DNA from: Bryobacterales bacterium
GTDB taxonomy: Bacteria; Acidobacteriota; Terriglobia; Bryobacterales; UBA6623
Assembly: GCA_028819575.1 (NCBI GenBank)
Contig: JAPPLB010000077.1
Coordinates: 1-64,000, forward strand
Length of the DNA stretch: 64,000 nucleotides
Direction of reading: 5' to 3'
The position numbers and the translations under genes are program-made. Positions 1 to 64,000 of the stretch are shown in pieces (within the stretch, counting starts at the first letter, position 1; each line of letters opens with the position of its first letter). The notes below the pieces were generated by a model. The model saw only the letters and a list, made by a program, of their open reading frames with translations. It made no database searches and had not been told where the DNA came from.

Positions 1-2
1 AG

Positions 3-1025
3 TTCCAGACCGGCTACGACGAGCCGCTGCTGCACACGATGTACGTGGACAAGATCTTGTCCGGGATCAAGGCCGTGCAGACGCTGTCGCGTCTCAACAG
101 GGCGAACCCGAAAAAACACGACGTGTTCGTGCTCGACTTCATGAATGAGGCCGACACCATCCAGGAGGCGTTCGCCGACTACTACCAGACGACGATCCTC
201 AGTGAGGAGACCGACCCCAACAAGCTGCACGACCTCAAGGCCGCGCTCGACAACTATCAGGTGTATGCCGGCGCGGAGATCGACAGGTTCGTGACGCTCT
301 ACCTGGACGGGGCCGACCGCGACCGACTCGACCCCATCCTCGACGCCTGCGTCGCCGTCTACAGGAAGCAGCTCGACGAGGACGGGCAGGTGGATTTCAA
401 GGGCAAGGCCAAGGCCTTCGTGCGCGTTTACGGCTTCCTCGCCTCGATCCTGCCTTACACGAACGCCGAGTGGGAAAAGCTCTCGATCTTCCTGAACTTC
501 CTCGTGCCGAAGCTCCCCGCGCCCGTGGAAGAGGATCTGTCCAAGGGCATCCTTGAATCCATCGACATGGATAGTTACCGAGTCGAGAAGAAGGCGACGG
601 TGCGCATCCAACTGGCGGACGAGGACGCCGAGATCGATCCGCTGCCGGCCACCGGCGGCGGCTTCATGCCGGAACCCGAGCTCGACCGCCTCTCGAACAT
701 CCTCAAGGCCTTCAACGAGCAGTTCGGGAATATCCGCTGGGAGGACGAGGACCGCGTTCGCCGCCTCATCACGAAGGAGATTCCGGCCAAGGTTGCCGAG
801 GACAGCGCCTACCGCAACGCCCGCGAGAACTCGGACAGGCAGAACGCCCGGATCGAGCATGACGAGGCCCTGAAACGTGTGATGACTGCGGTGATCAACG
901 ACGACATGCAGCTCTTCAAGTATTTCACCGACAACGAGGGATTCCGGCGAGAGCTGACTGATTTCGTCTTCGGACTGACCTATGCGCCGCCACGGGCCAA
1001 ACCCCAGGCAACGGTCATGGATTGA
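3..1025 (+). CDS. hsdR: Type I restriction endonuclease subunit R, C-terminal part (5' end outside window)
   Basis: The reading frame is open from the first complete codon at position 3, so this is the last ~340 residues of a larger protein. It begins FQTGYDEPLLHTMYVDK and continues with LSRLNRANPKKHDVFVLDF, the end of the helicase (motor) domain of HsdR, where the conserved QTGYDEP and QxLSRxNR helicase motifs are expected. The rest is the alpha-helical C-terminal region that docks on the HsdM/HsdS methylase core. HsdR supplies ATP-dependent translocation and DNA cleavage in type I restriction-modification. The nuclease and Walker motifs must lie to the left, as would hsdM and hsdS. Nothing in the visible part is broken. 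The gene ends ~250 bp before a tRNA-Pro on the other strand. Confidence 0.9.
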   Translation, partial: FQTGYDEPLLHTMYVDKILSGIKAVQTLSRLNRANPKKHDVFVLDFMNEADTIQEAFADYYQTTILSEETDPNKLHDLKAALDNYQVYAGAEIDRFVTLYLDGADRDRLDPILDACVAVYRKQLDEDGQVDFKGKAKAFVRVYGFLASILPYTNAEWEKLSIFLNFLVPKLPAPVEEDLSKGILESIDMDSYRVEKKATVRIQLADEDAEIDPLPATGGGFMPEPELDRLSNILKAFNEQFGNIRWEDEDRVRRLITKEIPAKVAEDSAYRNARENSDRQNARIEHDEALKRVMTAVINDDMQLFKYFTDNEGFRRELTDFVFGLTYAPPRAKPQATVMD

Positions 1026-1273
1026 CGGCGCTGCTCCCCTCAGGTGTGCGGATCGCCCTGATCTGCCACTCGACTCGGGTCGACTATTCGCGGACTCCAT
1101 CCACTTTGCAGGATCGAGCGCGTCGATGACTGTTGGCTGAACAACCCGGCGAGGTGTTTCGATCCCGGACCCGAAGCCCGGCTGTTGATCGGCGAGGGTC
1201 AGGAGCGGTCGTGAAATCAGCTACAGCAGCTTTTCAGGCAGGATGAAAAAAGCCACTAAGTTGTTGAATGCAT

Positions 1274-1350
1274 TGGTCGGGGCGGCAGGATTTGAACCTG
1301 CGGCCCCCTGCTCCCAAAGCAGGTGCGCTACCAGGCTGCGCCACGCCCCG
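1274..1350 (-). tRNA. tRNA-Pro (anticodon TGG), CCA encoded
   Basis: The reverse strand reads a 77-nt cloverleaf. The acceptor arm starts CGGGGCG and closes with CGCCCCG followed by genomic CCA. The D arm has GCGCAGCCTGGTAGCGC, the anticodon loop is TTTGGGA (anticodon TGG, proline CCA codons), and the T arm carries GGTTCAAATCC. All stems pair. The same window encodes prolyl-tRNA synthetase near 45 kb. The tRNA sits between a restriction gene and a repeat-rich gene-free stretch. Confidence 0.96.
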
Positions 1351-1810
1351 ACATCCGGCTGGTTTCGTTCATTATCGCATCGGACCGGCCCGCGGCCGGG
1401 GTGATCCCCCTACCCGCTTTCCGGCGGATAAAAGACGAATCCGGACACCGACCAAGCTGTCGGAGCAAGGGGAGAAGTTCCCTTGGTGAACCGAGTAGAA
1501 AGTTTTCAATGGGCATCGAAAATCTCAGGGTCTGAGCGCTGCCCTGCGGAGCGAACCAGGCCGCCGCCCATGGTTTTCACGAAACACGAGACACGAATCA
1601 CGGCCTTTTCCGGCCGTTCGGTTCGCCGTTTTTTAGCAACGATGGCGCCACCAGGGACCGCCGACCGTTTCACCGAAACCTCTTCTATATCAATGCTTTG
1701 CGGCCCTCAGCCCCCTTTTTTTGACGGTAAACTGTTGCGCACAAGTGCAGAAAGGGGTGACGGTGAAGTGCACACCTCCGCGTACCGTCCACCGTTCCCG
1801 GCGGGCCTCC
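1351..1810. other. Gene-free stretch before the repeat block
   Basis: Between the tRNA and the first repeat copy I see no credible gene. The short open frames have no recognisable product or ribosome binding site. The stretch leads into the tandem repeats that begin near 1811, and no separate structure stands out in it. Confidence 0.5.
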
Positions 1811-1851
1811 CGGCGACCGCCAAATGAACCCATGCTGAGAAAGGAGAGCGT
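1811..1851. repeat. Truncated copy (tail only) of the ~315-bp tandem repeat
   Basis: This segment matches only the last ~40 bp of the unit that follows, including GAACCCATGC and GAGAAAGGAGAGCGTT. It is directly joined to the start of the first full unit. The arrangement suggests that an array once extended further left and has decayed. Confidence 0.7.
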
Positions 1852-2160
1852 TGACGCTAACCAAGCTTGAGCCGGCTGCGTCATATATATAAATTGCGCG
1901 TTGTGGCGCGGCTATGGCACGGCAGCACGGGCGGCGCATATTGCCCCGGAACCAGTGTCTCCGCTCCGTCCGTCGTTTACGGCCGGCCTCGCGATGAGCG
2001 CCGTTAGCAGGGAAATCCCACAAAAATGCACAAAATCCCGGATCCCCCAGGAAAATGCGCGAAACGCAGCGCTCGCCGCGGCTCCCGTCGTCTTCCGGGC
2101 TCGTCCCGCTACGGCGACCGCCAAACGAACCCATGCCGAGAAAGGAGAGCGTTTCAGATT
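1848..2160. repeat. Tandem repeat unit, copy 1 (313 bp)
   Basis: The unit starts GCGTTGACGCTAACC, then AAGCTTGAGCCGGCTGCGTC, an AT-rich patch (TATATATAAATT) and a long GC-rich body with GCCCCGGAACCAGTGT and GTTAGCAGGGAAATCCCAC. Over the ~210-bp body I count about eleven differences from copy 2 (roughly 95% identity). The minus strand stays open across both units and would give a duplicated ~65-residue peptide, but there is no recognisable domain, and long open frames are common in such GC-rich DNA. I treat it as non-coding. Confidence 0.85.
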
Positions 2161-2478
2161 GCGTTGACGCTAACCAAGCTTGAGCCGGCTGCGTCTTTAT
2201 ATAAATTGCGCGTTGTTGCGCGGCTGTTGCGCGGCTATGGCGCGGCACGGGCGGCAGATTGCCCCGGAACCAGTGTTTCCGCTCCGTCCGTCGTTCACGG
2301 CCGGCCTCACGACGAGCGCCGTTAGCAGGGAAATCCCACAAAAGTGCACAAAATCCCGGATCCCACAGGAAAATGCGCGAAACGCAGCGTTCGCCGCGGC
2401 TCCCGTCGTCCTCCGGGCTTGTCCCGCTACGGCGGCCGCCAAACGAACCCATGCCGAGAAAGGAGAGCGTTCCGGATT
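2161..2478. repeat. Tandem repeat unit, copy 2 (318 bp)
   Basis: Directly abuts copy 1 with a period of 313 bp. It differs by scattered substitutions plus a short duplication near 2210-2235 (repeated TTGCGCGGC). Each unit carries the same TTTATATAAATT patch ~35 bp after its start, the only AT-rich spot in otherwise GC-rich DNA. A third, partial start of the unit lies at 2575-2616. Confidence 0.85.
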
Positions 2479-2484
2479 GTGTTG

Positions 2485-2576
2485 GTACTGGCCTGAGACA
2501 TCTTCCTGATGCAGCGGCGTTGGCGCCGATCCGGATGTTTCCCGCTGGAATGATCCACAGCGGGCGGAGGAAAAAC
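2485..2576 (+). repeat. Dispersed intergenic repeat B, copy 1
   Basis: About 92 bp here match 16603-16697. Shared blocks include CCTGA(A/G)AC, TCCTGAT, TCCGGATGTT, CCCGCT, ATGATCC and GGCGGAGGAAAAACT, in the same order and spacing. Estimated identity is about 75-80%. It is inserted between tandem unit 2 and the partial unit 3, which implies it arrived inside the array. Confidence 0.7.
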
Positions 2577-2616
2577 TAACCAGGCTTGAGCCGGCTGCGT
2601 CGTTTATATAAATTAG
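2575..2616. repeat. Partial third start of the tandem repeat
   Basis: CTAACCAGGCTTGAGCCGG followed by CTGCGTC and TTTATATAAATT repeats the first ~40 bp of the tandem unit, after which the match ends. It shows the array originally continued past the dispersed repeat. Confidence 0.75.
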
Positions 2617-2628
2617 GAATAAGCCCGC

Positions 2629-2652
2629 TTTTCCCGCCACGCGGCGGGAAAG
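2629..2652. other. Strong hairpin upstream of the exporter operon
   Basis: TTCCCGCC, a 4-nt ACGC loop and GGCGGGAA form an 8-bp perfect stem, extendable by one or two pairs. No run of T follows on either strand, so it is not a typical intrinsic terminator. It lies ~150 bp before the ABC ATPase gene and could be a leader structure or a remnant repeat. Confidence 0.4.
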
Positions 2653-2799
2653 TAGGGCCAGGGCTCACCGCCCCGGTGTTCTCGATGCCGGCGGCCCGCG
2701 CAGGCGAAAGAGGCGCGAGTCGCCGCAGCGCGCCTTTGTCGTTTCTGAACGGGCTTTCAGGCGGGCATCGAGCAGCCCTGCTATCAACAACGAAGTCTC

Positions 2800-3723
2800 A
2801 TGGGACGACAAACTATGTCTGCAACGAATGGCATGGCGATGATCGAGGCGCGGGGCCTCAGCAAGCTGTATGGCGAGTTCGCAGCGATCCGCGATGTATC
2901 GTTCTCGGTCGCCCAGGGCCAGGTAGCCGCGTTTCTGGGGCCCAACGGCGCCGGGAAATCCACCACCCTGAAGGTGCTGACGGGCTATCTGAGCCCGAGC
3001 GCGGGCACGGCGCGCATCGGCGGGTTGGATGTGGTCTCTCACCGCATCGAAGCCGCCGCCCGCATCGGCTATCTGCCCGAGAACGGCCCTCTCTATCCGG
3101 AGATGACGCCGCTCGAACTGCTCGAGTTCTTCGGCAGCGCGCGGGAGCTTGCGCCGGACCGGTTGAAGCGGCGCATCGACGAGGTGGTCGGGCAGTGCCA
3201 TCTGGAAGCGGTGCTCGAAAAGAGCATCTTCAAGCTCTCGAGGGGCTACCGCCAGCGGGTCGGCATGGCGCAGGCGTTGCTCCACGAGCCCGACATCCTC
3301 ATCATGGACGAGCCGACCAGCGGCCTGGACCCGAACCAGATTCGGGACGTGCGGCAACTCATTCGCGGGCTCGGCGAAACCAAGACGATCCTGATCTCGA
3401 CTCACATCCTGCAGGAAGTGGAGGCGATGGTGGACCACGTGATCCTGGTCAACGAGGGAAGGGTCGTATTCGACGGCACGGTGGACGAAATGGCCTCCGG
3501 CGAGAGTCTCGACGCGGCTTTCCACCGGCTGACCGGCCGGCCCGCGGCCGGGCCCGAAGTCCCGCCGGAGCCGGAAGAGGCCGCACCGGCGGAGGGTGAA
3601 GGCGCGGCGGCGGCGTCCGGGAGCGCCCCGGAAGAGTCGGTTCACGATGCCGCTCCGGACGGTGCCGGCCCTGCCGGGTCCAGCGAAGAAACCACCACGA
3701 CATCGCAAGGAGGCGTTGCATGA
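2800..3723 (+). CDS. ABC transporter ATP-binding protein, GldA-like
   Basis: An ATPase of the ABC-2 type. Walker A GPNGAGKST lies at about residues 47-55, the signature region is LSRGYRQRVGMAQAL, Walker B is ILIMDEPTSGLDPNQ, and the switch histidine is in STHILQE. After the ATPase core (~250 residues) comes a ~55-residue tail rich in Pro, Glu, Ala and Gly, probably disordered. The stop codon overlaps the start of the next gene (ATGA), so the permease is translationally coupled. In this gene arrangement the protein drives a GldFG-type exporter whose substrate is usually unknown outside gliding bacteria. The start is uncertain: ATG at 2800, 2815, 2833 or 2839 are all in frame and none has a clear ribosome binding site. 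MIEARGLSKLYG at 2839 aligns best with family starts. Confidence 0.9.
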   Translation: MGRQTMSATNGMAMIEARGLSKLYGEFAAIRDVSFSVAQGQVAAFLGPNGAGKSTTLKVLTGYLSPSAGTARIGGLDVVSHRIEAAARIGYLPENGPLYPEMTPLELLEFFGSARELAPDRLKRRIDEVVGQCHLEAVLEKSIFKLSRGYRQRVGMAQALLHEPDILIMDEPTSGLDPNQIRDVRQLIRGLGETKTILISTHILQEVEAMVDHVILVNEGRVVFDGTVDEMASGESLDAAFHRLTGRPAAGPEVPPEPEEAAPAEGEGAAAASGSAPEESVHDAAPDGAGPAGSSEETTTTSQGGVA

Positions 3724-6362
3724 ACGATCGCTGGCGGCTTCCCAAGGCCATCCTGAAACGTGAGTTGACGAGCTATTTCTCGAGCCCGACGGGCTACGTC
3801 TTCATCACGCTGTTCGTCTTCCTCAGCGCGGTCGCGGCGTTCTGGCAAGAAGCCTTCTTCGCCAACAACCTGGCCAATCTCGATCCGCTCAACGCCTTCA
3901 TGCCGTACCTGCTGGTCTTTCTGATCCCGGCGATCACGATGAGCCTCTGGGCGGAGGAGAAGCGCAACGGGACGGACGAGCTGCTGCTGACGCTGCCGGC
4001 CGCCGACCGCGACATCGTGATCGGGAAATACCTGGCGGCGCTGACCATCTACGAGATTGCGCTGTTGTTTTCCCTGAGCCACGTGCTGGTTCTGTTGTGG
4101 CTCGGCAGTCCCGACCTGGGCTTGATGTTCTCGACCTACCTGGGCTACTGGTTGATGGGCGCGGCGCTGCTCACGCTGGGGATGCTGGCGTCGCTGCTGG
4201 TGTCGAACCTGACCGTGGCGTTCATCCTCGGCGCGGCGTTCTGCGCTGTGCCGGTCTTCATCGATCATGCCGGGGTGATTCTCACGGGCGGCGCGCGCCG
4301 GCTGATCGAAGGGCTGTCGTTCCGCACGCAGTTCGAGGACTTCGCCGCGGGCGTCGTCTCGCTTTCGTCGCTGCTGTACTTCGTGGCATTCACTCTGGCG
4401 ATGCTTTATCTCAACGTCGCCCTGCTGGGCCGTCGCCATTGGCAGACCGGCAAGGGCGCTGCGCCCCTGGGGCGTCACTACCTGGCGCGAGGACTCGCGC
4501 TGCTCGTGATCGTAGCGAGCCTCACGGTCCTGACGGGGCGTCTCGGCGGCCGCGTCGACGTCACGGCGGGGCGGCTGCACTCGCTTTCGGACGAGACCGT
4601 CGCGTTGATTGGCCAGCTCGACCCCGAACGGCCGGTCTTCATACAGGCTTTCCTGAGCCCCAATGTGCCGCGCAGCTATCTGCAGTCGCGGAACAACATC
4701 GTGAACGTGTTGAGAGAGTTCAACGCTCTCGGCGGCAGCGCCATTCACGCCCGTGTGATCGAAACCGAGAAGTACACTCCCGAGGCCCGCGAAGCCCAGG
4801 AGCGCTACGACATCCAGCCGCGTCCGATCCCGATTTTCGAGCAGACGCCCGGTAGTGCGGACGAGATCTATTTTGGGCTCGCCTTCACGCGCGGCGCGGA
4901 GGAGTTCGTCATCCCGTTCTTCGACCCCGGCCTGCCCGCCGAGTACGAAATCATGCGCTCGGTGCGGGTGGTTTCGAATGCGGAGAAGAAGAAGGTCGGC
5001 ATCCTCATCAGCAAGGTCAACATGTTCGGCGGATTCGATTTTCAGACCCGCCGCCGCTCCGCGGACTGGTCGATCGTCGCCGAGCTGCGCAAGCAGTACG
5101 ACGTCCAGCGGGTGCCGGCGGACAGCGACTACCCGGCGGACCTCGACGTGCTCCTCGCCGTTCTGCCGCACACCATCACCGACGAGGAGCTCGAGCGGCT
5201 CGCGAACCATGTCGGCGAAGGCCATCCGGCGCTAATCATGCTGGACCCGATGCCGGCGTTCAATATCGAGCTGTCGCCGCAGATACCGCCGCGCAATCCC
5301 TTCCAGCAGGGTGGCCCGCCGCCGACTCCCCCGACCAACGTTCAGCCTTTGCTCGACGTTCTCGGCCTGCAGTGGCCCAAGGATCAGATCGCCTGGGACA
5401 AGTACAACCCGCATCCCCAGATCGGAGCGCTGCCGGAAGAGATCATCTTCATCGGCGCGGGCAACAAGGCGGCGGTGAACCCGTTCCATCCCGAGGAGCC
5501 GATTACCGCCGGGCTGCAGGAAGTCGTATTGCTGCATTCCGGCGTCCTGAAGCCGGCCGAGACGGACAAGACGGAGTTCATTCCGTTGCTGCAGACCGGC
5601 TCCGACTCGGGGCAGGTCATGTGGATGCGGCTTGTGCAGCGGACGCTGTTCGGCATCCAGCTCAACCCGAACGTCCCCCATCGGCCGGACGAGGAGTTCC
5701 ACGTTCTGGCGGCCCGCGTCGAGGGCAAGGAGGGCGACAAGCCGGTGCGGGCGATCGTCGTCGCCGATCTCGACATGATGGGCGAGCAGTTCTTCGAGCT
5801 GCGGCGCCGGGGCATCGAGAACCTGAACTTCGACAACGTCACGTTCCTGCTGAACGCCGTCGATTCGCTGGCCGGCGACGATTCGTTCATCGAGCTTCGC
5901 AAGAGGCGTCCGCGGCACCGAACGCTTGAAGCCGTCGAGGCGCGCACGCGGGTCTATGAAGAGCAGCGTCTGGAGGATACGACCGAAGCGGAAGACGTGG
6001 CCGAGAAGCGGCTCGAAGAAGCTCAGGAGCGCCTGGACCAGGCCGTCGCGGCGCTACAGGCCAGGACGGATCTCGACGCCCAGACCAAGCGCATCATGAT
6101 CGCCAATCAGCAGAAGGTCGAGAACCGCCGGCTGAGCGTTGCGCGCAAGAACATCGAGGACGAGAAGCAGCGTCAGATGGAACGGGCGCGCTCCGAGATG
6201 GAGTCGTCGATCCGGGCCATCCAGAGCACGATCAAGCTGTTGGCGGTGATCATTCCGCCGATTCCCGCGTTTGCCCTGTTCCTGTTGGTATCCGTGCGGA
6301 GACTTCGGCGGGAGAAGATCGGCGTCTCGCCCGACCGCCTCGTGGAGCAGAAGAAAGGATAG
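3720..6362 (+). CDS. Fused ABC-2 permease (GldF-like) and GldG-like protein
   Basis: 880 residues made of two proteins that are separate in most genomes. Residues ~1-245 are an ABC-2 permease of GldF type: six hydrophobic segments, with AEEKRNGTDELLLTLPA between the second and third, as in the NosY/GldF family. A further hydrophobic segment (ARGLALLVIVASLTVL) leads into the GldG-like part. This has an extracytoplasmic alpha/beta domain (~275-690, starting with the HSLSDETVALI region), a coiled-coil stretch rich in Glu, Gln and Arg (~720-830) and a C-terminal anchor (LLAVIIPPIPAFALFLLVSV). It overlaps gldA by 4 bp and is followed after 16 bp by the DUF4340 gene, so the three form one operon. 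The frame is continuous through the junction, so this is a real fusion. Confidence 0.88.
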   Translation: MNDRWRLPKAILKRELTSYFSSPTGYVFITLFVFLSAVAAFWQEAFFANNLANLDPLNAFMPYLLVFLIPAITMSLWAEEKRNGTDELLLTLPAADRDIVIGKYLAALTIYEIALLFSLSHVLVLLWLGSPDLGLMFSTYLGYWLMGAALLTLGMLASLLVSNLTVAFILGAAFCAVPVFIDHAGVILTGGARRLIEGLSFRTQFEDFAAGVVSLSSLLYFVAFTLAMLYLNVALLGRRHWQTGKGAAPLGRHYLARGLALLVIVASLTVLTGRLGGRVDVTAGRLHSLSDETVALIGQLDPERPVFIQAFLSPNVPRSYLQSRNNIVNVLREFNALGGSAIHARVIETEKYTPEAREAQERYDIQPRPIPIFEQTPGSADEIYFGLAFTRGAEEFVIPFFDPGLPAEYEIMRSVRVVSNAEKKKVGILISKVNMFGGFDFQTRRRSADWSIVAELRKQYDVQRVPADSDYPADLDVLLAVLPHTITDEELERLANHVGEGHPALIMLDPMPAFNIELSPQIPPRNPFQQGGPPPTPPTNVQPLLDVLGLQWPKDQIAWDKYNPHPQIGALPEEIIFIGAGNKAAVNPFHPEEPITAGLQEVVLLHSGVLKPAETDKTEFIPLLQTGSDSGQVMWMRLVQRTLFGIQLNPNVPHRPDEEFHVLAARVEGKEGDKPVRAIVVADLDMMGEQFFELRRRGIENLNFDNVTFLLNAVDSLAGDDSFIELRKRRPRHRTLEAVEARTRVYEEQRLEDTTEAEDVAEKRLEEAQERLDQAVAALQARTDLDAQTKRIMIANQQKVENRRLSVARKNIEDEKQRQMERARSEMESSIRAIQSTIKLLAVIIPPIPAFALFLLVSVRRLRREKIGVSPDRLVEQKKG

Positions 6363-6378
6363 CGATGGAGGGTACGTC

Positions 6379-7617
6379 ATGAATGAACTCAAAACCACCA
6401 TCCTCTTCGGCGTGACCGCCGCCGTTCTGGCAACGGCGGCGATGGTGATCGATCCCGGCGCGGCAACGCCGGACGTGTTCAGCGACCAAGGCGAAGCGTT
6501 CTATCCGGATTTCACCGACCCGCAAGCGCCGAAGGCCATCGAGGTCGTCGACTACGACGAAGCCACCGCGACTGCGCGGCCGTTGAAGGTCGAGTTCGCC
6601 GAGGGAACGTGGCGGGTGCCGTCGCACTTCAACTACCCGGCCGACGCCGAGGACCGCCTGGCGAACACCGCCGCGGCATTGATGGAGCTGCGCAAGGACG
6701 CCATCGTGAGCGACCGGGTCGAGGAACACGGCGACTACGGCGTGATCGACCCCTTCGCCGAAGGCGAGCTCTCGCTCGAAGGACGCGGCCAGCGCGTCAC
6801 CCTGAAAGACGAAAATGACGTCACGCTCGCCGACTTTATCGTCGGCAGGAAAGTCGACGGCAAGCAGAATCGCCGCTACATGCGCGTCCCGACGCAGAAG
6901 CGCGTGTACGAGGTGGAAACGTCGGCGGACGTTTCGGCCAAGTTCGAAGACTGGATCGAGACGGACTTGCTGAAGACCTCCGCCGGCGACATCCGGAGAG
7001 TTCTGGTCAACCGCTACTCGATCAACGAGAGGATGGGCCGTTTGGAAAACCAGGAGCGGCTCGTCCTGACGAAGAAAGACGACAAGTGGACGATGAGCGG
7101 CGGAGGAGTGCCTGATACGAGCAAGATGAATGACCTCACGGGGGCGCTCGACTCGCTCAAGATCGTTGATGTTCAGCCGAAGCCTCAGAACCTCACGGAA
7201 GTTCTGAAAGGGACCTCGGGAATTGCGATCTCGCGGCAGTCACAGATGTCGTTGCAGCAGAAAGGTTTCTTCGTTACGCGAAGGGGTCTGCTGGCCAACG
7301 AAGGCGAGATCGTTGTCGACTCGAAGAATGGGCTGCAGTACACGCTGCGGTTCGGCGAGATTGCATCGAGCGGGCCGAGCGCCGGCGCGGAGGACGGATC
7401 CTCCGGCGAAGATGGCGAGGGCGAGCGCCGCTACCTCTTCATCACCGTCGAGTACAGCGAAGCGCGGGCGAAACAGTACAACGACGGCGAAGAGCCCGAT
7501 GCAGAGGGCAAAGAGCTGGCCGACGAACTACGCAACCGTTTCGCGGATTGGTATTACGTCATCTCCGGGGCGGACTTCAACAAGCTGCGCCCCCGGCGGC
7601 GGGACTTGCGCGGCTGA
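6379..7617 (+). CDS. DUF4340 domain-containing protein
   Basis: 412 residues from ATG 6379, preceded by GGAGGG about 8 bp upstream, which decides the start over an in-frame upstream ATG at 6271. A single N-terminal hydrophobic segment (TTILFGVTAAVLATAAMVI) anchors it, and the rest is extracytoplasmic with the repeated beta-rich DUF4340 layout (VTLADFIVGRKVDGKQNRRYMRV). Proteins of this family normally follow gldFG-like genes, as here, and are thought to be an accessory part of the exporter. The molecular role is unknown. A short acidic Ser/Gly/Glu insert lies near residue 340. Confidence 0.85.
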   Translation: MNELKTTILFGVTAAVLATAAMVIDPGAATPDVFSDQGEAFYPDFTDPQAPKAIEVVDYDEATATARPLKVEFAEGTWRVPSHFNYPADAEDRLANTAAALMELRKDAIVSDRVEEHGDYGVIDPFAEGELSLEGRGQRVTLKDENDVTLADFIVGRKVDGKQNRRYMRVPTQKRVYEVETSADVSAKFEDWIETDLLKTSAGDIRRVLVNRYSINERMGRLENQERLVLTKKDDKWTMSGGGVPDTSKMNDLTGALDSLKIVDVQPKPQNLTEVLKGTSGIAISRQSQMSLQQKGFFVTRRGLLANEGEIVVDSKNGLQYTLRFGEIASSGPSAGAEDGSSGEDGEGERRYLFITVEYSEARAKQYNDGEEPDAEGKELADELRNRFADWYYVISGADFNKLRPRRRDLRG

Positions 7618-7784
7618 CCCCGAATCCCGCAAGGACGTTCGATTTCCGGTGCTGAGACACAAGCCTGTTTGTTGCTTGGCGCCGTGGACAAAGCACGTGG
7701 AAGAAAAACAGGCTAGAATAGCCTGAGTCCGGCTGGCCGCCCCTTTGGTTAGCGCTGCGGCAGCCGACCCCGGAGGAGTTCCCC

Positions 7785-9371
7785 ATGAAACCCACAACCG
7801 TAAAAGATTCCAGCCAGGTGTCCCGGCGCGATGTTTTCCGCGCGGGCTCGATGGCTTCCGTGGCCGGCTTGCTGGCGGCCCTGCCACTGCGCTCCGCGGC
7901 GGCGCCCGCAGCTCGATTGCCTTCCCGCGGCGGCGGCCCGAACGTGTACGAGAGGGTCGGATGCCGGCCGTTCATCAACTGTACGTCGACGTTTACCATC
8001 AACGGCGGCTCGGCGCAGTTGCCCGAGGTGATCGAGGCCGTCCACGAAGCGGCGTTCTACCATGTGAACCTCGACGAGTTGATGGCCGCCGTCGGCCCCC
8101 GCATCGCCGAACTGCTTGGCGCGGAAGCGGCGATGGTCAGCTCGGGCGCGGCCGGAGCGGTGACCTGCGGCACGCTGGCCTGTGTCGCGGGCGGCGACCC
8201 GGAGACGATCCAGCAGCTTCCCGACACCTACGGCGTCAAGGACGAAGTGATCGTGCCGAGCTGGTCGCGCAGCACCTACGACCATGCGGTTCGTACGACC
8301 GGCATCAAGATGCTCGAAGTCACGACGTACGACGACCTCAAGAACGCCTTCGGCCCGAAGACGGCGATGTGTACGGGCCAGGTGAACATGCTGCGCGGCA
8401 AGAATCCGTTCACGCTGGAGCAGTTCACCGCGGAAGCGCGCAAGCATGGCGTCCCGGTCTTGATCGACGCGGCTGCCGATCTTCCGCTCGTCCCCAACCC
8501 GATCCTGGCGAAGGGCGCTGATCTGGTCGCATACAGCGGCGGCAAGATTCTGCGCGGTCCGCAGTCGGCGGGCATCCTGATCGGCCGGAAGGATCTCATC
8601 ACGGCCGCCTTCACCAACAGCGCGCCGCATCACGCTTTCGCGCGGGCGATGAAGGTCAGCAAGGAAGAGATCGTGGGCGCCTACGTGGCGGTGCACAGCT
8701 TGCTGAACGGGCGCAGCCGCAAGGCCGAAGATGATCTTTGGCGCTCCTGGTACAAGGAGATCACCGCGAAAATCACGAAAGTCGACGGCGTCACGACCAC
8801 CGTCAGCGAGCCTGCCAGCGCGGCCAACTATCCGACGCTCATGATCTCGTGGGACCCGAAGAAGATCGGTCTCACGGCGGGTGAGCTGGGCAAGATGATG
8901 CTCGACGGCGAACCGCGCATCAAGACGCACGCGGGCGGCGACGGCCATCAGTTCCGGCTGCGTCCGTGCGCGATGTACGACGGCGAGCAGAAGCTCGTCG
9001 CTTCGCGTCTCCATGAGATCTTCCGCAATGCGCCGGGCGAGAAGCCGGTGGTTCCGCTGAAGCCGCCCACGGTCACGATCGACGGCCACTGGGACATCGA
9101 TCTTCAGTTCACGGTCGGCTCGGCGCAACACAAGGTGTACTTCACCACCGACGGCAACGACGTCAGCGGCCAGTATGTCGGGCGGATTACCGACAAGCCC
9201 GTCACCGGGACGGTCAGTGGCAACGAAGTGAAATTCACCGGCGGCGGAAAGGTCGAGGCGACCACGCTGAACTACGCCTTTACCGGTCACGTCCAGGGCG
9301 ACCATATGAGCGGCGAGGCCAGCCTGGGCGAGTACGGCAAAGCCCGCTGGACGGCAAAACGCCGCGCATAG
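7785..9371 (+). CDS. Tat-exported SelA-like PLP-dependent protein with C-terminal beta domain
   Basis: 528 residues. A twin-arginine signal (SRRDVFRAG, then an Ala/Leu-rich core) at residues 13-42 predicts export. The core (~55-420) is a fold-type I PLP enzyme of the SelA / D-glucosaminate-6-phosphate ammonia-lyase group: Asp228 in VLIDAAAD and Lys254 in YSGGKILRGPQSAG match the cofactor-binding Asp and Schiff-base Lys. The last ~100 residues (from VTIDGHWDIDLQF) form a beta-rich domain that I believe recurs at the ends of exported enzymes in this phylum. The true SelA role (Ser-tRNA to Sec-tRNA) is unlikely for an exported protein, and the substrate is unknown. It is monocistronic, with GGAGG just before ATG 7785. 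Confidence 0.82.
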   Translation: MKPTTVKDSSQVSRRDVFRAGSMASVAGLLAALPLRSAAAPAARLPSRGGGPNVYERVGCRPFINCTSTFTINGGSAQLPEVIEAVHEAAFYHVNLDELMAAVGPRIAELLGAEAAMVSSGAAGAVTCGTLACVAGGDPETIQQLPDTYGVKDEVIVPSWSRSTYDHAVRTTGIKMLEVTTYDDLKNAFGPKTAMCTGQVNMLRGKNPFTLEQFTAEARKHGVPVLIDAAADLPLVPNPILAKGADLVAYSGGKILRGPQSAGILIGRKDLITAAFTNSAPHHAFARAMKVSKEEIVGAYVAVHSLLNGRSRKAEDDLWRSWYKEITAKITKVDGVTTTVSEPASAANYPTLMISWDPKKIGLTAGELGKMMLDGEPRIKTHAGGDGHQFRLRPCAMYDGEQKLVASRLHEIFRNAPGEKPVVPLKPPTVTIDGHWDIDLQFTVGSAQHKVYFTTDGNDVSGQYVGRITDKPVTGTVSGNEVKFTGGGKVEATTLNYAFTGHVQGDHMSGEASLGEYGKARWTAKRRA

Positions 9372-9685
9372 CCTGGATATCCGGACGCCTGACGTTCGAA
9401 GAACGCGGCAAGCCCGTCGTGATGTCGTTGTGCCTCGCCGGCTCGTGCTGGTGAACGCAATCAGCCACGCCCCGAATCGGAGCGACAGGCCTGGTGAGCC
9501 TCGTCCTGACGGCCTCCTCTTGCGCACTTCGCCTTGCCCCGGTGTGCGATACCGGGCTGGCGACGTAACGGCATCAAGCCAGGTTGCTTTCCAGGGTTAC
9601 GGCCGAAGGGCGGATTGAGAAGCGGGCAGCCTGAAACGCCCTCCGCGATTGGAAGCACGGAGGACGTCGGAAGACCCGGACAGAG
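9372..9685. other. Intergenic stretch with no recognised feature
   Basis: The 314 bp between the convergently placed SelA-like gene and the ferredoxin gene hold no open frame with recognisable content, no tRNA and no hairpin followed by T residues that I can identify. Confidence 0.5.
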
Positions 9686-9955
<270 letters not shown>

Positions 9956-10195
9956 GATGTAGCGATCTCCTTCTATTCAGAACCTGTGATCCCTTGATCT
10001 CGGTCGATGCGGGACCATCGCAAATTTCAAGATAGCGGATTGTAGCACAAGGTGTAAACATTTCTTGCAGCGCCCGTTCAGTAATTTCCACTCATGGGTA
10101 CAACCGCCGCGAAGCCGCATCGCGAAAATGTCGCGGCAGGAATCTGATAGCCTCTAACACAGGCGGACCCGGTCCGCTGATCATGGAGGGGCCGC

Positions 10196-11032
10196 ATGCT
10201 GAAAGCGCTGCATGAAGACGCCGTCGAGCAGTACAAGCGGGAGGGTTACTACTTTCCGCTTACCGTACTCGACGACGAGCAAGTCGCCGCCAACCGGAAG
10301 CTTCTGGAGGACTTCGAAACCAGGCAAGGCGAACCCATTGGCGGAGCGCTGCGAAGCAAGTCTCATTTGCTGTTCACGTGGGTAGACGATCTGATGCGCC
10401 ATCCGAAGATCCTCGATGCGGTCGAGGACCTGATCGGCGCCGACATCCTTTGCTGGAACACCTTTTTCTGGGTCAAGGAAGCGGGCAGCCGGAGTTTCGT
10501 TTCCTGGCACCAGGACCTGCGTTATTGGGGCCTCGACAGCAACGACCTGGTCAGCGTTTGGCTGGCGCTGTCGCCGGCAACGCTGGAAAGCGGTTGCATG
10601 CGTGTACTGCCGGGCAGTCACCAGGGCGACCTCCTGCCCCACAAGGATGAATACAAGGAGAACAATCTTCTGACACGCGGGCAGGAAATCTCGGTTCGGG
10701 TGGATGAGGCGAAGGCGGTGGCCATGCCGCTCGAACCCGGAGAGATCTCGCTGCACAATGTGCGCCTGGCTCATGCATCGGGTCCGAACCGCTCCAGCGA
10801 CCGGCGGATCGGCCTCTCGATGCATTACATGCCCACACGCACGAAGCAGGTGGTCGGCGAGTGGGACAGTGCGGCTCTGGTTCGAGGCGAGGACCGCTAT
10901 GGTCACTTTGCCCGCCCGCCGCGTCCCTCGAAAGACTTCGATCCTGACGCAGTGGCGTTTCACGAGAAAGCCACCCAGGCCGTTCGCGAGTTGCTGTTCA
11001 AGGACGCCGCGAAAGTCCGTCCGACGCTCTGA
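10196..11032 (+). CDS. Phytanoyl-CoA dioxygenase (PhyH) family protein
   Basis: 278 residues, the usual size of this Fe(II)/2-oxoglutarate dioxygenase family. The iron-binding HxD is His105/Asp107 in FVSWHQDLRYWG. The distal His is His193 in LAHASGPNRSS, followed by the Arg pair (DRRIGL) that holds 2-oxoglutarate. Members hydroxylate varied substrates, often small molecules, and the name does not establish phytanoyl-CoA as substrate. GGAGGGGCC lies just upstream of the ATG. No pathway partner is adjacent. Confidence 0.87.
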   Translation: MLKALHEDAVEQYKREGYYFPLTVLDDEQVAANRKLLEDFETRQGEPIGGALRSKSHLLFTWVDDLMRHPKILDAVEDLIGADILCWNTFFWVKEAGSRSFVSWHQDLRYWGLDSNDLVSVWLALSPATLESGCMRVLPGSHQGDLLPHKDEYKENNLLTRGQEISVRVDEAKAVAMPLEPGEISLHNVRLAHASGPNRSSDRRIGLSMHYMPTRTKQVVGEWDSAALVRGEDRYGHFARPPRPSKDFDPDAVAFHEKATQAVRELLFKDAAKVRPTL

Positions 11033-11130
11033 CCCTCTGGTGTCTCACCAAATGCGTATATTGCCAAGTGGGGTTGACCGGTGCATGCGGGGTGAGGCTG
11101 CCGGCAGGCCGATCGAAACCAGCCCGTGCG

Positions 11131-11159
11131 TGGACATCGCGGTTCATTTGGGATAAACT
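11131..11159 (+). promoter_or_regulatory. Candidate sigma-70 promoter of the rplM block
   Basis: TGGACA, a 17-bp spacer and TAAACT lie ~100 bp upstream of rplM. The first hexamer is 5/6 and the second 4/6 matches to consensus. Transcription would start near 11166 and leave a leader of ~100 nt, room for autogenous control, though I see no known L13 binding structure. Confidence 0.42.
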
Positions 11160-11263
11160 GACTGGAGGATCCGAGGCTCTCCCCCAGAGCCGCAGTTGCG
11201 GCTGGCTTCACGCGCCGCTCCTGATTGGGTTTTTCTGACGAACGTCAGCCTGAGGGGAGACGA

Positions 11264-11722
11264 GTGTTTACAACGATGCCGACCTTTGTTCCAAGGGCGT
11301 CCGAAGTGCGCAACCAATGGTTCTTGCTCAACGCTGAGGACCAAGTGCTGGGCCGTCTGGCCTCGCGTGCCGCCGTGATCCTGATGGGCAAGCACAAGGC
11401 GGACTACACGCCCTTTCTGAAAACGGGCGATCACGTGATTGTCGTGAATGCCGGCAAAGTCCTTCTGACCGGGCGGAAGGAAGAGCAGAAGAAGTACTAT
11501 CGTCACTCCGGCTATCCCGGAGGCATCAAGGAGATCAGCGCGAGGCAAATGCGCGAAGAACACCCTGAGCGGCTTGTGGAGAACGCCGTCCGAGGCATGC
11601 TCCCGAAAAACAAGCTGGGGAAACAGTTGACGCGCCGGCTGAAAGTCTATGCCGGGCCGCAGCATCCTCACGATGCGCAGCAGCCTCGCGAGATGAGTAT
11701 CGGAAAGCAGGATTCCCGCTAA
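11264..11722 (+). CDS. rplM: 50S ribosomal protein L13
   Basis: Recognised by VLGRLASRAAVILMGKHKADYTPFLKTGDH (given here as the region around residues 25-55) and the C-terminal MLPKNKLGKQLTRRLKVYAG. GTG 11264 is chosen because AGGGGAG ends 4 bp before it. ATG 11276 would give the length more usual for L13 but would put the ribosome binding site 16 bp away. First gene of the block rplM-rpsI-rpsB-tsf-pyrH-frr. L13 assembles early on 23S rRNA. Confidence 0.95.
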   Translation: MFTTMPTFVPRASEVRNQWFLLNAEDQVLGRLASRAAVILMGKHKADYTPFLKTGDHVIVVNAGKVLLTGRKEEQKKYYRHSGYPGGIKEISARQMREEHPERLVENAVRGMLPKNKLGKQLTRRLKVYAGPQHPHDAQQPREMSIGKQDSR

Positions 11723-11743
11723 CCGGGGGTCCGGGTTGAAATC

Positions 11744-12139
11744 GTGGCAGACCAGGTTCAGTATTTAGGCACGGGACGGAGAAAGTTGGCGGTGGCGCGC
11801 GTTTTCCTGCGTCCAGGCGGCGGCAGGATTCTGATCAATCGCCGGGAGATGGATGACTACTTCCAGGCGGAGGCGCATCGGGCTACGGTGCAGCAGCCGC
11901 TTCTCGTCACCGAGACGTTGGGCAAGTTCGACATCCTGGTCACGGCTCGTGGGGGCGGATTGAGCGGTCAGGCCGCCGCGGCGCGCATGGGTATCGCCCG
12001 GGCGCTGCAGAACTTCAACGCGGAGTTGCGGCCGACGCTGAAGAAAGCCGGTTTCCTGACTCGAGACCCTCGTAAGCACGAACGAAAGAAGTACGGCCGG
12101 CCGGGTGCGAGGAAACGCTTCCAGTACTCGAAACGCTAA
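11744..12139 (+). CDS. rpsI: 30S ribosomal protein S9
   Basis: 131 residues from a GTG start. N-terminal [19 protein letters not shown], central [19 protein letters not shown] and the C-terminal [18 protein letters not shown] are the family hallmarks. The extreme C-terminal Lys-Arg reaches the P-site tRNA. It lies 21 bp after rplM, the conserved pairing in bacteria. Confidence 0.96.
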
Positions 12140-12250
12140 ATCGCAGTTCTTCCGGATGCGGTTGCAGATGTCCACCCAAATCTCGCTTGGATCGGGGCGG
12201 ATGTTTCAGCCGGGCTGCTCAGAGGGCAGCAGCCGGAAAGAGGAGGATCA

Positions 12251-13078
12251 TTGCCCCAAATCACAATGAAGGAATTGCTCGAATCGGGCGTTCATTTCGG
12301 GCACCAGACCAGGCGCTGGAATCCGAAGATGAAGGAATACATCTTCGGTGAACGCAATGGGATTCACATCATCGACCTGCAGAAGACGGTGAAGATGTTC
12401 AAGGAAGCGGCGCGTTTCGTCAGCGACGTGGCGGCGGAAGACAAGTCGATTCTCTTCGTGGGCACGAAACGGCAGGCTCAGGAAGCGGTCGCCGAAGAAG
12501 CGAAGCGCTGCGAGATGTACTATGTCAACAGCCGCTGGCTCGGCGGTTTGTTGACGAACTGGGCGACGGTCCAGAAGTCGATCGCCCGGCTGAAGGAGTT
12601 GGAGCGGCTGGCCAACGAAGAAGGCTATGAAGGCCGTTCAAAGAAAGAGGTGTCGCGTTTGGAACGCGAACGGAGGCATCTTGATCAGAACCTTGCCGGC
12701 ATCAAGGACATTCCGGGGATTCCCGACGTGATGTTCGTGATTGACTCGAACAAGGAGTACATTGCCGTTCACGAGGCGCGGAAGTTGCAGATCCCGGTGG
12801 TAGCGGTTGTCGATACGAACAGCGACCCGGATACGGTGGATTACGTGATTCCAGGGAACGACGACGCGCTGCGAGCCATTCGACTCTTCACCAACAAGAT
12901 GGCGGACGCCGTCATCGAAGGACGGGGCTTGGCCACGGCCGAGGATTTCGAGCAGGAAGCGGAGGTCGAGGGTGAGACGATGGAAGGCGACGGCGCCGCC
13001 GCGGCGGCAGAGGCTTCGGTGGAGGCAGTGACGCCGCCGGCGGTCGACACGGAGCCCGCGTCCGGCGACGGCCTCTGA
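12251..13078 (+). CDS. rpsB: 30S ribosomal protein S2
   Basis: 275 residues starting from TTG 12251. AGGAGG lies 4 bp upstream, and the encoded [18 protein letters not shown] matches the normal N terminus, so the rare start codon is well supported. The S2 core ([50 protein letters not shown]) is complete. A ~45-residue acidic, Ala/Glu-rich tail follows the core. It is followed by tsf, as in most bacteria. Confidence 0.96.
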
Positions 13079-13138
13079 GAAACCCGTCTCTTTCTTGTCG
13101 ATTTCTCTTTTCGATCAGGACAACTGTAGGAAGACGTT

Positions 13139-13744
13139 ATGGCGGAAATTACCGCAAAGATGGTCAAACAGCTCCGGGATAAAACCGGGGCCGGGATCAT
13201 GGACTGCAAGAGGGCGCTCGCCAAGGCCGGCGGCGACATCGACCAGGCGGAACTGAACCTGCGCAAGCGGGGCATCGATGTAGCCCGGAAGAAGGCCGGA
13301 CGGAAAGCTCAGGAGGGGCTCATCGGGGCGTACGTGCATCCCGGGAGCAAGCTCGGGGTCATCGTGGAAGTCAACTGCGAGTCGGATTTCGTGGCTCGCA
13401 CGGATGACTTTCAGCAGCTCGTGCACGACATCGCGATGCACGTGGCGGCGACGGACCCGCGCTTCATCCGCAAAGAGGATGTCGATAACGAGGTGCTCGA
13501 GAAGGAGCGGGAAGTCCAGCGCGCCCGCGCTCTTGATGCCGGCAAGCCGGAAAAGATCGTCGACAAGATCGTCGAGGGCCGGATGAAGAAGTTCTATGAA
13601 GAAGTGTGTCTGCTGGAGCAGCCCTTCGTGAAGGACAACGCCTCGACCGTCGGCGAGCTGATCACGCAGATGGTTTCGAAACTGGGCGAGAATATACTGG
13701 TCAGCCGGATGGCTCGATTCAAAGTCGGTGAAGCCGACGCATAG
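13139..13744 (+). CDS. tsf: Elongation factor Ts
   Basis: 201 residues, the short EF-Ts form with a single core subdomain. The N-terminal UBA-like region has LRDKTGAGIMDCKRAL, and the core has NCESDFVARTDDF. It recycles EF-Tu by displacing GDP, and TGAGIMDCK and the DFVA loop are the EF-Tu contact elements. It lies 60 bp after rpsB and is probably co-transcribed with it. Confidence 0.96.
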   Translation: MAEITAKMVKQLRDKTGAGIMDCKRALAKAGGDIDQAELNLRKRGIDVARKKAGRKAQEGLIGAYVHPGSKLGVIVEVNCESDFVARTDDFQQLVHDIAMHVAATDPRFIRKEDVDNEVLEKEREVQRARALDAGKPEKIVDKIVEGRMKKFYEEVCLLEQPFVKDNASTVGELITQMVSKLGENILVSRMARFKVGEADA

Positions 13745-13815
13745 CCCGCGCGCCGCTCGATGAATTCGTGGGGCGTCATGCTTCGCGCCGGTTCACAGGG
13801 TCCCCGTTCTCTCCG

Positions 13816-14523
13816 ATGACGGCTCATCGTCGTATTCTTCTCAAGCTCAGCGGCGAGGTATTAGCCGGGAAGCCGGGTTTCGGAATCGACTCCGAGGCAA
13901 CGCAAAGGATTGCCCGCGAGATGGCCGAGGCGGCGCGGACGGGCGTTTCCATGGGTGTCGTTGTCGGCGGCGGCAACTTCTTCCGGGGTGTGAAGGGTTC
14001 CGATACCGGACCGGGACGCGTTTCCGTCGACCAGATGGGGATGCTGGGGACGGCCTTGAATGCGATCGCGTTGCGCGATCATCTGCAGGGTCGGGGACAA
14101 CCGGCGGTAGTCTTCAGCGCGATTCCGATGCCGCCGATCCTGGACGGCTTCTCGCTGCCGCGGGTTCTCGAACGGCTGGGAAACCAGGAAGTCGTCATCT
14201 TCGCCGGGGGTACGGGGAATCCGTTCTTCTCGACGGACAGCGCCGCCGCGCTTCGCGCCGCTGAGATCGGCGCCTCGTTGCTGGCGAAGGCGACGAAAGT
14301 CGACGGAGTGTACGACAAGGACCCGGCCCGGTTTCCCGACGCGGCCCGATATGAGAGAATCTCGTACGACCAAGTGCTCCTGGACGAGCTCGCTGTCATG
14401 GACGCCGCCGCCGTCTCATTGTGCCGCGAGAACGAAATTCCCGTTGTCGTGTTCGACGTGACCGTTGCCGGGAATATACAGCGTCTGGTCGAAGGTGAAA
14501 CGATAGGCACTGTGATCGACTGA
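13816..14523 (+). CDS. pyrH: Uridylate (UMP) kinase
   Basis: 235 residues from ATG 13816, which fits the family length. An upstream in-frame start at 13768 would add an Arg-rich extension with no match to the family. RILLKLSGEVLAG binds phosphate, GGGNFFRG is the UMP-binding glycine loop, and FAGGTGNPFFSTDSAAALRA is the second signature. It phosphorylates UMP to UDP with ATP. Located between tsf and frr, the classical order. Confidence 0.95.
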   Translation: MTAHRRILLKLSGEVLAGKPGFGIDSEATQRIAREMAEAARTGVSMGVVVGGGNFFRGVKGSDTGPGRVSVDQMGMLGTALNAIALRDHLQGRGQPAVVFSAIPMPPILDGFSLPRVLERLGNQEVVIFAGGTGNPFFSTDSAAALRAAEIGASLLAKATKVDGVYDKDPARFPDAARYERISYDQVLLDELAVMDAAAVSLCRENEIPVVVFDVTVAGNIQRLVEGETIGTVID

Positions 14524-14530
14524 GGTAGGG

Positions 14531-15112
14531 ATGTCAACCTTGCACGCCGAGAATCTGGAAGACCTCAACGCAGAAGCCAAGAGGCGTATGGGCAAGACCG
14601 TCGAGGACTTGCGTCATGAACTGGCAAGCATCCGAACCGGCCGGGCCTCGGTCAGCATCCTGGACCCGGTCCGGGTTGACTATTACGGCTCGCCGTTACC
14701 TCTGAACCAGGTTGCCAATCTGAGCACCCCCGAGCCGTCGTTGATCATGGTGCAGCCCTGGGATGTTTCTCAGATCGGTGCGATCGAAAAAGCGATCATG
14801 AGATCGAATCTCGGTTTGACGCCGGCGAACAACGGCACCGTGATCCGACTTCCGATCCCGCCCTTGACCGAGGAGAGGCGCAAGGATCTGGTGAAGCAGC
14901 TCCATCGGATTGTCGAGCAACACCGAGTCGCCGCCCGCAACGTTCGGCGGGACGCGAACGAAATCGCAAAGAAGATGCTGAAGGACAAGAAGATCTCCGA
15001 GGACGAGCAGCACAGGAACCACGACGAGATCCAAAAGCTCACCGACAGCTTCATCAAGGAGATCGAAGCCGTTGGCGCCGGGAAGGAAAAGGAGATTCTC
15101 GAGATCGGTTAG
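14531..15112 (+). CDS. frr: Ribosome recycling factor
   Basis: 193 residues. The three-helix-bundle domain is interrupted by domain II as usual. Recognised by LRTGRAS-type SIRTGRASVSILDPVRVDYYG, given here as the region around residues 35-55, and by PPLTEERRKDLVKQ and the VRRDAN motif. It splits post-termination ribosomes together with EF-G. The start lies 7 bp after pyrH, with GAGGTAGGG upstream. Last gene of the translation block. Confidence 0.96.
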   Translation: MSTLHAENLEDLNAEAKRRMGKTVEDLRHELASIRTGRASVSILDPVRVDYYGSPLPLNQVANLSTPEPSLIMVQPWDVSQIGAIEKAIMRSNLGLTPANNGTVIRLPIPPLTEERRKDLVKQLHRIVEQHRVAARNVRRDANEIAKKMLKDKKISEDEQHRNHDEIQKLTDSFIKEIEAVGAGKEKEILEIG

Positions 15113-15215
15113 CCGTCCCTGCTGAAACCCCGCGTCGTACCGAGAGTGGCGAGGCGCGAAGACGTACCCGTTGGTCCGATCGTGTGCCGAAAACCCGGGT
15201 TTTCGGCTTGCAGGC

Positions 15216-16172
15216 ATGAAACAAGGCAGATCGTCCGCCCGTTGTTCCCGGCGCAAATGGTTCAGCCGGTTCGGCCTCGCGCCCGTATTGGCCATTCAGT
15301 GCGGGCGGAAGTCGTTGGCGGAATCGCCACCCTGCCCGTTCCGCCGAAGTCGACGACGGGTGGCGCCCGCCCCGTTCCTGCCCGACACGAGCTCTTGGGG
15401 CGACGAGGGCCTTCACGCAGCCTGGCTCGGACACAGCACGGTCTTGCTCAAGATCGATGGGCGCATGGTGCTGACCGATCCGATCTTCAGCCGGCGCGCC
15501 GGTGTGCACTTGCGCGTTTGCACGCTGGGGTTGCGCCGCCGCGTGGCGCCGGCGTTGGCCATCGACAACCTTCCCCGTCCGGACGCGATAGTGCTCTCGC
15601 ACGCGCACATGGATCATTTCGATATCCCTTCGCTGCGCAAACTGGCCCACCCGGAAACACGCTTGATCACGGCCTGCGGAACAAGCGACCTGGTGCCGCT
15701 GCGCCGCCGCTTCCGCGCCGTGCATGAGGCGGGCTGGGAAGAGGGTGTCCGAATCGGTTCGATGGGCATCACGGCGTTCGAAGTGAACCACTGGGGCGCG
15801 CGTTACGGCTCGGACACGTGGCGGGGCTATAACGGCTACGTCATCGAGTCGGGGCGCTATCGAGTTCTTTTTGCGGGAGACACGGCCCTGACCGATCGCT
15901 TCCGGGCTCTGAAGAGACAGCGGCCCTTCGACTTGGCGATCATGCCGATCGGCGCCTACAATCCTCGGATCCACCATCATTGTTCTCCGGAACAAGCGTG
16001 GCGCATGGCGAACGAGGCGGGCGCCGAGCGGATTCTGCCGGTGCATCACCAGACTTTCCCCCTGGGGCAGGAGCCGCCCCACGAACCGATCGAGCGATTC
16101 CATGAAGCCGCCGGCAGTCAGGCGGATCGTATCGCCGCGAGCCGGATCGGCGAGCAGGTGCGAATCATCTGA
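15216..16172 (+). CDS. MBL-fold metallo-hydrolase, NAPE-PLD / UlaG-like
   Basis: 318 residues from ATG 15216 (an in-frame TTG at 15171 is an alternative). The metal-binding loop is LSHAHMDHFD, further ligands lie in FEVNHWGARYG and FAGDTALT, and IHHHCSPEQAW is the late histidine region, as in the group that includes N-acyl phosphatidylethanolamine phospholipase D. The N-terminal ~60 residues are Arg-rich and poorly conserved. Substrates in this group range from phospholipids to cyclic sugar phosphates, so only the fold and hydrolase role are called. It follows frr by ~100 bp and is probably separate from that operon. Confidence 0.85.
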   Translation: MKQGRSSARCSRRKWFSRFGLAPVLAIQCGRKSLAESPPCPFRRSRRRVAPAPFLPDTSSWGDEGLHAAWLGHSTVLLKIDGRMVLTDPIFSRRAGVHLRVCTLGLRRRVAPALAIDNLPRPDAIVLSHAHMDHFDIPSLRKLAHPETRLITACGTSDLVPLRRRFRAVHEAGWEEGVRIGSMGITAFEVNHWGARYGSDTWRGYNGYVIESGRYRVLFAGDTALTDRFRALKRQRPFDLAIMPIGAYNPRIHHHCSPEQAWRMANEAGAERILPVHHQTFPLGQEPPHEPIERFHEAAGSQADRIAASRIGEQVRII

Positions 16173-16304
16173 GCGCACTCTCCGACATCCGAGGGAGTCA
16201 GCGAGCTCGGGCTGTGCATCGCCGGATGGTTTCTCCCAATGCCGGCGTACGCCGCAAGGCTGCGTTTCACATCGCCTGACGGGGGAGGCTCGCGATCCGA
16301 AGCC

Positions 16305-16356
16305 CGTGATTCGTGACTCGCGCTTCGGCCATCGTGTGGTGAGAAATGCAGTTCAG
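16305..16356 (+). repeat. Relic of the inverted-end repeat A
   Basis: TCGTGTGGTGAGAAATGCAG with the preceding TTCGGCC resembles the right end of the element found complete at 40445-40628 and 51880-52087. The body is unrecognisable and there is no left end, so this is a decayed remnant. Confidence 0.45.
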
Positions 16357-16550
16357 GCTCCAGGGCCTTTGAGCAGCCTGGCAGGCAACGTAACGGCCGC
16401 CCAGATCAGGTCGAGCACCCCACCGACAACGATACCCAGGAGACGAAAGGGCAGCAGCAGGAGCCAGACGATCGGGTAGAGGATCAGGGCCAGCAAGGCC
16501 AGCGGCCAGCAGAGAAAGAGCAGGATCAACCACAGCAGGAAGGACCACAT
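16353..16550 (-). CDS. Small hydrophobic membrane protein, unknown function
   Basis: 65 residues from ATG 16550 with GGAG ~10 bp upstream. Two hydrophobic segments (FLLWLILLFLCWPLALLALI, then IVWLLLLPFRLLGIVVGGVL) with little else. The composition and the LLLPFRLLG turn look like a real small membrane protein rather than a chance frame. No function can be assigned. Confidence 0.55.
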   Translation of the reverse strand: MWSFLLWLILLFLCWPLALLALILYPIVWLLLLPFRLLGIVVGGVLDLIWAAVTLPARLLKGPGA

Positions 16551-16602
16551 TTTCTACAGGCTCCGGAATAGAGATACGGAAGATGTGCAGGGAAGTTCCG
16601 GT

Positions 16603-16697
16603 TCTGACCTGAAACGTCCTCCTGATCAGGCCGCGTTGACACCGGTCCGGATGTTCCCCGCTTGTATGATCCGCCCTCAGGCGGAGGAAAAACTCGC
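16603..16697 (+). repeat. Dispersed intergenic repeat B, copy 2
   Basis: Matches 2485-2576 over ~95 bp, including GGTCCGGATGTT, ATGATCCGCC and GGCGGAGGAAAAACTCG. It lies in the ~290-bp gap between the small membrane protein and the LysR gene. Two copies 14 kb apart in unrelated intergenic sites suggest a mobile or recombinogenic repeat. Confidence 0.7.
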
Positions 16698-16843
16698 AGG
16701 GGCACGTCAGCTTCCGATGGATCAGATGGATATGGCCACAGAGTCCGCCTGAACAGCGCCGCTCTCCTGCACGCCCCGCATGGGCATGATGATTGATGAT
16801 ATCGAGAAGCCCACAAAATAAGCTATAGTAATGTTCGCCTGCC

Positions 16844-17731
16844 GTGAACTCCGGCCACTTCAAGGTCTTTCGAGACATTGCGCAGACACACAGCGTCAGC
16901 CGCGGCGCTGCAATGAACGGCATCTCGCAATCTGCGGCGAGCCAAATCCTGAAACATCTGGAAAACGACATCGGCGTGGTCCTTCTGGACCGCAGCATGC
17001 GCCCTCTGAAGCTCACGCCGGCAGGCCGGCTTTACTTTGACGCCAGCCGCGACATCGTACGCCGCTACGAAGTGATGCGGGCTGAGATTGATTCGCTCAA
17101 GGGCGAGCTCGTCGGATCGGTGCGGGTTGCTTCGATCTACTCGATCGGCCTGTATGAAATGCGGCGCATTCGGGAAGACTTCGAAGAAGAGCACCCCCAG
17201 GCGCGTGTGCATCTCGAGTACATGCATCCCGAAAAGGTCTATGAAGCGGTCAGCGGTGATCAGGCCGATCTCGGGTTGATCAGCTATCCCACGGCTACGA
17301 AGAAACTCAAGGTGATTCCCTGGCGTATCGAGAAGATGGTTCTCGTTTGCCATCCGCGGCACCGGCTGGCGCGGAAACGGACGGTTGAAGTCAACGATTT
17401 GGCCGATCAGGAGTTCGTGAGCTTCGATCCGGATCTTTCGATCCGCAAGGCGATGGACCGCTTTTTTCGAGAACGCGGGCTGCTGAGGAAAGTGGTGCTC
17501 GCGTTCGACAACATTCAGATGATCAAAGAAGCACTGGTGATCGGCTCGGGGATCAGCCTGCTGCCGGAGCGGACGGTTCGGCAGGAAGTGACGGAAGGAA
17601 GGCTGGTAGCGCACCGCATCGAAGCTCCGGAGCTTGTTCGGCCGGTCGGCATCGTGCAACGCCGCCGCACGACGCTCTCGCCCACGGCAGCGGCCTTCCT
17701 GCAATATCTGCAGGAGCGCCCCGGGGATTAG
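16844..17731 (+). CDS. LysR-family transcriptional regulator
   Basis: 295 residues from GTG 16844. The N-terminal winged helix covers HFKVFRDIAQTHSVSRGAA and ISQSAASQILKHLENDIGVVL, followed by the linker helix and a two-lobed effector domain. There is no ribosome binding site before the GTG, and TATAGT lies only ~17 bp upstream, so the mRNA leader is very short or absent. LysR proteins often control a divergent neighbour; here the nearest one on the left is the small membrane protein ~290 bp away. The effector is unknown. Confidence 0.9.
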   Translation: MNSGHFKVFRDIAQTHSVSRGAAMNGISQSAASQILKHLENDIGVVLLDRSMRPLKLTPAGRLYFDASRDIVRRYEVMRAEIDSLKGELVGSVRVASIYSIGLYEMRRIREDFEEEHPQARVHLEYMHPEKVYEAVSGDQADLGLISYPTATKKLKVIPWRIEKMVLVCHPRHRLARKRTVEVNDLADQEFVSFDPDLSIRKAMDRFFRERGLLRKVVLAFDNIQMIKEALVIGSGISLLPERTVRQEVTEGRLVAHRIEAPELVRPVGIVQRRRTTLSPTAAAFLQYLQERPGD

Positions 17732-17763
17732 TGGCGGTTTTCGCAAGGCCTCACGGCAGCGAT

Positions 17764-18039
17764 ATGGCTGCACAAAGTGATAAGCTGGCAGTGGGAATGA
17801 AGCCGCTTGCGCGCCACCTGGAAGAGGCGGGGATCAGCCTCGCCCGACTCGTCAGCGCGTCGGGCCTCGACCAGAAACGGGTGCTTGCGATCGTCAGCGG
17901 CAACTACATCCCCAGCCCGTCGCAGAGAGAGCGTCTGGCCTCCGTCCTGGGCGTTGCCATCGACGAGATTTCCTGGGGACACGCGGTGCCGGTCCAGTAC
18001 ATGCGCGGCAACGGTCCGCAATCCGGACGCCCTACTTGA
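17764..18039 (+). CDS. Small Cro/C1-type helix-turn-helix protein
   Basis: 91 residues from ATG 17764 (a GTG at 17731 overlapping the LysR stop is the other option). LARHLEEAGISLARLVSASG and LDQKRVLAIVSGNYIPSPSQ outline the five-helix XRE fold, ending with LASVLGVAIDEISWG. It has no second domain. It lies directly after the LysR gene and may be co-transcribed with it. The target is unknown. Confidence 0.7.
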   Translation: MAAQSDKLAVGMKPLARHLEEAGISLARLVSASGLDQKRVLAIVSGNYIPSPSQRERLASVLGVAIDEISWGHAVPVQYMRGNGPQSGRPT

Positions 18040-18165
18040 AGACCGCGTCCTTCACCCCCGCGTACTCCGATTCGGCAGGAAAAGCATGCCGCGGCTCCGG
18101 CTCCGTGCTTCTCCGTTTGCTGTAATCCATTACTTGACCCCTGGAATCTAGAATCAGCAGTGCGC

Positions 18166-18741
18166 ATGCAAAGGTTTTCTACAGCTTTGTTCGTTGCGGG
18201 TATTTTTTTCTTCGGCTGGCCAATTCATCTTGATGCGAAAACCGTCGTCGTGAAAGCAGGCTGGAAAGAAACCAGAACCACGCTGAGTCAACCTGATTTT
18301 CGCCTCAAGCTCCAGATTCAGTTGAAATCGAACAGGAAGATGAAGGGAATTGTGACCGGAACAACTGGCGCCGGACTGAGGCTTGAACGGAATGGGTCCG
18401 AGACTTTCATTCAGCGGACCGAGATACATTCAATCCGGCTTGTCCCTCGCAAGGCAAGCAGCCACCGGAATCGAGTACTTGCCCTCGCGGGAGGCGTTCC
18501 TGCCGGGCTCGGCGTTGCCTTGGGAGCGTGGCACGTTGGTTGCGCCGTTGCAGGTGGTTGCGGGGAGCCGTCTGATCCTGTTGGTTCCGCAGGTTTTTAT
18601 GCGGTCTTGGTGGCTGTTCCGGTTCTGCTGTACAAGCTCGCGGCGCGGGCTGATCGCGGAGCACTGTTGATCATTCTGGATGACAGTGTTGCGAATCACT
18701 CTCTGGGGAGTCCTGTGCACAGAACCGTTGTTATCGGCTAG
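18166..18741 (+). CDS. Exported protein of unknown function
   Basis: 191 residues from ATG 18166 (GTG at 18160 is an alternative). A signal peptide (FSTALFVAGIFFFGWPIHLDA) precedes a short basic beta-rich region (~25-95) with KMKGIVTGTTGAGLRLER. Two hydrophobic stretches follow (VLALAGGVPAGLGVALGAWH and FYAVLVAVPVLLYKLA). The first half resembles the small-barrel domains of exported proteins whose genes respond to local signals in this phylum, but I cannot place it in a family. Confidence 0.6.
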   Translation: MQRFSTALFVAGIFFFGWPIHLDAKTVVVKAGWKETRTTLSQPDFRLKLQIQLKSNRKMKGIVTGTTGAGLRLERNGSETFIQRTEIHSIRLVPRKASSHRNRVLALAGGVPAGLGVALGAWHVGCAVAGGCGEPSDPVGSAGFYAVLVAVPVLLYKLAARADRGALLIILDDSVANHSLGSPVHRTVVIG

Positions 18742-19286
18742 CCTGTGGATGATCTCGTGTTTTCGGGACACGCGGTGGGCCACGGTGTTCAGAGATGAAT
18801 CCGGTTGATCAGGGGCGGCCGAGACCGGTTTGCCGCCGATCCGTCTGGAAGTGCTCCCGGACTCTCTAAAACAGTCCCGGAAGCGGCGAAATGGTCCCCA
18901 CCAACGCCGCAATCGCCCGAAGAAACGGCTCTGACGACACTTTGGCTCTGTCCTTGCAGGGTTCGGGGCGTGCCGATCCCTGCAACGTTCCTCATGAGCA
19001 CTCCGAGATTGCATCCGCAGGCGTGGATCAACAATCGGTTCCGAATGTTGGCGTGGCCCCGCCAATGCACCCGCCGCATCCCGCCGGTCCCGTACGTGCG
19101 GCCATCGACTGCTCCACCATCTCCCCGGTTCCCGGCCGCCCGCCGTTGAGTGCGCGTAGGTGTCGTTGCTCCTACACGGCTCATGCCAAACAAGCGCAAC
19201 GAAGAGATAGCTCCTTACCGCGCACCCCTGCCCTGAGGTTCCGAGAAAGTCAAGTCGGCACGCCAATTCGTTTAGAATCGGGACTT
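18742..19286. other. Gene-free stretch before the beta-helix gene
   Basis: 545 bp with open frames on both strands but none with a plausible start site or recognisable content. The frame of the following gene stays open leftward to 18891, but the residues are not protein-like and the signal peptide at 19287 marks the real start. Confidence 0.55.
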
Positions 19287-21233
19287 ATGCGCGTTTTCCT
19301 GCCATTTTGCCTTCTCCTCCTCGCCGCCGCCGCCCACGCCGCCGACAGCACCCGCACCGGCCGTTTCACCGTCGAGCATCCGACGCTGCACAATCTCGGC
19401 TTCGAGTGGGCCATCACCGGCGACGACAACCGCAACGCCTCCGTCACGGTCGAGTTCCGCCGCGTCGGCGATGCAGAGTGGCGTCCGGCTCTTCCGCTGG
19501 TTCGCGTCGGAGGGGAGCGAATCTTCCGCAAACGCGAGCACCTCGAATACACCGTCCCCGACGGCTTCGCGGGAAGCATCCTCAATCTGGAGCCCGGCAC
19601 GGAATACGAATGCCGCTTCAAGCTGGCCGACCCCGACGGCGCCGGCGGCCAAACGACCAAAACCGTCCGCGTCACCACCCGAACCGAGCCGCAGCCCTAC
19701 CCGGGCGGACGCATCCGCCACGTCTATCCGCCCTATCACGAGGGCCCGCGGCAGGAACCCCACTTCAGCAGCCTGCTCGAGGCCTATTACGGCGCCGGGC
19801 TCGGCGATTGGAACGTCGTCTGGGAGCGGCGCGTTCAACCGGGCGACACGATCCTCGTCCATGCCGGCCTCTACCGCAACGACCGTCTCAACTACGTCGA
19901 CCCGATGATGACGCCGTTCGACGGAACGAATTGGCTCACGATCAAGGCCACACCCGAAAAGCCCATCACCATCAAAGCCGCCGGTGACGGCGAAGTCGTC
20001 TTCGACGGCGCCGGCAACCACCGCCTGTTCGACGTCACGGCTTCAGCCCATCACATCTTCGACGGACTCACCTTCCGCAACACCGACATCGCCATCTTCG
20101 CGGGCTTCAAGGAGGTGAACGGCGCCGTCGGCCTCACCGTCAAGAACTGCCGCTTCGAGGACATCGGCTTCGGCGTCTGGACCGAGTACGCCGGGTCGAG
20201 CGACTTCTACATTGCCGACAACATCTTTATCGGCCGTATCGAGCAGCGCAACCTGCTGGTCGGCTGGACCGGCCCGCTGTGGCGCAGCGCCGGCCCCTAC
20301 GGCTCTCACGAAGTCCGCAGCTATTACGCCGTCAAGGTCTACGGCCCCGGTCACGTCATCGCCTACAACGCCGTCGCGTACTTTCACGACGGCATCGGCA
20401 TCTCCACCTACGGAACGCCCGAGTCCGACCCCGAACGGCGCGCCTCATCCATCGACATCTACAACAACGACATCCACATGTCCGGCGACGACTTCATCGA
20501 AACCGACGGCGGCGTGCACAACATCCGCGTCTACAACAACCGCGGCGTCAACGCGGCGCACGGCGGCTACAGCTCGCAACCTGTCTTCGGCGGTCCGGCC
20601 TATTTCATCCGCAACATCCTCTACCACGTCCCCAGCGGCGTCGCCTTCAAGTTTTCCGCCAAGGCCGCCGGACTGTTCGCCTACCACAACACCATCATCG
20701 GCGAACACGTCGCGAGCGATCCCTCATCCAACATGCACTACCGCAACAACCTCTTTCTGGGGCGCGATACTCCCGGCCGCAGTGTGATGATCTGGGCGAA
20801 TGCCGGTTCGGACTACAGCTCGGACTACAACGGCTTCCGCCCCAACAAGGATGTCGTCGAGCAATATCGCTGGCTCGCTCCGCGAAGCGGTGAGACGATC
20901 TATGAGCCCCGCCCCGAAGACTGGCGCACGTTCTCGACGCTCGACGAGTTCCGAGCCGCCACGGGCCAGGAACAGCACGGCCTCGAGCTCGATTTCGACG
21001 TCTTCGAGCAGATGATCCCCCCCGACCCGACGAAGCGCCACGCCGTCTACCACGCCAGGGATCTGAACTTCCGCCTGAAGCCTGGCGGCAAGGCCGTCGA
21101 CGCCGGCGTCCTCATCCCCACCGTCAACGACCACTTCAGCGGCAACGCCCCCGATCTGGGCGCCCTCGAATCAGGCCGCCCCCAACCTCACTACGGCCCG
21201 CGTTGGCTGAAATCCCAGCCCTTCTATCAATGA
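19287..21233 (+). CDS. Exported right-handed parallel beta-helix protein
   Basis: 648 residues. The start at 19287 is set by the signal peptide [19 protein letters not shown]. Residues ~25-135 form a beta-sandwich, fibronectin-like region. From ~175 on, the coils of a pectate-lyase-type beta-helix can be followed ([101 protein letters not shown]). Such proteins bind or cleave polysaccharides. The [14 protein letters not shown] region and a C-terminal [16 protein letters not shown], common in exported beta-helix proteins, are present. The catalytic residues are not assignable by eye. Confidence 0.85.
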
Positions 21234-21351
21234 CGGATTGACGACAGGAGGCAAAGCGGCGGCTGCAACCCCGAAGGCCGGCGAGGCTCCCGGCTGCCTT
21301 GCCTGCGGCGGGGCTTCGATAGACTGTGGTTGCGGCTCCGAGTCCGGTCTT

Positions 21352-22983
21352 GTGTCGACAGCCTTGAAGTCACCGTCCACGCCAAGCGAAACGGTTAAAC
21401 CCGATCGCTCGCGAACTCTCTCGGGGACTCCCGTCGAGAAGGTCTACACCCGTGACCGTCTGAGCGGCTTCGACCCGAGCGCCGATCTCGGCGATCCGGG
21501 CGGCTTCCCGTTCACTCGAGGCATCCATGCCGACATGTACCGAGGCAGGCCGTGGACGATGCGGCAGTTCTCGGGCTTCGCCGCGCCCGAGGAAACGAAC
21601 CGCCGCTACCGCTATTTGCTCGAACACGGACAAACGGGGCTCTCCGTGGCCTTCGACCTGCCCACCTTGATGGGTTATGACGCTGATGACCCCCTGGCGT
21701 CCGGAGAGGTAGGCAAGTGCGGAGTGGCGATTTCAAGCCTGGCGGACATGGAGGAGTTGTTCCGGGACATCCCGCTGGCCGAGGTGACGACGTCAATGAC
21801 GATCACTTCCTCGGCAGCCATTCTGTGGGCCATGTATCTCGTCGTGGCCGAGAAGCAGGGCGCTGATTGGGCGCGGCTTTCGGGGACGATCCAGAACGAC
21901 ATTCTCAAGGAGTACATGGCGCAAAAGGAGTACATCTACCCGCCGCGTCCTTCGATGCGGTTGGTCGTCGATACGCTGGAGTTCGGCTCCGGGAACACTC
22001 CGAAGTTCAACCCGATTTCGATCAGCGGCTACCACATTCGCGAGGCGGGCGCGACGGCTCTGCAGGAGTTGGTCTTCACCCTCGGCGCCGGAGTCGAATA
22101 CGTGAAGTGGGCTGTCGAACGCGGCTTGCAGATCGATCGCTTCGCGCCCCGGTTGAGCTTTTTTTTCGACGTGCACAGCGACTTCTTCGAGGAGATCGCC
22201 AAGTTCAGGGCGGCGCGGAAGATCTGGGCCAGGCTGATGCGGGATCGCTTCGGCGCGAAGAACGAGCGTTCGTGGAAGCTGCGTTTCCATGCGCAGACGG
22301 CGGGCGTGTCGCTGACGGCCCAACAGCCTCGAGTGAATCTTGCTCGTACGGCGATTCAGGCCCTGGCCGCCGTTCTGGGCGGAGCGCAGTCGCTGCACAC
22401 CAACTCGCTCGACGAGGCATACGCCTTGCCGACCGAGGAGGCCGCCTTGCTGGCGCTGCGGACACAGCAGGTGTTGGCCTGTGAGACCGGTGTGATCGAA
22501 GCGGTCGATCCGTTCGGGGGCAGCTACTTCCTGGAACGGCTGACTCTCGATTTGGAAACGGGCTTCTTCGAGCAACTGGAGAAGATCGAAGCGATGGGCG
22601 GGATGGTGACGGCGGTCGAGAACGGTTATCCGCAGGCCGAGATCGCTCGATCGAGCTACGAGTTCCAGAAGTCCATCGAAGAAGGCCGCCGTCGGATCGT
22701 CGGCGTGAACGCATACATCGAGGAGGAACACGAACCCATTCCCACGCTCTCGATCGACCACACTGTCGCCGAGAAGCAGTCGGCGAAGCTCGCCAGGCTG
22801 CGGTCGGAACGCGACAACGCCGCTGTTACCCGAGCCCTCGACAACCTCGGACGAGCCGCCGAAGGCGATACGAACCTCATGTTCCCCATCCTCGACGCCG
22901 TCCGCGCCTACGCCACCCTGGGAGAAATGTGCGACGTGCTGCGGGGCGTTTTCGGCGCCTACAGCGAACAGTCCGCGGTATAG
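21352..22983 (+). CDS. Acyl-CoA mutase large subunit, isobutyryl-CoA mutase type
   Basis: 543 residues from GTG 21352; a TTG at 21238 would add 38 residues of unclear value. This is the TIM-barrel catalytic half of the methylmalonyl-CoA mutase superfamily ([82 protein letters not shown]). The C-terminal B12 domain is absent and is supplied by the gene at 24634. Two specificity positions are Phe73 and Gln191, where methylmalonyl-CoA mutase has Tyr89 and Arg207. The pair Phe/Gln is the isobutyryl-CoA mutase signature (Phe80/Gln198 in Streptomyces IcmA), and the spacing (118 residues) is identical. The likely reaction is isobutyryl-CoA to and from n-butyryl-CoA. Confidence 0.88.
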
Positions 22984-23080
22984 CCGTCCCTCTTCTCTTG
23001 TCGAAGGAGTGCGGCTTTCTTCCTTTCCACGTCAGGGGCGAGAACTTTTGGCCGCTCCTCGCGCCGATTCAGGTACGCAG

Positions 23081-23110
23081 CGTAGTGAGTGACGGCGAGG
23101 ACTCACTACG
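23081..23110. other. Perfect 10-bp inverted repeat
   Basis: CGTAGTGAGT and ACTCACTACG are exact inverted copies with a 10-nt spacer, ~100 bp after the mutase gene and ~55 bp before the deacylase gene. No T run follows. It may act as a mRNA hairpin or as an operator for the deacylase gene. Confidence 0.45.
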
Positions 23111-23164
23111 ACTGTCAGTTGGCAAGCACCTCTAAAACAGTGGTCTCGTGCCATACTAACGCGC

Positions 23165-24589
23165 ATGTTCAGGGTTTCCGCCGCGGTTGGTCTCGTTCTC
23201 TTTCTTGTTCACTGCGCGGGGCCGCCGCAATACGATCTCGTGATCGTGAACGGACAGGTGATGGATCCCGAGTCGGGGCTGGACGGGATTCGCAATGTCG
23301 GTATTCGAGGCGGAAGCATTGCCGCGATCAGCGAAGACGCGCTCTCGGGCGCTAAAGTGCTCGATGCGAGCGGGCAGGTCGTGGCGCCGGGGTTCATCGA
23401 CCTGCATCAGCACGGACACAGTCCGGACAACTACAGGGCGCAGATTCACGACGGCATCACGACGGCCTTGGAGCTCGAGATCGGCGTCGAGGATATCGCC
23501 GCCTGGTACGGCGAGCGCGAGGGGAAGACGCCCGTCAACTTCGGAGCGAGCATCAGCCATCCCTACTCGCGCAACCTCGCCGTGCTGGGCAGCAACCCCG
23601 GCCTTGAGGGCGAAGCGCTCATGAAGCCCCTCGATGCCGGGCAACTCGAAAAACTCAAGCATCTTATTCGCCGCGGGCTTTCGGAAGGAGCGCCCGCTGT
23701 CGGCTTCGGCCTTGCCTATACGCCCGGAGCGACGACCGAGGAGGTTGTCGAGATCTTTCGTGTGGCGGCGAAGCACAACGCCAATTGCCACGTCCACATG
23801 CGCACTTCCGAGCCGCCCGGATTCGCCAACATCCAGGAAGTCCTCGATGCATCGAAGAAAACCGGTGCGCCGCTGCACATTTTCCACATCAACAGCAGCG
23901 CCTCGACGCGCATCCCGCAGTACCTCGACGTCATCGCGTCCGCACAAGGGCGGGGCGAGGACGTGACGACCGAGTGCTACCCTTACAACCGCGGCTCGAC
24001 GCTGATCCAGTCCCATCTGTTCAACGACTGGCGGACGTACGACGACGAGCGCCTCGCGGGGTACATCTGGGTCGAGACCGGCGCAACCTTGAGCCGTGAG
24101 ACCTTCGGGAAATACCGCGAGCAGGGCGGCACCATCATCTCTCCGCCGAGCTACAGCGAAGAGAACCTGCGAACCGCTGTCGCGAGCCCGATCACCATGA
24201 TCGCCAGCGACGGCATGTGGCTCGACAAGGGCCGCGCCCACCCGCGCTCGTTCGGGACGTACGCACGCATTCTGGGCCGCTATGTCCGGGAGCAGAAGGC
24301 GCTGTCGCTGATGGACGCGCTGCGGAAGATGTCGCTTGCGCCGGCAAAGCGGCTCGAGCGCCGTGCGCCCATGATGAAGAAGAAGGGCCGGCTGAGCGTG
24401 GGCGCCGACGCTGACATCGTCGTCTTCGATCCCGACACTGTGATCGACAAGGGCACGTTTGAGGACCCGGCTCACTATTCGGAAGGGATCCGGCATGTGC
24501 TGGTCAACGGTCAAGTGACCCTCGAGGACGCTGCGTTCGTCGAAGGCGCAGCGTCCGGCAAGGCGGTCAAGGCGCCGCCGCAAACCTGA
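23165..24589 (+). CDS. N-acyl-D-amino-acid deacylase family lipoprotein
   Basis: 474 residues. The lipobox is VHCAG at the end of the N-terminal hydrophobic segment, so it is a membrane-anchored lipoprotein. Amidohydrolase fold: [16 protein letters not shown] (small beta domain), [13 protein letters not shown] (metal site in strand 1), [15 protein letters not shown], and the family end motif [20 protein letters not shown]. It would release the acyl group from N-acyl-D-amino acids or related cell-wall-derived amides. It is located between the two mutase subunits on the same strand, but I see no metabolic link that requires this. Confidence 0.85.
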
Positions 24590-24633
24590 CCAGGACGGCT
24601 TTCTATAATGGCAATGCCGCTGCACGGCAACCC

Positions 24634-25065
24634 ATGAGCGCAGCATCCTTCTCGACTTCCGCCCCGCCGATCCGTGTTCTGGTCGCCAAGCCCGGTCTCG
24701 ACGGCCACGACCGTGGCGCGAAGGTGATCGCGCGGGCGTTGCGGGATGCCGGCATGGAAGTGATCTATACGGGTCTCAGGCAGACGCCGGAGCAGGTCGT
24801 GAACGCGGCGCTCCAGGAAGATGTGGAGTTCATCGGCTTGTCGATTCTTTCGGGCGCGCACGCCGCAATTATTCCGCGGGTCATGAAGCTGCTCGAGCAG
24901 AAGGAAATGGACGACGTGCAGGTTATCTTGGGCGGCATCATCCCCGACGAGGACATCGACGCCATGGAACGTCTGGGTGTAGCCGCGGTGTTTCAGCCCG
25001 GCACGCCGCTGGAATCGATCATCACGTTCATTCGCGAAAACCGCCGCCAGCGGGATATCGCCTGA
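24634..25065 (+). CDS. B12-binding small subunit of acyl-CoA mutase
   Basis: 143 residues, a stand-alone cobalamin-binding Rossmann domain: [20 protein letters not shown] carries the DxHxxG core (Asp-Gly-His-Asp-Arg-Gly) whose His replaces the dimethylbenzimidazole ligand. SILSGAH and GGIIPDEDI are the second and third conserved loops. This is the partner of a large subunit that lacks its own B12 domain. Two such large subunits exist in this window (21352-22983 and 37096-38628), but only this one small subunit, which is nearer to the isobutyryl-type one. Confidence 0.93.
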
Positions 25066-25079
25066 GACCTCGGTAAGAA

Positions 25080-25109
25080 TTGACACCCCGCGAAGTCCCG
25101 TGATACAAC
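25080..25109 (+). promoter_or_regulatory. Candidate sigma-70 promoter of the formate dehydrogenase operon
   Basis: A perfect TTGACA, an 18-bp spacer and TACAAC (4/6) lie in the 66-bp gap between the B12 subunit gene and fdnG. The predicted start of transcription is ~25116, giving a leader of about 15 nt. The perfect -35 box and the position support it. Confidence 0.45.
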
Positions 25110-25131
25110 CGGGCGATCAGTCTTGAAAGCG

Positions 25132-28100
25132 ATGCCATCAGATGTAGAAGTAACCAGGCGAGGCTTCCTCAAGACGGGCGCCGCCCTGGCGACGACCGCC
25201 TTCGGATTTGATCTTCAGCCTGCTCGGGCCGCCGCCCGTGAACTGAAGATCGCACGCACCACGCAAACCCACAGCATTTGTCCTTATTGCGCCGTGGGTT
25301 GCAGCGTGATCATCCACACCCTGGGTGACAAGGCGAAGAACGTCAAGCCGGCGGTCGTTCATATCGAAGGCGATCCGGCGAGTCCGGTGAACCGCGGCAC
25401 CTTGTGTCCCAAGGGGATTTCGCTCAAGCAGTTCGTCGTCAATGACCAGCGCTTGACCGAACCGCTTTACCGCGCTCCCGGGGCGACAGCATGGAAGGTC
25501 ATTCCGTGGGACGAAGCCATCGACAAGATGGCCCGCCGCATCAAGGACTCCCGCGACCGCGGCTTCGAGCCGAAGGACGCTCGAGGCCGCACGGTGAATC
25601 GCCTCGATAACGTCGCGATCATCGGCGGCTGCACCGATACCAACGAGATCAATTACCTGCTGGGCAAGTTTCGGTTCAGTCTCGGAATCCTGACGTACGA
25701 AAACCAGGCCCGTCTTTGACACGGCCCGACGGTGGCCAGTTTGGCCGCCACGTTCGGCCGCGGAGCCATGACCAATGGTTGGACCGACGTAGCCAACACC
25801 GATGTCGTGTTGGTGATGGGCGGGAACCCTGCCGAGAATCACCCCGTCGGTTTCCGCTTTGTCATGGAAGCCAAGCGTCATCGCAAGGCCAAGCTCATCT
25901 GTGTCGATCCGCGCTTCAACCGCACTGCGGCGGTCTCCGACAGGTATGTTCAGATCCGCTCGGGCACCGACATTGCGTTCCTCGGCGGGCTGCTCAACTA
26001 CGCGCTCAGCCACGATCGGTTTCACGCCGACTACGTTCGCGAACATACGAACGCGTCGTTCATCGTGAAGGAGGGCTTCTCGTTTGCGGACGGCTACTTC
26101 TCCGGCTGGGACGAGGATAGGCAACGGTACGACAAGTCCACGTGGGAGTACGAGCGGGTCGCGGATGGCTACGCCCGCATCGACAAAACCCTCGAGCACC
26201 CGCGCTGCGTTTTCCAGCTCCTCAAGAAGCATTACACGCGCTATACGCCGGAACAGGTCGCATCGATTTCCGGTTGCACCGCCGAAGAGTTCGAGCAGGC
26301 CGCCGAAGTCATCTGCTCCACCGGCCGCGCCGGGCGCTCGGGCACGATTCTCTACGCACTCGGCTGGACGCAGCACAGCCACTCGGTGCAGCTCATCCAC
26401 ACCGCGGCGATGCTGCAACTGATGCTGGGCAACATCGGCATGCCCGGCGGCGGCGTCAACGCGCAGCGGGGACACTCGAACATTCAAGGCGCCACCGACC
26501 TCGGCGCCTGGAATATGCTGCCGGGCTATCTGAAAGTCCCGCGCGCCAACTGGACCAGCCTCGCCGAGTACAACCGTGCCAACTCGCCCAAGCCGCTCCG
26601 GCCGAACTCGTTGAACTATTGGGGCAACACTCCAAAGTTCATGGTCAGCCTGCTCAGGGCCTACTACGGAGAGAACGCCACGCATCGGAACCAGTTCGGC
26701 TATGACTACCTGCCGAAAATCGCCGAGGGGGCGACCCACAGTTGGGGGTACCTCTTCGACGAAATGTACGCCGGCAAGAAGGAAGGCCTCATCTCGTTTG
26801 GGATGAATCCCGTCGCGGGCGGGCCCAACAGCATCAAGATGATCGAGGCGCTCGGCAAACTGAAGTGGTTGATCGTCGCCGAGAACTTCGAGACGGAAAC
26901 GGCGGCGTTCTGGAAGGCCAAGGAGCTTCAGGAGAAGTACTACGGCGAGGTCACCGACCCCGAGAACGTTCAAACCGAAGTCTTCCTGCTGCCCGCCTCC
27001 TGTTTCGCCGAGAAAGACGGCACGTTTGTCAACTCCTCGCGTTGGCTCCAGTGGAAGTACAAGGCGGTCGACGCCCCCGGCAACGCGATGGACGACCAGG
27101 AAATCATCTCACGGCTCTTCCTCAAGCTGCGCGAGCTGTACGAGAAGGAAGGCGGCGCATCCCCGGAACCGCTCCTCGCCATGGACTGGAGCTACGCCAA
27201 CCCGGTCTCGCCGTCGCTCACCGAAGTCGCCAGGGAAATCAGTGGCAAGGACGTTCGCAGCGGGCGGCAAGTGCCGGGGTTCGGTGCGCTCAAGGACGAC
27301 GGATCGACCCTGTGCGGCAACTGGTTGTATTCGGGCTCGTTCACCGAAGCCGGCAACCAGATGGAAAGGCAGGGTCAGAGCGACCCGACCGGACTTGGCC
27401 TCTACGCCGACTGGGCCTGGAGTTGGCCCGCGAACCGCCGTGTCCTCTATAACCGCGCTTCAGCGGATGCCGACGGTAAGCCCTGGGACGAAACACGCGC
27501 TCCCGTCCGCTGGAAGGGCAACCGCTGGGTGGGTGATGTCCCCGATTACAAGGCCGACGCTCCACCGGAGGCCAACGGCGCATTCATCATGCTGGCCGAA
27601 GGAGTGGCGAAGCTGTTTGCGCCCGACTTCGCCGAAGGCCCGTTCCCCGAGCACTACGAGCCCGCTGAGTCGCCGGTCGAAAATCTGTTGCATCCGAACG
27701 TCGGCGACAACCCGGCAGCGCTCAAGTTCTCGAGTGACCTCGATCCGTTGGGGAATGCCGAGCAGTACCCGTACGTCGCCATTACCTACCGGCTCACCGA
27801 GCACTTTCACTTTTGGACGAAGCACGTTTCCGCCACTTCGGAGTTGCAATCCACCTTCTTCGTCGAGTTGCCCCAGGCGCTTGCCGACGAGAAGGGCATC
27901 GCGAGCGGCGACCGCGTCCGGGTAACGTCGGCGCGCGGCAGTGTGGAAGGCCCTGCGCTGGTCACGAAACGCATGCGGGGACTGCAAGTCGCCGGCAAGA
28001 CGATCTACCAGGTCGGCCTGCCGATTCATTGGGGCTTCCTGGGGCGCGTCAAGGGGCCGCTCGTCAATAACCTTACGCCGTCGGTGATGGATCCGAACTC

Positions 28101-28149
28101 AGGCACGCCGGAGTACAAGGGTTTCCTGGTCAACCTGGAGAAAGTGTAG
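25132..28149 (+). CDS. fdnG: Formate dehydrogenase, alpha subunit, selenocysteine-containing (TGA 25717 read as Sec)
   Basis: Two open segments are joined in the same frame through TGA 25717-25719: LTYENQARL-Sec-HGPTVASLA is the conserved active site of Sec-type FDH-N. Sec is residue 196, the same number as in E. coli FdnG. Total 1005 residues (E. coli 1015). A Tat signal (TRRGFLKTG, residues 8-16) exports it to the periplasmic face. The 4Fe-4S motif is CPYCAVGC plus LCPKG, followed by molybdopterin domains to the C terminus (GDRVRVTSARGSVEG, GLPIHWG). It oxidises formate to CO2 and passes electrons to FdnH and FdnI and then to quinone. ATG 25132 is preferred over TTG 25123. A SECIS-like hairpin follows the TGA. 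A gene caller without Sec support will split it. Confidence 0.95.
25717..25749 (+). promoter_or_regulatory. UGA Sec codon with bacterial SECIS-like hairpin
   Basis: After TGA 25717-25719 and an 11-nt linker, GGTGGCC (25731-25737), loop AGTTT and GGCCGCC (25743-25749) form a 7-bp stem with one G-U pair. The loop includes GU, the element bound by SelB in E. coli FDH mRNAs, where the loop region reads AGUCU or AGGUCU. Distance to the UGA is also as expected. Confidence 0.75.
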
Positions 28150-28153
28150 CCGC

Positions 28154-28954
28154 ATGCACACCGTCGCCAAACTCGTCGATACCTCGACCTGCATCGGCTG
28201 CAAGGCCTGCGAAGTCGCTTGCCAGGAATGGAACGATCAAGACTTCACGATCAGCGGCTTCGACGGAAGCTACCAGACACTGCCGGACCTCGAGCACAAC
28301 TTCTGGAACCTGATCAAGTTCAACGAACTCTCGCGCGAAGACGGCCAGATGACGTGGAACATGGCCAAGTACCAGTGCATGCACTGCGTCGATCCCGGCT
28401 GCCTGAGGTCATGCCCCGCGCCGGGCGCCATCTTCCAGCAAAAGGACGGCATCGTCGACTTCAACCACGATCTCTGCATCGGTTGCGGCTACTGCATCAC
28501 CGGATGCCCGTTCGACGTTCCCCGGCTCAGCCCCAACTCGAAGAAGGTCTACAAGTGCTCGCTGTGTTCGGACCGCACTGCTGTAGGACTCGAACCCGCC
28601 TGTATCAAGGCGTGTCCCACGAACTGCCTGACCTTCGGCACCCGAGAGGATCTGATACAGATCGCCAACGCCCGAGCCGGTGAACTCAAGCAGGACGGCC
28701 ACGCCGGCGCCGGCATTTACAACCCGGAGGGTGTCGGCGGGACTCACGTCCTCTACGTGCTGAAGGACGCCGCGGACCCGGAGAGCTACGGCCTGCCGAA
28801 AGCCCCGAAGATCCCCTGGACCGTATCGCTGTGGCAGGGTCCCGTCAAGTGGCTCGGCAATCTGGTGTTCACCGGCGGCATCTTGGGGGCTTTCTTCCAC
28901 TACCTTCGCTACGGTCCGAAGCCAACGGGCGACGAGGAGGGCATCGATGCCTAG
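28154..28954 (+). CDS. fdnH: Formate dehydrogenase, iron-sulfur beta subunit
   Basis: 266 residues. Four ferredoxin-like cysteine sets can be read: CIGCKACEVAC, CMHCVDPGCLRSCP, CIGCGYCITGCP and CSLCSDRTAVGLEPACIKACP, giving four 4Fe-4S clusters that wire the alpha subunit to the membrane. Near the C terminus VKWLGNLVFTGGILGAFFHY is a single membrane anchor, as in FdnH of E. coli. It starts 4 bp after the fdnG stop. Confidence 0.94.
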   Translation: MHTVAKLVDTSTCIGCKACEVACQEWNDQDFTISGFDGSYQTLPDLEHNFWNLIKFNELSREDGQMTWNMAKYQCMHCVDPGCLRSCPAPGAIFQQKDGIVDFNHDLCIGCGYCITGCPFDVPRLSPNSKKVYKCSLCSDRTAVGLEPACIKACPTNCLTFGTREDLIQIANARAGELKQDGHAGAGIYNPEGVGGTHVLYVLKDAADPESYGLPKAPKIPWTVSLWQGPVKWLGNLVFTGGILGAFFHYLRYGPKPTGDEEGIDA

Positions 28955-28971
28955 CGCTCAGGCGGTGAGAA

Positions 28972-29586
28972 ATGCGGGCTAGGCCCGTCCATCGCTTCTC
29001 GTTCGCAGAGCGCGCCATTCACTGGCTGGCCGCGCTCAGCTTTCTCTACGCCGCTCTTTCGGGCCTTGCCCTTTGGAGTCATCATCTCTATTGGCTCGCC
29101 ACCGTCCTCGGCGGGGGAGTCGCGACCCGCTGGGGCCACCCTTGGGGTGGGACCGTCTTCGCGTTTCTCGTCGGTGCGATGTTCCTCATCTGGGCACGGC
29201 AGATGCGACTTGACTCCGACGACCGCACATGGCTCCGCAATGCGAAGAAATACGCCGTTCACGACGAGGCAGGGCTGCCGGAGGCGGGCCGCTTCAACGG
29301 CGGTCAAAAGATGCTCTTCTGGGGGCAGGTGGTGCTGACCTTGCTCTTGCTCGCCAGCGGCGTCATTCTGTGGTTCCCCGAGTGGATGCCCCGGAACTTC
29401 AGGCTTGCGGCCATCCTGATCCATCCCATTGTCGCGGCGGGCTCGATCGGCATGATTATCCTGCACATCTATATGGGGACCGCGGCTGTGCCCGGCTCCT
29501 TCCGCGCCATGATCCGGGGGTGGGTTACGCCCGGCTGGGCGACTTCGCATCATCCCAAGTGGTATCGCGAGATTTCCAAGAATTGA
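28972..29586 (+). CDS. fdnI: Formate dehydrogenase, cytochrome b gamma subunit
   Basis: 204 residues, four membrane segments. RFSFAERAIHWLAALSFLYA and the IHPIVAAGSIGMIILHIYMG region carry the histidines that would hold two b hemes; the C-terminal GWVTPGWATSHHPKWYREI is the conserved quinone-site end of the family. ATG 28972 follows GGTGAG at a short 3-nt spacing. The sequence spanning the start (28964-28982) closely resembles the right end of the inverted-end repeat found elsewhere in the window. Confidence 0.92.
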   Translation: MRARPVHRFSFAERAIHWLAALSFLYAALSGLALWSHHLYWLATVLGGGVATRWGHPWGGTVFAFLVGAMFLIWARQMRLDSDDRTWLRNAKKYAVHDEAGLPEAGRFNGGQKMLFWGQVVLTLLLLASGVILWFPEWMPRNFRLAAILIHPIVAAGSIGMIILHIYMGTAAVPGSFRAMIRGWVTPGWATSHHPKWYREISKN

Positions 29587-30299
29587 GCCGGCGTCGGGCG
29601 TCGCGGGCGCGTGAGCTGGCCGTGCGCTATCCGGCGTCGAGCGAGGCGCTGGAGTTCTATGGAGAGATCGCGTGTTTTCAACAGCAGGCAGAGGGAAGCG
29701 GAACCGCTTCGTACGTCGAGTCCGCGCTCGAGCTGCACGAACCCCTGCGTCGGTTGGTGCGGGAGAAGGGCTCTCGAGTCTTGAAGCAGGCTGCCGAAGC
29801 GCTCGACGAGGGAGCCTGCCGTGAAGCCCTCTACGCCTATCTCGAGCAGATCGACACCTCTTCGGCCCGGAGCTTTTTCGCGCGTGTGCTTCTGCAGCCG
29901 CATGTGATCAGCCAAGGTGACGGCGGCAGATCGCACCTGGACAACCGCTGTCCTCACTGCGGGCATCCGCCGCAGGTCGGCGTGCTGCGGCCCGAAGGCG
30001 ACGGGGCGGCGCTGACGCTGGCCTGCTCCCTCTGCCTGAGTGAGTGGCCTTTTCCACGCAGCCAATGTGCTTCGTGCGGCGAGCGGGATGAAAAGAAGAT
30101 CGCCTATTACTCCCCCCAGCAGATCGACCACTTGCAGACCCAGGTCTGCGACACGTGCCAGCGGTATCTGCATCACGTGGATCTCGCCAAGGACGTCCAG
30201 GCCGTGCCCGACGTTGATGAGGTCGCCGCTTTGCCCCTGGACGTCTGGGCGTTGGAACGAGGCTACCGGAAGCTGCAGCCGAACTTGGTGGGAATTTGA
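29583..30299 (+). CDS. fdhE: Formate dehydrogenase accessory protein FdhE
   Basis: 238 residues from TTG 29583, which overlaps the fdnI stop (TTGA); the next in-frame start is GTG 29622. CPHCGHPPQVGVL, CSLCLSEWPFPRSQCASCGE and VCDTC are the zinc/rubredoxin-like cysteine pairs of FdhE, and the helical N-terminal half is present. FdhE is needed for maturation of respiratory FDH. The protein is ~60-70 residues shorter at the N terminus than the E. coli protein. The frame stays open leftward but over sequence already coding for fdnI. Confidence 0.85.
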   Translation: MSRRRASRARELAVRYPASSEALEFYGEIACFQQQAEGSGTASYVESALELHEPLRRLVREKGSRVLKQAAEALDEGACREALYAYLEQIDTSSARSFFARVLLQPHVISQGDGGRSHLDNRCPHCGHPPQVGVLRPEGDGAALTLACSLCLSEWPFPRSQCASCGERDEKKIAYYSPQQIDHLQTQVCDTCQRYLHHVDLAKDVQAVPDVDEVAALPLDVWALERGYRKLQPNLVGI

Positions 30300-30310
30300 A
30301 GGACAACGCG

Positions 30311-30682
30311 ATGCAGACAGCGACGCTATCCGAGCACTACGATTGTCTGGCTCCTGATCAATCGGAGATCCGGCTCCTCGCCGCGACCGAACGGGCGAGC
30401 ACGGTTCACTGCACCCTCCCGCCGGGCAAGACATCGCTCGCTGTCACGCATCGCACTGTCGAAGAGATCTGGTTTTTTATCGAAGGGCAGGGCGAAGTGT
30501 GGCGAAGACAAGGCGCGAGGGATGAAGTTACGGCGGTCGCTCCGGGCGTCTCGCTCACGATCCCCACCGGCGTCCATTTCCAGTTCCGCAACACCGGCCC
30601 GTCGCCTCTTCGATTCCTCTGCGTGACGATGCCTCCGTGGCCAGGCGACGACGAGGCGCACCGTGTTCCAGGCCACTGGTAA
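30311..30682 (+). CDS. Cupin-domain protein
   Basis: 123 residues from ATG 30311, with AAGGA 8 bp upstream; an in-frame TTG (30296) overlaps the fdhE stop. Single cupin: HRTVEEIWFFIEGQGEVWRR is motif 1 and PTGVHFQFRNTGPSPLRFL is motif 2. The Glu pair in motif 1 fits metal binding. Proximity suggests it is on the formate dehydrogenase mRNA, although such cupins are not part of that enzyme elsewhere that I know. Function unknown. Confidence 0.8.
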   Translation: MQTATLSEHYDCLAPDQSEIRLLAATERASTVHCTLPPGKTSLAVTHRTVEEIWFFIEGQGEVWRRQGARDEVTAVAPGVSLTIPTGVHFQFRNTGPSPLRFLCVTMPPWPGDDEAHRVPGHW

Positions 30683-30759
30683 GGACCGTCTGGCGGGCGC
30701 CGGAGGACAGAGCGCCGCTGCAAGAACGGCTGTGCTCCGCATGCTAACATTCAACCACC

Positions 30760-32058
30760 ATGAAGCACCGGCATCCCCCGCGTCAGCAGCATTCGCGCCG
30801 CCGATTTCTTCGCCAGACCGCCATCGGCTCGGCGCTGATGTGCGGTCTTTCATCTGAGGAGAGCGGGCTTCTCAAGGCGCAGCGTTCTCCGTCGTACAAA
30901 TACGATCTGGTCGTCAAGGGCGGCAGGCTCGTCGATCCCAGCCAAGAGATCTCGGAGAACCGAGACATCGCGATCTCGGGTAGCAAGGTAGCGCTGCTCG
31001 CACGGAACATCCCCGAGTCCGACGCGTTGCACGTGCTTCAGGCGAAGGGCAAGATCGTGACCCCCGGCTTGATCGACATGCACGTGCACGTCTACGACGG
31101 CGTGGCCCCGCTTTCGATTCCCTGTGACCCGAATCACATCGCCAAAGGGGTCACGACCGTGGTCGATGCCGGCTCAGCGGGCGCAAATACCTTTCCGGGC
31201 TTCCGCAAGTATGTCATCAACCAGGCCGACACCCGTGTCAAGGCCATGCTGAACATTTCCGTGGTCGGCCAGTCGACGCTTTCGAGGGACAACGCTTGGG
31301 GCGAGTTGATCGAGTTGCGCTACGTGAATCCAAAGCTCACCGCGGCGACGATCGAGAAACACCGTGACATGATCATGGGCGTGAAGGTCCGCCTGACGGA
31401 AAACATCACCGGGCCGCACGACCTTCAGGCGCTCGGTATGGCGCGAGAGGCGGCGGACGCCGTCAAGCTGCCTCTGATGGTCCACATCGGAGCCTCCTAT
31501 TCGCCCGTCAAAGACATCATGGGCATGCTGAAGAAGGGCGATGTGTTGACGCACTGCTTTCGGGACAAGGACGGCGGCATTATCGACGACAACGGGCGCA
31601 TTCTTCCGTCCGTCCATCAGGCGATTGCCCGCGGAGTTCACCTCGATGTCGGACACGGCGCCGGGAGCTTCTCGTTCGACACGGCGGAACTCGCGTTGGA
31701 GCAGGATGTCCTTCCCGGCACGATCTCGAGCGACGTGCATCAGTGGAACGTAAACGGCCCGGTGTTCGATCTCGCAACGACGCTTTCGAAGTTCATGCAG
31801 CTCGGCTTGACGCTGGAGCAGGTCATCGAGCGGGCGACGAAAAACCCCTCGATGATCCACGGCCAGCTCAACGGGCTGGGTACACTGAAAGTCGGCGCGG
31901 AGGCGGACGTGGCCGTGTTTGATCTGGCTGAAGGTGATTTCGTGTTCAGAGACGCGCAGGGCGCGACCCGCATCGGGCACCAGCTCCTGCGACCGGTGGC
32001 GACCGTCAAGGGCGGTCATCTCTATGGGATGGCTTCCATACCGGTTACCCGCTTGTAA
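30760..32058 (+). CDS. Tat-exported amidohydrolase / deacetylase family protein
   Basis: 432 residues with a twin-arginine signal (HSRRRFLRQTAIGSALMCG). The amidohydrolase core shows KYDLVVKGGRLVDPSQE, VTPGLIDMHVHVYDG (HxH metal site), MGVKVRL (Lys that bridges the metals), LMVHIG, LTHCF, and SSDVHQWN (final Asp region). The layout fits the EF_0837/AHA_3915 deacetylase group near dihydroorotase. The likely reaction is hydrolysis of a C-N bond in a periplasmic amide, substrate unknown. Confidence 0.85.
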   Translation: MKHRHPPRQQHSRRRFLRQTAIGSALMCGLSSEESGLLKAQRSPSYKYDLVVKGGRLVDPSQEISENRDIAISGSKVALLARNIPESDALHVLQAKGKIVTPGLIDMHVHVYDGVAPLSIPCDPNHIAKGVTTVVDAGSAGANTFPGFRKYVINQADTRVKAMLNISVVGQSTLSRDNAWGELIELRYVNPKLTAATIEKHRDMIMGVKVRLTENITGPHDLQALGMAREAADAVKLPLMVHIGASYSPVKDIMGMLKKGDVLTHCFRDKDGGIIDDNGRILPSVHQAIARGVHLDVGHGAGSFSFDTAELALEQDVLPGTISSDVHQWNVNGPVFDLATTLSKFMQLGLTLEQVIERATKNPSMIHGQLNGLGTLKVGAEADVAVFDLAEGDFVFRDAQGATRIGHQLLRPVATVKGGHLYGMASIPVTRL

Positions 32059-32094
32059 CGCCTGCGGCATACCCTCGGAGTAATCAGTCCCAGC

Positions 32095-33426
32095 GTGCAA
32101 CAAACCGTTACCCGGCTTCAGCGGAGAGCATCAGGCTTCGTCCTTGTGCTGCTCCTGCTGGGGGCTTGCGGTGGTGCGGGCAACGATGTTCGATCGATCA
32201 CGATCCTGCACACCACTGATTTGCATGCGCGCTTTCTGCCGGACGCGGAAGGCCGGGGCGGCTTCGCCTACGTGGCGGCGGCCATCAAGCAGGAGCGGGC
32301 GAAAGCGCCCGCGTCGACGATCGTGCTCCACGCCGGCGATTTCGTTCAGGGAACGCCGGTGTCGAGCATTTTCGAAGGCTTGCCGGTATGGGAAGTCGCG
32401 AATCATCTCGGCATCGATGTGAACACGTTGGGAAATCACGAATTCGACTACGGGTGGCGGAAGATTCCCGAGTACTTGGAGATCGCCGAGTTCCCCACGG
32501 TGACAGCCAATCTCGTCGACTCGGACAATCGCCTGATCACCGGCGAGGGGTATGTGGTCCGTGAGATCAACGGAGTTCGACTGGCGATCATCGGCGCGAT
32601 TACCGCCAGGCTTCCGGAGATCACCAAGACAGAGTTTCGAGGCCCTTGGCGCGCTCTCCCGGTCGCCGGCACGGTCCAGCGCCAAGCCCGGGAATTGCAG
32701 GGCGATGTGGATCTCGTCGTGGTGCTCTCCCACACGTTCGACGACGAAGACGACGAGGTGCTGGAGCAGGCGGCCGATGTGGACGTCGTCGTATCCGGGC
32801 ACAATCACGGCGGTCAGGACAAAGTGAAGGCCCTCAACGGCCGTCCGTGTGTCAAGGTACGGGCCTATGGGCGTGAACTGGGCAAGCTCACGCTCGGAGT
32901 GGATACGGCGAAGGACCGGATCGTCTCTTACGACTGGGCGCGGATTCCGATCACGTCTGATGCGTATGACCCCGACCCCGAAGTGGCGAAACGGGTCGAC
33001 GAATGGGAATCGAAAGTTTCCGAGATCGTCGATGTGCCCATCGGCCGAGCGGCGCGGCAACTCGGCAGTCGCGAGATCAGACCCCTTATCGAAAAGGTGA
33101 TGCGGGAAGCAGTGGGCGCGGATATCGCCTACATGAATCGAGGCGGCATCCGCGATAGACTGCCTGCGGGAGAGCTTCTGGCGCGGCATGTCTGGAACGT
33201 ACTGCCCTTCGGCAACAGCATCTACGTAGGCAGCTTCAAAGGCGGCTCATTGCCGCAACAACTGAGTGGGATTTCGGTTGATCCGGGAAGGGAGTATGTC
33301 GTCGCGACGAACAGCTTCATCGGTGACCGGTGGATCGAAAATGGTTTCAAACTTGAGGACCGCGGCATCCTCGTTCGCGATGCCCTCATCGACTGGATCA
33401 AACGGGAAAAAGTCGTGGGAGATTGA
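32095..33426 (+). CDS. 5'-nucleotidase / UshA-family lipoprotein
   Basis: 443 residues from GTG 32095. The lipobox LLGACGG places it as a lipoprotein. The calcineurin-like metallophosphatase half has ILHTTDLHARF, VLHAGDFVQGTPVS, TLGNHEFDYGWR and VVVSGHNHG. The second half is the 5'-nucleotidase C-terminal domain (AYMNRGGIRDRLPAGEL, VWNVLPFGNSIYVGSFKGG). It would release phosphate from nucleotides or sugar nucleotides outside the cytoplasm. The gene is convergent with the next amidohydrolase, with only ~40 bp between stops. Confidence 0.9.
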   Translation: MQQTVTRLQRRASGFVLVLLLLGACGGAGNDVRSITILHTTDLHARFLPDAEGRGGFAYVAAAIKQERAKAPASTIVLHAGDFVQGTPVSSIFEGLPVWEVANHLGIDVNTLGNHEFDYGWRKIPEYLEIAEFPTVTANLVDSDNRLITGEGYVVREINGVRLAIIGAITARLPEITKTEFRGPWRALPVAGTVQRQARELQGDVDLVVVLSHTFDDEDDEVLEQAADVDVVVSGHNHGGQDKVKALNGRPCVKVRAYGRELGKLTLGVDTAKDRIVSYDWARIPITSDAYDPDPEVAKRVDEWESKVSEIVDVPIGRAARQLGSREIRPLIEKVMREAVGADIAYMNRGGIRDRLPAGELLARHVWNVLPFGNSIYVGSFKGGSLPQQLSGISVDPGREYVVATNSFIGDRWIENGFKLEDRGILVRDALIDWIKREKVVGD

Positions 33427-33468
33427 CAGTCTTCTTGGCGGTTTTGGGGTCTTGGGGAGGTGTTCGCC

Positions 33469-34395
33469 TCAACCGAGACCGAGAATCTTCGCTCCGTTGC
33501 CCCAGACGATCTTCCGGTAGGCTTCGTCGTTGGGCGCGAGGTTCCTGAGCGCGGCGAGACAAGTGGCGCCGATGCACTGGTCGTCGCTCCGGCCGGCGCC
33601 CCTGCCGTCTTGGCACGGACAGTCGCTGCCCCAAACCAGCTTGTCCTGATGCCGGTCGACAAAACCTCTGGCGAACTCCTCGTCGCGCGTGATGGCATTG
33701 CGCCCGGACCCCGCCGAGAGGTCACCGTAGATGTTGGAGTAGTCGGCGAGGTAACGATCGGTCAGGCCACCCGGCTTGACAGAGCCTTTCGGATACATGA
33801 CGGTCTGATCCAGGCTGGCATCGATGTTGCCCCACCACGTCTGTGCGTGGCCGAGAAAGGTGACGTCCGGATACGCCTCCAGAATTTTGTGGAAGTTCTG
33901 GATGCCCAGGTTGTACATCTCGTGCTCGAAGTGGACCAGTACCGGGACTTGCCGTTCGCTGGCAAGATCGAAGATCCGGCGCATTTCTCTACCGTCAATC
34001 GCTACCTTGAACTTCTGCTCGCCGATGCCTGCTGCGCCGGCATCAAGCTGACCGCTCAGGATCTCCACCGCTTCATCCACCGCGGCATCCGCATTCGCGA
34101 AGAGAACGAACTGATCGGGGTGGGCTGCGGCGAGCTCCGCGCACTGCTCATTACCGCCGATCCGTTCGAGCATCCAGCCCTCGCCGGGCAAGAGTACGGT
34201 TTTCGTGACGCCCAATTCCTTCTGGTGTGCCAGGAGCTGTTCGTTCGTCCGCCCGCTGTGGAGGGTGTGGCAGTGGACGTCGAGAATCGCCTGCGGCCCA
34301 ACGGCTGCGGGTTCGTTGACGCGCAGGTCAGGGGAGCAGGCGGCTGCACCTGCGGCAGCGGCGAGGAAAGCCCTGCGGGAAAAGGAACGCGCCAT
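33469..34395 (-). CDS. Tat-exported amidohydrolase (Amidohydro_2 family)
   Basis: 308 residues. A twin-arginine signal SFSRRAFLAAAAGAAACS is at the N terminus. TIM-barrel hydrolase: ILDVHCHTLH (HxH of strand 1), GAAGIGEQKFKV, VLVHFEHEMYN, VTFLGHAQTWWG, and LVWGSDCPCQDG (Asp of the last strand). Members of this family hydrolyse or decarboxylate small aromatic or amide compounds. The conserved residues are complete. Substrate unknown. Confidence 0.87.
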   Translation of the reverse strand: MARSFSRRAFLAAAAGAAACSPDLRVNEPAAVGPQAILDVHCHTLHSGRTNEQLLAHQKELGVTKTVLLPGEGWMLERIGGNEQCAELAAAHPDQFVLFANADAAVDEAVEILSGQLDAGAAGIGEQKFKVAIDGREMRRIFDLASERQVPVLVHFEHEMYNLGIQNFHKILEAYPDVTFLGHAQTWWGNIDASLDQTVMYPKGSVKPGGLTDRYLADYSNIYGDLSAGSGRNAITRDEEFARGFVDRHQDKLVWGSDCPCQDGRGAGRSDDQCIGATCLAALRNLAPNDEAYRKIVWGNGAKILGLG

Positions 34396-34724
34396 CAGCA
34401 GCCTCCGGCGCCATTATAGGCGCTGGGTGAGCCATGCAGATTGGCACAGAACAGGAGGTCTGCCGGACTTCATGATTTTGGCGTTGAGTGATGACGTGGT
34501 CGTTCCCGGAAGTCGAAAGAAAGGTTCGGAGAGATTGATGGGAAGAGCGTGAGGAGACCTGTCCGTTCCGTAGCCCGATTTTGGCATGGGTTCCGAACGT
34601 CCTCGATTCGTTCATCCAGGCACGCAGTTCAAGAGGGAACGCGCCCGAGTGTAACGGGTGGAGCAGCGGTCAAGGGCGTGGCGAAACTCTCGGTCGAGAG
34701 CGTCAATGCCGGCTGTGTCCGAAG
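34396..34724. other. Divergent intergenic stretch
   Basis: About 330 bp between the left-facing amidohydrolase and the argC promoter. No gene, tRNA or repeat was recognised. It must hold the promoter of the amidohydrolase, which I could not fix. Confidence 0.5.
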
Positions 34725-34753
34725 TTGTCTGGTACTCTGGCGGCCCGTATCAT
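34725..34753 (+). promoter_or_regulatory. Candidate promoter of argC
   Basis: TTGTCT, a 17-bp spacer and TATCAT (5/6) lie ~22 bp upstream of the argC start, leaving a leader of about 15 nt that contains the AGGGG ribosome binding site. No ARG-box-like palindrome was recognised near it. Confidence 0.42.
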
Positions 34754-34774
34754 AAAGATATTCAGGGGCCGGTA

Positions 34775-35785
34775 ATGGGTGACAGGATACGCGCCGGCAT
34801 CGTCGGCTTCACAGGCTACAGCGGCGCGGAGCTCGTGAAGATTCTCGAACGTCACCGGCAGGTCGAGCCGGTTCTGCTGGAGCACCGGACCCGAGCCGAC
34901 GGAGAGACAAGTTTCCTCGACGGCCATCTGCAACGGTTGCCTTGGGGGGACGACGCGTTGCGGGACGGCGGGCTCGCCGTGGTTTTCTTTGCGACGCCGC
35001 ATGAGGTTTCCCTGGAACTTGTGCCGAAGGCTCTCGACGCGGGGCTGAAGGTCATCGACCTGAGCGCCGCCTTTCGGCTGCGGACGGTCGGCAATTACCA
35101 GCGCTGGTACAACCTGGAACACAACCGCCCAGATCTTCTCGCCGAGGCGGTTTACGGATTGCCCGAGTACTTCCGCAACGTGACGAAGGTCGCGCGTCTG
35201 GTGTCGAACCCGGGCTGTTACCCGACGGCCGCCAACCTGTCCCTGCGGCCGTTGGTGATCGAAGGTGTTCTGGACCGTGAGGCAGGTGTGATCTGCGACG
35301 CCAAGTCGGGGGTCAGCGGCGCGGGCAAGAAGCTCTCCCCCAGGACTCATTTTTCGGCGGTGACCCAGAATTTCAGCGCCTACGCCGTGCTGATGCATCG
35401 GCATGTCCCGGAGTTGCTGCTCACGTCCGACGTCGAGGAACACGAGCTGAGCTTCACCGCTCAATTGCTGCCGGTGCATCGAGGGATCCTCGAGACGATC
35501 TACGTCCGCACGGCGGAATCGATGAGCTACGACGAGATTGCGGCGATCTACCGCAAGGTCTACAAAGACGAGCCCTTTGTCCGGATCTTTCCCGAAGGCG
35601 AATTGCCCGATCTGCAGACCGTCAACTACACCAACTTCTGCGACATCGGGATCAAGGCGGATCCGAAGACGAAGCGGGTCGTCATCGTGGCGGCGATCGA
35701 CAATCTCGTCAAGGGCGCCGCGGGCCAAGCCGTGCAGAACATGAACCTCGTGCTGGGGCTTCCCGAGACGGAAGCCCTCCTGTAG
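34775..35785 (+). CDS. argC: N-acetyl-gamma-glutamyl-phosphate reductase
   Basis: 336 residues from ATG 34775 (AGGGG 7-8 bp upstream). IVGFTGYSGAELVKIL is the NADPH-binding start; the catalytic Cys lies in VSNPGCYPTAANL, with HRHVPEL and the SGAGKKLSPRTHF region following. It reduces N-acetylglutamyl phosphate to the semialdehyde in arginine synthesis. argB follows after ~40 bp, so two consecutive steps are encoded together. Confidence 0.95.
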   Translation: MGDRIRAGIVGFTGYSGAELVKILERHRQVEPVLLEHRTRADGETSFLDGHLQRLPWGDDALRDGGLAVVFFATPHEVSLELVPKALDAGLKVIDLSAAFRLRTVGNYQRWYNLEHNRPDLLAEAVYGLPEYFRNVTKVARLVSNPGCYPTAANLSLRPLVIEGVLDREAGVICDAKSGVSGAGKKLSPRTHFSAVTQNFSAYAVLMHRHVPELLLTSDVEEHELSFTAQLLPVHRGILETIYVRTAESMSYDEIAAIYRKVYKDEPFVRIFPEGELPDLQTVNYTNFCDIGIKADPKTKRVVIVAAIDNLVKGAAGQAVQNMNLVLGLPETEALL

Positions 35786-35827
35786 TTCCCGCCGCCCCGT
35801 CTGCGGCCCTTTTCGGAGTCTCGTTTC

Positions 35828-36607
35828 GTGAAACTTCTCATCAAGATCGGGGGCGCCCATATCGACACCTCCGAAAGCAGGCTGTCCGTGGCGGAGAAGC
35901 TGGCGGCCGTCGTCAAGGCCGGACACCAGACCGTCGTGGTCCACGGGGGCGGCAAGCAGCTCAGCCGCTACTTGCGGGAGCATGGGATCGAGAGCGAGTT
36001 TCGCGGCGGCTTTCGCGTCACGCCGCCGCACATCCTTGATGCCGTGATCCGAACTCTCGCCGGCTTGGTGAACCACCGGCTGGTGGCCGCGCTGCAACAG
36101 CAAGGGGTGCGCGCCGTCGGTTTATCAGGCATCGATGCCGGGTTGGTTCAGGCACGGCGGCTTTCCGAGGAACTCGGAGCCGTGGGCGAGGTGGAGCAGG
36201 TCGACGCCTCCGTGATCGAGTTGCTCAGCGCCAACGGCTATTTGCCCACGGTGGCCTGCATCGCCGGCGGCCGGCAAGGGGCCGTCTTCAACGTCAACGC
36301 CGACCAGATGGCGGTCGCCTGCGCCGGCGGATTCAAAGCGGATCGACTGGTTTTTCTCACCGATGTGGAGGGTGTGCTCGACGGCGAGGGCCGGCGCATT
36401 AGTACTCTTCCAGCGGACGAAGCCCTGCGCCTCATTGAGACCGGTGTCGCCAAGGGCGGCATGGAGGCGAAGCTGCGCGCCGCCGTGGCAGGAATCGCAC
36501 GGGGCATTCCGGAAGTACGAATCGTCGCCGGCTCCGAGCCGCGAGTGCTGGAACGCCTGCTGCAAGGGCAGAATCTGGGTACGGCTCTCATTCCCCCCAA
36601 GGCATAA
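35828..36607 (+). CDS. argB: Acetylglutamate kinase
   Basis: 259 residues. LLIKIGGAHI is the phosphate-binding Lys/Gly start, VVVHGGGKQLSRYL is the N-acetylglutamate loop, and NVNADQMAVACAGGFKADRL plus VAKGGMEAKLRAA are late signatures of the amino-acid kinase fold. It phosphorylates N-acetylglutamate, the step before ArgC. The short form without the N-terminal helix suggests it lacks the arginine-binding hexamer extension. That last point is inference from length. Confidence 0.94.
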   Translation: MKLLIKIGGAHIDTSESRLSVAEKLAAVVKAGHQTVVVHGGGKQLSRYLREHGIESEFRGGFRVTPPHILDAVIRTLAGLVNHRLVAALQQQGVRAVGLSGIDAGLVQARRLSEELGAVGEVEQVDASVIELLSANGYLPTVACIAGGRQGAVFNVNADQMAVACAGGFKADRLVFLTDVEGVLDGEGRRISTLPADEALRLIETGVAKGGMEAKLRAAVAGIARGIPEVRIVAGSEPRVLERLLQGQNLGTALIPPKA

Positions 36608-36769
36608 GGCATCCCCAGATGACCGTCGCCATTCTCACCGTGGACTTCTGATCCGGACCCGGCTTGGGCCGTGGGTTGGTGCTACTCCCGAATGGCCGCT
36701 CGGCGGTCCGAACCGGACGCGGGCAACCCTGGCCCTCGATCAGGGGCTCTGATAGCATGATGGCTGACC

Positions 36770-37069
36770 ATGCCCGTTACGCGCTGGGGAGGTTTGGGAG
36801 CGGTCGCTCTTCAGGAAGCCAGGAAGTTCGGGGTCAAGCTCCTGCACGTCGCGCGGGAACTGTTCCACCAGATCGTGGGCTTCATCTTCATTGCTTTCGC
36901 GCTCTTGGCCACATTCGGAGCCGGCGGGCTGATACCCACTTATCAGCAAATGGATCGCGACCCCGCCAACTTCTGGCGCGTCGTGGCCCTGGCGGCCTTC
37001 GTGATCATATTTGGGGGCTTCGGAGTCTCCTCTTTCCGGCGCGCGCGTCGTGTTTCGCGGGGGAGATAG
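36770..37069 (+). CDS. Small membrane protein, unknown function
   Basis: 99 residues from ATG 36770. Two membrane segments ([20 protein letters not shown] and [20 protein letters not shown]), the first preceded by VARELFHQ and the last followed by a basic tail ([11 protein letters not shown]). The pattern looks like a real membrane protein rather than a chance frame. It precedes the methylmalonyl-type mutase gene by 26 bp and could be on its mRNA. Confidence 0.6.
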
Positions 37070-37095
37070 GACGTGTCCGGCCCCTCGGTGAGCTG

Positions 37096-38628
37096 ATGAG
37101 CGATCCCGCGGCCAGTGACGAGTCTCTCGGGCTGCCGGGCGCCTTCCCCTACACCCGCGGCATCTATCCGGCCATGTACCGCGATCGTCTCTGGACGATG
37201 CGGCAGTATGCCGGCCTCGGCGACGCTGCGGAATCGAACCGCCGCTACCGCTATCTTCTTTCGCAGGGCATCACGGGCTTGTCGGTCGCCTTCGACCTGC
37301 CGACGCAAATGGGCTACGACTCGGACCATCCCCGCTCGCTGGGCGAGGTGGGCAGAGCGGGCGTTGCGATCAGCTCCCTGCATGACATCGAGCAACTTTT
37401 CGACCGCATCCCGCTGGGTGATGTCTCGACCTCCATGACGATCAACTCGACGGCGAGCATTCTGTTGGCGCTCTACGTCGCGGCGGCCCGCAAGCAGGGG
37501 GTCGATACGAGCAGCCTTCGGGGGACGGTGCAGAACGATGTCCTCAAGGAATACATCGCCCGAGGCACCTACATTTATCCCCCGCAGGCCTCGATGAGGA
37601 TCGTGACCGATCTGTTTGCGTGGGCCGGCAGGGAACTGCCGAAATGGAATGTGATCTCGATCAGCGGTTACCACATGAGGGAGGCCGGTGCGACCGCGCC
37701 TCAAGAAGTGGCTTTCACCCTGGGCAACGCATTTGCCTACATCGAGGCGGCGCTGTCGGCGGGTCTGGACATCGACGATTTTGCTCCGCGATTATCGTTC
37801 TTCTTCAGCGCCGACCGCGATTTTCTGGAGGAGATCGCGAAGTTTCGAGCGGCCCGGCGCCTCTTCGCCCGCTCCATGAAAGAGCGCTTTCGTCCCGGCA
37901 ACGAGGCGTCCTTGCGGATGCGCTTCCATGTGCAGACGGCGGGCTCTTCGCTGACCGCGCAGCAACCGTATGTCAACGTCGTGCGCACCGCCTGCGAGGC
38001 GCTGTCCGCGGTGTTGGGCGGCGCGCAGTCCCTCCACACGAACGGCTTCGACGAGGCTCTCGCTTTGCCGACCGAGCAGGCCGCCAAGCTGGCGCTGCGA
38101 ACACAACAGGTGATTGCGGAAGAAACCGGCGTCGTGAATACCGCGGACCCGGTTGCCGGGTCGTACGAAATCGAGCGGCTGACGGACGGAATCGAAGAAG
38201 AAGCGAGGGAATATCTTGCCCGCATCGACGCTCTGGGGGGGATGCTGAGCGCGATCGAGCAGGGCTACGTGCAGCGTGAAATCGAGAACGCGGCCTACGA
38301 TTTCCAGAGGAGCGTCGAGACGGGGAAGCGAAAGGTCGTCGGCGTCAATGCGTTTCAGTCCGAGAACAGAGAGTCCGTTCCGACAGTGAAGATCGATCCA
38401 CAGTTGGAAGATCGGCGCCGGGAAGAGCTCGAAGCGTTGCGGCGTTCGCGCGGCTCCGGGCGGGTCAAGCGCGGCTTGGAGACGCTATCGGAGGGCGCGC
38501 GCGGGAACGCCAATCTGATGCCGCTGATCCTGGACGCGGTCGGGAGCTACGCTACGCTCGGTGAGGTTTCCGACGCGCTGCGTAGTGTCTTCGGTGAGCA
38601 CCAGGGCGCAGGGCGGTTTAACGCGTAA
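37096..38628 (+). CDS. Acyl-CoA mutase large subunit, methylmalonyl-CoA mutase type
   Basis: 510 residues. Same fold as the gene at 21352: [86 protein letters not shown]. The two substrate-specificity residues are Tyr38 and Arg156 (118 apart), matching Tyr89 and Arg207 of methylmalonyl-CoA mutase, so it should act on methylmalonyl-CoA and not isobutyryl-CoA. It lacks a B12 domain and no small subunit gene is adjacent, so it must use one made elsewhere, possibly 24634-25065. It starts closer to the barrel than the other copy, with only ~20 residues before GIYPAMY. Confidence 0.88.
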
Positions 38629-38719
38629 CCGTTTCCGGGTGCGGCTACGTCTGTCAAAAGTAGGATGAAATCCGGTGGAGCGTGGGATAATCAGTCAGAC
38701 CCTTGAGAGGTGCAAATCG

Positions 38720-39541
38720 ATGAAACCGATCTCGTTGTTCAAGACAGCCCTGTTTTTTCTGGGCGTGGCGGTTCTGGCCGCCCCACAGCCTGTCGTCGCG
38801 GCCGACGCAGTCACGGTCGGCCTGCCCATGCCGACCGAGCAGTTGATCGATCAGTTCGTCGCCAAGGAGACCGAGTTCGCCGGCGCCCGCGGCAACTACA
38901 CCTATCGGCAAACGGTCAAGATCCTGGAATACACCGATTCGGGAAGCGTGCGGGGCAGGTACGAGCTGGTGCAGGACATCATCTTCGGCTCCGATGGCAA
39001 ACGCAATGAGAGGGTGGTCTATTCACCGGTGCCAACGCTCCGCAACATCATCCTCACGCCGCAGGACATGCAAGACCTGCGCGACGTGCAGCCCTTCGTC
39101 ATGACCACTTCCGAGCGCCCCGATTACAACGTCCGATATATCGGCCCGGAACAGGTTGATGAGATCGAGACCTACGTTTTCGCTGTCAAGCCGAAGAAAC
39201 TCGAGAAGGGGAAACGCTACTTCGAGGGGCAAATCTGGGTCGACCAGCGGGATCTGCATATCGTCAAGACCTACGGCAAGGGCGTGGGCCTGCTCAAAAA
39301 GAAAGAAGACAATCAGTTTCCGCGCTTCGAGACCTACCGGGACCAGATTGACGGCAAGTACTGGTTTCCCGTGTACACGCGCGCTGATGACGTCCTGCAC
39401 TTCAAGAGCGGCGACCAGCGCATCCGCATGATCATCAAGTACGAAGACTACAAGCAGTTCAAGAGCGACGCCGACATCATCTTCGGGGAAGTCGTCGACG
39501 AGACGCAGCAGCCGTCCGAGACGCCGCCCTCTCAGCCCTAA
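38720..39541 (+). CDS. Exported LolA/LolB-like outer membrane lipoprotein-sorting family protein
   Basis: 273 residues from ATG 38720 (AGAGGTG ~8 bp upstream; an in-frame upstream ATG at 38675 is rejected). The signal peptide is LFKTALFFLGVAVLAAPQPV with cleavage near VVAADA. Then comes a beta-rich half-barrel (GNYTYRQTVKILEY, RYELVQDIIFG, GQIWVDQRDLHIVKTYGKGV, RFETYRDQIDGKYWFPVYT), the half-open barrel layout of LolA. Members bind lipids or lipid anchors in the periplasm. Monocistronic, convergent with the LytTR gene. Confidence 0.75.
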   Translation: MKPISLFKTALFFLGVAVLAAPQPVVAADAVTVGLPMPTEQLIDQFVAKETEFAGARGNYTYRQTVKILEYTDSGSVRGRYELVQDIIFGSDGKRNERVVYSPVPTLRNIILTPQDMQDLRDVQPFVMTTSERPDYNVRYIGPEQVDEIETYVFAVKPKKLEKGKRYFEGQIWVDQRDLHIVKTYGKGVGLLKKKEDNQFPRFETYRDQIDGKYWFPVYTRADDVLHFKSGDQRIRMIIKYEDYKQFKSDADIIFGEVVDETQQPSETPPSQP

Positions 39542-39566
39542 CCCGCGCTGAGCTTGATGATTCGAC

Positions 39567-40370
39567 TCAGAGCTTGAACAGCTCTCGCAGCCGTTTCGTC
39601 TGAGCCCGGCTGACGGGGATTTCGGTGCGCCGTTTGTCACTCATTCGCAGTTGATAGCTCGACTTGAACCAGGGGATGACTTCCTGGATCTTGTTGATGT
39701 TCACCAGATACGAGCGGTGAGCGCGCCAGAAAACGGCCGGGTCAAGATTGGACTGCAATTCTTCGATCGTTCGGTAGTTCGAGTAGCCTTCGATCTGGGT
39801 TGAGACGATGGTGATGAGGCCGTCCTGGATGCCTGCGTAGATCACGTCATTGGCGTCGACCAGCAAGAGCCGGTTGCTGTGCTTGAGCAACACCTTCGTA
39901 GGCCGGTGCAAACCGCTCTTGAGTTCCGCCAGGAGCGACTCCAGGCGGCTGGTTTTTTGCGGGGGCGACGCCAACAGTTTCTCGGCGCGCTCGATCGATT
40001 TGGCGAGCCGTTCCTTCTCGATGGGTTTCAGCAGATAGTCCACCGCGTTCACTTCGAATGCCTGCACAGCGTACTGATCGTAGGCAGTGGCGAAGATGAA
40101 GTACGGTATGCGCACTCCCGATCCCGCCAGTTCCCGGACGACTTCCAGGCCGTTCAGGCCGGGCATCTGGACGTCCATGAATACGATGTCAGGCTGATGC
40201 CGCTCGATGAGTTGCAGGGCCTCGAGGCCGTCTCCGGCCGTGCCGGCGACCTCGACGGAAGGAAACGATTTGAGCAGGAACGCCAACTCCTCTCGCGCCA
40301 GTTGTTCGTCGTCGACGATCAGCGCCGAGAACGTGTCGATGGCCTTGGCGTTCCCCTGCATCTGTCCCAT
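39567..40370 (-). CDS. LytTR-family response regulator
   Basis: 267 residues. The receiver domain (~15-130) has ALIVDDEQLAREEL with the acidic pair, the phosphoacceptor Asp in DIVFMDVQMPGLNG, the Thr in FATAYD and the Lys in YLLKPIE. The DNA-binding LytTR domain (~165-265) has LLLVDANDVIYAGIQDGLIT, FWRAHRSYLVNINKIQEVIP and TEIPVSRAQTKRLREL. The cognate kinase is not in the window. Alternative start ATG 40358. Confidence 0.93.
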   Translation of the reverse strand: MGQMQGNAKAIDTFSALIVDDEQLAREELAFLLKSFPSVEVAGTAGDGLEALQLIERHQPDIVFMDVQMPGLNGLEVVRELAGSGVRIPYFIFATAYDQYAVQAFEVNAVDYLLKPIEKERLAKSIERAEKLLASPPQKTSRLESLLAELKSGLHRPTKVLLKHSNRLLLVDANDVIYAGIQDGLITIVSTQIEGYSNYRTIEELQSNLDPAVFWRAHRSYLVNINKIQEVIPWFKSSYQLRMSDKRRTEIPVSRAQTKRLRELFKL

Positions 40371-40444
40371 CTAAGCACGCCGAAATCTGACCGTCCAGTC
40401 TCGGAAACGTGCGTAAGAAGGCGCCGTTTCGTGGCAACACCGTT

Positions 40445-40628
40445 TTAGCCTGCTTTTCTCACCACGTGGCGAGACGAAGTGGGTGAGAGGGCCGTCAGGA
40501 CGAGGCGCGAGCCGCTTGGCGCGCGCAGGCGTACTTGACGGTACGTTGAGCACGGCAAGCAAGCGCAACGAAGTCCTGGCGGTCGTATCGCGTGCTCCGG
40601 CCGTCGGGTGGTGAGAAATGCAGGTTAG
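40445..40628 (+). repeat. Inverted-end repeat A, full copy 1 (184 bp)
   Basis: The left end reads TTAGCCTGC-TTTTCTCACCAC and the reverse complement of the right end reads CTAACCTGC-ATTTCTCACCAC, 18 of 21 matching. The body (GTGGCGAG, CGAAGTGGGTGA, AGGGCCGTCAGGA, GGCGCGCGCAGGCGTACTTG, GTACGTTGAGCACGGCAAGC, AAGCGCAACGAAGTC, TGGCGGTCGTATCG) recurs at 51880-52087 and 60736-60855. There is no open frame for a transposase. The size and structure fit a non-autonomous (MITE-like) element or a large REP-type repeat. Confidence 0.82.
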
Positions 40629-40684
40629 CAGGAACAGACAAGCCACGTCCCGGCCGGAACCGAAAGAGCCCGGGTAACAACGGT

Positions 40685-41608
40685 TCATGCCAGCAGTCGC
40701 TTCAGATTGCCGCCCAGGATGGCTCGCACATCCTCGGCGGCGGCGCCGAGTTCTTCGAGGATCGTAATTTGCGATTCCAGCACCGCACGGTTCCATCCCC
40801 GTGGAAAGAATGACGAGTCTGAGCCGAAAAGCAGCCGTTGAGCCCCATAAACCGCAAGAGCTCGCCGGAATACGTCCTTGAGGTCCATCTCAGAGGCGAG
40901 GTACTTCACCCAGGAGTTCGTGCTGGAGGTATCGAGATAAACATTCGGCGCCAGGTCGCCGAGCATCAGAACCTCGCGAAAATATCCGGCGCCGAAGTGA
41001 GGGATGACGAAGTTGACCGAGGGGTGCTCCAAAGCGACTCGATGCAAAGAGACGGGATTGGAAAAGCTCATGTCGAACTTCGACGGCAGGTGCAGCTTCT
41101 TGCGTACTCCGACGGTCAGCACCCCCATGTGAACGAATACGACCAAGGGCCTTCCAGCCGCGAGTTCGTAAATGGGCCTCATCGCATCGTCCTGTACCGA
41201 AAAGCGATGCATCGCCGGAAACAGGCAGATTCCCTTCAAGCCCAGCTTCTCGACCGCATTGCGAGTGCGGTCCAAAGCATCGGGCGCCCAGGGATTGAGC
41301 ATGAAGTAGCCGTGGATACGGTCGGGGAAGGCTCGCGCTGCGTCCGCGGCCGATTGCTCATCGCCCGGCAGGCTCGCCATCAGCGCGATCTGCTCCACCC
41401 CGTAGCGGTCGAGTTCCTCTACCCACCGTGCGGCGAGTTGAGCAGTATCTTCCGGCGGCAAGTCCCAACCGAGTTGTTCGACAATCGCATGGTCAGGATC
41501 CTCCTCGGGCAGCCCGGCCTTCTGCGACGCAAGAATGCGAAAGAAGTTGCGCGAGAACAAGTGCGCGTGAGCGTCCCTGACCGGGACGTCGCCCCAAGGG
41601 GTTTGCAT
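40685..41608 (-). CDS. Cytoplasmic amidohydrolase (Amidohydro_2 family)
   Basis: 307 residues without signal peptide. VRDAHAHLFSRNFF (HxH), GLKGICLFPAMHRF, LVVFVHMGVLTVG, VNFVIPHFGAGYFRE, LLFGSDSSFFPRGW and the end GGNLKRLLA follow the family order. The last two are characteristic of the 2-amino-3-carboxymuconate-semialdehyde decarboxylase / metal-dependent hydrolase group. Not in an obvious operon. The gene is flanked by the inverted-end repeat on its 3' side. Confidence 0.87.
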   Translation of the reverse strand: MQTPWGDVPVRDAHAHLFSRNFFRILASQKAGLPEEDPDHAIVEQLGWDLPPEDTAQLAARWVEELDRYGVEQIALMASLPGDEQSAADAARAFPDRIHGYFMLNPWAPDALDRTRNAVEKLGLKGICLFPAMHRFSVQDDAMRPIYELAAGRPLVVFVHMGVLTVGVRKKLHLPSKFDMSFSNPVSLHRVALEHPSVNFVIPHFGAGYFREVLMLGDLAPNVYLDTSSTNSWVKYLASEMDLKDVFRRALAVYGAQRLLFGSDSSFFPRGWNRAVLESQITILEELGAAAEDVRAILGGNLKRLLA

Positions 41609-41634
41609 GAGATGTTTCTTATCGCAGCCGAGGT

Positions 41635-44235
41635 TTACCGGAAGGCATCGAGGATACGTCCAAAGAACCCCTTCTTCTTCGGAGGGCTGTCCTCTTCCTG
41701 CCGCCCTTTGTCCGGCGGCGCATCCAGGACGGGGATCGTGATGCTCGGCGGTAATGCCTGTGGTTCCATGCCGCTGTCGGCGATCTCGACTTTGGCCTCA
41801 TCGCTGACCTGCTTGCCCCCGCTATCCCAGCCGGCGACGTTGGTCGCCAACAACAATTGACGGCCCCGACCGCCGTGGAGCCGGCAGTAGCGGTTCGGTT
41901 GCGAGCCGGCGACGAAGACTTCCGTGCTCCTTTGTGGGCAGGAGTAGGTGCCTAACTCGTAGGTGACGGGGTCGATCTCGGCTGTCACGATGCCGTCCAC
42001 GGGCTGGAACGGTTCCGGGTTGCGATACTCCCGCAACGTGTGCGCGCTCTTCATGAACTCGGTCCAAATCGGCAGCGCCGAGTGAGCGCCTTCCAAGGCC
42101 AGATCGGTATTGTCGTCGAACCCCACCCAGGCCACGCACACCAGGTTCGACGTGTAGCCGGCGAACCAGCCGTCGTCGTCCGTGCCGGTCTTGCCCGCGG
42201 CGGGCTCGGTAAAACCCATTCCCCGCACGCGCACGGCTGTGCCCCTGCGAATCACGTCCTGCAGCATGTGCGTCACGACGTAGGCGACGCGCGGATCGAG
42301 CACTTCTTCTTCCTGCGGACGGTTTCTCAGCAGAACGTTGCCTTTCGGGTCCGTGACGGATCGAATGAAGTACGGCTCCATCCGCTTGCCGCCGTTCGCG
42401 AAGACCGTATAGGCAGCGGCGATATCGAGCGGCGTCACTTCGTACGCCCCCAGCGCAACCGCCGGTGTAGCCAGAATGTTCTCACCCAATCCCGCCCGCT
42501 TCGCCAAGTCGCTTACGCGGTCGAACCCTGCTGATTCCGCCACCTTGACGGTCGAGATGTTCATCGACTTGACCAGCGCCGTCCGCATCGTGACCGTTCC
42601 GTAAATCTTGTTGGAAAAATTCGACGGCTCATAGGGCTTGTCGTCCCACCAGAACGTCGTGGGCACATCGTCAATGATGGAAATGGGCGTCAATACTTCT
42701 CGCGTGAGCGGCGTAAAGGGGTCGTCCTCATGCTCGATCGCCGTGTCGATCGCTGCGGCGTAGACAAAGGGCTTGAATGCCGACCCGGGCTGTCGGTAAG
42801 CCAACACGCGGTTGAGTTGGCTCTCGCCGTAGTTGCGGCCGCCGACGATTGCCTTGACTTCGCCGGTTGTCGGTTCAATTGCGACCAAGGCCGCCTGGGC
42901 GCGAGGCGCCGGGCCGCTCGGTGGATATCCGAAGGCGGTGTACTTGCCGCGTTTGTGTTGCCGGGCCACCTTCTCGTCGACCTCGGCCATGCTCACGCGA
43001 ATCGCTTCCACCGCGGCTCTTTGAAGCTGCATGTCGAGGGTCGTGTACACGTGGTAGGAACCCGTGATCAATTCTTCCTCGCCGAAGTGTTGCCGTAAGC
43101 CGCGGTTGACCAGGTTGACGAAGTACGGAGCGTTGCTGTATTCGATCTTGCCGTGCGCCAGCTCGATCTCCTCCTCAACGGCTGTCCGGTAGTCGTCCAA
43201 GGTGATGTATTGCTCCCGCAGCATCGCCCGTAGAACCGTGTCGCGGCGTTTCTTGGCGCGCTCCGGGTGGCGGTAGGGGTTGAGGTAGCTTGGCCGCTGG
43301 ATCAAGCCCGCCAGCAGAGCTGCTTCGTGCAGTTCCAGAGCGCGGAGGTCTTTGTCGAAGTAGGTTTCGGCAGCCTCTCCCATCCCCATGACGTTGAAGC
43401 TACCGCGCCGGCCCAAGGGAACCTGATTTGCATAAAACTCGAAGATCTGCTCCTTGGTAAGCCGACTCTCGAGTTGCAGAGCGATCATCGCTTCCTCGAT
43501 CTTGCGCTTGGGGGTCGGGTCCGGTCTCAGGAAGAACTGGCGCGCCAACTGCTGCGTCAGCGTTGAGGTTCCCCGAGGCCGGCGCCATTCGACAAGCCCG
43601 TCGAAAGCGGCTCGCGTCGCGCGGATAATATCGATTCCCCTGTGGCTGAAGAAGCGGTGGTCCTCGATTGCCATTACTGCGTTTCTCAAGACCGCGGGAA
43701 TGTCGTTGTAGGCGACCAGCCGCCGCTTGGAGCGCGTCTGATCGGAGAGGTTCGTGACGAGCGAGGGCTCCAGCTCGTATGCGGTCTGCGGGTTGTTGTC
43801 GTTCAGGGAAACGATTCTCGTGACACGGCCTTCGCTGAAATACAGAACCGCCGGTTCCTGAATGAAGTAGGAGAGCACCCCCGGATAAACTTCAATCGCG
43901 TCGGGCTTGATGCTGAAGTGGCCTATCTGGTTGTGCCGCGACTCTGAGTAACCCGCCTCGCGCAAGTGCGCAACGACGTCGGCGATCGACATCTCGTCGC
44001 CGACGAAAACCGGATCCGGAGCCGCCAGAATCTTGGAAGTACGGTTGAAGGGGCCGCCGTGCAGCTTGGCGTCGATGAGTTTCGCGTACTCCCAGTAGAA
44101 GTGGTTGAAGGCCACTCCGCCCGCGATGGCCGTGATCAGAAACAGAGCCAGCAGTACTTTTCCGAACGGGCTCTTTGCCAACCGCAACAGCCGGCCAAGC
44201 ATACGCGAGCGGACTACCAGTTTTCCCTTGCCCAT
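41635..44235 (-). CDS. mrcB: Bifunctional class A penicillin-binding protein (PBP1B-like)
   Basis: 866 residues. A cytoplasmic basic head is followed by membrane anchor VLLALFLITAIAGGVAFNHF. A small domain (~60-170) resembles the UB2H region of PBP1B. The glycosyltransferase (~175-350) has catalytic Glu191 in IEDHRFFSHRGID, GTSTLTQQLARQFFL and QVPLGRRGSFN. The transpeptidase (~440-760) has Ser485 in PGSAFKPF, SMN at 557-559 and KTG at 682-684. A Pro/Lys-rich tail follows (PPDKGRQEEDSPPKKKG). It polymerises and cross-links peptidoglycan at the outer face of the inner membrane. The C-terminal CRLHGG cysteine region may form a disulfide. Confidence 0.93.
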   Translation of the reverse strand: MGKGKLVVRSRMLGRLLRLAKSPFGKVLLALFLITAIAGGVAFNHFYWEYAKLIDAKLHGGPFNRTSKILAAPDPVFVGDEMSIADVVAHLREAGYSESRHNQIGHFSIKPDAIEVYPGVLSYFIQEPAVLYFSEGRVTRIVSLNDNNPQTAYELEPSLVTNLSDQTRSKRRLVAYNDIPAVLRNAVMAIEDHRFFSHRGIDIIRATRAAFDGLVEWRRPRGTSTLTQQLARQFFLRPDPTPKRKIEEAMIALQLESRLTKEQIFEFYANQVPLGRRGSFNVMGMGEAAETYFDKDLRALELHEAALLAGLIQRPSYLNPYRHPERAKKRRDTVLRAMLREQYITLDDYRTAVEEEIELAHGKIEYSNAPYFVNLVNRGLRQHFGEEELITGSYHVYTTLDMQLQRAAVEAIRVSMAEVDEKVARQHKRGKYTAFGYPPSGPAPRAQAALVAIEPTTGEVKAIVGGRNYGESQLNRVLAYRQPGSAFKPFVYAAAIDTAIEHEDDPFTPLTREVLTPISIIDDVPTTFWWDDKPYEPSNFSNKIYGTVTMRTALVKSMNISTVKVAESAGFDRVSDLAKRAGLGENILATPAVALGAYEVTPLDIAAAYTVFANGGKRMEPYFIRSVTDPKGNVLLRNRPQEEEVLDPRVAYVVTHMLQDVIRRGTAVRVRGMGFTEPAAGKTGTDDDGWFAGYTSNLVCVAWVGFDDNTDLALEGAHSALPIWTEFMKSAHTLREYRNPEPFQPVDGIVTAEIDPVTYELGTYSCPQRSTEVFVAGSQPNRYCRLHGGRGRQLLLATNVAGWDSGGKQVSDEAKVEIADSGMEPQALPPSITIPVLDAPPDKGRQEEDSPPKKKGFFGRILDAFR

Positions 44236-44379
44236 TCCGTCACCTGGTTCGTCAGCATGCCGCGCCCCGGAACTCCCTGGAATTCGTCACTTCGGGTCAA
44301 TGGGGCGCGGTGTGCTTTCGCAAACCGCGAGAGCGCCGGCGGGAACGGGGCTCGCGGGCCGTGCTTTCCCGGAGCAGCA

Positions 44380-46107
44380 TCATGTGGAAGCGCTCGGATC
44401 GACGGCTTTCGCCAACTCCTCGGCGAGCCGCATAGCAGCTTCTTCGAGTCTAACATCGGTAGATTGACGTGTCGAGCGGTCCTTCAGTTCCACGATTCCT
44501 TCGGAAATCTTCTTGCCGATCGTGAAACGGTAGGGGATACCGATCAAGTCGGCATCCGAGAACTTTACGCCGGCGCGCTCTCCTCGGTTGTCGTAGATCA
44601 CGTCGATGCCCTGGCTCCGGCAGTCCTCATAGAGTGACTCCGAGGCCTGCCGTTGGGCGTCGTTCTTCAGATTCACCGGCGTGATGATGGCTTCGAAAGG
44701 AGCGATCGATGCCGGCAATACCATGCCCGCGTCATCGTGATTCTGTTCGACGGACGTGGCGAGAATGCGCTCCAGCCCGATGCCGTACGAACCCATGATC
44801 GGAGTCACTTCCTTGCCATTGGGGTCGAGCACGCTCAGTCCCATCGATTCGGAATAACGGCGGTCGAGCTTGAAGATGTGTCCGACCTCGATGCATTTTC
44901 GCAGCGTGAGAGGTTTGCCGCATTGCGCGCATGCGTCGCCTTCGGCTACATCTCGGAGATCGGCGAAGCTTGTCTCGAAATCGCGTCCGGGCGTCACGTG
45001 TCGCAGATGATAGTGGTCTCGGTTGGCGCCGCAGATCAGATCGCGGCGGTTCCGAAGCGCCTCGTCAGTAAGGATGGTAAGTTCCTTCACACCCACAGGG
45101 CCTAAGGATCCCGCGTCCGCGCCGAACCATTCACGGATCTCTTCGGGATGAGCCGGCCTCACTTTCGTCGCGGCAATGGCCGACCCGAGTTTCGCTTCAT
45201 TCAGCGAGTGGTCTCCGCGCAGCAAGACGAGGTACGGCTTCTGATCCGCCACGATGACGAGGCTCTTGATGTGCGATGTCTCTGGTGAACCGTCAAACGC
45301 GGCAACTTCAGCGATTGTTTTCTTGCCGGGAGTGTGAAACTCCTCCGGAGGCAGGTCTTCAGCAGAGTCCGGTTGCGTGGGAGGTCGCGGCGTAGAGCGA
45401 GCCATCTCGAGATTGGCCGCGTAGCCGCAGCCCTTGCAGAGAACGATCACGTCTTCACCTGCATCCGAGGGCGCCGCGAATTCGTGCGATTGGCTGCCAC
45501 CCATCTCTCCGGAATGCGCCTCAACGGTGATATATTTCAATCCGCAGCGATCGAAGATGCGGCAATAGGCAGCGTGATGCTTCTTGTAGCTGACGTCGAG
45601 GCCGGCGGCATCCAGATCGAAGGAGTACGAATCCTTCATCGTGAAGCGCCGCGCGCGAATCAGACCCGACTTCGGCCGTGGTTCGTCTCGAAACTTCGCC
45701 TGAATCTGGTACCACAACTGCGGCAATTGCTTGTAGCTGCGCAACTCACCGGTGGCGATGGAGGTCATGACCTCTTCTTCCGTCATGCCAAGACACAGAT
45801 CATGCCCCCAGCGGTCTTGCAGACGGAACATGTCGTGGCCGATGGCATCCCAGCGGCCGCTCTTTTGCCAGACTTTTGCGGGATGCAGTTCCGGCAGGAA
45901 CATCTCCTGCGCGCCGATGGCGTCCATCTCCTCCCGGATCACCTGCTCGATCTTGAGCAGCGAACGCCTGGCTAAATAGAGGTAGCTGTACAGGCCGGCT
46001 GCAAGTTGTCGGATGTAGCCTGCCCGCAGCAGGAGCTGGTGACTGACGACGTCGGCTTCGTGCGGCGTCTCACGATGCGTGGGAATGAATAGCTGGCTCC
46101 AGCGCAT
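44380..46107 (-). CDS. proS: Prolyl-tRNA synthetase, bacterial type
   Basis: 575 residues from ATG 46107 (GGTGGA upstream; GTG 46119 is an alternative). MRWSQLFIPTHRETPHEAD is the canonical N terminus. Class II motifs: motif 2 FRDEPRPKSGLIRARRFTMK, motif 3 SYGIGLERILAT. The editing (INS) domain lies between, with HIKSLVIVADQKPYLVLLRG, and a zinc-like CAQCG pair precedes motif 3. The C-terminal anticodon-binding domain starts near EAIITPVNLKN. The cognate tRNA-Pro(TGG) is at the left end of the window. Confidence 0.95.
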   Translation of the reverse strand: MRWSQLFIPTHRETPHEADVVSHQLLLRAGYIRQLAAGLYSYLYLARRSLLKIEQVIREEMDAIGAQEMFLPELHPAKVWQKSGRWDAIGHDMFRLQDRWGHDLCLGMTEEEVMTSIATGELRSYKQLPQLWYQIQAKFRDEPRPKSGLIRARRFTMKDSYSFDLDAAGLDVSYKKHHAAYCRIFDRCGLKYITVEAHSGEMGGSQSHEFAAPSDAGEDVIVLCKGCGYAANLEMARSTPRPPTQPDSAEDLPPEEFHTPGKKTIAEVAAFDGSPETSHIKSLVIVADQKPYLVLLRGDHSLNEAKLGSAIAATKVRPAHPEEIREWFGADAGSLGPVGVKELTILTDEALRNRRDLICGANRDHYHLRHVTPGRDFETSFADLRDVAEGDACAQCGKPLTLRKCIEVGHIFKLDRRYSESMGLSVLDPNGKEVTPIMGSYGIGLERILATSVEQNHDDAGMVLPASIAPFEAIITPVNLKNDAQRQASESLYEDCRSQGIDVIYDNRGERAGVKFSDADLIGIPYRFTIGKKISEGIVELKDRSTRQSTDVRLEEAAMRLAEELAKAVDPSAST

Positions 46108-46427
46108 GGTGTTTTCCACCGCGTCCTACGATCTGGATCTGACGGGAAACGAGGCCGCAGACGGAACCCTCAAACCGTCTCCAAGAGGCCCAAAACGGCG
46201 GGATAAAGCACGCCCATTGTACCATGCGGAGGGTCCCGGACCGGTTTTCGAGGGAGGTTCCGGCTTCTTGGACGTTGCATGGGCCGCGACGGGTTCAGTG
46301 GTACAGTTGGGACGAGACGGCCTGCAATGTTCTCGAAACCTACCGATGTGTTACCTCTCGGATCTGGCATACGTCCTACTGAAGAGGCTTGAAAGGCCCC
46401 GTTTCCCACTCACCTCGAAAGCTCGTG
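46108..46427. other. Divergent intergenic stretch without identified features
   Basis: 320 bp between proS and the spermidine-synthase-like gene. On the minus strand a TACAAT lies ~110 bp before proS but without a convincing -35 box. No gene, RNA or T-box-like leader was recognised. Confidence 0.5.
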
Positions 46428-48062
46428 ATGGCGACTATTTCTGATCCCGTGGCGTCGCAGAACGTCCAGCCGCAGCCGAAAGCAAGCATCTGGGTCTGGA
46501 TGCTTCCCAATTTCACGGTATTCGTTTCGAGCATGTGCATCATGGTCGTTGAACTGGTGGCCGGGCGCCTGATCGCACGGTACGTCGGCAGCTCGCTCTA
46601 TACCTGGACGTCCGTCATCGGCATCGTTCTGGCAGGGATCGCCGTCGGCAACTACCTTGGCGGCCGGCTGGCGGACCGCTATCGCCCAACCGAAGCGTTG
46701 GCGTCGCTCTTCCTCATCGCTTCGGCGACATGTTTGCTGACCCCCATGCTCAACATCCACGCCGGAAACTGGATGCTGCTGCGCGATCAGGAGTGGATTC
46801 TGCGGATCTTCGGCCATGTCTTCCTGGTGTTCTTTCTGCCTTCGGCATTGCTCGGGACCATCGGGCCAGTGGCGGCCAAAATGGCCCTGGACCTGGGCCG
46901 TGAGACTGGACGGACTGTGGGCAGCGTCTATTCCTGGGGCGCCGTCGGCAGCATCGTCGGCACGTTCCTGACGGGCTATTATCTGATCTCCGCAATCGGC
47001 ACCGTGGCTGTCCTGCTCGGCGTGGCGGCTATTCTGCTGGGTATGGCCTTCCTGTTTGGGGCCCGCTCGCTGCTGGCGTTCCTTTGGACCGGCGTAGTCG
47101 TTGCCTCCTTCATCGCCATGAGCGGCCCGTTCGAACAGGCCCGCGTCGTCGGCGAGCGCTTGGGCCTGCGTCCGTACGAGAGTGACTGGATCCATTTTCA
47201 GGAGGAGACGCAGTACTCGCTGATCACTGTCGAGGACGACATGGAAATGGAGGGTGTGCGCTCGATGACTCTCGATTTTCTGATCCATGCCTACGTGGAC
47301 ATGAACGATACCGGCAGGCTGATCTATGAGTATGAGCAGGTATACGCCGCCGTGACGCGGGCCGCCGTCAAGGACTGGCCGCAGGATCGTGTGCTGCGAG
47401 CGCTCTCGCTCGGCGGAGGTGGCTTCGTATTTCCACGCTGGCTGCTGCGCCATTGGCCGGACAGCTATCTGGAAGTCGCCGAGATCGATCCCGAGGTCAC
47501 CCGTGCGGCGCATGAGGCCTTCGGACTACCGGCCGACACGCCGATCCGTATCTTCAACCTCGATGCGCGGAATCACGTCGAAGATATCCTGCGACGGCAG
47601 GAAAACGCCACAGAAGGCCTCTTCGATCTGGTCTATTCCGACGCCTTCAATCACTATTCACCGCCGTTTCATCTGACGACCAGGGATTTCAACCAGAAGC
47701 TGCGGCAACTCATGACGCCCGACGGCGTATTGCTGGTGAACGTCATCGATATATACCGCTCCGGTCGTTTCATCGGTGCAATGATCAACACGCTGGAGCA
47801 GAGCTTCCCGCACGTCTACGCAATATCCAGCTCCTTGGCCGGTCCTTCTGACGACGATGAGCGTGATACGTTCATCGTGCTGGGATCGGGGCGGCCGCTC
47901 GACGTCAACGAGTTGTCCATCAACTCAGCCATCGGCATGGTGCTTGATCCCGAGCAACTCGCCATGCTTCGTAGGCGCTCGCAGGGCCTCGTCCTCACTG
48001 ACGATTACGCACCCGTCGATAACCTACTCTCGCCGGTCATCCGGCTGGCCTCTAGGCGGTAA
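46428..48062 (+). CDS. Membrane-fused spermidine synthase-like protein
   Basis: 544 residues. The N-terminal half has about seven membrane segments (TVFVSSMCIMVVELVAGRLI, SVIGIVLAGIAVGNYLGGRL, VFLVFFLPSALLGTIGPVAA and others). The C-terminal half is a Rossmann methyltransferase-like domain with LRALSLGGGGFVFPRWL (SAM/decarboxy-SAM loop), YLEVAEIDPEV and FDLVYSDAFNHYSPP (polyamine site Asp). Such fusions occur widely in bacteria and are annotated as spermidine synthases, but aminopropyl transfer is proven for few. The substrate is open. The start is ATG 46428, since the upstream ATG at 46389 is not supported. Confidence 0.87.
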   Translation: MATISDPVASQNVQPQPKASIWVWMLPNFTVFVSSMCIMVVELVAGRLIARYVGSSLYTWTSVIGIVLAGIAVGNYLGGRLADRYRPTEALASLFLIASATCLLTPMLNIHAGNWMLLRDQEWILRIFGHVFLVFFLPSALLGTIGPVAAKMALDLGRETGRTVGSVYSWGAVGSIVGTFLTGYYLISAIGTVAVLLGVAAILLGMAFLFGARSLLAFLWTGVVVASFIAMSGPFEQARVVGERLGLRPYESDWIHFQEETQYSLITVEDDMEMEGVRSMTLDFLIHAYVDMNDTGRLIYEYEQVYAAVTRAAVKDWPQDRVLRALSLGGGGFVFPRWLLRHWPDSYLEVAEIDPEVTRAAHEAFGLPADTPIRIFNLDARNHVEDILRRQENATEGLFDLVYSDAFNHYSPPFHLTTRDFNQKLRQLMTPDGVLLVNVIDIYRSGRFIGAMINTLEQSFPHVYAISSSLAGPSDDDERDTFIVLGSGRPLDVNELSINSAIGMVLDPEQLAMLRRRSQGLVLTDDYAPVDNLLSPVIRLASRR

Positions 48063-48228
48063 AAATCCACCTCGGGAGTGGCGGTAGCTCCATGCACGGC
48101 TGTCGTACAGAGGCGGTGCGACTGGCCTGAGAAGGATCTGTAGGGTACAATTCGTTGAGGGGCTGCCGGTTTCTTCGTTCCTCGCTCGACCGGCATTCTT
48201 GCTGAGTTTCTCGTTGGTGGAGGTATGT

Positions 48229-48426
48229 GTGGCTGAAGTCTATGTTCAAGAGGGCGAATCGCTTGACGGCGCACTGCGGCGCTTCAAAAGGAAAGTACAG
48301 CACGAAGACATCATCAAAGAGGTCAAGCGGCACTCCTACTATTTGAAGCCCGGCGAAAAAAAGCGGGTCAAGCAGGCGCTGGCGCGCAAGCGGAACCGCA
48401 AAAAAATGCGCCGCGAGACTCGTTAG
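48229..48426 (+). CDS. rpsU: 30S ribosomal protein S21
   Basis: 65 residues from GTG 48229; GGTGGAGG lies ~5 bp upstream and the sequence after it (AEVYVQEGESLDGALRRFKR) is the family N terminus. The basic end KKRVKQALARKRNRKKMRRE is typical. It is a small late-assembly protein that affects initiation. Its own transcript is likely, ~165 bp after the previous gene. Confidence 0.93.
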   Translation: MAEVYVQEGESLDGALRRFKRKVQHEDIIKEVKRHSYYLKPGEKKRVKQALARKRNRKKMRRETR

Positions 48427-48504
48427 GGTTTTGAGAATTGGCTGTTTACCGTTTCCCCGGCGGGGTTACAGCCCGACTCCTTCCCTCCGACAGGGTCAAT
48501 CTTC

Positions 48505-49863
48505 ATGCGTTCCCGCCGGCGATTCCCCACAAAGAGCTTCTCCGTGCGAAGCTACGGCTGCCGCGCTTCGCAGTCGGATGGCGCCGCCATCGCGGCTGAC
48601 CTGCAGCGCCGAGGTTTGGAAACCGCTTCGGGTCCGGCCGATCTCGTCGTCATCAACACCTGTACCGTCACGTCGGAAGCGGACCGGGATGCCCGGCAGG
48701 CGATCCGCCGCGCGCATCGAGAAAATCCGGAGGCCGAGATTCTTGTAACGGGCTGCTACGCTCAGCGCCACCCTACGGAACTCGCTGATCTCCCCGGCGT
48801 CAAGTGGGTCATCGGTAATTCGCACAAGACACGGATCGGGACGATCGTTGCCGAAGCTCTGGTCAAGCCGTCGGCTCCTGTGAGCCAGGCTGCTTACCAC
48901 GGAGAGATCAGCCTTGGCGGAACGCTGGTTGGAAACATCTTCGACCAAAAGCACTTTCTCTCGGCGCCGGTTGTCGAGGCGGGACCGGATCGCACGCGTC
49001 CCAACCTCAAGATTCAGGACGGCTGCGGCAATCGCTGCAGCTTCTGCGTGATCCCCTCCGTGCGCGGCGCCAGCCGGAGCGCTCCGATCGGATTCGTCAT
49101 CGAGCAGGTGAGAATGTTGTCGGAACGTTATAGCGAGGTTGTGCTCACCGGAATCAACCTTGGACGATGGGGTCGGGATCTTCCCGAAAAACCGCGCTTG
49201 GCTCATCTGCTTCGAATGGTGCTGATCGAGACGGACGTCGCGAAGCTGCGCCTGAGCTCGATCGAGCCCATGGACTGGACCGAAGAACTGCTGGAGCTTG
49301 TTGCAACGACGCCCCGTCTTGCCAAGCACGTCCACATCCCTCTGCAATCCGCTTCCGACACGGTCCTCAGGAGAATGCGCCGGCGCTACCGGGCACGCCA
49401 CTATGCGAGCCGCATCGAGAAGGCTCGTTCCCTCATGCCGACAGCTTCCATCGGCGCTGACGTCATGGTGGGTTTTCCCGGCGAGAGCGATCTTGAATTC
49501 GAAGAGACCCGCCGGTTCATCACAGAGATGCCTTTCACCTACCTGCACGTTTTCAGCTACTCGTCGCGGCCGGGCACCGAAGCGAGTGAAATGGCGGACG
49601 AGCCGGTGAAGCCGGTGAAGAAACTGCGCAACCGCGTGCTGCGGGAGTTGGCGGCGGAGAAGAACCTGGCGTTCCGGAGCAGTCTGATCGGTGCTGCATT
49701 CGATGCCGTCACGCTCGACCAACGAGCCGGCGGAGGCAGCCGTGCGCTCACCGACAATTACATCCCCGTGCGCCTTCCCGATCAGGAGCTCGCTCCGGGC
49801 ATGCCGGTCCGTGTCCGTCTGAGCGAATGCAACGGCAGCACTACCTTGGCTCGATTGGCCTGA
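48505..49863 (+). CDS. mtaB: tRNA t6A37 methylthiotransferase
   Basis: 452 residues. The N-terminal MTTase domain has three cysteines for the second 4Fe-4S cluster (YGCRASQSDG, NTCTVT, GCYAQRHP), the radical-SAM core has CGNRCSFCVIP, and a TRAM domain ends the protein. YGC-R/K start and the CTVT motif favour MtaB over MiaB (which has FGCQMN). It adds a methylthio group at t6A37 of tRNAs for ANN codons. The two clusters and all six cysteines are intact. Confidence 0.9.
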   Translation: MRSRRRFPTKSFSVRSYGCRASQSDGAAIAADLQRRGLETASGPADLVVINTCTVTSEADRDARQAIRRAHRENPEAEILVTGCYAQRHPTELADLPGVKWVIGNSHKTRIGTIVAEALVKPSAPVSQAAYHGEISLGGTLVGNIFDQKHFLSAPVVEAGPDRTRPNLKIQDGCGNRCSFCVIPSVRGASRSAPIGFVIEQVRMLSERYSEVVLTGINLGRWGRDLPEKPRLAHLLRMVLIETDVAKLRLSSIEPMDWTEELLELVATTPRLAKHVHIPLQSASDTVLRRMRRRYRARHYASRIEKARSLMPTASIGADVMVGFPGESDLEFEETRRFITEMPFTYLHVFSYSSRPGTEASEMADEPVKPVKKLRNRVLRELAAEKNLAFRSSLIGAAFDAVTLDQRAGGGSRALTDNYIPVRLPDQELAPGMPVRVRLSECNGSTTLARLA

Positions 49864-50018
49864 GCAACGATCATTTCCCGGCCACGCTCAGCTCGACCCT
49901 GGACCAACATCGGTTCCACAACATGTTGCGAATGCGCCGACCTGTAGCCCTCCGAACGAGCTCTCCTTCGTATCCCTATCTCCATATACCGACCCAACGC
50001 GTGTGGAGATATGCGGAA

Positions 50019-51362
50019 TCAGCGTTTCCTTGCGAAGAATTCTTTTGTAAGCGATCTCACGATCCCCAACGACCCGAGCACGCCGATCAAGTTGGGGATG
50101 GCCATGAGTCCATTGAGAGTGTCGGCGAGACTCCAGACCAGTTGCAGACTTCCTGTCGCGCCCAGGTAGACGAAGATGATCCATACCAGACGGTACGGCA
50201 TACTTGCCGCCGTGCCAAATAGGTAAGCGGCTCCGGTTTCCCCGTAGTAGGCCCATCCAATTACGGTGGAAAACGCGAAAAGGATGAGGCCGAAACTCAC
50301 AATCTGCCCGCCCCAGTCTCCGGGAAGGCCGATCTCGAAGGCCTTGGCGGCCATCGAAGCGCCGTCGGCGCCCGACTGCCAGGCGCCTGTGGCCAGCACG
50401 ATGAATCCGGTGAGCAGACAGACGACAACGGTGTCCACGAAAACCTCGGCGATCCCGTAGGATGCCTGTCGAATGGGATGGTCGGTCACCGCCGAGCTAT
50501 GAACGATGGGTGCGCTCCCCAGCCCGGCCTCGTTCGAGAACATCCCGCGCGCAATGCCATAGCGTATCGCCGCCGCCACCGTCCCTCCGGCGAATCCCCC
50601 CACGGCCGCCTGCCCCTGAAACGCGGAGGACAGGACCAATTCGATGACCACCGGCACTTGATCGATATAGCGGAACAGGATGACGACCGCGCCCAGTACA
50701 TAGATGACACACATGAACGGCACGAGGAACTGCGTGACCTCGGCGATGCGGCGGATCCCGCCCAGCACAACCAGCGCCGTCAGTGCGCACAGGGCGAGGC
50801 CGCTCACCCACGGCTCGATCCCGAAACCGGTCCTGGCGGCGTCGGCGACCGAGTTGGCTTGGACCATGTTCCCGATTCCGAACGCAGCCGACGCCGTGAG
50901 CAAGGCGAAGGCCGCCCCCAGCCAGCGGAGTCCCAGTCCTTTTGACAGCACATACATCGCGCCGCCGCGGACAATTCCCTGGTCATCCTTCTCGCGGTAG
51001 TGCAGCGCAATGGCAATCTCCGAGTACTTCGTAGCCATGCCGACGGTGCCCGAAACGAGCAGCCAGAGCAGGGACCCGGGTCCCCCCAGAAAGATCGCCG
51101 TCGACACGCCCGCGATGTTCCCGACCCCGACGGTGGACGCCAGCGCTGTCGCCAAGGCCTGGAAGGGAGTCACGGTTCCCTCCCCCGTTCCTTTTCGGAA
51201 CAGCTTGCCGAATACTTCACGGAATGCGAATGGCAGCCGGCGAAACTGTACCCCCCTGGTCACTACGGTCAGCACCAGCCCGGCGCCGATCAGGAGCACC
51301 ATCATGGGTGTTCCCCAAACCAGACCGTTGATGGATTCATGCAGTGCGAGTAGTTGTTCCAC
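50019..51362 (-). CDS. AGCS-family sodium:alanine/glycine symporter
   Basis: 447 residues, about 10-11 hydrophobic segments. The family signature is near GGTVAAAIRYGIARGMFSNE with AGLGSAPIVHSSA following, and TVTPFQALATALASTVGVGNIAG is the conserved first loop. It imports alanine or glycine with sodium ions. Located next to a GNAT gene on the same strand with 12 bp between them, likely co-transcribed. Confidence 0.93.
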   Translation of the reverse strand: MEQLLALHESINGLVWGTPMMVLLIGAGLVLTVVTRGVQFRRLPFAFREVFGKLFRKGTGEGTVTPFQALATALASTVGVGNIAGVSTAIFLGGPGSLLWLLVSGTVGMATKYSEIAIALHYREKDDQGIVRGGAMYVLSKGLGLRWLGAAFALLTASAAFGIGNMVQANSVADAARTGFGIEPWVSGLALCALTALVVLGGIRRIAEVTQFLVPFMCVIYVLGAVVILFRYIDQVPVVIELVLSSAFQGQAAVGGFAGGTVAAAIRYGIARGMFSNEAGLGSAPIVHSSAVTDHPIRQASYGIAEVFVDTVVVCLLTGFIVLATGAWQSGADGASMAAKAFEIGLPGDWGGQIVSFGLILFAFSTVIGWAYYGETGAAYLFGTAASMPYRLVWIIFVYLGATGSLQLVWSLADTLNGLMAIPNLIGVLGSLGIVRSLTKEFFARKR

Positions 51363-51374
51363 GATGCCCCAGCC

Positions 51375-51845
51375 TTATTCTTCTCTCTTCAAGACGAAGT
51401 CGGTCTCGTACATGTCGTAGACCGCCGGCGTCATCCCCAGGCGCCGATAGGTTCGCTGCGCGTTGTGATTGCTCTTGTCTACGTACAGCCGAATGCCACA
51501 CACGTCCCCGGCGGCCGCGGCTTGCTCGATCACCCACTGGTGCAGCGCCGAATAAACCCCTTGCCCCCGCGATGCCGGCTCGACGTACACACTCTGAATC
51601 CACCAGAAAAGGCCGTTGCGCCAGTCGCTCCACTCGAACGTGATCATCAACTGCCCGACAACCCGCGATTCCCTTTCAGCAACGACAAAGAACCCTTTCC
51701 CGGCATCTTCGAAGACGGCTCGGGTACCGGCCAGCAGCCGGTTGTAGTCCAGCTCGATGTCTTCGATCTCGCGGGCCATCACGGCGCTGTGGTCCGCGAT
51801 GATTTCTGCGTCATCACCGCATGCGAGTCGAACTCTGATCGTCAA
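51375..51845 (-). CDS. GNAT-family N-acetyltransferase
   Basis: 156 residues, single GNAT domain. Beta-4 VVGQLMITFEWSDWRNGLF, the acetyl-CoA loop VYVEPASRGQGVYSALHQW and the final NAQRTYRRLGMTPAVYDMYE are clear. Acetyl acceptor unknown. 12 bp upstream of the AGCS symporter gene, which suggests a link to amino acids but does not prove it. Confidence 0.88.
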   Translation of the reverse strand: MTIRVRLACGDDAEIIADHSAVMAREIEDIELDYNRLLAGTRAVFEDAGKGFFVVAERESRVVGQLMITFEWSDWRNGLFWWIQSVYVEPASRGQGVYSALHQWVIEQAAAAGDVCGIRLYVDKSNHNAQRTYRRLGMTPAVYDMYETDFVLKREE

Positions 51846-51879
51846 CGACCTGCACCTCTCATCGGGGATCTGTCAGCGG

Positions 51880-52087
51880 TTAGTCGGCATTTCTCACCAC
51901 GTGGCGAGGCGAAGTGGGTGAAAGGGCCGTCAGGACTAGGCGCAAGCCGGACGGAGGAAAAAAGCGCGAGCCGCTTGGCGCGCGCAGGCGTACTTGACAG
52001 TACGTTGAGCACGGCAAGCAAGCGCAACGAAGTCATGGCGGTCGTATCGTGTGCTTCGACCGTCGGGTGGTGAGAAATGCAGGCTAG
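51880..52087 (+). repeat. Inverted-end repeat A, full copy 2 (208 bp)
   Basis: The left end TTAGTCGGC-ATTTCTCACCAC and the reverse complement of the right end CTAGCCTGC-ATTTCTCACCAC match at 18 of 21 positions. Same body as 40445-40628 with a ~24-bp insertion (GGACGGAGGAAAAAAG) that duplicates the flanking GCGCGAGCC-type sequence. It lies between the GNAT gene and the glycosyltransferase cluster. Confidence 0.82.
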
Positions 52088-52333
52088 TCGGCCCTGTGGT
52101 GTCCGTGGCCTGGGCCGGCATCGAGTCAGGACCCGCGAGGCCCCCATCACCGTCGGCTCTTGCGACGATTTCAAACTCCAAACGCGAATCCACGACCCAA
52201 TCTTCCCCTTCAGCGACACTCCGGACCGACCAATCGGGGTGAGGGCGGTCGAGCTTCGAGGCTCCCGGGTAGAAAGTAACAGCCGCCTCCGCCGAGTATC
52301 GGGCATGATCAGGCCGAGAACGAGGAGCAAGAG
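52088..52333 (-). pseudogene. Possible decayed gene fragment next to the repeat
   Basis: The minus strand reads ARYSAEAAVTFYPGASKLDR, PHPDWSVRSVAEGEDWVV and DSRLEFEIVARADGDGG without interruption, more protein-like than the surrounding sequence. The frame runs straight into the right end of the inverted-end repeat and upstream into the 3' end of the glycosyltransferase gene. It has no start with a ribosome binding site. It could be the remnant of an exported protein cut by the element. I cannot name a family. Confidence 0.35.
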
Positions 52334-52359
52334 TCCTCTTCTCGGTCGCTGGCAGGAGG

Positions 52360-53493
52360 TTACCGCGCTGTTCTGGAAGCGGTTTCGTTGGAATGGGAAA
52401 CGCCGGCAAGCTGACAAAAAAGTTCCTCGTAGCGGTCGACGACGGTTTCCCAATCGTAGCGTTTTCTCACGCGCTCGTGGGAGGACTTGCTCAAATCGGC
52501 AAGCTCATCGGTCGACATGCTCGCGACTGATTCCATGATGGAGGCCAAGCTCCGTTCGTCCTTGGAGTACATCAGGCCTACGCCCCCCGCCACTTCGCGA
52601 TTCTCGGGTGTATCCAGGAACAATACCGGCGCTCCGCGGCCCATCGCTTCGATCAGTGCGGGATGAACACCTCCGACCTCGGTGGCTTGAATATAGGCGA
52701 GGCAGTGGGACTGGAGTTCGTGATAGCCGTCTCCAAAGACAGCGCCCGTGAACACGATGCGCGGGTCGTCCGTCGATTGCACTCGCCGGATGTAGTCTTT
52801 CGCGTACGGTGCGTCGCCGACCATGACGAGTTTGTGGGGAACGTTCGTTTGCTCGAAGGCGCGCACCACGAGCAGGGCGTTGTTCTCCGGCTCCATGCGG
52901 CTGACATACAGAAAGTAGCCTCCGGGGTCGAGGCCGAGAGGGTCGAGCGCTGCTTTCGTCAAGACCTTATGGGCCGGCGCACCGTAAGAGATGAGATGTG
53001 TTTTCCTGCCGTACGTTTCGGCATAGTATTTCTGGATGACCGCGGCATCGGCGACAACTGCGGTGGGAAACCATTTCGTCAGCCACTCGGACATGCGATA
53101 CCAGCTTCTTGCGAACGCATTCCATTTCTTGCGTTGCCGATCGAGGCCGTCAACGTTGAGAACCGTCGGCATCCCCAGCAGCCGGGGAAGCACGGTGAAG
53201 ACCGCGTTCGCTCCGTTGCAGAACAACGCGACGTGATGGCGGTGAAACAGCAGGTGAAACGTCGCCAGGCAGGTGTGAACGAGCGTGTCGAAATACTTGT
53301 GAGAAACCGTCGGTAGGACCACCAACCGAACGCCCCGGTAGAGCGGTCCCGGGCGGCCAACGTTGTTCGTGCGGCCATAGACGGTCGGCTCGTGTCCGCG
53401 CTCAACGAGACGAGCGCACAACTCTTCGGCAAACGTCTCGAACCCGCCGTAGCGAGCTGGGATCCCACGCGTGCCCAGAAGGGCGATTTTCAT
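52360..53493 (-). CDS. Glycosyltransferase family 4 protein with DUF1972-type N terminus
   Basis: 377 residues. The opening IALLGTRGIPARYGGFETFA is the DUF1972 donor-side Rossmann start seen in rhamnosyl- and related transferases of GT4. The second Rossmann half has PGGYFLYVSRMEPENNALLV and HPALIEAMGRGAPVLFLDTPEN with the conserved Glu. It lies 6 bp after the neighbouring GT2 gene in the same direction, so the four GT genes form an operon. It would add a hexose or deoxyhexose to a surface glycan. Confidence 0.9.
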   Translation of the reverse strand: MKIALLGTRGIPARYGGFETFAEELCARLVERGHEPTVYGRTNNVGRPGPLYRGVRLVVLPTVSHKYFDTLVHTCLATFHLLFHRHHVALFCNGANAVFTVLPRLLGMPTVLNVDGLDRQRKKWNAFARSWYRMSEWLTKWFPTAVVADAAVIQKYYAETYGRKTHLISYGAPAHKVLTKAALDPLGLDPGGYFLYVSRMEPENNALLVVRAFEQTNVPHKLVMVGDAPYAKDYIRRVQSTDDPRIVFTGAVFGDGYHELQSHCLAYIQATEVGGVHPALIEAMGRGAPVLFLDTPENREVAGGVGLMYSKDERSLASIMESVASMSTDELADLSKSSHERVRKRYDWETVVDRYEELFCQLAGVSHSNETASRTAR

Positions 53494-53499
53494 GGATGG

Positions 53500-54546
53500 C
53501 TAAAGCTCCCGAACTTTGATGGGCTCGGGAGCAGGTTCGAAGCTTTCCACGGGGTGGCTGACAGGAGTGAAGCGGAACCAGCTCATCATGTACTCTTCAT
53601 CCACACGCCGTCGCTGCTGGATCAGACGGCGTTTTTCGAGGATGCGGTTGAAGTCGCGAGCGAACAGGTAGAACGCTTTGAGTGACGAACGCTCGATCGT
53701 CAGACAGTAGAGGACAATGCCCAGGTCGCGCAATGTCATGGGAATGAAGTTCCGCAGGTACACACCGGGGGTGATGTTCTTTGCACGCATCAAGAAGCGG
53801 TTCTTGACCGAGTGCATGTTGATCTCCGGTGGAAGATAACGGCGCATCCCCGGACGAAGCTTGCGGACATGATAGCCGCAGGCATTGGGTACGTAAACAC
53901 ATTTCCAACCGAGCAGTTGGGCGCGCCAGGCAACGTCCGCATCCTCGCGGTACGTGAAGAAATCGGAATCGAAGAACTCGTTGCCCACAGAGATATCGTC
54001 AATCATTGTGCGCCGGTAACAAGCCGCCGCCGCCGTGGCGCCGAAGACATACTCCGGCTTGAGGTAGTGGCCATTGTCCGTCTCGAGACAGCCGCGGTCG
54101 AAGTGCCGCTGCATCGGCGTAAAGTAGATCCCGGTCGAATCGACGACCTGCTGATCGGGGATCTCGAAAGAGGCATCCATCATCAGCAGCTTGCTGCAAA
54201 GAGTGCCGACGGTGGGATCGATGTCCGCCTGCGCCATCAACGTTGCGACAAGGTTTGGGAGAAGCATCACGTCGGGATTGAGCGTGAGCACCCACTCGCC
54301 TCGGGAAATCTCGATGGCCTGATTCTGTGCCGCCGCGAAGCCGATGTTCTCCTCGTTGTAGATGATGATGCAGCGATCCTCGAAGCGCTCGAGGATGTCG
54401 GTGGTGCCGTCGGTGGAAGCGTTGTCGACGACGATCAACTCCAAATTGGAGTACCGCTGATCGAGCACCGACTCAAGGCAGCGCCGGATGAAGCGACCGC
54501 TGTTGTACGTGACGATAGTGACCGAAACGCATTGTTCACGAACCAT
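53500..54546 (-). CDS. Glycosyltransferase family 2 protein
   Basis: 348 residues. GT-A fold: VSVTIVTYNSGRFIRRCLES, ELIVVDNASTDGTTDIL, GFAAAQNQAIEISRGEWVLT followed by LNPDVMLLPN (DxD-like NPD), and FTYREDADVAWRAQLLG (acceptor-side ED). A C-terminal membrane-associated helix region is possible near NFIPMTLRDLGIVLYCL. Rhamnosyltransferase-like. It sits 6 bp from the next gene of the cluster. Confidence 0.9.
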   Translation of the reverse strand: MVREQCVSVTIVTYNSGRFIRRCLESVLDQRYSNLELIVVDNASTDGTTDILERFEDRCIIIYNEENIGFAAAQNQAIEISRGEWVLTLNPDVMLLPNLVATLMAQADIDPTVGTLCSKLLMMDASFEIPDQQVVDSTGIYFTPMQRHFDRGCLETDNGHYLKPEYVFGATAAAACYRRTMIDDISVGNEFFDSDFFTYREDADVAWRAQLLGWKCVYVPNACGYHVRKLRPGMRRYLPPEINMHSVKNRFLMRAKNITPGVYLRNFIPMTLRDLGIVLYCLTIERSSLKAFYLFARDFNRILEKRRLIQQRRRVDEEYMMSWFRFTPVSHPVESFEPAPEPIKVREL

Positions 54547-54552
54547 GGATAA

Positions 54553-55518
54553 TTAACTCGATTTCGATTCAGCAGGAGAAGCAGTCCCAAACCCAGCCGC
54601 TACGTTCCGGTCGCGGAGGGAAAAACCGCCGAGAGTCTTGATAACGTTTTGGCATGCCATTCTTTCACTGGCAGTTCCCGCGCCCAGGACACAGAGAAGC
54701 CAGCGGAGCCGGAGCCCGACTCGGACGGCAATGTAGAGCCAGCGGCGGGTCCCTTTGGAGAAGTGCTTGCAACTAAAGCGTAAAAGATTACCATACCAAG
54801 CCCGATAGCGTTCTTCTACGCTGATGCCGCCCACGGAGTGTCCGCCTGTATGTTCAGCCACACAACGAGGATCGTAGTGAATCACGTGCCCGGCCTTGCG
54901 CACGCGCAGGCAAAGATCGACGTCCTCGAACCAAATGGGGCGGAAGCTTTCATCCAAACCGCCGACTTGTCGCAACACATCACGGCGAAGCATCAGAAAC
55001 GCCCCGGCCGGCTGGTCGACTTCACGTGAGGTGTCGGGGTCTGCGTCCAGACAGCGATAGCGCCGGTTAACAGGATTCGACGGCCATAGCCGGTTGATGA
55101 GAAGCACTTCGAACAATAGTGCGGCGGGGGTTGGAAACGACCGGAAAATGAACCCGATTTGGGCTTGTCCCTTGCCGTCAACAAGCTTCCCGCCGGCTGC
55201 ACCGGCCTGCAAAACGAGACAACGTTCCACGAGGGGTTGCAGACTGCTCCGCAGGATCGTGTCGGGATTCAACAAAAGAACGAAAGGACTGCTGGTTGCC
55301 GCGATTCCCTGGTTGACGGCGGCCGCGAAGCCGCGGTTGCTGGCGTTGCGAATCAACTTTATTTTCGTCGCTTCGCGGGCAACGATCTCGCAGGTGCCGT
55401 CCGAAGAAGCGTTATCGACAACGACGACCTCGTCGGCCTGCCCGAGAGACCCCAGACACGCCGCGATATGCCGCGCCGAGTTGAAGGTCACGATGATGAC
55501 CGACACCCCGGCCTTCAA
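54553..55518 (-). CDS. Glycosyltransferase family 2 protein
   Basis: 321 residues from TTG 55518, which overlaps the stop of the upstream gene (TTGA). The frame is open further up but over the neighbour's coding region. VSVIIVTFNSARHIAACLGS, EVVVVDNASSDGTCEIV, NRGFAAAVNQGIAATSSPF, LLNPDTILR and PIWFEDVDLCLRVRKAG are GT2 signatures. The C-terminal ~60 residues (LYIAVRVGLRLRWLLCVLGA) look like a membrane anchor. Acceptor unknown. Confidence 0.87.
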   Translation of the reverse strand: MKAGVSVIIVTFNSARHIAACLGSLGQADEVVVVDNASSDGTCEIVAREATKIKLIRNASNRGFAAAVNQGIAATSSPFVLLLNPDTILRSSLQPLVERCLVLQAGAAGGKLVDGKGQAQIGFIFRSFPTPAALLFEVLLINRLWPSNPVNRRYRCLDADPDTSREVDQPAGAFLMLRRDVLRQVGGLDESFRPIWFEDVDLCLRVRKAGHVIHYDPRCVAEHTGGHSVGGISVEERYRAWYGNLLRFSCKHFSKGTRRWLYIAVRVGLRLRWLLCVLGAGTASERMACQNVIKTLGGFSLRDRNVAAGFGTASPAESKSS

Positions 55519-56573
55519 GTTTTCGCCCCCATTGGGTGGCAAGCCAGTTTGAAGTACCAGCGCCAGTAGGTGTCCCACTCCGTCTGCTGTTGTATGTGGG
55601 CGATCTCACTCTCGGTAGATGTCAGCACGCCGGCGAGCCGGGAAGCATGCGCTCGCAGGGATTGTGAGCCCCGTCGCAGTGCGACGAACCGGCGCAAGCC
55701 GCATCCCAGGCCGCGGAGCCATCCGAGAGCCCGTCCGCGCGAAAACGCGAGAACGGCCCACAATGACTGTGCGACGATGATCTGCCACGCGAATTTCGCG
55801 AGCAGCGAAGCGGGATAGAATTTCGCGAGCAGCAGCAATTGATGGCAGGTCAGCCACTCGACCATCTGTGCGCTCCAGCGGCCGGTTGTCTCGCCGCTGC
55901 AGTGATACGCGACGGCCTCGGGGACATAGCGTCCCGGTGTATCTTCGATTGCGGCCCGAAATCCGAGGTCCACGTCCTCCAGGTAGGCGAAGAAGGCTTC
56001 TTCGTACAAGCCCACCTTGTCGAAGAAGCTTCGCCGGAACAGGGTTGCCGTGGCGGAGGGGAAATACGTGTCCCGCGGAAGTGCGAAGAGTGGGCCGTCA
56101 TCCTTGCCGTGGCCGAGTCGCCAGGCGGTGCCGCCACGGCACACCGCATCACCAGTGCCGTCGATTCGCCGCCGCTCGCTGAAATTCAGCAGCTTGCCCG
56201 TGGCGAACCAGGCTTGCGTCGCATCCAGATCCGCAAACAGCCGCTGCAGCCAGTCGGGAGAGATCTCTACGTCGTTGTTCAGCAGCACGATGTACTCACC
56301 CCGCGCTGCTTGGATACCGCGATTCAGGGCGCGGCTCACACCTTCGTTGCGAGACAACGAGATCACGTTCGCGCCCAGTTCACGCGCAACCCGAGGCGAA
56401 CCGTCCTGCGATCCGTTGTCCACGACAATGACTTCGGTCTCGCCGTTAAAGGAGGTGCGCTGCCGTCCAATCGATGACAGCAGAGGTTCCAGCAAATCGC
56501 AGCGGTTCCTGTGGGGAACAATGAAAGAAACCGTCATCGCACGCTTGGTGAAGCGCAGCCGGACGCGGCTCAT
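55515..56573 (-). CDS. Glycosyltransferase family 2 protein
   Basis: 352 residues, first gene of the cluster. VSFIVPHRNRCDLLEPLLSS, EVIVVDNGSQDGSPRVAREL, EGVSRALNRGIQAARGEYIV, LLNNDVEISPDW and FFAYLEDVDLGFRAAIEDTP are GT2 elements. The C-terminal part has hydrophobic stretches (LLAKFAWQIIVAQSLWAVLA) consistent with membrane attachment. Second possible start ATG 56537 (MTVSF). The cluster contains no flippase or polymerase gene, so a full surface polysaccharide locus is not contained here. Confidence 0.88.
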   Translation of the reverse strand: MSRVRLRFTKRAMTVSFIVPHRNRCDLLEPLLSSIGRQRTSFNGETEVIVVDNGSQDGSPRVARELGANVISLSRNEGVSRALNRGIQAARGEYIVLLNNDVEISPDWLQRLFADLDATQAWFATGKLLNFSERRRIDGTGDAVCRGGTAWRLGHGKDDGPLFALPRDTYFPSATATLFRRSFFDKVGLYEEAFFAYLEDVDLGFRAAIEDTPGRYVPEAVAYHCSGETTGRWSAQMVEWLTCHQLLLLAKFYPASLLAKFAWQIIVAQSLWAVLAFSRGRALGWLRGLGCGLRRFVALRRGSQSLRAHASRLAGVLTSTESEIAHIQQQTEWDTYWRWYFKLACHPMGAKT

Positions 56574-56726
56574 CTGACGGGAATCTTATTGATAGCACAA
56601 TACATGGTAGAGCGGCAACACAGCGCACACTGAGCCCCTGCCCGCGACCCTTTACGGAAAGGTTGGGGTGTCAGGCTTGCGCCGAGGTCGAGGCGTCCGT
56701 TAGGTTATTCTTCGATAGTACGACCA

Positions 56727-57893
56727 ATGGTGACCTCCGCGACCGGCCGGGAAGCGCAGCTTTTCTGGTTGGCATTGCACTTGGTTCCGGGTCTCGGAGC
56801 TCGGAACGCTCTCAAACTCATCCGGCAGTTCGGAAGCCCCGAGCGGGTATTCCATGCGTCCCTGACGGAGTTGCGCGGCTGCGGGTTGCGTGAGGCGATT
56901 GCGGAATCGATCCACTCGGGCACCAGCTTTGAGGATGCCGATGCCGAGCAGAACAAGGTGGAACAGTGCGGCGCCGAGATCATTACGATTCATGATGCGA
57001 GATATCCTGAGCGCCTCAAGGAAATCTTCGATCCGCCGATCTTGCTCTATGCTCGCGGCCGGTCCGAGTGTCTTTCGGGAGAGAATCTGGCGATTGTCGG
57101 CTCACGCCGCCCAACCCCCTACGGCATGGCGGTCGGGAGAAAGTTGAGTCGCGAGTTGACGCAAGTCGGCATGACAGTGGTCAGTGGCATGGCCCGTGGC
57201 ATTGACAGTTACGCACACCAGGGTGCTCTCGAAACCAGCGGGCCCACCATAGCCGTCCTCGGTAGTGGCGTTGACGTCGTTTACCCCCGTGAAAACAGGA
57301 AGCTGGCCGACCAGATCGTCGCCAAGGGCGTTATCGTCTCGGAGTTCCCGATGAGCTCTACGGCTTTCCCACAGAATTTTCCGATCCGAAATCGTGTTAT
57401 TAGTGGACTAAGTCTGGGGGTCATGGTCGTCGAGGGAGCCCAATACAGCGGTTCGTTGATTACTGCTCGCTTGGCGTTGGATCAGGGTCGCGAAGTATTC
57501 GCAGTTCCCGGTAGCATTGTTTCGAAACCTAGTTGGGGACCGAATCTCTTGATCAAGCAAGGCGCCATTCTGGTCCAGGACGCCTCGGATGTGATCGAGG
57601 CCCTACCGCTTGACGTCAAGCAAAAACTGGCCCGTGCCCAGGAGACCGCAGACGAACAAGCTGCAACCTCGAGTGGCGGACAGGCATCCTTGTGGGAGAG
57701 CGCGGCGACACCGCTTGCCAAGAAGCTGCTTCCGCTGCTACAGATTGATCAGTCGATGCATATCGACGAGATTATTCGCCGTTGCGAGAAGAATTCGCCT
57801 TCGGAGATCCTGTCGGCGTTGAGTGAGCTGGAACTCTGCGGTCTGGCCAAACAGCTTCCCGGCAAGCGCTTTGTTCGCGTTTGGATAACTTGA
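56727..57893 (+). CDS. dprA: DNA processing protein DprA
   Basis: 388 residues. An N-terminal helix-hairpin-helix-like region (FWLALHLVPGLGARNALKLI) precedes the Rossmann core with IVGSRRPTPYGMAVGRK, TVVSGMARGIDSYAHQGALE, AVLGSGVDVVYP and FPIRNRVISGLSLGVMVVEG. A C-terminal winged-helix domain (IDEIIRRCEKNSPSEILSAL) follows. DprA loads RecA on incoming single strands in natural transformation. Followed by topA, the frequent pairing in bacteria. Confidence 0.93.
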   Translation: MVTSATGREAQLFWLALHLVPGLGARNALKLIRQFGSPERVFHASLTELRGCGLREAIAESIHSGTSFEDADAEQNKVEQCGAEIITIHDARYPERLKEIFDPPILLYARGRSECLSGENLAIVGSRRPTPYGMAVGRKLSRELTQVGMTVVSGMARGIDSYAHQGALETSGPTIAVLGSGVDVVYPRENRKLADQIVAKGVIVSEFPMSSTAFPQNFPIRNRVISGLSLGVMVVEGAQYSGSLITARLALDQGREVFAVPGSIVSKPSWGPNLLIKQGAILVQDASDVIEALPLDVKQKLARAQETADEQAATSSGGQASLWESAATPLAKKLLPLLQIDQSMHIDEIIRRCEKNSPSEILSALSELELCGLAKQLPGKRFVRVWIT

Positions 57894-57930
57894 ACACAAC
57901 GATTCCGCAGTGAAGCGGAACACCTTTTCG

Positions 57931-60663
57931 ATGAGTATGGCCAAGAGTACAAAAGAGCGGACGCTCGTGATCGTCGAGTCGCCCACCAAAGCTCGGACGG
58001 TTTCTCGTTTTCTAGGGGCAGGTTTTACGGTCATGGCCTCGAACGGCCATGTCCGGGACTTGCCCGACAATGCCTCCGAGATCCCCGCCAGGTTCAGGAA
58101 GGAGGCTTGGGCAAAGCTCGGCATCCACATCGAACGGGACTTCGCGCCGCTTTACGTCATCCTCGACAGCAAGAAGCAGCGGATCAAGGGTCTTCGGGAG
58201 GCGGTCAGGCGTGCGGATCGCATCTACCTCGCGACAGACGAAGATCGTGAAGGCGAGTCGATCAGTTGGCATCTGCTTGAGACACTGAAGCCGAAGGTGC
58301 CGGTGAGCCGACTGGTCTTTCACGAGATCACGCAGTCGGCGATCGAGCAAGCGCTGGACTCCGCAAGGGAAATCAATCAGGATCTCGTTAATGCGCAAGA
58401 GACGCGGCGCATTGTCGACCGGCTGTTCGGATACGAAGTCAGCCCACTACTTTGGAAGAAGATGGCTCCCCGGCTCAGCGCCGGCCGGGTTCAGAGCGTG
58501 GCGGTTCGGCTGCTCGTCGAGCGGGAACGCGCTCGTATCCGCTTCCATGCGGCCAACTACTGGAGCATCCGGGCGAACTTCTGCAAACCGGATGCCCCCG
58601 GCAAACCCTCGGAATTCGAAGCCGAGCTTGTACGCGTACATGGACAACGTGTAGCAAGCGGTAAGGACTTCGATCCGGGAACAGGTCGTCTCAAGAAGGC
58701 CGACGACGTCGTTGCCTTGGGTGAGCAGGATGTGAAGGATCTGCTCTCCCGTATCGAGAGCGAATCAGCGGTAGTCGACTCGGTGGAGGAAAAGCCCTAC
58801 ACCACATCGCCGGCGGCGCCGTTCGTCACGAGCACGTTGCAGCAGGATGCGAACCGCAAGCTGCGATACTCGGCCGAACGCACGATGTCTGTCGCACAGC
58901 GGCTCTACGAGAACGGTTTCATCACCTACATGCGCACAGATTCGACGACGCTGTCCAATGAGGCGTTGTCGGCCGCGCGGACGCTGATTGCACGGCACTT
59001 CGGACGCGACTTCCTTCCCCAGAACCCTCGTATCTACAAGACCAAGGTACGCAACGCGCAGGAAGCGCACGAGGCGATCCGGCCCGCAGGCAGAGCTTTC
59101 ACGGCGCCCACGGAGGTCGAACGACAGCTCGGCGTCGAAGCAGCCAAGCTCTACGAGTTGATCTGGAAACGGACCGTCGCCAGCCAGATGAAGAATGCCC
59201 ACGGAACCAACATCGTGGTGCAAGTCAGCTTGGGGGAAGCACTCTTCCGGGCCTCTGGGAAAACCATCGCGTTTCCGGGATTCTTGCGCGCCTATGTCGA
59301 GGGCAGCGACGACCGCATCGCCGAGCTGTCGGGGAAAGAGCGCTTGTTGCCGAAGCTCACCGAAAAGGAGCAGCTTGCGGTCAAGTCTCTCGAACCGCTG
59401 GACCGGACAACACAGCCGCCGCCGCGTTACACCGAAGGCACGCTCATCAAGGAGTTGGAACGGCTGGGCATCGGTCGCCCGAGCACGTGGGCCACGATCG
59501 TGCGGTTGGTTCTCTCGCGCTCCTATGCCTTCAAGAAGGGCATGACCCTCGTGCCCACCTTCGTCGCGATGGCGGTGGTGGGTCTTCTGGAGAAGTATTT
59601 TACGAACCTGTTGGACTATGAGTTCACCGCCCGCCTCGAAGATGATCTTGACGCCATATCGCGCGGTGAGGCGGAGCGGCTGGGATACCTCAAGAAGTTT
59701 TACTTCGGCAACGGCCATCGCGGGCTGCGCACTCTGGTCGAAAACGGCGAATCGTCCATCGACCCCCGCGAGGTGTGCTCCATCCCGGTCGGCGAGGCGC
59801 CGGACGGCGCGAAGATCGAGATCCGCATTGGACGCTACGGCCCCTTCATCTCAGACGGCAAAAAACGCGCCAGTCTACCCGACATGCTTGCTCCTGACGC
59901 AATGAATCTGGAAATGGCGCAGTGCCTGTTGGCGAAGGCCGAGAAGGAACCTTCAGCGCTCGGTGACGACCCGGAAACCGGCAAGTCTGTCTATCTCAAA
60001 AACGGCCGTTTCGGGTCTTATGTGCAGTTGGGTGCGCCGTCGGGAAATGAGAAGCCCAAAATGGTTTCGCTGTTGCCCAACATGAAGCCTGGCGAGGTAG
60101 ATCTCGCGTTGGCGCTCAAGCTTCTCGCCTTGCCGCGCACGATCGGCGTACATCCGGAGACCGGCAAGCCGGTATTGGCCTCCAACGGCCGTTTCGGTCC
60201 GTACGTGAAGTCCGGTGACGAGATACGCTCGATTCCGCCGCAGTTGTCGCCTTTGGATATCACGCTCGAGCGCGCAGTCGAGATGCTCATGCAACCCAAG
60301 GGTCGGCGCCGCGCGGATCCGCCCAAGGCGCTGCGCGAACTTGGCAAGCACCCTGCAACGCAAAAGCCGCTCGTGATCAAGTCCGGCCGTTTCGGCGCCT
60401 ACGTCACGGATGGCGAACTGAACGCCACGCTGCGAACAGGCATGACGCCCGAGAGGCTGACGATAGAGGACGCGGTGAATCTGCTCGACGCCCGAGCCGC
60501 TCGTTTGGCGGCGAATCCCGATGGCAGACCCACCCGAAAGACCACGAAGCAGGCAAAGAAGAAAGTACCGAAGAAAGCAACCCATCGCCAAGCCAGGAAA
60601 ACCTCCCAGCGGCCAGCGGACAAAGGCGGTAGCCGCAAAGAATCGAACGTGGCGGACAACTGA
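57931..60663 (+). CDS. topA: DNA topoisomerase I
   Basis: 910 residues from ATG 57931 (GTG 57910 is an alternative). TOPRIM: LVIVESPTKARTVSRFLG and ATDEDREGESISWHLLE with the acidic DxDxE set. The active-site Tyr is in GFITYMRTDSTTL. The core ends near EYGFTARLED-like YEFTARLEDDLDAISRGE. In place of zinc fingers the C terminus has about four C-terminal repeats of the TOPRIM_C type, each with a GRFG or GRYGPF core (GRYGPFISDGKK, NGRFGSYVQL, NGRFGPYVKSG, SGRFGAYVTDG), followed by a Lys/Arg-rich tail. No CxxC pairs are present. It relaxes negative supercoils. Confidence 0.95.
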   Translation: MSMAKSTKERTLVIVESPTKARTVSRFLGAGFTVMASNGHVRDLPDNASEIPARFRKEAWAKLGIHIERDFAPLYVILDSKKQRIKGLREAVRRADRIYLATDEDREGESISWHLLETLKPKVPVSRLVFHEITQSAIEQALDSAREINQDLVNAQETRRIVDRLFGYEVSPLLWKKMAPRLSAGRVQSVAVRLLVERERARIRFHAANYWSIRANFCKPDAPGKPSEFEAELVRVHGQRVASGKDFDPGTGRLKKADDVVALGEQDVKDLLSRIESESAVVDSVEEKPYTTSPAAPFVTSTLQQDANRKLRYSAERTMSVAQRLYENGFITYMRTDSTTLSNEALSAARTLIARHFGRDFLPQNPRIYKTKVRNAQEAHEAIRPAGRAFTAPTEVERQLGVEAAKLYELIWKRTVASQMKNAHGTNIVVQVSLGEALFRASGKTIAFPGFLRAYVEGSDDRIAELSGKERLLPKLTEKEQLAVKSLEPLDRTTQPPPRYTEGTLIKELERLGIGRPSTWATIVRLVLSRSYAFKKGMTLVPTFVAMAVVGLLEKYFTNLLDYEFTARLEDDLDAISRGEAERLGYLKKFYFGNGHRGLRTLVENGESSIDPREVCSIPVGEAPDGAKIEIRIGRYGPFISDGKKRASLPDMLAPDAMNLEMAQCLLAKAEKEPSALGDDPETGKSVYLKNGRFGSYVQLGAPSGNEKPKMVSLLPNMKPGEVDLALALKLLALPRTIGVHPETGKPVLASNGRFGPYVKSGDEIRSIPPQLSPLDITLERAVEMLMQPKGRRRADPPKALRELGKHPATQKPLVIKSGRFGAYVTDGELNATLRTGMTPERLTIEDAVNLLDARAARLAANPDGRPTRKTTKQAKKKVPKKATHRQARKTSQRPADKGGSRKESNVADN

Positions 60664-60735
60664 CGCGCGGAAAGCCCACCGGCATACCAGCAACGAGCAG
60701 GATCTGGAAGTCCTCCCTGCTGCCACTCATACAGT

Positions 60736-60855
60736 GAGCCGACTGGCGCGCGCAGGCGTACTTGAACCGTACGTTGAGCACGGCAAGCAAGCGCAACGAA
60801 GTCCTGGCGGTCGTATCGTGTGCTTCGACCGTCGGGTGGTGAGAAATGCAGGTTA
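60736..60855 (+). repeat. Inverted-end repeat A, 5'-truncated copy 3
   Basis: Body and right end are present (GGCGCGCGCAGGCGTACTTG, AAGCGCAACGAAGTC, TGGCGGTCGTATCG, GGTGGTGAGAAATGCAGG), and the first ~60 bp with the left end are missing. It lies between topA and trpG; the trpG start is ~40 bp past its end, so the element may influence trpG transcription. Confidence 0.8.
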
Positions 60856-60891
60856 ACCTGGGGGCTATAGTGAAGATGGAATTCCACAGCG

Positions 60892-61432
<541 letters not shown>

Positions 61433-61455
<23 letters not shown>

Positions 61456-62515
61456 TCGCCCGGATGTAGGCCTCGCTCGCCGCGTTCAGCGCGGCCAGGG
61501 CATCCGAGGGCAGCGTCAGGCGACTTCCCACGACATTATCTTCGACGTGCTCCGGTTTTTCAGCGCCCGCCAGCGCCGAGGTCACTTCCGGATGGCTCAG
61601 CACCCATGCGATTGCGACTTGAGGGCGTGTCGCTGCTAAATCGCCCGCAACTTCATCCATCACGCCGATCACATCCGCCAGCGGCGAACCGTCTCCGGGC
61701 TCACGTCCCGGCGCCAGTTTGCCCGCCGCGAGCGGACTAAAAGCTTGCAGGCCGAGTTTGTGCTGGCGAATCAACGGGAACAGCTCCTGTTCCAGGCTGG
61801 GTACGGTCTGTTCCGGCGCTTGGCGGCCGACGATATTGAAGTAGTGTTGCAGCCCCGCCGGGGAGCTCCGCCCCCCGTTCGCAGCGTGTTCGAGGGCGGC
61901 GCGAATGTCGTTGGGCGTGTGATTCGATAGACCCCAGTAGCGGACTTTGCCGGATTGAACGAGGTCATCCATCGTGTCGGTGACCTGCTCGATCGGCACG
62001 GTCTCGGTGGGGTTGTGGAGCAGATAGAGATCGACATAGTCCGTCCCGAGGCGCCGCAGGCTGCCGTCGCATTCCCGAAATGCGAACTCGCGTGTGAATT
62101 CCACCGGTTTCGACGGCTCGTTGTCTTCGGGCTTCGATCCCGGATGGACTTTCGTGCAGATCACCAGCTTGTCTCGAGGATGACCTTGAATTGCCTTGCC
62201 CAGCGCCATCTCCGCGCCGCCCCAACCGTACGCGTTCGAGGAATCAAAAAAATTGACACCCAGGTCGAGACACCGCCGAAGGATCGCTTGCCCTACGGGA
62301 TTATCGGGTGAGCGTTCAGTCTCCCGAAAAGCGGTGCCCTGACACAGTCGAGACACGAACAGGTCCGTCGAGCCGAACGGTACGAGGTCACCTTCAGGAG
62401 AAGGAGCGGCGCATCTTGCTGATCCCAGCACCGCCAGAAGTGCCGAGAACTGCAGGAAATCTCGCCGCGAGGAGATCGGTCTGGACCTGCTGCGATCAAG
62501 TTGTTGCATAGCCAT
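61433..62515 (-). CDS. Exported aldo/keto reductase family protein
   Basis: 360 residues. A Tat-like signal with SSRRDFLQFSALLAVLGSARC is at the N terminus, which also ends with a possible lipobox-like Cys. AKR barrel: catalytic Asp in FDSSNAYGWGGAEMALGKAI with Tyr four residues on, Lys in LVICTKVHPGSK, His in DYVDLYLLHNPTE, and the Ser-rich nucleotide site at SALAGAEKPEHVEDNV. The tetrad seems complete. An exported AKR would need its cofactor carried out folded, as Tat allows. Substrate unknown. Confidence 0.88.
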
Positions 62516-62534
62516 GATGAATACTGAAAAAGAC

Positions 62535-64000
62535 TCAAAAGTGAATCGGTTGACTCTGGAAGTGCCGGTGTCGGCGGTACGCGATATGCAGGTCGACGTC
62601 GTAGGCTGCTACGGCGGCCCTGATCTTCGGGTCGCGTTTGATGAGCGTGACCAAGAGCGCGTTCTCGCCGAGCAGCGGGTACTGCTCCGGCGGCAATGCG
62701 TATTCCAGGACATACCCGTACGGACCGACGACCGTGTTCTCCATGACCCGGAAATGCAGGTCCGACGCGCGCCGAGCGGAATCCGAGAGCAACTCTCCGT
62801 TCCATCGGACATGGACTTCATCCAAATCCAACTCGATGTTCGTAAGGCGGATCGCCAGCCGAACACTCTCCACTCGGTCACTACCCCAACGCGCCAGATC
62901 GTCGGCGACGCGGAGCGTCACGCGCAACGGTTTGCCTTCGTGGAGAACCTGAGGAAGAATCGGCCCCTTGACGGGGAACAGGCCCTCCGTGCTGTCGGCG
63001 CCCCGCGCCAGCGAGCGCGCTACGTAGTGCTTGTCGGCGGTCGCCAGCAAGTCCGGATGCCCGAGCAGCCGCAGCGTTTCGTAATCTTCCTCGGTCCAAG
63101 GCCAGCCATTCGGCGCCCACATCCCGTCGCACAGCCCGAAACCGTCCGCACCCTGCTCGTATCCGAGCGCAGCGGCTGCATGCGTCATCGCCGCCGTCGC
63201 GTGGCTTTCGAGTTGCCGCCCGAGGTATCCGCGGAAACCCATCAGCACGCGGCAGTTCGTACCACGTGTCAGTTCAACCGACGGTCGCAGGTCGAGGTCC
63301 TGATCCAGCATCAGCCTTCTGTTCTCAGGCGTTTCCTTCTTGCTCGCCGTGATGCAGATCAGTCCGTCCACCAGCCCCTCGGACACCCAGCGGCCCACCT
63401 CAAATCCGGGGATGTTCCAGGCAGCCTCCCCGCCGGCCGGCAGCCGGACGTAAATTCTCTTTCGGCGCTGCTGATCCCGTTGCGTCCGGTCTGCGGCTTC
63501 ACGCAGCCTCGCCAGCCATTCCGTTAGGATCGGAGCGAGCTTCGGCACTTCCTCGAAGCGGCAAAAGGGGCCGAATTCGTTGTCAATCGAAAGATCGACC
63601 TCCACGCCGTCGCTTTCATATCGGACCAGCAGCTCTTCAAAAAGCCGGAACCGCTCTTCGCGCACGCCGGCCCGCAGGAAGTTCATGCGCGCCGGCCCGA
63701 AGAAACGCCCCAACTCACTGGCAGCAGGATGACTGTCCGAACCGACGTAGTATTCCGGGTGCTCGTAGACGAAGTCGCTCATGCGGCCATATCCGCCGCC
63801 CTGCGAGCGGTCGCCGCCAACAATGCAAAGCGGGAGCGTCGGAAGGAACCACAAGCCCTTCTCGTGTGCACGGTCACACAGGATCTTCAGCGGGTCGTGT
63901 CCGTCGTCGATGAGCTGTTTCAGGTTTCGGGCGGCGCGGTAGAAAATCGGATGCGACCAGACATCGACATTGTCTCCCCATTTCTCCCCGACTGCACTGT
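62535..64000 (-). CDS. TIM-barrel protein resembling glycoside hydrolases, 5' end outside window
   Basis: The frame is open to the right edge (first complete codon at 63998), so at least 487 C-terminal residues are seen. It contains HPIFYRAARNLKQLIDDGHDP near the edge, EVDLSIDNEFGPFCRFEEVP, YVRLPAGGEAAWNIPGFEVG, WVSEGLVDGLICITASKKE and YEQGADGFGLCDGMWAPNGW. These look like strand ends of a beta/alpha barrel with a trailing beta-sandwich (from LRVTLRVADDLARWG). This layout fits the poorly characterised glycosyl-hydrolase-like families of Planctomycetes and Acidobacteria. I cannot point to a catalytic pair with certainty. Confidence 0.65.
   Translation of the reverse strand, partial: SAVGEKWGDNVDVWSHPIFYRAARNLKQLIDDGHDPLKILCDRAHEKGLWFLPTLPLCIVGGDRSQGGGYGRMSDFVYEHPEYYVGSDSHPAASELGRFFGPARMNFLRAGVREERFRLFEELLVRYESDGVEVDLSIDNEFGPFCRFEEVPKLAPILTEWLARLREAADRTQRDQQRRKRIYVRLPAGGEAAWNIPGFEVGRWVSEGLVDGLICITASKKETPENRRLMLDQDLDLRPSVELTRGTNCRVLMGFRGYLGRQLESHATAAMTHAAAALGYEQGADGFGLCDGMWAPNGWPWTEEDYETLRLLGHPDLLATADKHYVARSLARGADSTEGLFPVKGPILPQVLHEGKPLRVTLRVADDLARWGSDRVESVRLAIRLTNIELDLDEVHVRWNGELLSDSARRASDLHFRVMENTVVGPYGYVLEYALPPEQYPLLGENALLVTLIKRDPKIRAAVAAYDVDLHIAYRRHRHFQSQPIHF

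Follow-up and report, generated by a model that had tools for sequence, protein, structure and literature searches.

The gene at positions 7785 to 9371 of the window (the whole stretch analysed here, 64,000 nucleotides of contig JAPPLB010000077.1 from a Bryobacterales bacterium) encodes a DGL-like PLP enzyme, and it is not isolated, being a member of a real, conserved and expanded family. It stands out as a DGL-like enzyme with a predicted export signal and a fused C-terminal beta barrel and, in many relatives, with partners that appear to be tagged for export themselves. We give even odds to the reading, drawn from sequence comparisons, in which the protein would serve as an exported, periplasmic ammonia-lyase for amino-sugar-acid-like substrates and would act together with exported deacylases and RidA. 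The features on which the analysis is based are given below.

7772 to 7778, + strand: RBS-like GGAGGAG, 7 to 13 bases upstream of the ATG, by direct reading
7785 to 9371, + strand: gene for the putatively exported PLP lyase-like protein, 528 aa from the ATG, no internal stops
7785 to 7907, + strand: predicted Tat-type signal peptide region, residues 1-41 (R14-R15), its end approximate; RR kept in homologues
7941 to 9032, + strand: fold-type-I PLP domain, residues 53-416, from the match to 7lc0/8t7j and the AlphaFold2 model
8466 to 8468, + strand: codon of Asp228, the PLP pyridine partner, invariant in the alignment
8544 to 8546, + strand: codon of Lys254, the Schiff-base lysine, invariant in the alignment
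8586 to 8588, + strand: codon of Arg268, aligned with DGL Arg-226, which lies near the substrate alpha-carboxylate (alignment and PMC9529869)
9066 to 9368, + strand: predicted 8-stranded, avidin-like beta barrel without a Pfam name, residues 428-528, from AlphaFold2 models
30760 to 32058, + strand: partner-family amidohydrolase/deacetylase, N-terminus of RR type (NF006689, 427 bits at 30898-32037)

Conservation of the catalytic residues and of the N-terminus was analysed in an alignment of 69 sequences, comprising the window protein and 68 of the 91 family members called in the named homologous loci, all of 495-600 aa. Asp228 and Lys254, which the initial annotation had considered intact, were invariant in 69/69 aligned sequences and in all 23 paralogs of the same genome. 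The N-terminus of the window protein, MKPTTVKDSSQVSRRDVFRAGSMASVAGLLAALPLRSAAA, in which SRRDVF is followed by an Ala/Leu-rich stretch and then by AAA, fits a Tat signal by reading. The RR pair of the proposed SRRDVFRAG signal was found in 68 of the 69 aligned sequences, the remaining one having a gap (locus L053, where the gene call starts at base 3 of the locus), and in 22 of the 23 paralogs, including C24 (L009), in which the hydrophobic stretch is poor. Thus a twin Arg ahead of a hydrophobic stretch, the sequence pattern expected of a Tat substrate, is retained in the homologues, and TatC is encoded in the genome. The full AlphaFold2 model, built with the 69 sequences, had a pLDDT of 91.1 and a pTM of 0.86, with all stretches below 50 falling within residues 1-38.

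A sequence search of the PDB (phmmer) returned 8t7j (Cap15, E 5.1e-34) and 7lc0 (DGL, E 2.5e-33) as the best matches, and Foldseek comparison of the model gave TM scores to the target of 0.87 and 0.86, respectively, against 0.55-0.65 for SelA. The best NCBIfam models were DgaE (NF047797, 148.5 bits, cut-off 600) and selA_rel (TIGR01437, 136 bits, cut-off 385.3), so that the curated cut-off of neither was reached; models of several other fold-type-I PLP enzymes matched weakly. The designation as SelA type therefore holds for the outer fold family, in which there is also a short PF03841 match, but not for the nearest enzymes, which are DGL/DgaE and Cap15: the SelA model TIGR00474 gave 36.1 bits against a cut-off of 267.9, at profile positions 273-326 only, placing the protein outside that family. 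As had been foreseen, the true SelA of the genome lies elsewhere, at C171:5566-6921 (544 bits, cut-off 267.9). The FDH alpha subunit encoded in the window (25123-28149, + strand) has a Tat-like signal; its reading frame contains a TGA within ARLUHGPT, which we take to be a selenocysteine context, the TGA probably encoding selenocysteine. The SelA on C171, together with an FDH that reads through TGA, indicates that SelA is encoded separately from the window gene, and this and the score rule out a true SelA function for the latter.

The window protein shares with DGL the PLP fold, the Schiff-base Lys, the Asp and the alpha-carboxylate Arg, with 27% identity in the structural alignment, but differs in having the RR signal and the barrel and in lacking both His-162/163 and aligned phosphate-site arginines. 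In the DGL paper (PMC9529869), Arg-226 is described near the substrate alpha-carboxylate and Arg-301, Arg-332 and Arg-346 as the phosphate site. Arg-226 corresponds to R268, which is Arg in 55/69 aligned sequences and 19/23 paralogs, while the three phosphate-site residues align with T351, H382 and C395 (Arg at 351 in 11/69), as expected for an unphosphorylated substrate. His-162 and His-163, strictly conserved in DGL according to the same text, align with N201 and M202, and His is found at 201 in none and at 202 in four of the 69 sequences. In DGL, His-163 is reported there to protonate C-3, and the H163A variant to remain almost as fast as the wild type (kcat of 20 vs 27 per second) while releasing free enamine; its authors remark that PLP enzymes are damaged by such enamines, which RidA breaks down. 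Another residue, H282, is present in 66/69 sequences of the barrel-protein alignment yet in just 13/23 paralogs of the genome, suggesting that chemistry or substrate may vary within the family.

The extra C-terminal beta domain of about 100 residues, noted from the sequence, was borne out by structure prediction, with eight strands between residues 434 and 526 in the full model and a pLDDT of 94.9 when the barrel was modelled separately. Among the 50 VIA-align matches listed (Z 12.1-14.4, rmsd 1.5-2.7 over 89-102 residues), the relatives were designed barrels, avidins and a domain of quinohemoprotein amine dehydrogenase, the last being the sole Foldseek match of the barrel at or below 1e-3. 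The predicted barrel thus has the 8-stranded form of avidins/streptavidin and of the quinohemoprotein amine dehydrogenase alpha subunit (1jmx, 1jju; Z 12-14), but with 9-24% identity among the matches listed, and here it is fused to a PLP enzyme. A Pfam search of the barrel in 68 members gave no match below 1e-3 (best 0.0032), and a single-sequence search of the genome found it in 11 PLP proteins and in no non-PLP protein, although distant copies are possible. A shared fold shows no function by itself; the barrel may perhaps bind substrate, a partner or the envelope, which is a guess. In a quick tree of 113 PLP-domain sequences, made with no bootstrap and a single very long outgroup sequence, barrel proteins fell into one branch of 87, of which 84 carry the barrel, and one of the three barrel-less members (L074) stops at a contig end. 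Many separate barrel gains were rejected, as this tree needs just three changes over the 113 sequences.

The search of the genome yielded 26 matches, of which 22 ORFs together with the window gene are 23 clear paralogs, 11 with the barrel (that of the window included) and 12 without. Three short copies (C97, C98 and C28) appear lipoprotein-like from their N-termini. In a separate observation, contig C1 bears two PLP paralogs in tandem and also five tandem amidohydrolase/deacetylase genes (C1:21382-27713). Across three genomes of the genus, 21 to at least 24 matches each were found; the two other than the source genome have 21 and at least 24, and the expansion is therefore not an artefact of one assembly. 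Over 61 genomes, 44 (the source genome included) had at least one match. Among the named loci, which are the best 80 of at least 570 confirmed stretches and include several near-copies, 66 are titled as Acidobacteriota lineages, many of them Bryobacterales or Bryobacteraceae, and the rest come from Bacteroidota (e.g. Cyclobacterium, Daejeonella, Allomuricauda and Cerina), two Actinomadura and one unassigned bacterium. In the quick tree, very short branches join copies of the source genome to those from Bryobacterales APA_bin_29 (loci L040, L057, L060 and L073). The arrangement had been called unusual, and the RR signal and barrel are indeed present; the description is too narrow, however, for one of 22 RR-bearing copies and given the precedent of periplasmic PvdN. 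A search of titles and abstract starts in the open-licence literature found no account of this putatively exported PLP family, which does not imply its absence from print.

The genes around the PLP gene were then compared across the best 80 of the at least 570 stretches. All ORFs of these loci were scanned with profiles built from neighbour clusters of the loci themselves, the RidA, amidohydrolase and control-neighbour profiles being made from the same loci, and neighbours were counted from match coordinates, as ORF calling had missed the PLP gene in 5/80 loci and in L019 of the source genome. Of these best 80 loci, 22 encode RidA, an enamine/imine deaminase, no more than 3.5 kb from the PLP gene. 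This near flank makes up 42% of the sequence and holds 23 of the 26 RidA ORFs (binomial 1.4e-6) and 29 of the 34 RidA domains (binomial 3e-7), values that are rough owing to the near-copies among the loci. A simple rule classes the N-termini of these 23 nearby RidA ORFs as Tat-like in 19 cases, Sec-like in three and without signal in one; signal typing combined a loose rule with reading, and one RidA ORF (L067:3926-4438) is doubtful. The Arg that aligns with an Arg of the solved RidA 2dyy was present, by eye, in 22 of 23 aligned sequences of Tat-like RidA, a set to which the loci contributed 19 and the source genome four.

An amidohydrolase/deacetylase was likewise found within 3.5 kb in 26 of the best 80 loci, with 31 of 38 such ORFs near the PLP gene (binomial 8e-7, equally rough). 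By the loose rule, 8 of the 31 are Tat-type, 19 Sec-like, three lipoproteins and one without signal, and the starts of those in L092, L097, L104 and L106 look wrong. The family model NF006689 (cut-off 371) gave 441 bits for L115 and 422 bits for L017 of the source genome, while L018, also of this genome, fell below the cut-off with 359.6 bits. Both partners were present in 12/80 loci and either in 36/80, with neither within 3.5 kb in 44/80 of this best set; in the Actinomadura loci L115 and L116, PLP, RidA and amidohydrolase genes follow one another consecutively, in that order, on one strand. Four of five other neighbour families did not cluster at the PLP gene (TonB receptors 9/35 near, the others 4/7, 2/5 and 5/10), and the fifth, cytochrome-like, clustered weakly (7/9, p 0.03). 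Cluster 8, cluster 10, TonB receptors and the sulfatase-like cluster 5 were accordingly rejected as partners, none being concentrated at the PLP gene; cluster 10 comprises proteins of about 400 aa in six loci (L024, L082, L089, L099, L100 and L117). PIG-L deacetylase-like proteins were seen in 6/80 loci of the best set.

Copy numbers over the 61 genomes point the same way. The number of PLP copies correlated with that of RidA domains (rho 0.84) and of amidohydrolases (0.82), against 0.61-0.64 for the control family PF01408, and the partial correlations given the control and genome size were 0.75 (RidA) and 0.74 (amidohydrolase). The 17 PLP-free genomes have 1-6 RidA domains and the 14 genomes with five or more PLP copies have 8-21, while genus means of PLP and RidA correlated at 0.80 over 27 genera. 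Up to 24 PLP, 25 amidohydrolase and 60 control candidates were scored per genome, and the highest counts are lower bounds. Since the control family correlates too, part of the copy-number signal reflects shared lifestyle, and since the 61 genomes are related, p-values are not trustworthy as such.

In the window locus, neither RidA nor amidohydrolase adjoins the PLP gene. The amidohydrolase at 30760-32058, whose nearest solved structures are 2ogj and 2ics, lies 21 kb from it, and a link between the two would follow from the other loci. A weaker relative of the partner family, a lipoprotein-like amidohydrolase, is encoded at 23165-24589 (+ strand). With 25 of 48 candidates scored, the genome has at least 17 stretches that match NF006689 at E 1e-60. 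The window contains one and the tandem array on C1 five; an amidohydrolase lies within two genes of a PLP paralog at two loci only (C122 and C168). The RidA nearest to any paralog of the genome is of lipoprotein type, 4.6 kb off on C51. Among the RidA ORFs of the genome, 9/11 look exported, four of them Tat-like; that on C66 has no clear signal and that on C20 was not recovered. Three ORFs with Sec- or lipoprotein-like N-termini (C153:32653-34962, C3:10937-11983 and C85:2371-3366) have three RidA domain matches each.

Several other explanations were weighed. A chance RR motif is ruled out by its conservation, and a cytoplasmic enzyme with a fortuitous RR stretch is very improbable: the short Pfam TAT_signal model matched just 1/69 members at 1e-3, as such an explanation would have it, but paralog C9, which has neither signal nor RR, comes closer to the DgaE-type models, with 245 and 221 bits where the window protein has 136 and 148. 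A stronger, though still unlikely, candidate is a Cap15-like O2- and PLP-dependent monooxygenase-decarboxylase converting beta-hydroxy-alpha-amino acids to carboxamides, from which an amidase would free ammonia. Cap15 stands level with DGL in sequence distance and fold, and it is described as having a beta-hydroxy-alpha-amino acid substrate and as requiring O2, PLP and, for activity, phosphate; it is an antibiotic biosynthesis enzyme, and the passages that describe it mention no export signal. Acetamidase/formamidase-like genes (PF03069 for L063) share the strand of the PLP gene and are at most 1.5 kb away from it in 4/80 loci of the best set, and L021 of the source genome (C133) has two PLP paralogs near two such genes, beside a TonB-receptor gene. 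The RidA (22/80) and amidohydrolase (26/80) links are, however, five to six times commoner; a carboxamide product would presumably not require RidA, and the phosphate on which Cap15 depends may be scarce outside the cell.

Fold-type-I PLP enzymes include racemases, aldolases and aminotransferases, and an exported enzyme of one of these types acting on cell-wall or D-amino acids is about as improbable as the oxygenase. The breadth of the fold and the weak matches to several such models favour it, whereas the nearest solved homologues are a lyase and an oxygenase, the RidA link suits an enamine or imine product, and an aminotransferase would need a keto-acid partner outside the cell. Less likely again is an exported enzyme tailoring a secreted metabolite in the manner of PvdN, which belongs to the aminotransferase class V branch and in which we know of no barrel. 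PvdN is a PLP enzyme acting outside the cytoplasm, being periplasmic by its NCBIfam name and by titles cited in PMC4433059, and differs in tailoring the siderophore pyoverdine; its model (NF051467) is absent from the best 25 of the 33 NCBIfam matches of the window protein. An aminotransferase class V cluster occurs in L020 (C97 of the source genome), two genes from the paralog, and for its member L089:1937-3232 the top-scoring NCBIfam model is PvdN (141 bits, cut-off 650), but a catabolic role is suggested by the 22 RR-bearing copies, which are scattered, and by the deacylases and RidA that accompany the family in relatives.

The ammonia-lyase reading has its own points against it, as RidA is a general enzyme, Cap15 matches the fold equally well, and the 44 of the best 80 loci mentioned above have neither partner within 3.5 kb. 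Even so, a lyase that lacks its own proton donor and is placed outside the cell, next to a RidA that is also exported, makes a coherent picture. PLP would be loaded in the cytoplasm and the folded enzyme exported by Tat; exported amidohydrolases would free the substrates from N-acyl or related forms, and these would probably be alpha-amino acids without a phosphate group, either of 2-amino-3-hydroxy-acid or of amino-sugar-acid type. In the periplasm, the PLP enzyme would eliminate a C-3 group such as water, after which NH3 would be lost, the released enamine or imine being hydrolysed by exported RidA and the keto acid and ammonia then imported. Different paralogs may serve different substrates. 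The initial annotation had left the substrate as unknown, and this stands, with the recurring RidA and amidohydrolase neighbours now hinting at the chemistry.

The closest parallel is the cytoplasmic Ong pathway of Pseudoalteromonas, in which, according to PMC9537276, OngB is a deacetylase, OngC a PLP deaminase and OngD a RidA that is required for growth on N-acetylglucosaminate in a role described as not known. Deacetylase, PLP deaminase and RidA are encoded together there; among the best 80 homologous loci, amidohydrolase and RidA both lie within 3.5 kb of the PLP gene in 12, and the window locus is not one of these. In contrast to the putatively exported proteins described here, OngB and OngC are predicted to be cytoplasmic, OngB being nearest to D-aminoacylases, and OngC is of fold type III, whereas the window protein matches fold-type-I enzymes. 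By analogy, we infer that the window family may be an extracytoplasmic counterpart of Ong, acting on amino-sugar acids or other 2-amino-3-hydroxy acids. The wider proposal, to which we lean somewhat less than evenly, is that the full route of deacylation, PLP-dependent beta-elimination and enamine hydrolysis is extracytoplasmic in some Actinomadura and in Acidobacteriota and Bacteroidota, and that exported lyases devoid of a proton donor of their own pass free enamine on to RidA, itself exported.

Enzymes of the PLP lyase and RidA kinds are familiar chiefly from the cytoplasm. If the proposal is true, the deamination of amino compounds, with its toxic enamine, would be placed in the periplasm, and keeping the reactive enamine from cytoplasmic PLP enzymes would explain the export of the entire route. 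It would also provide a function for a large unnamed PLP family and for exported RidA, and the window family would offer a direct test of why cytoplasmic DGL keeps His-163.
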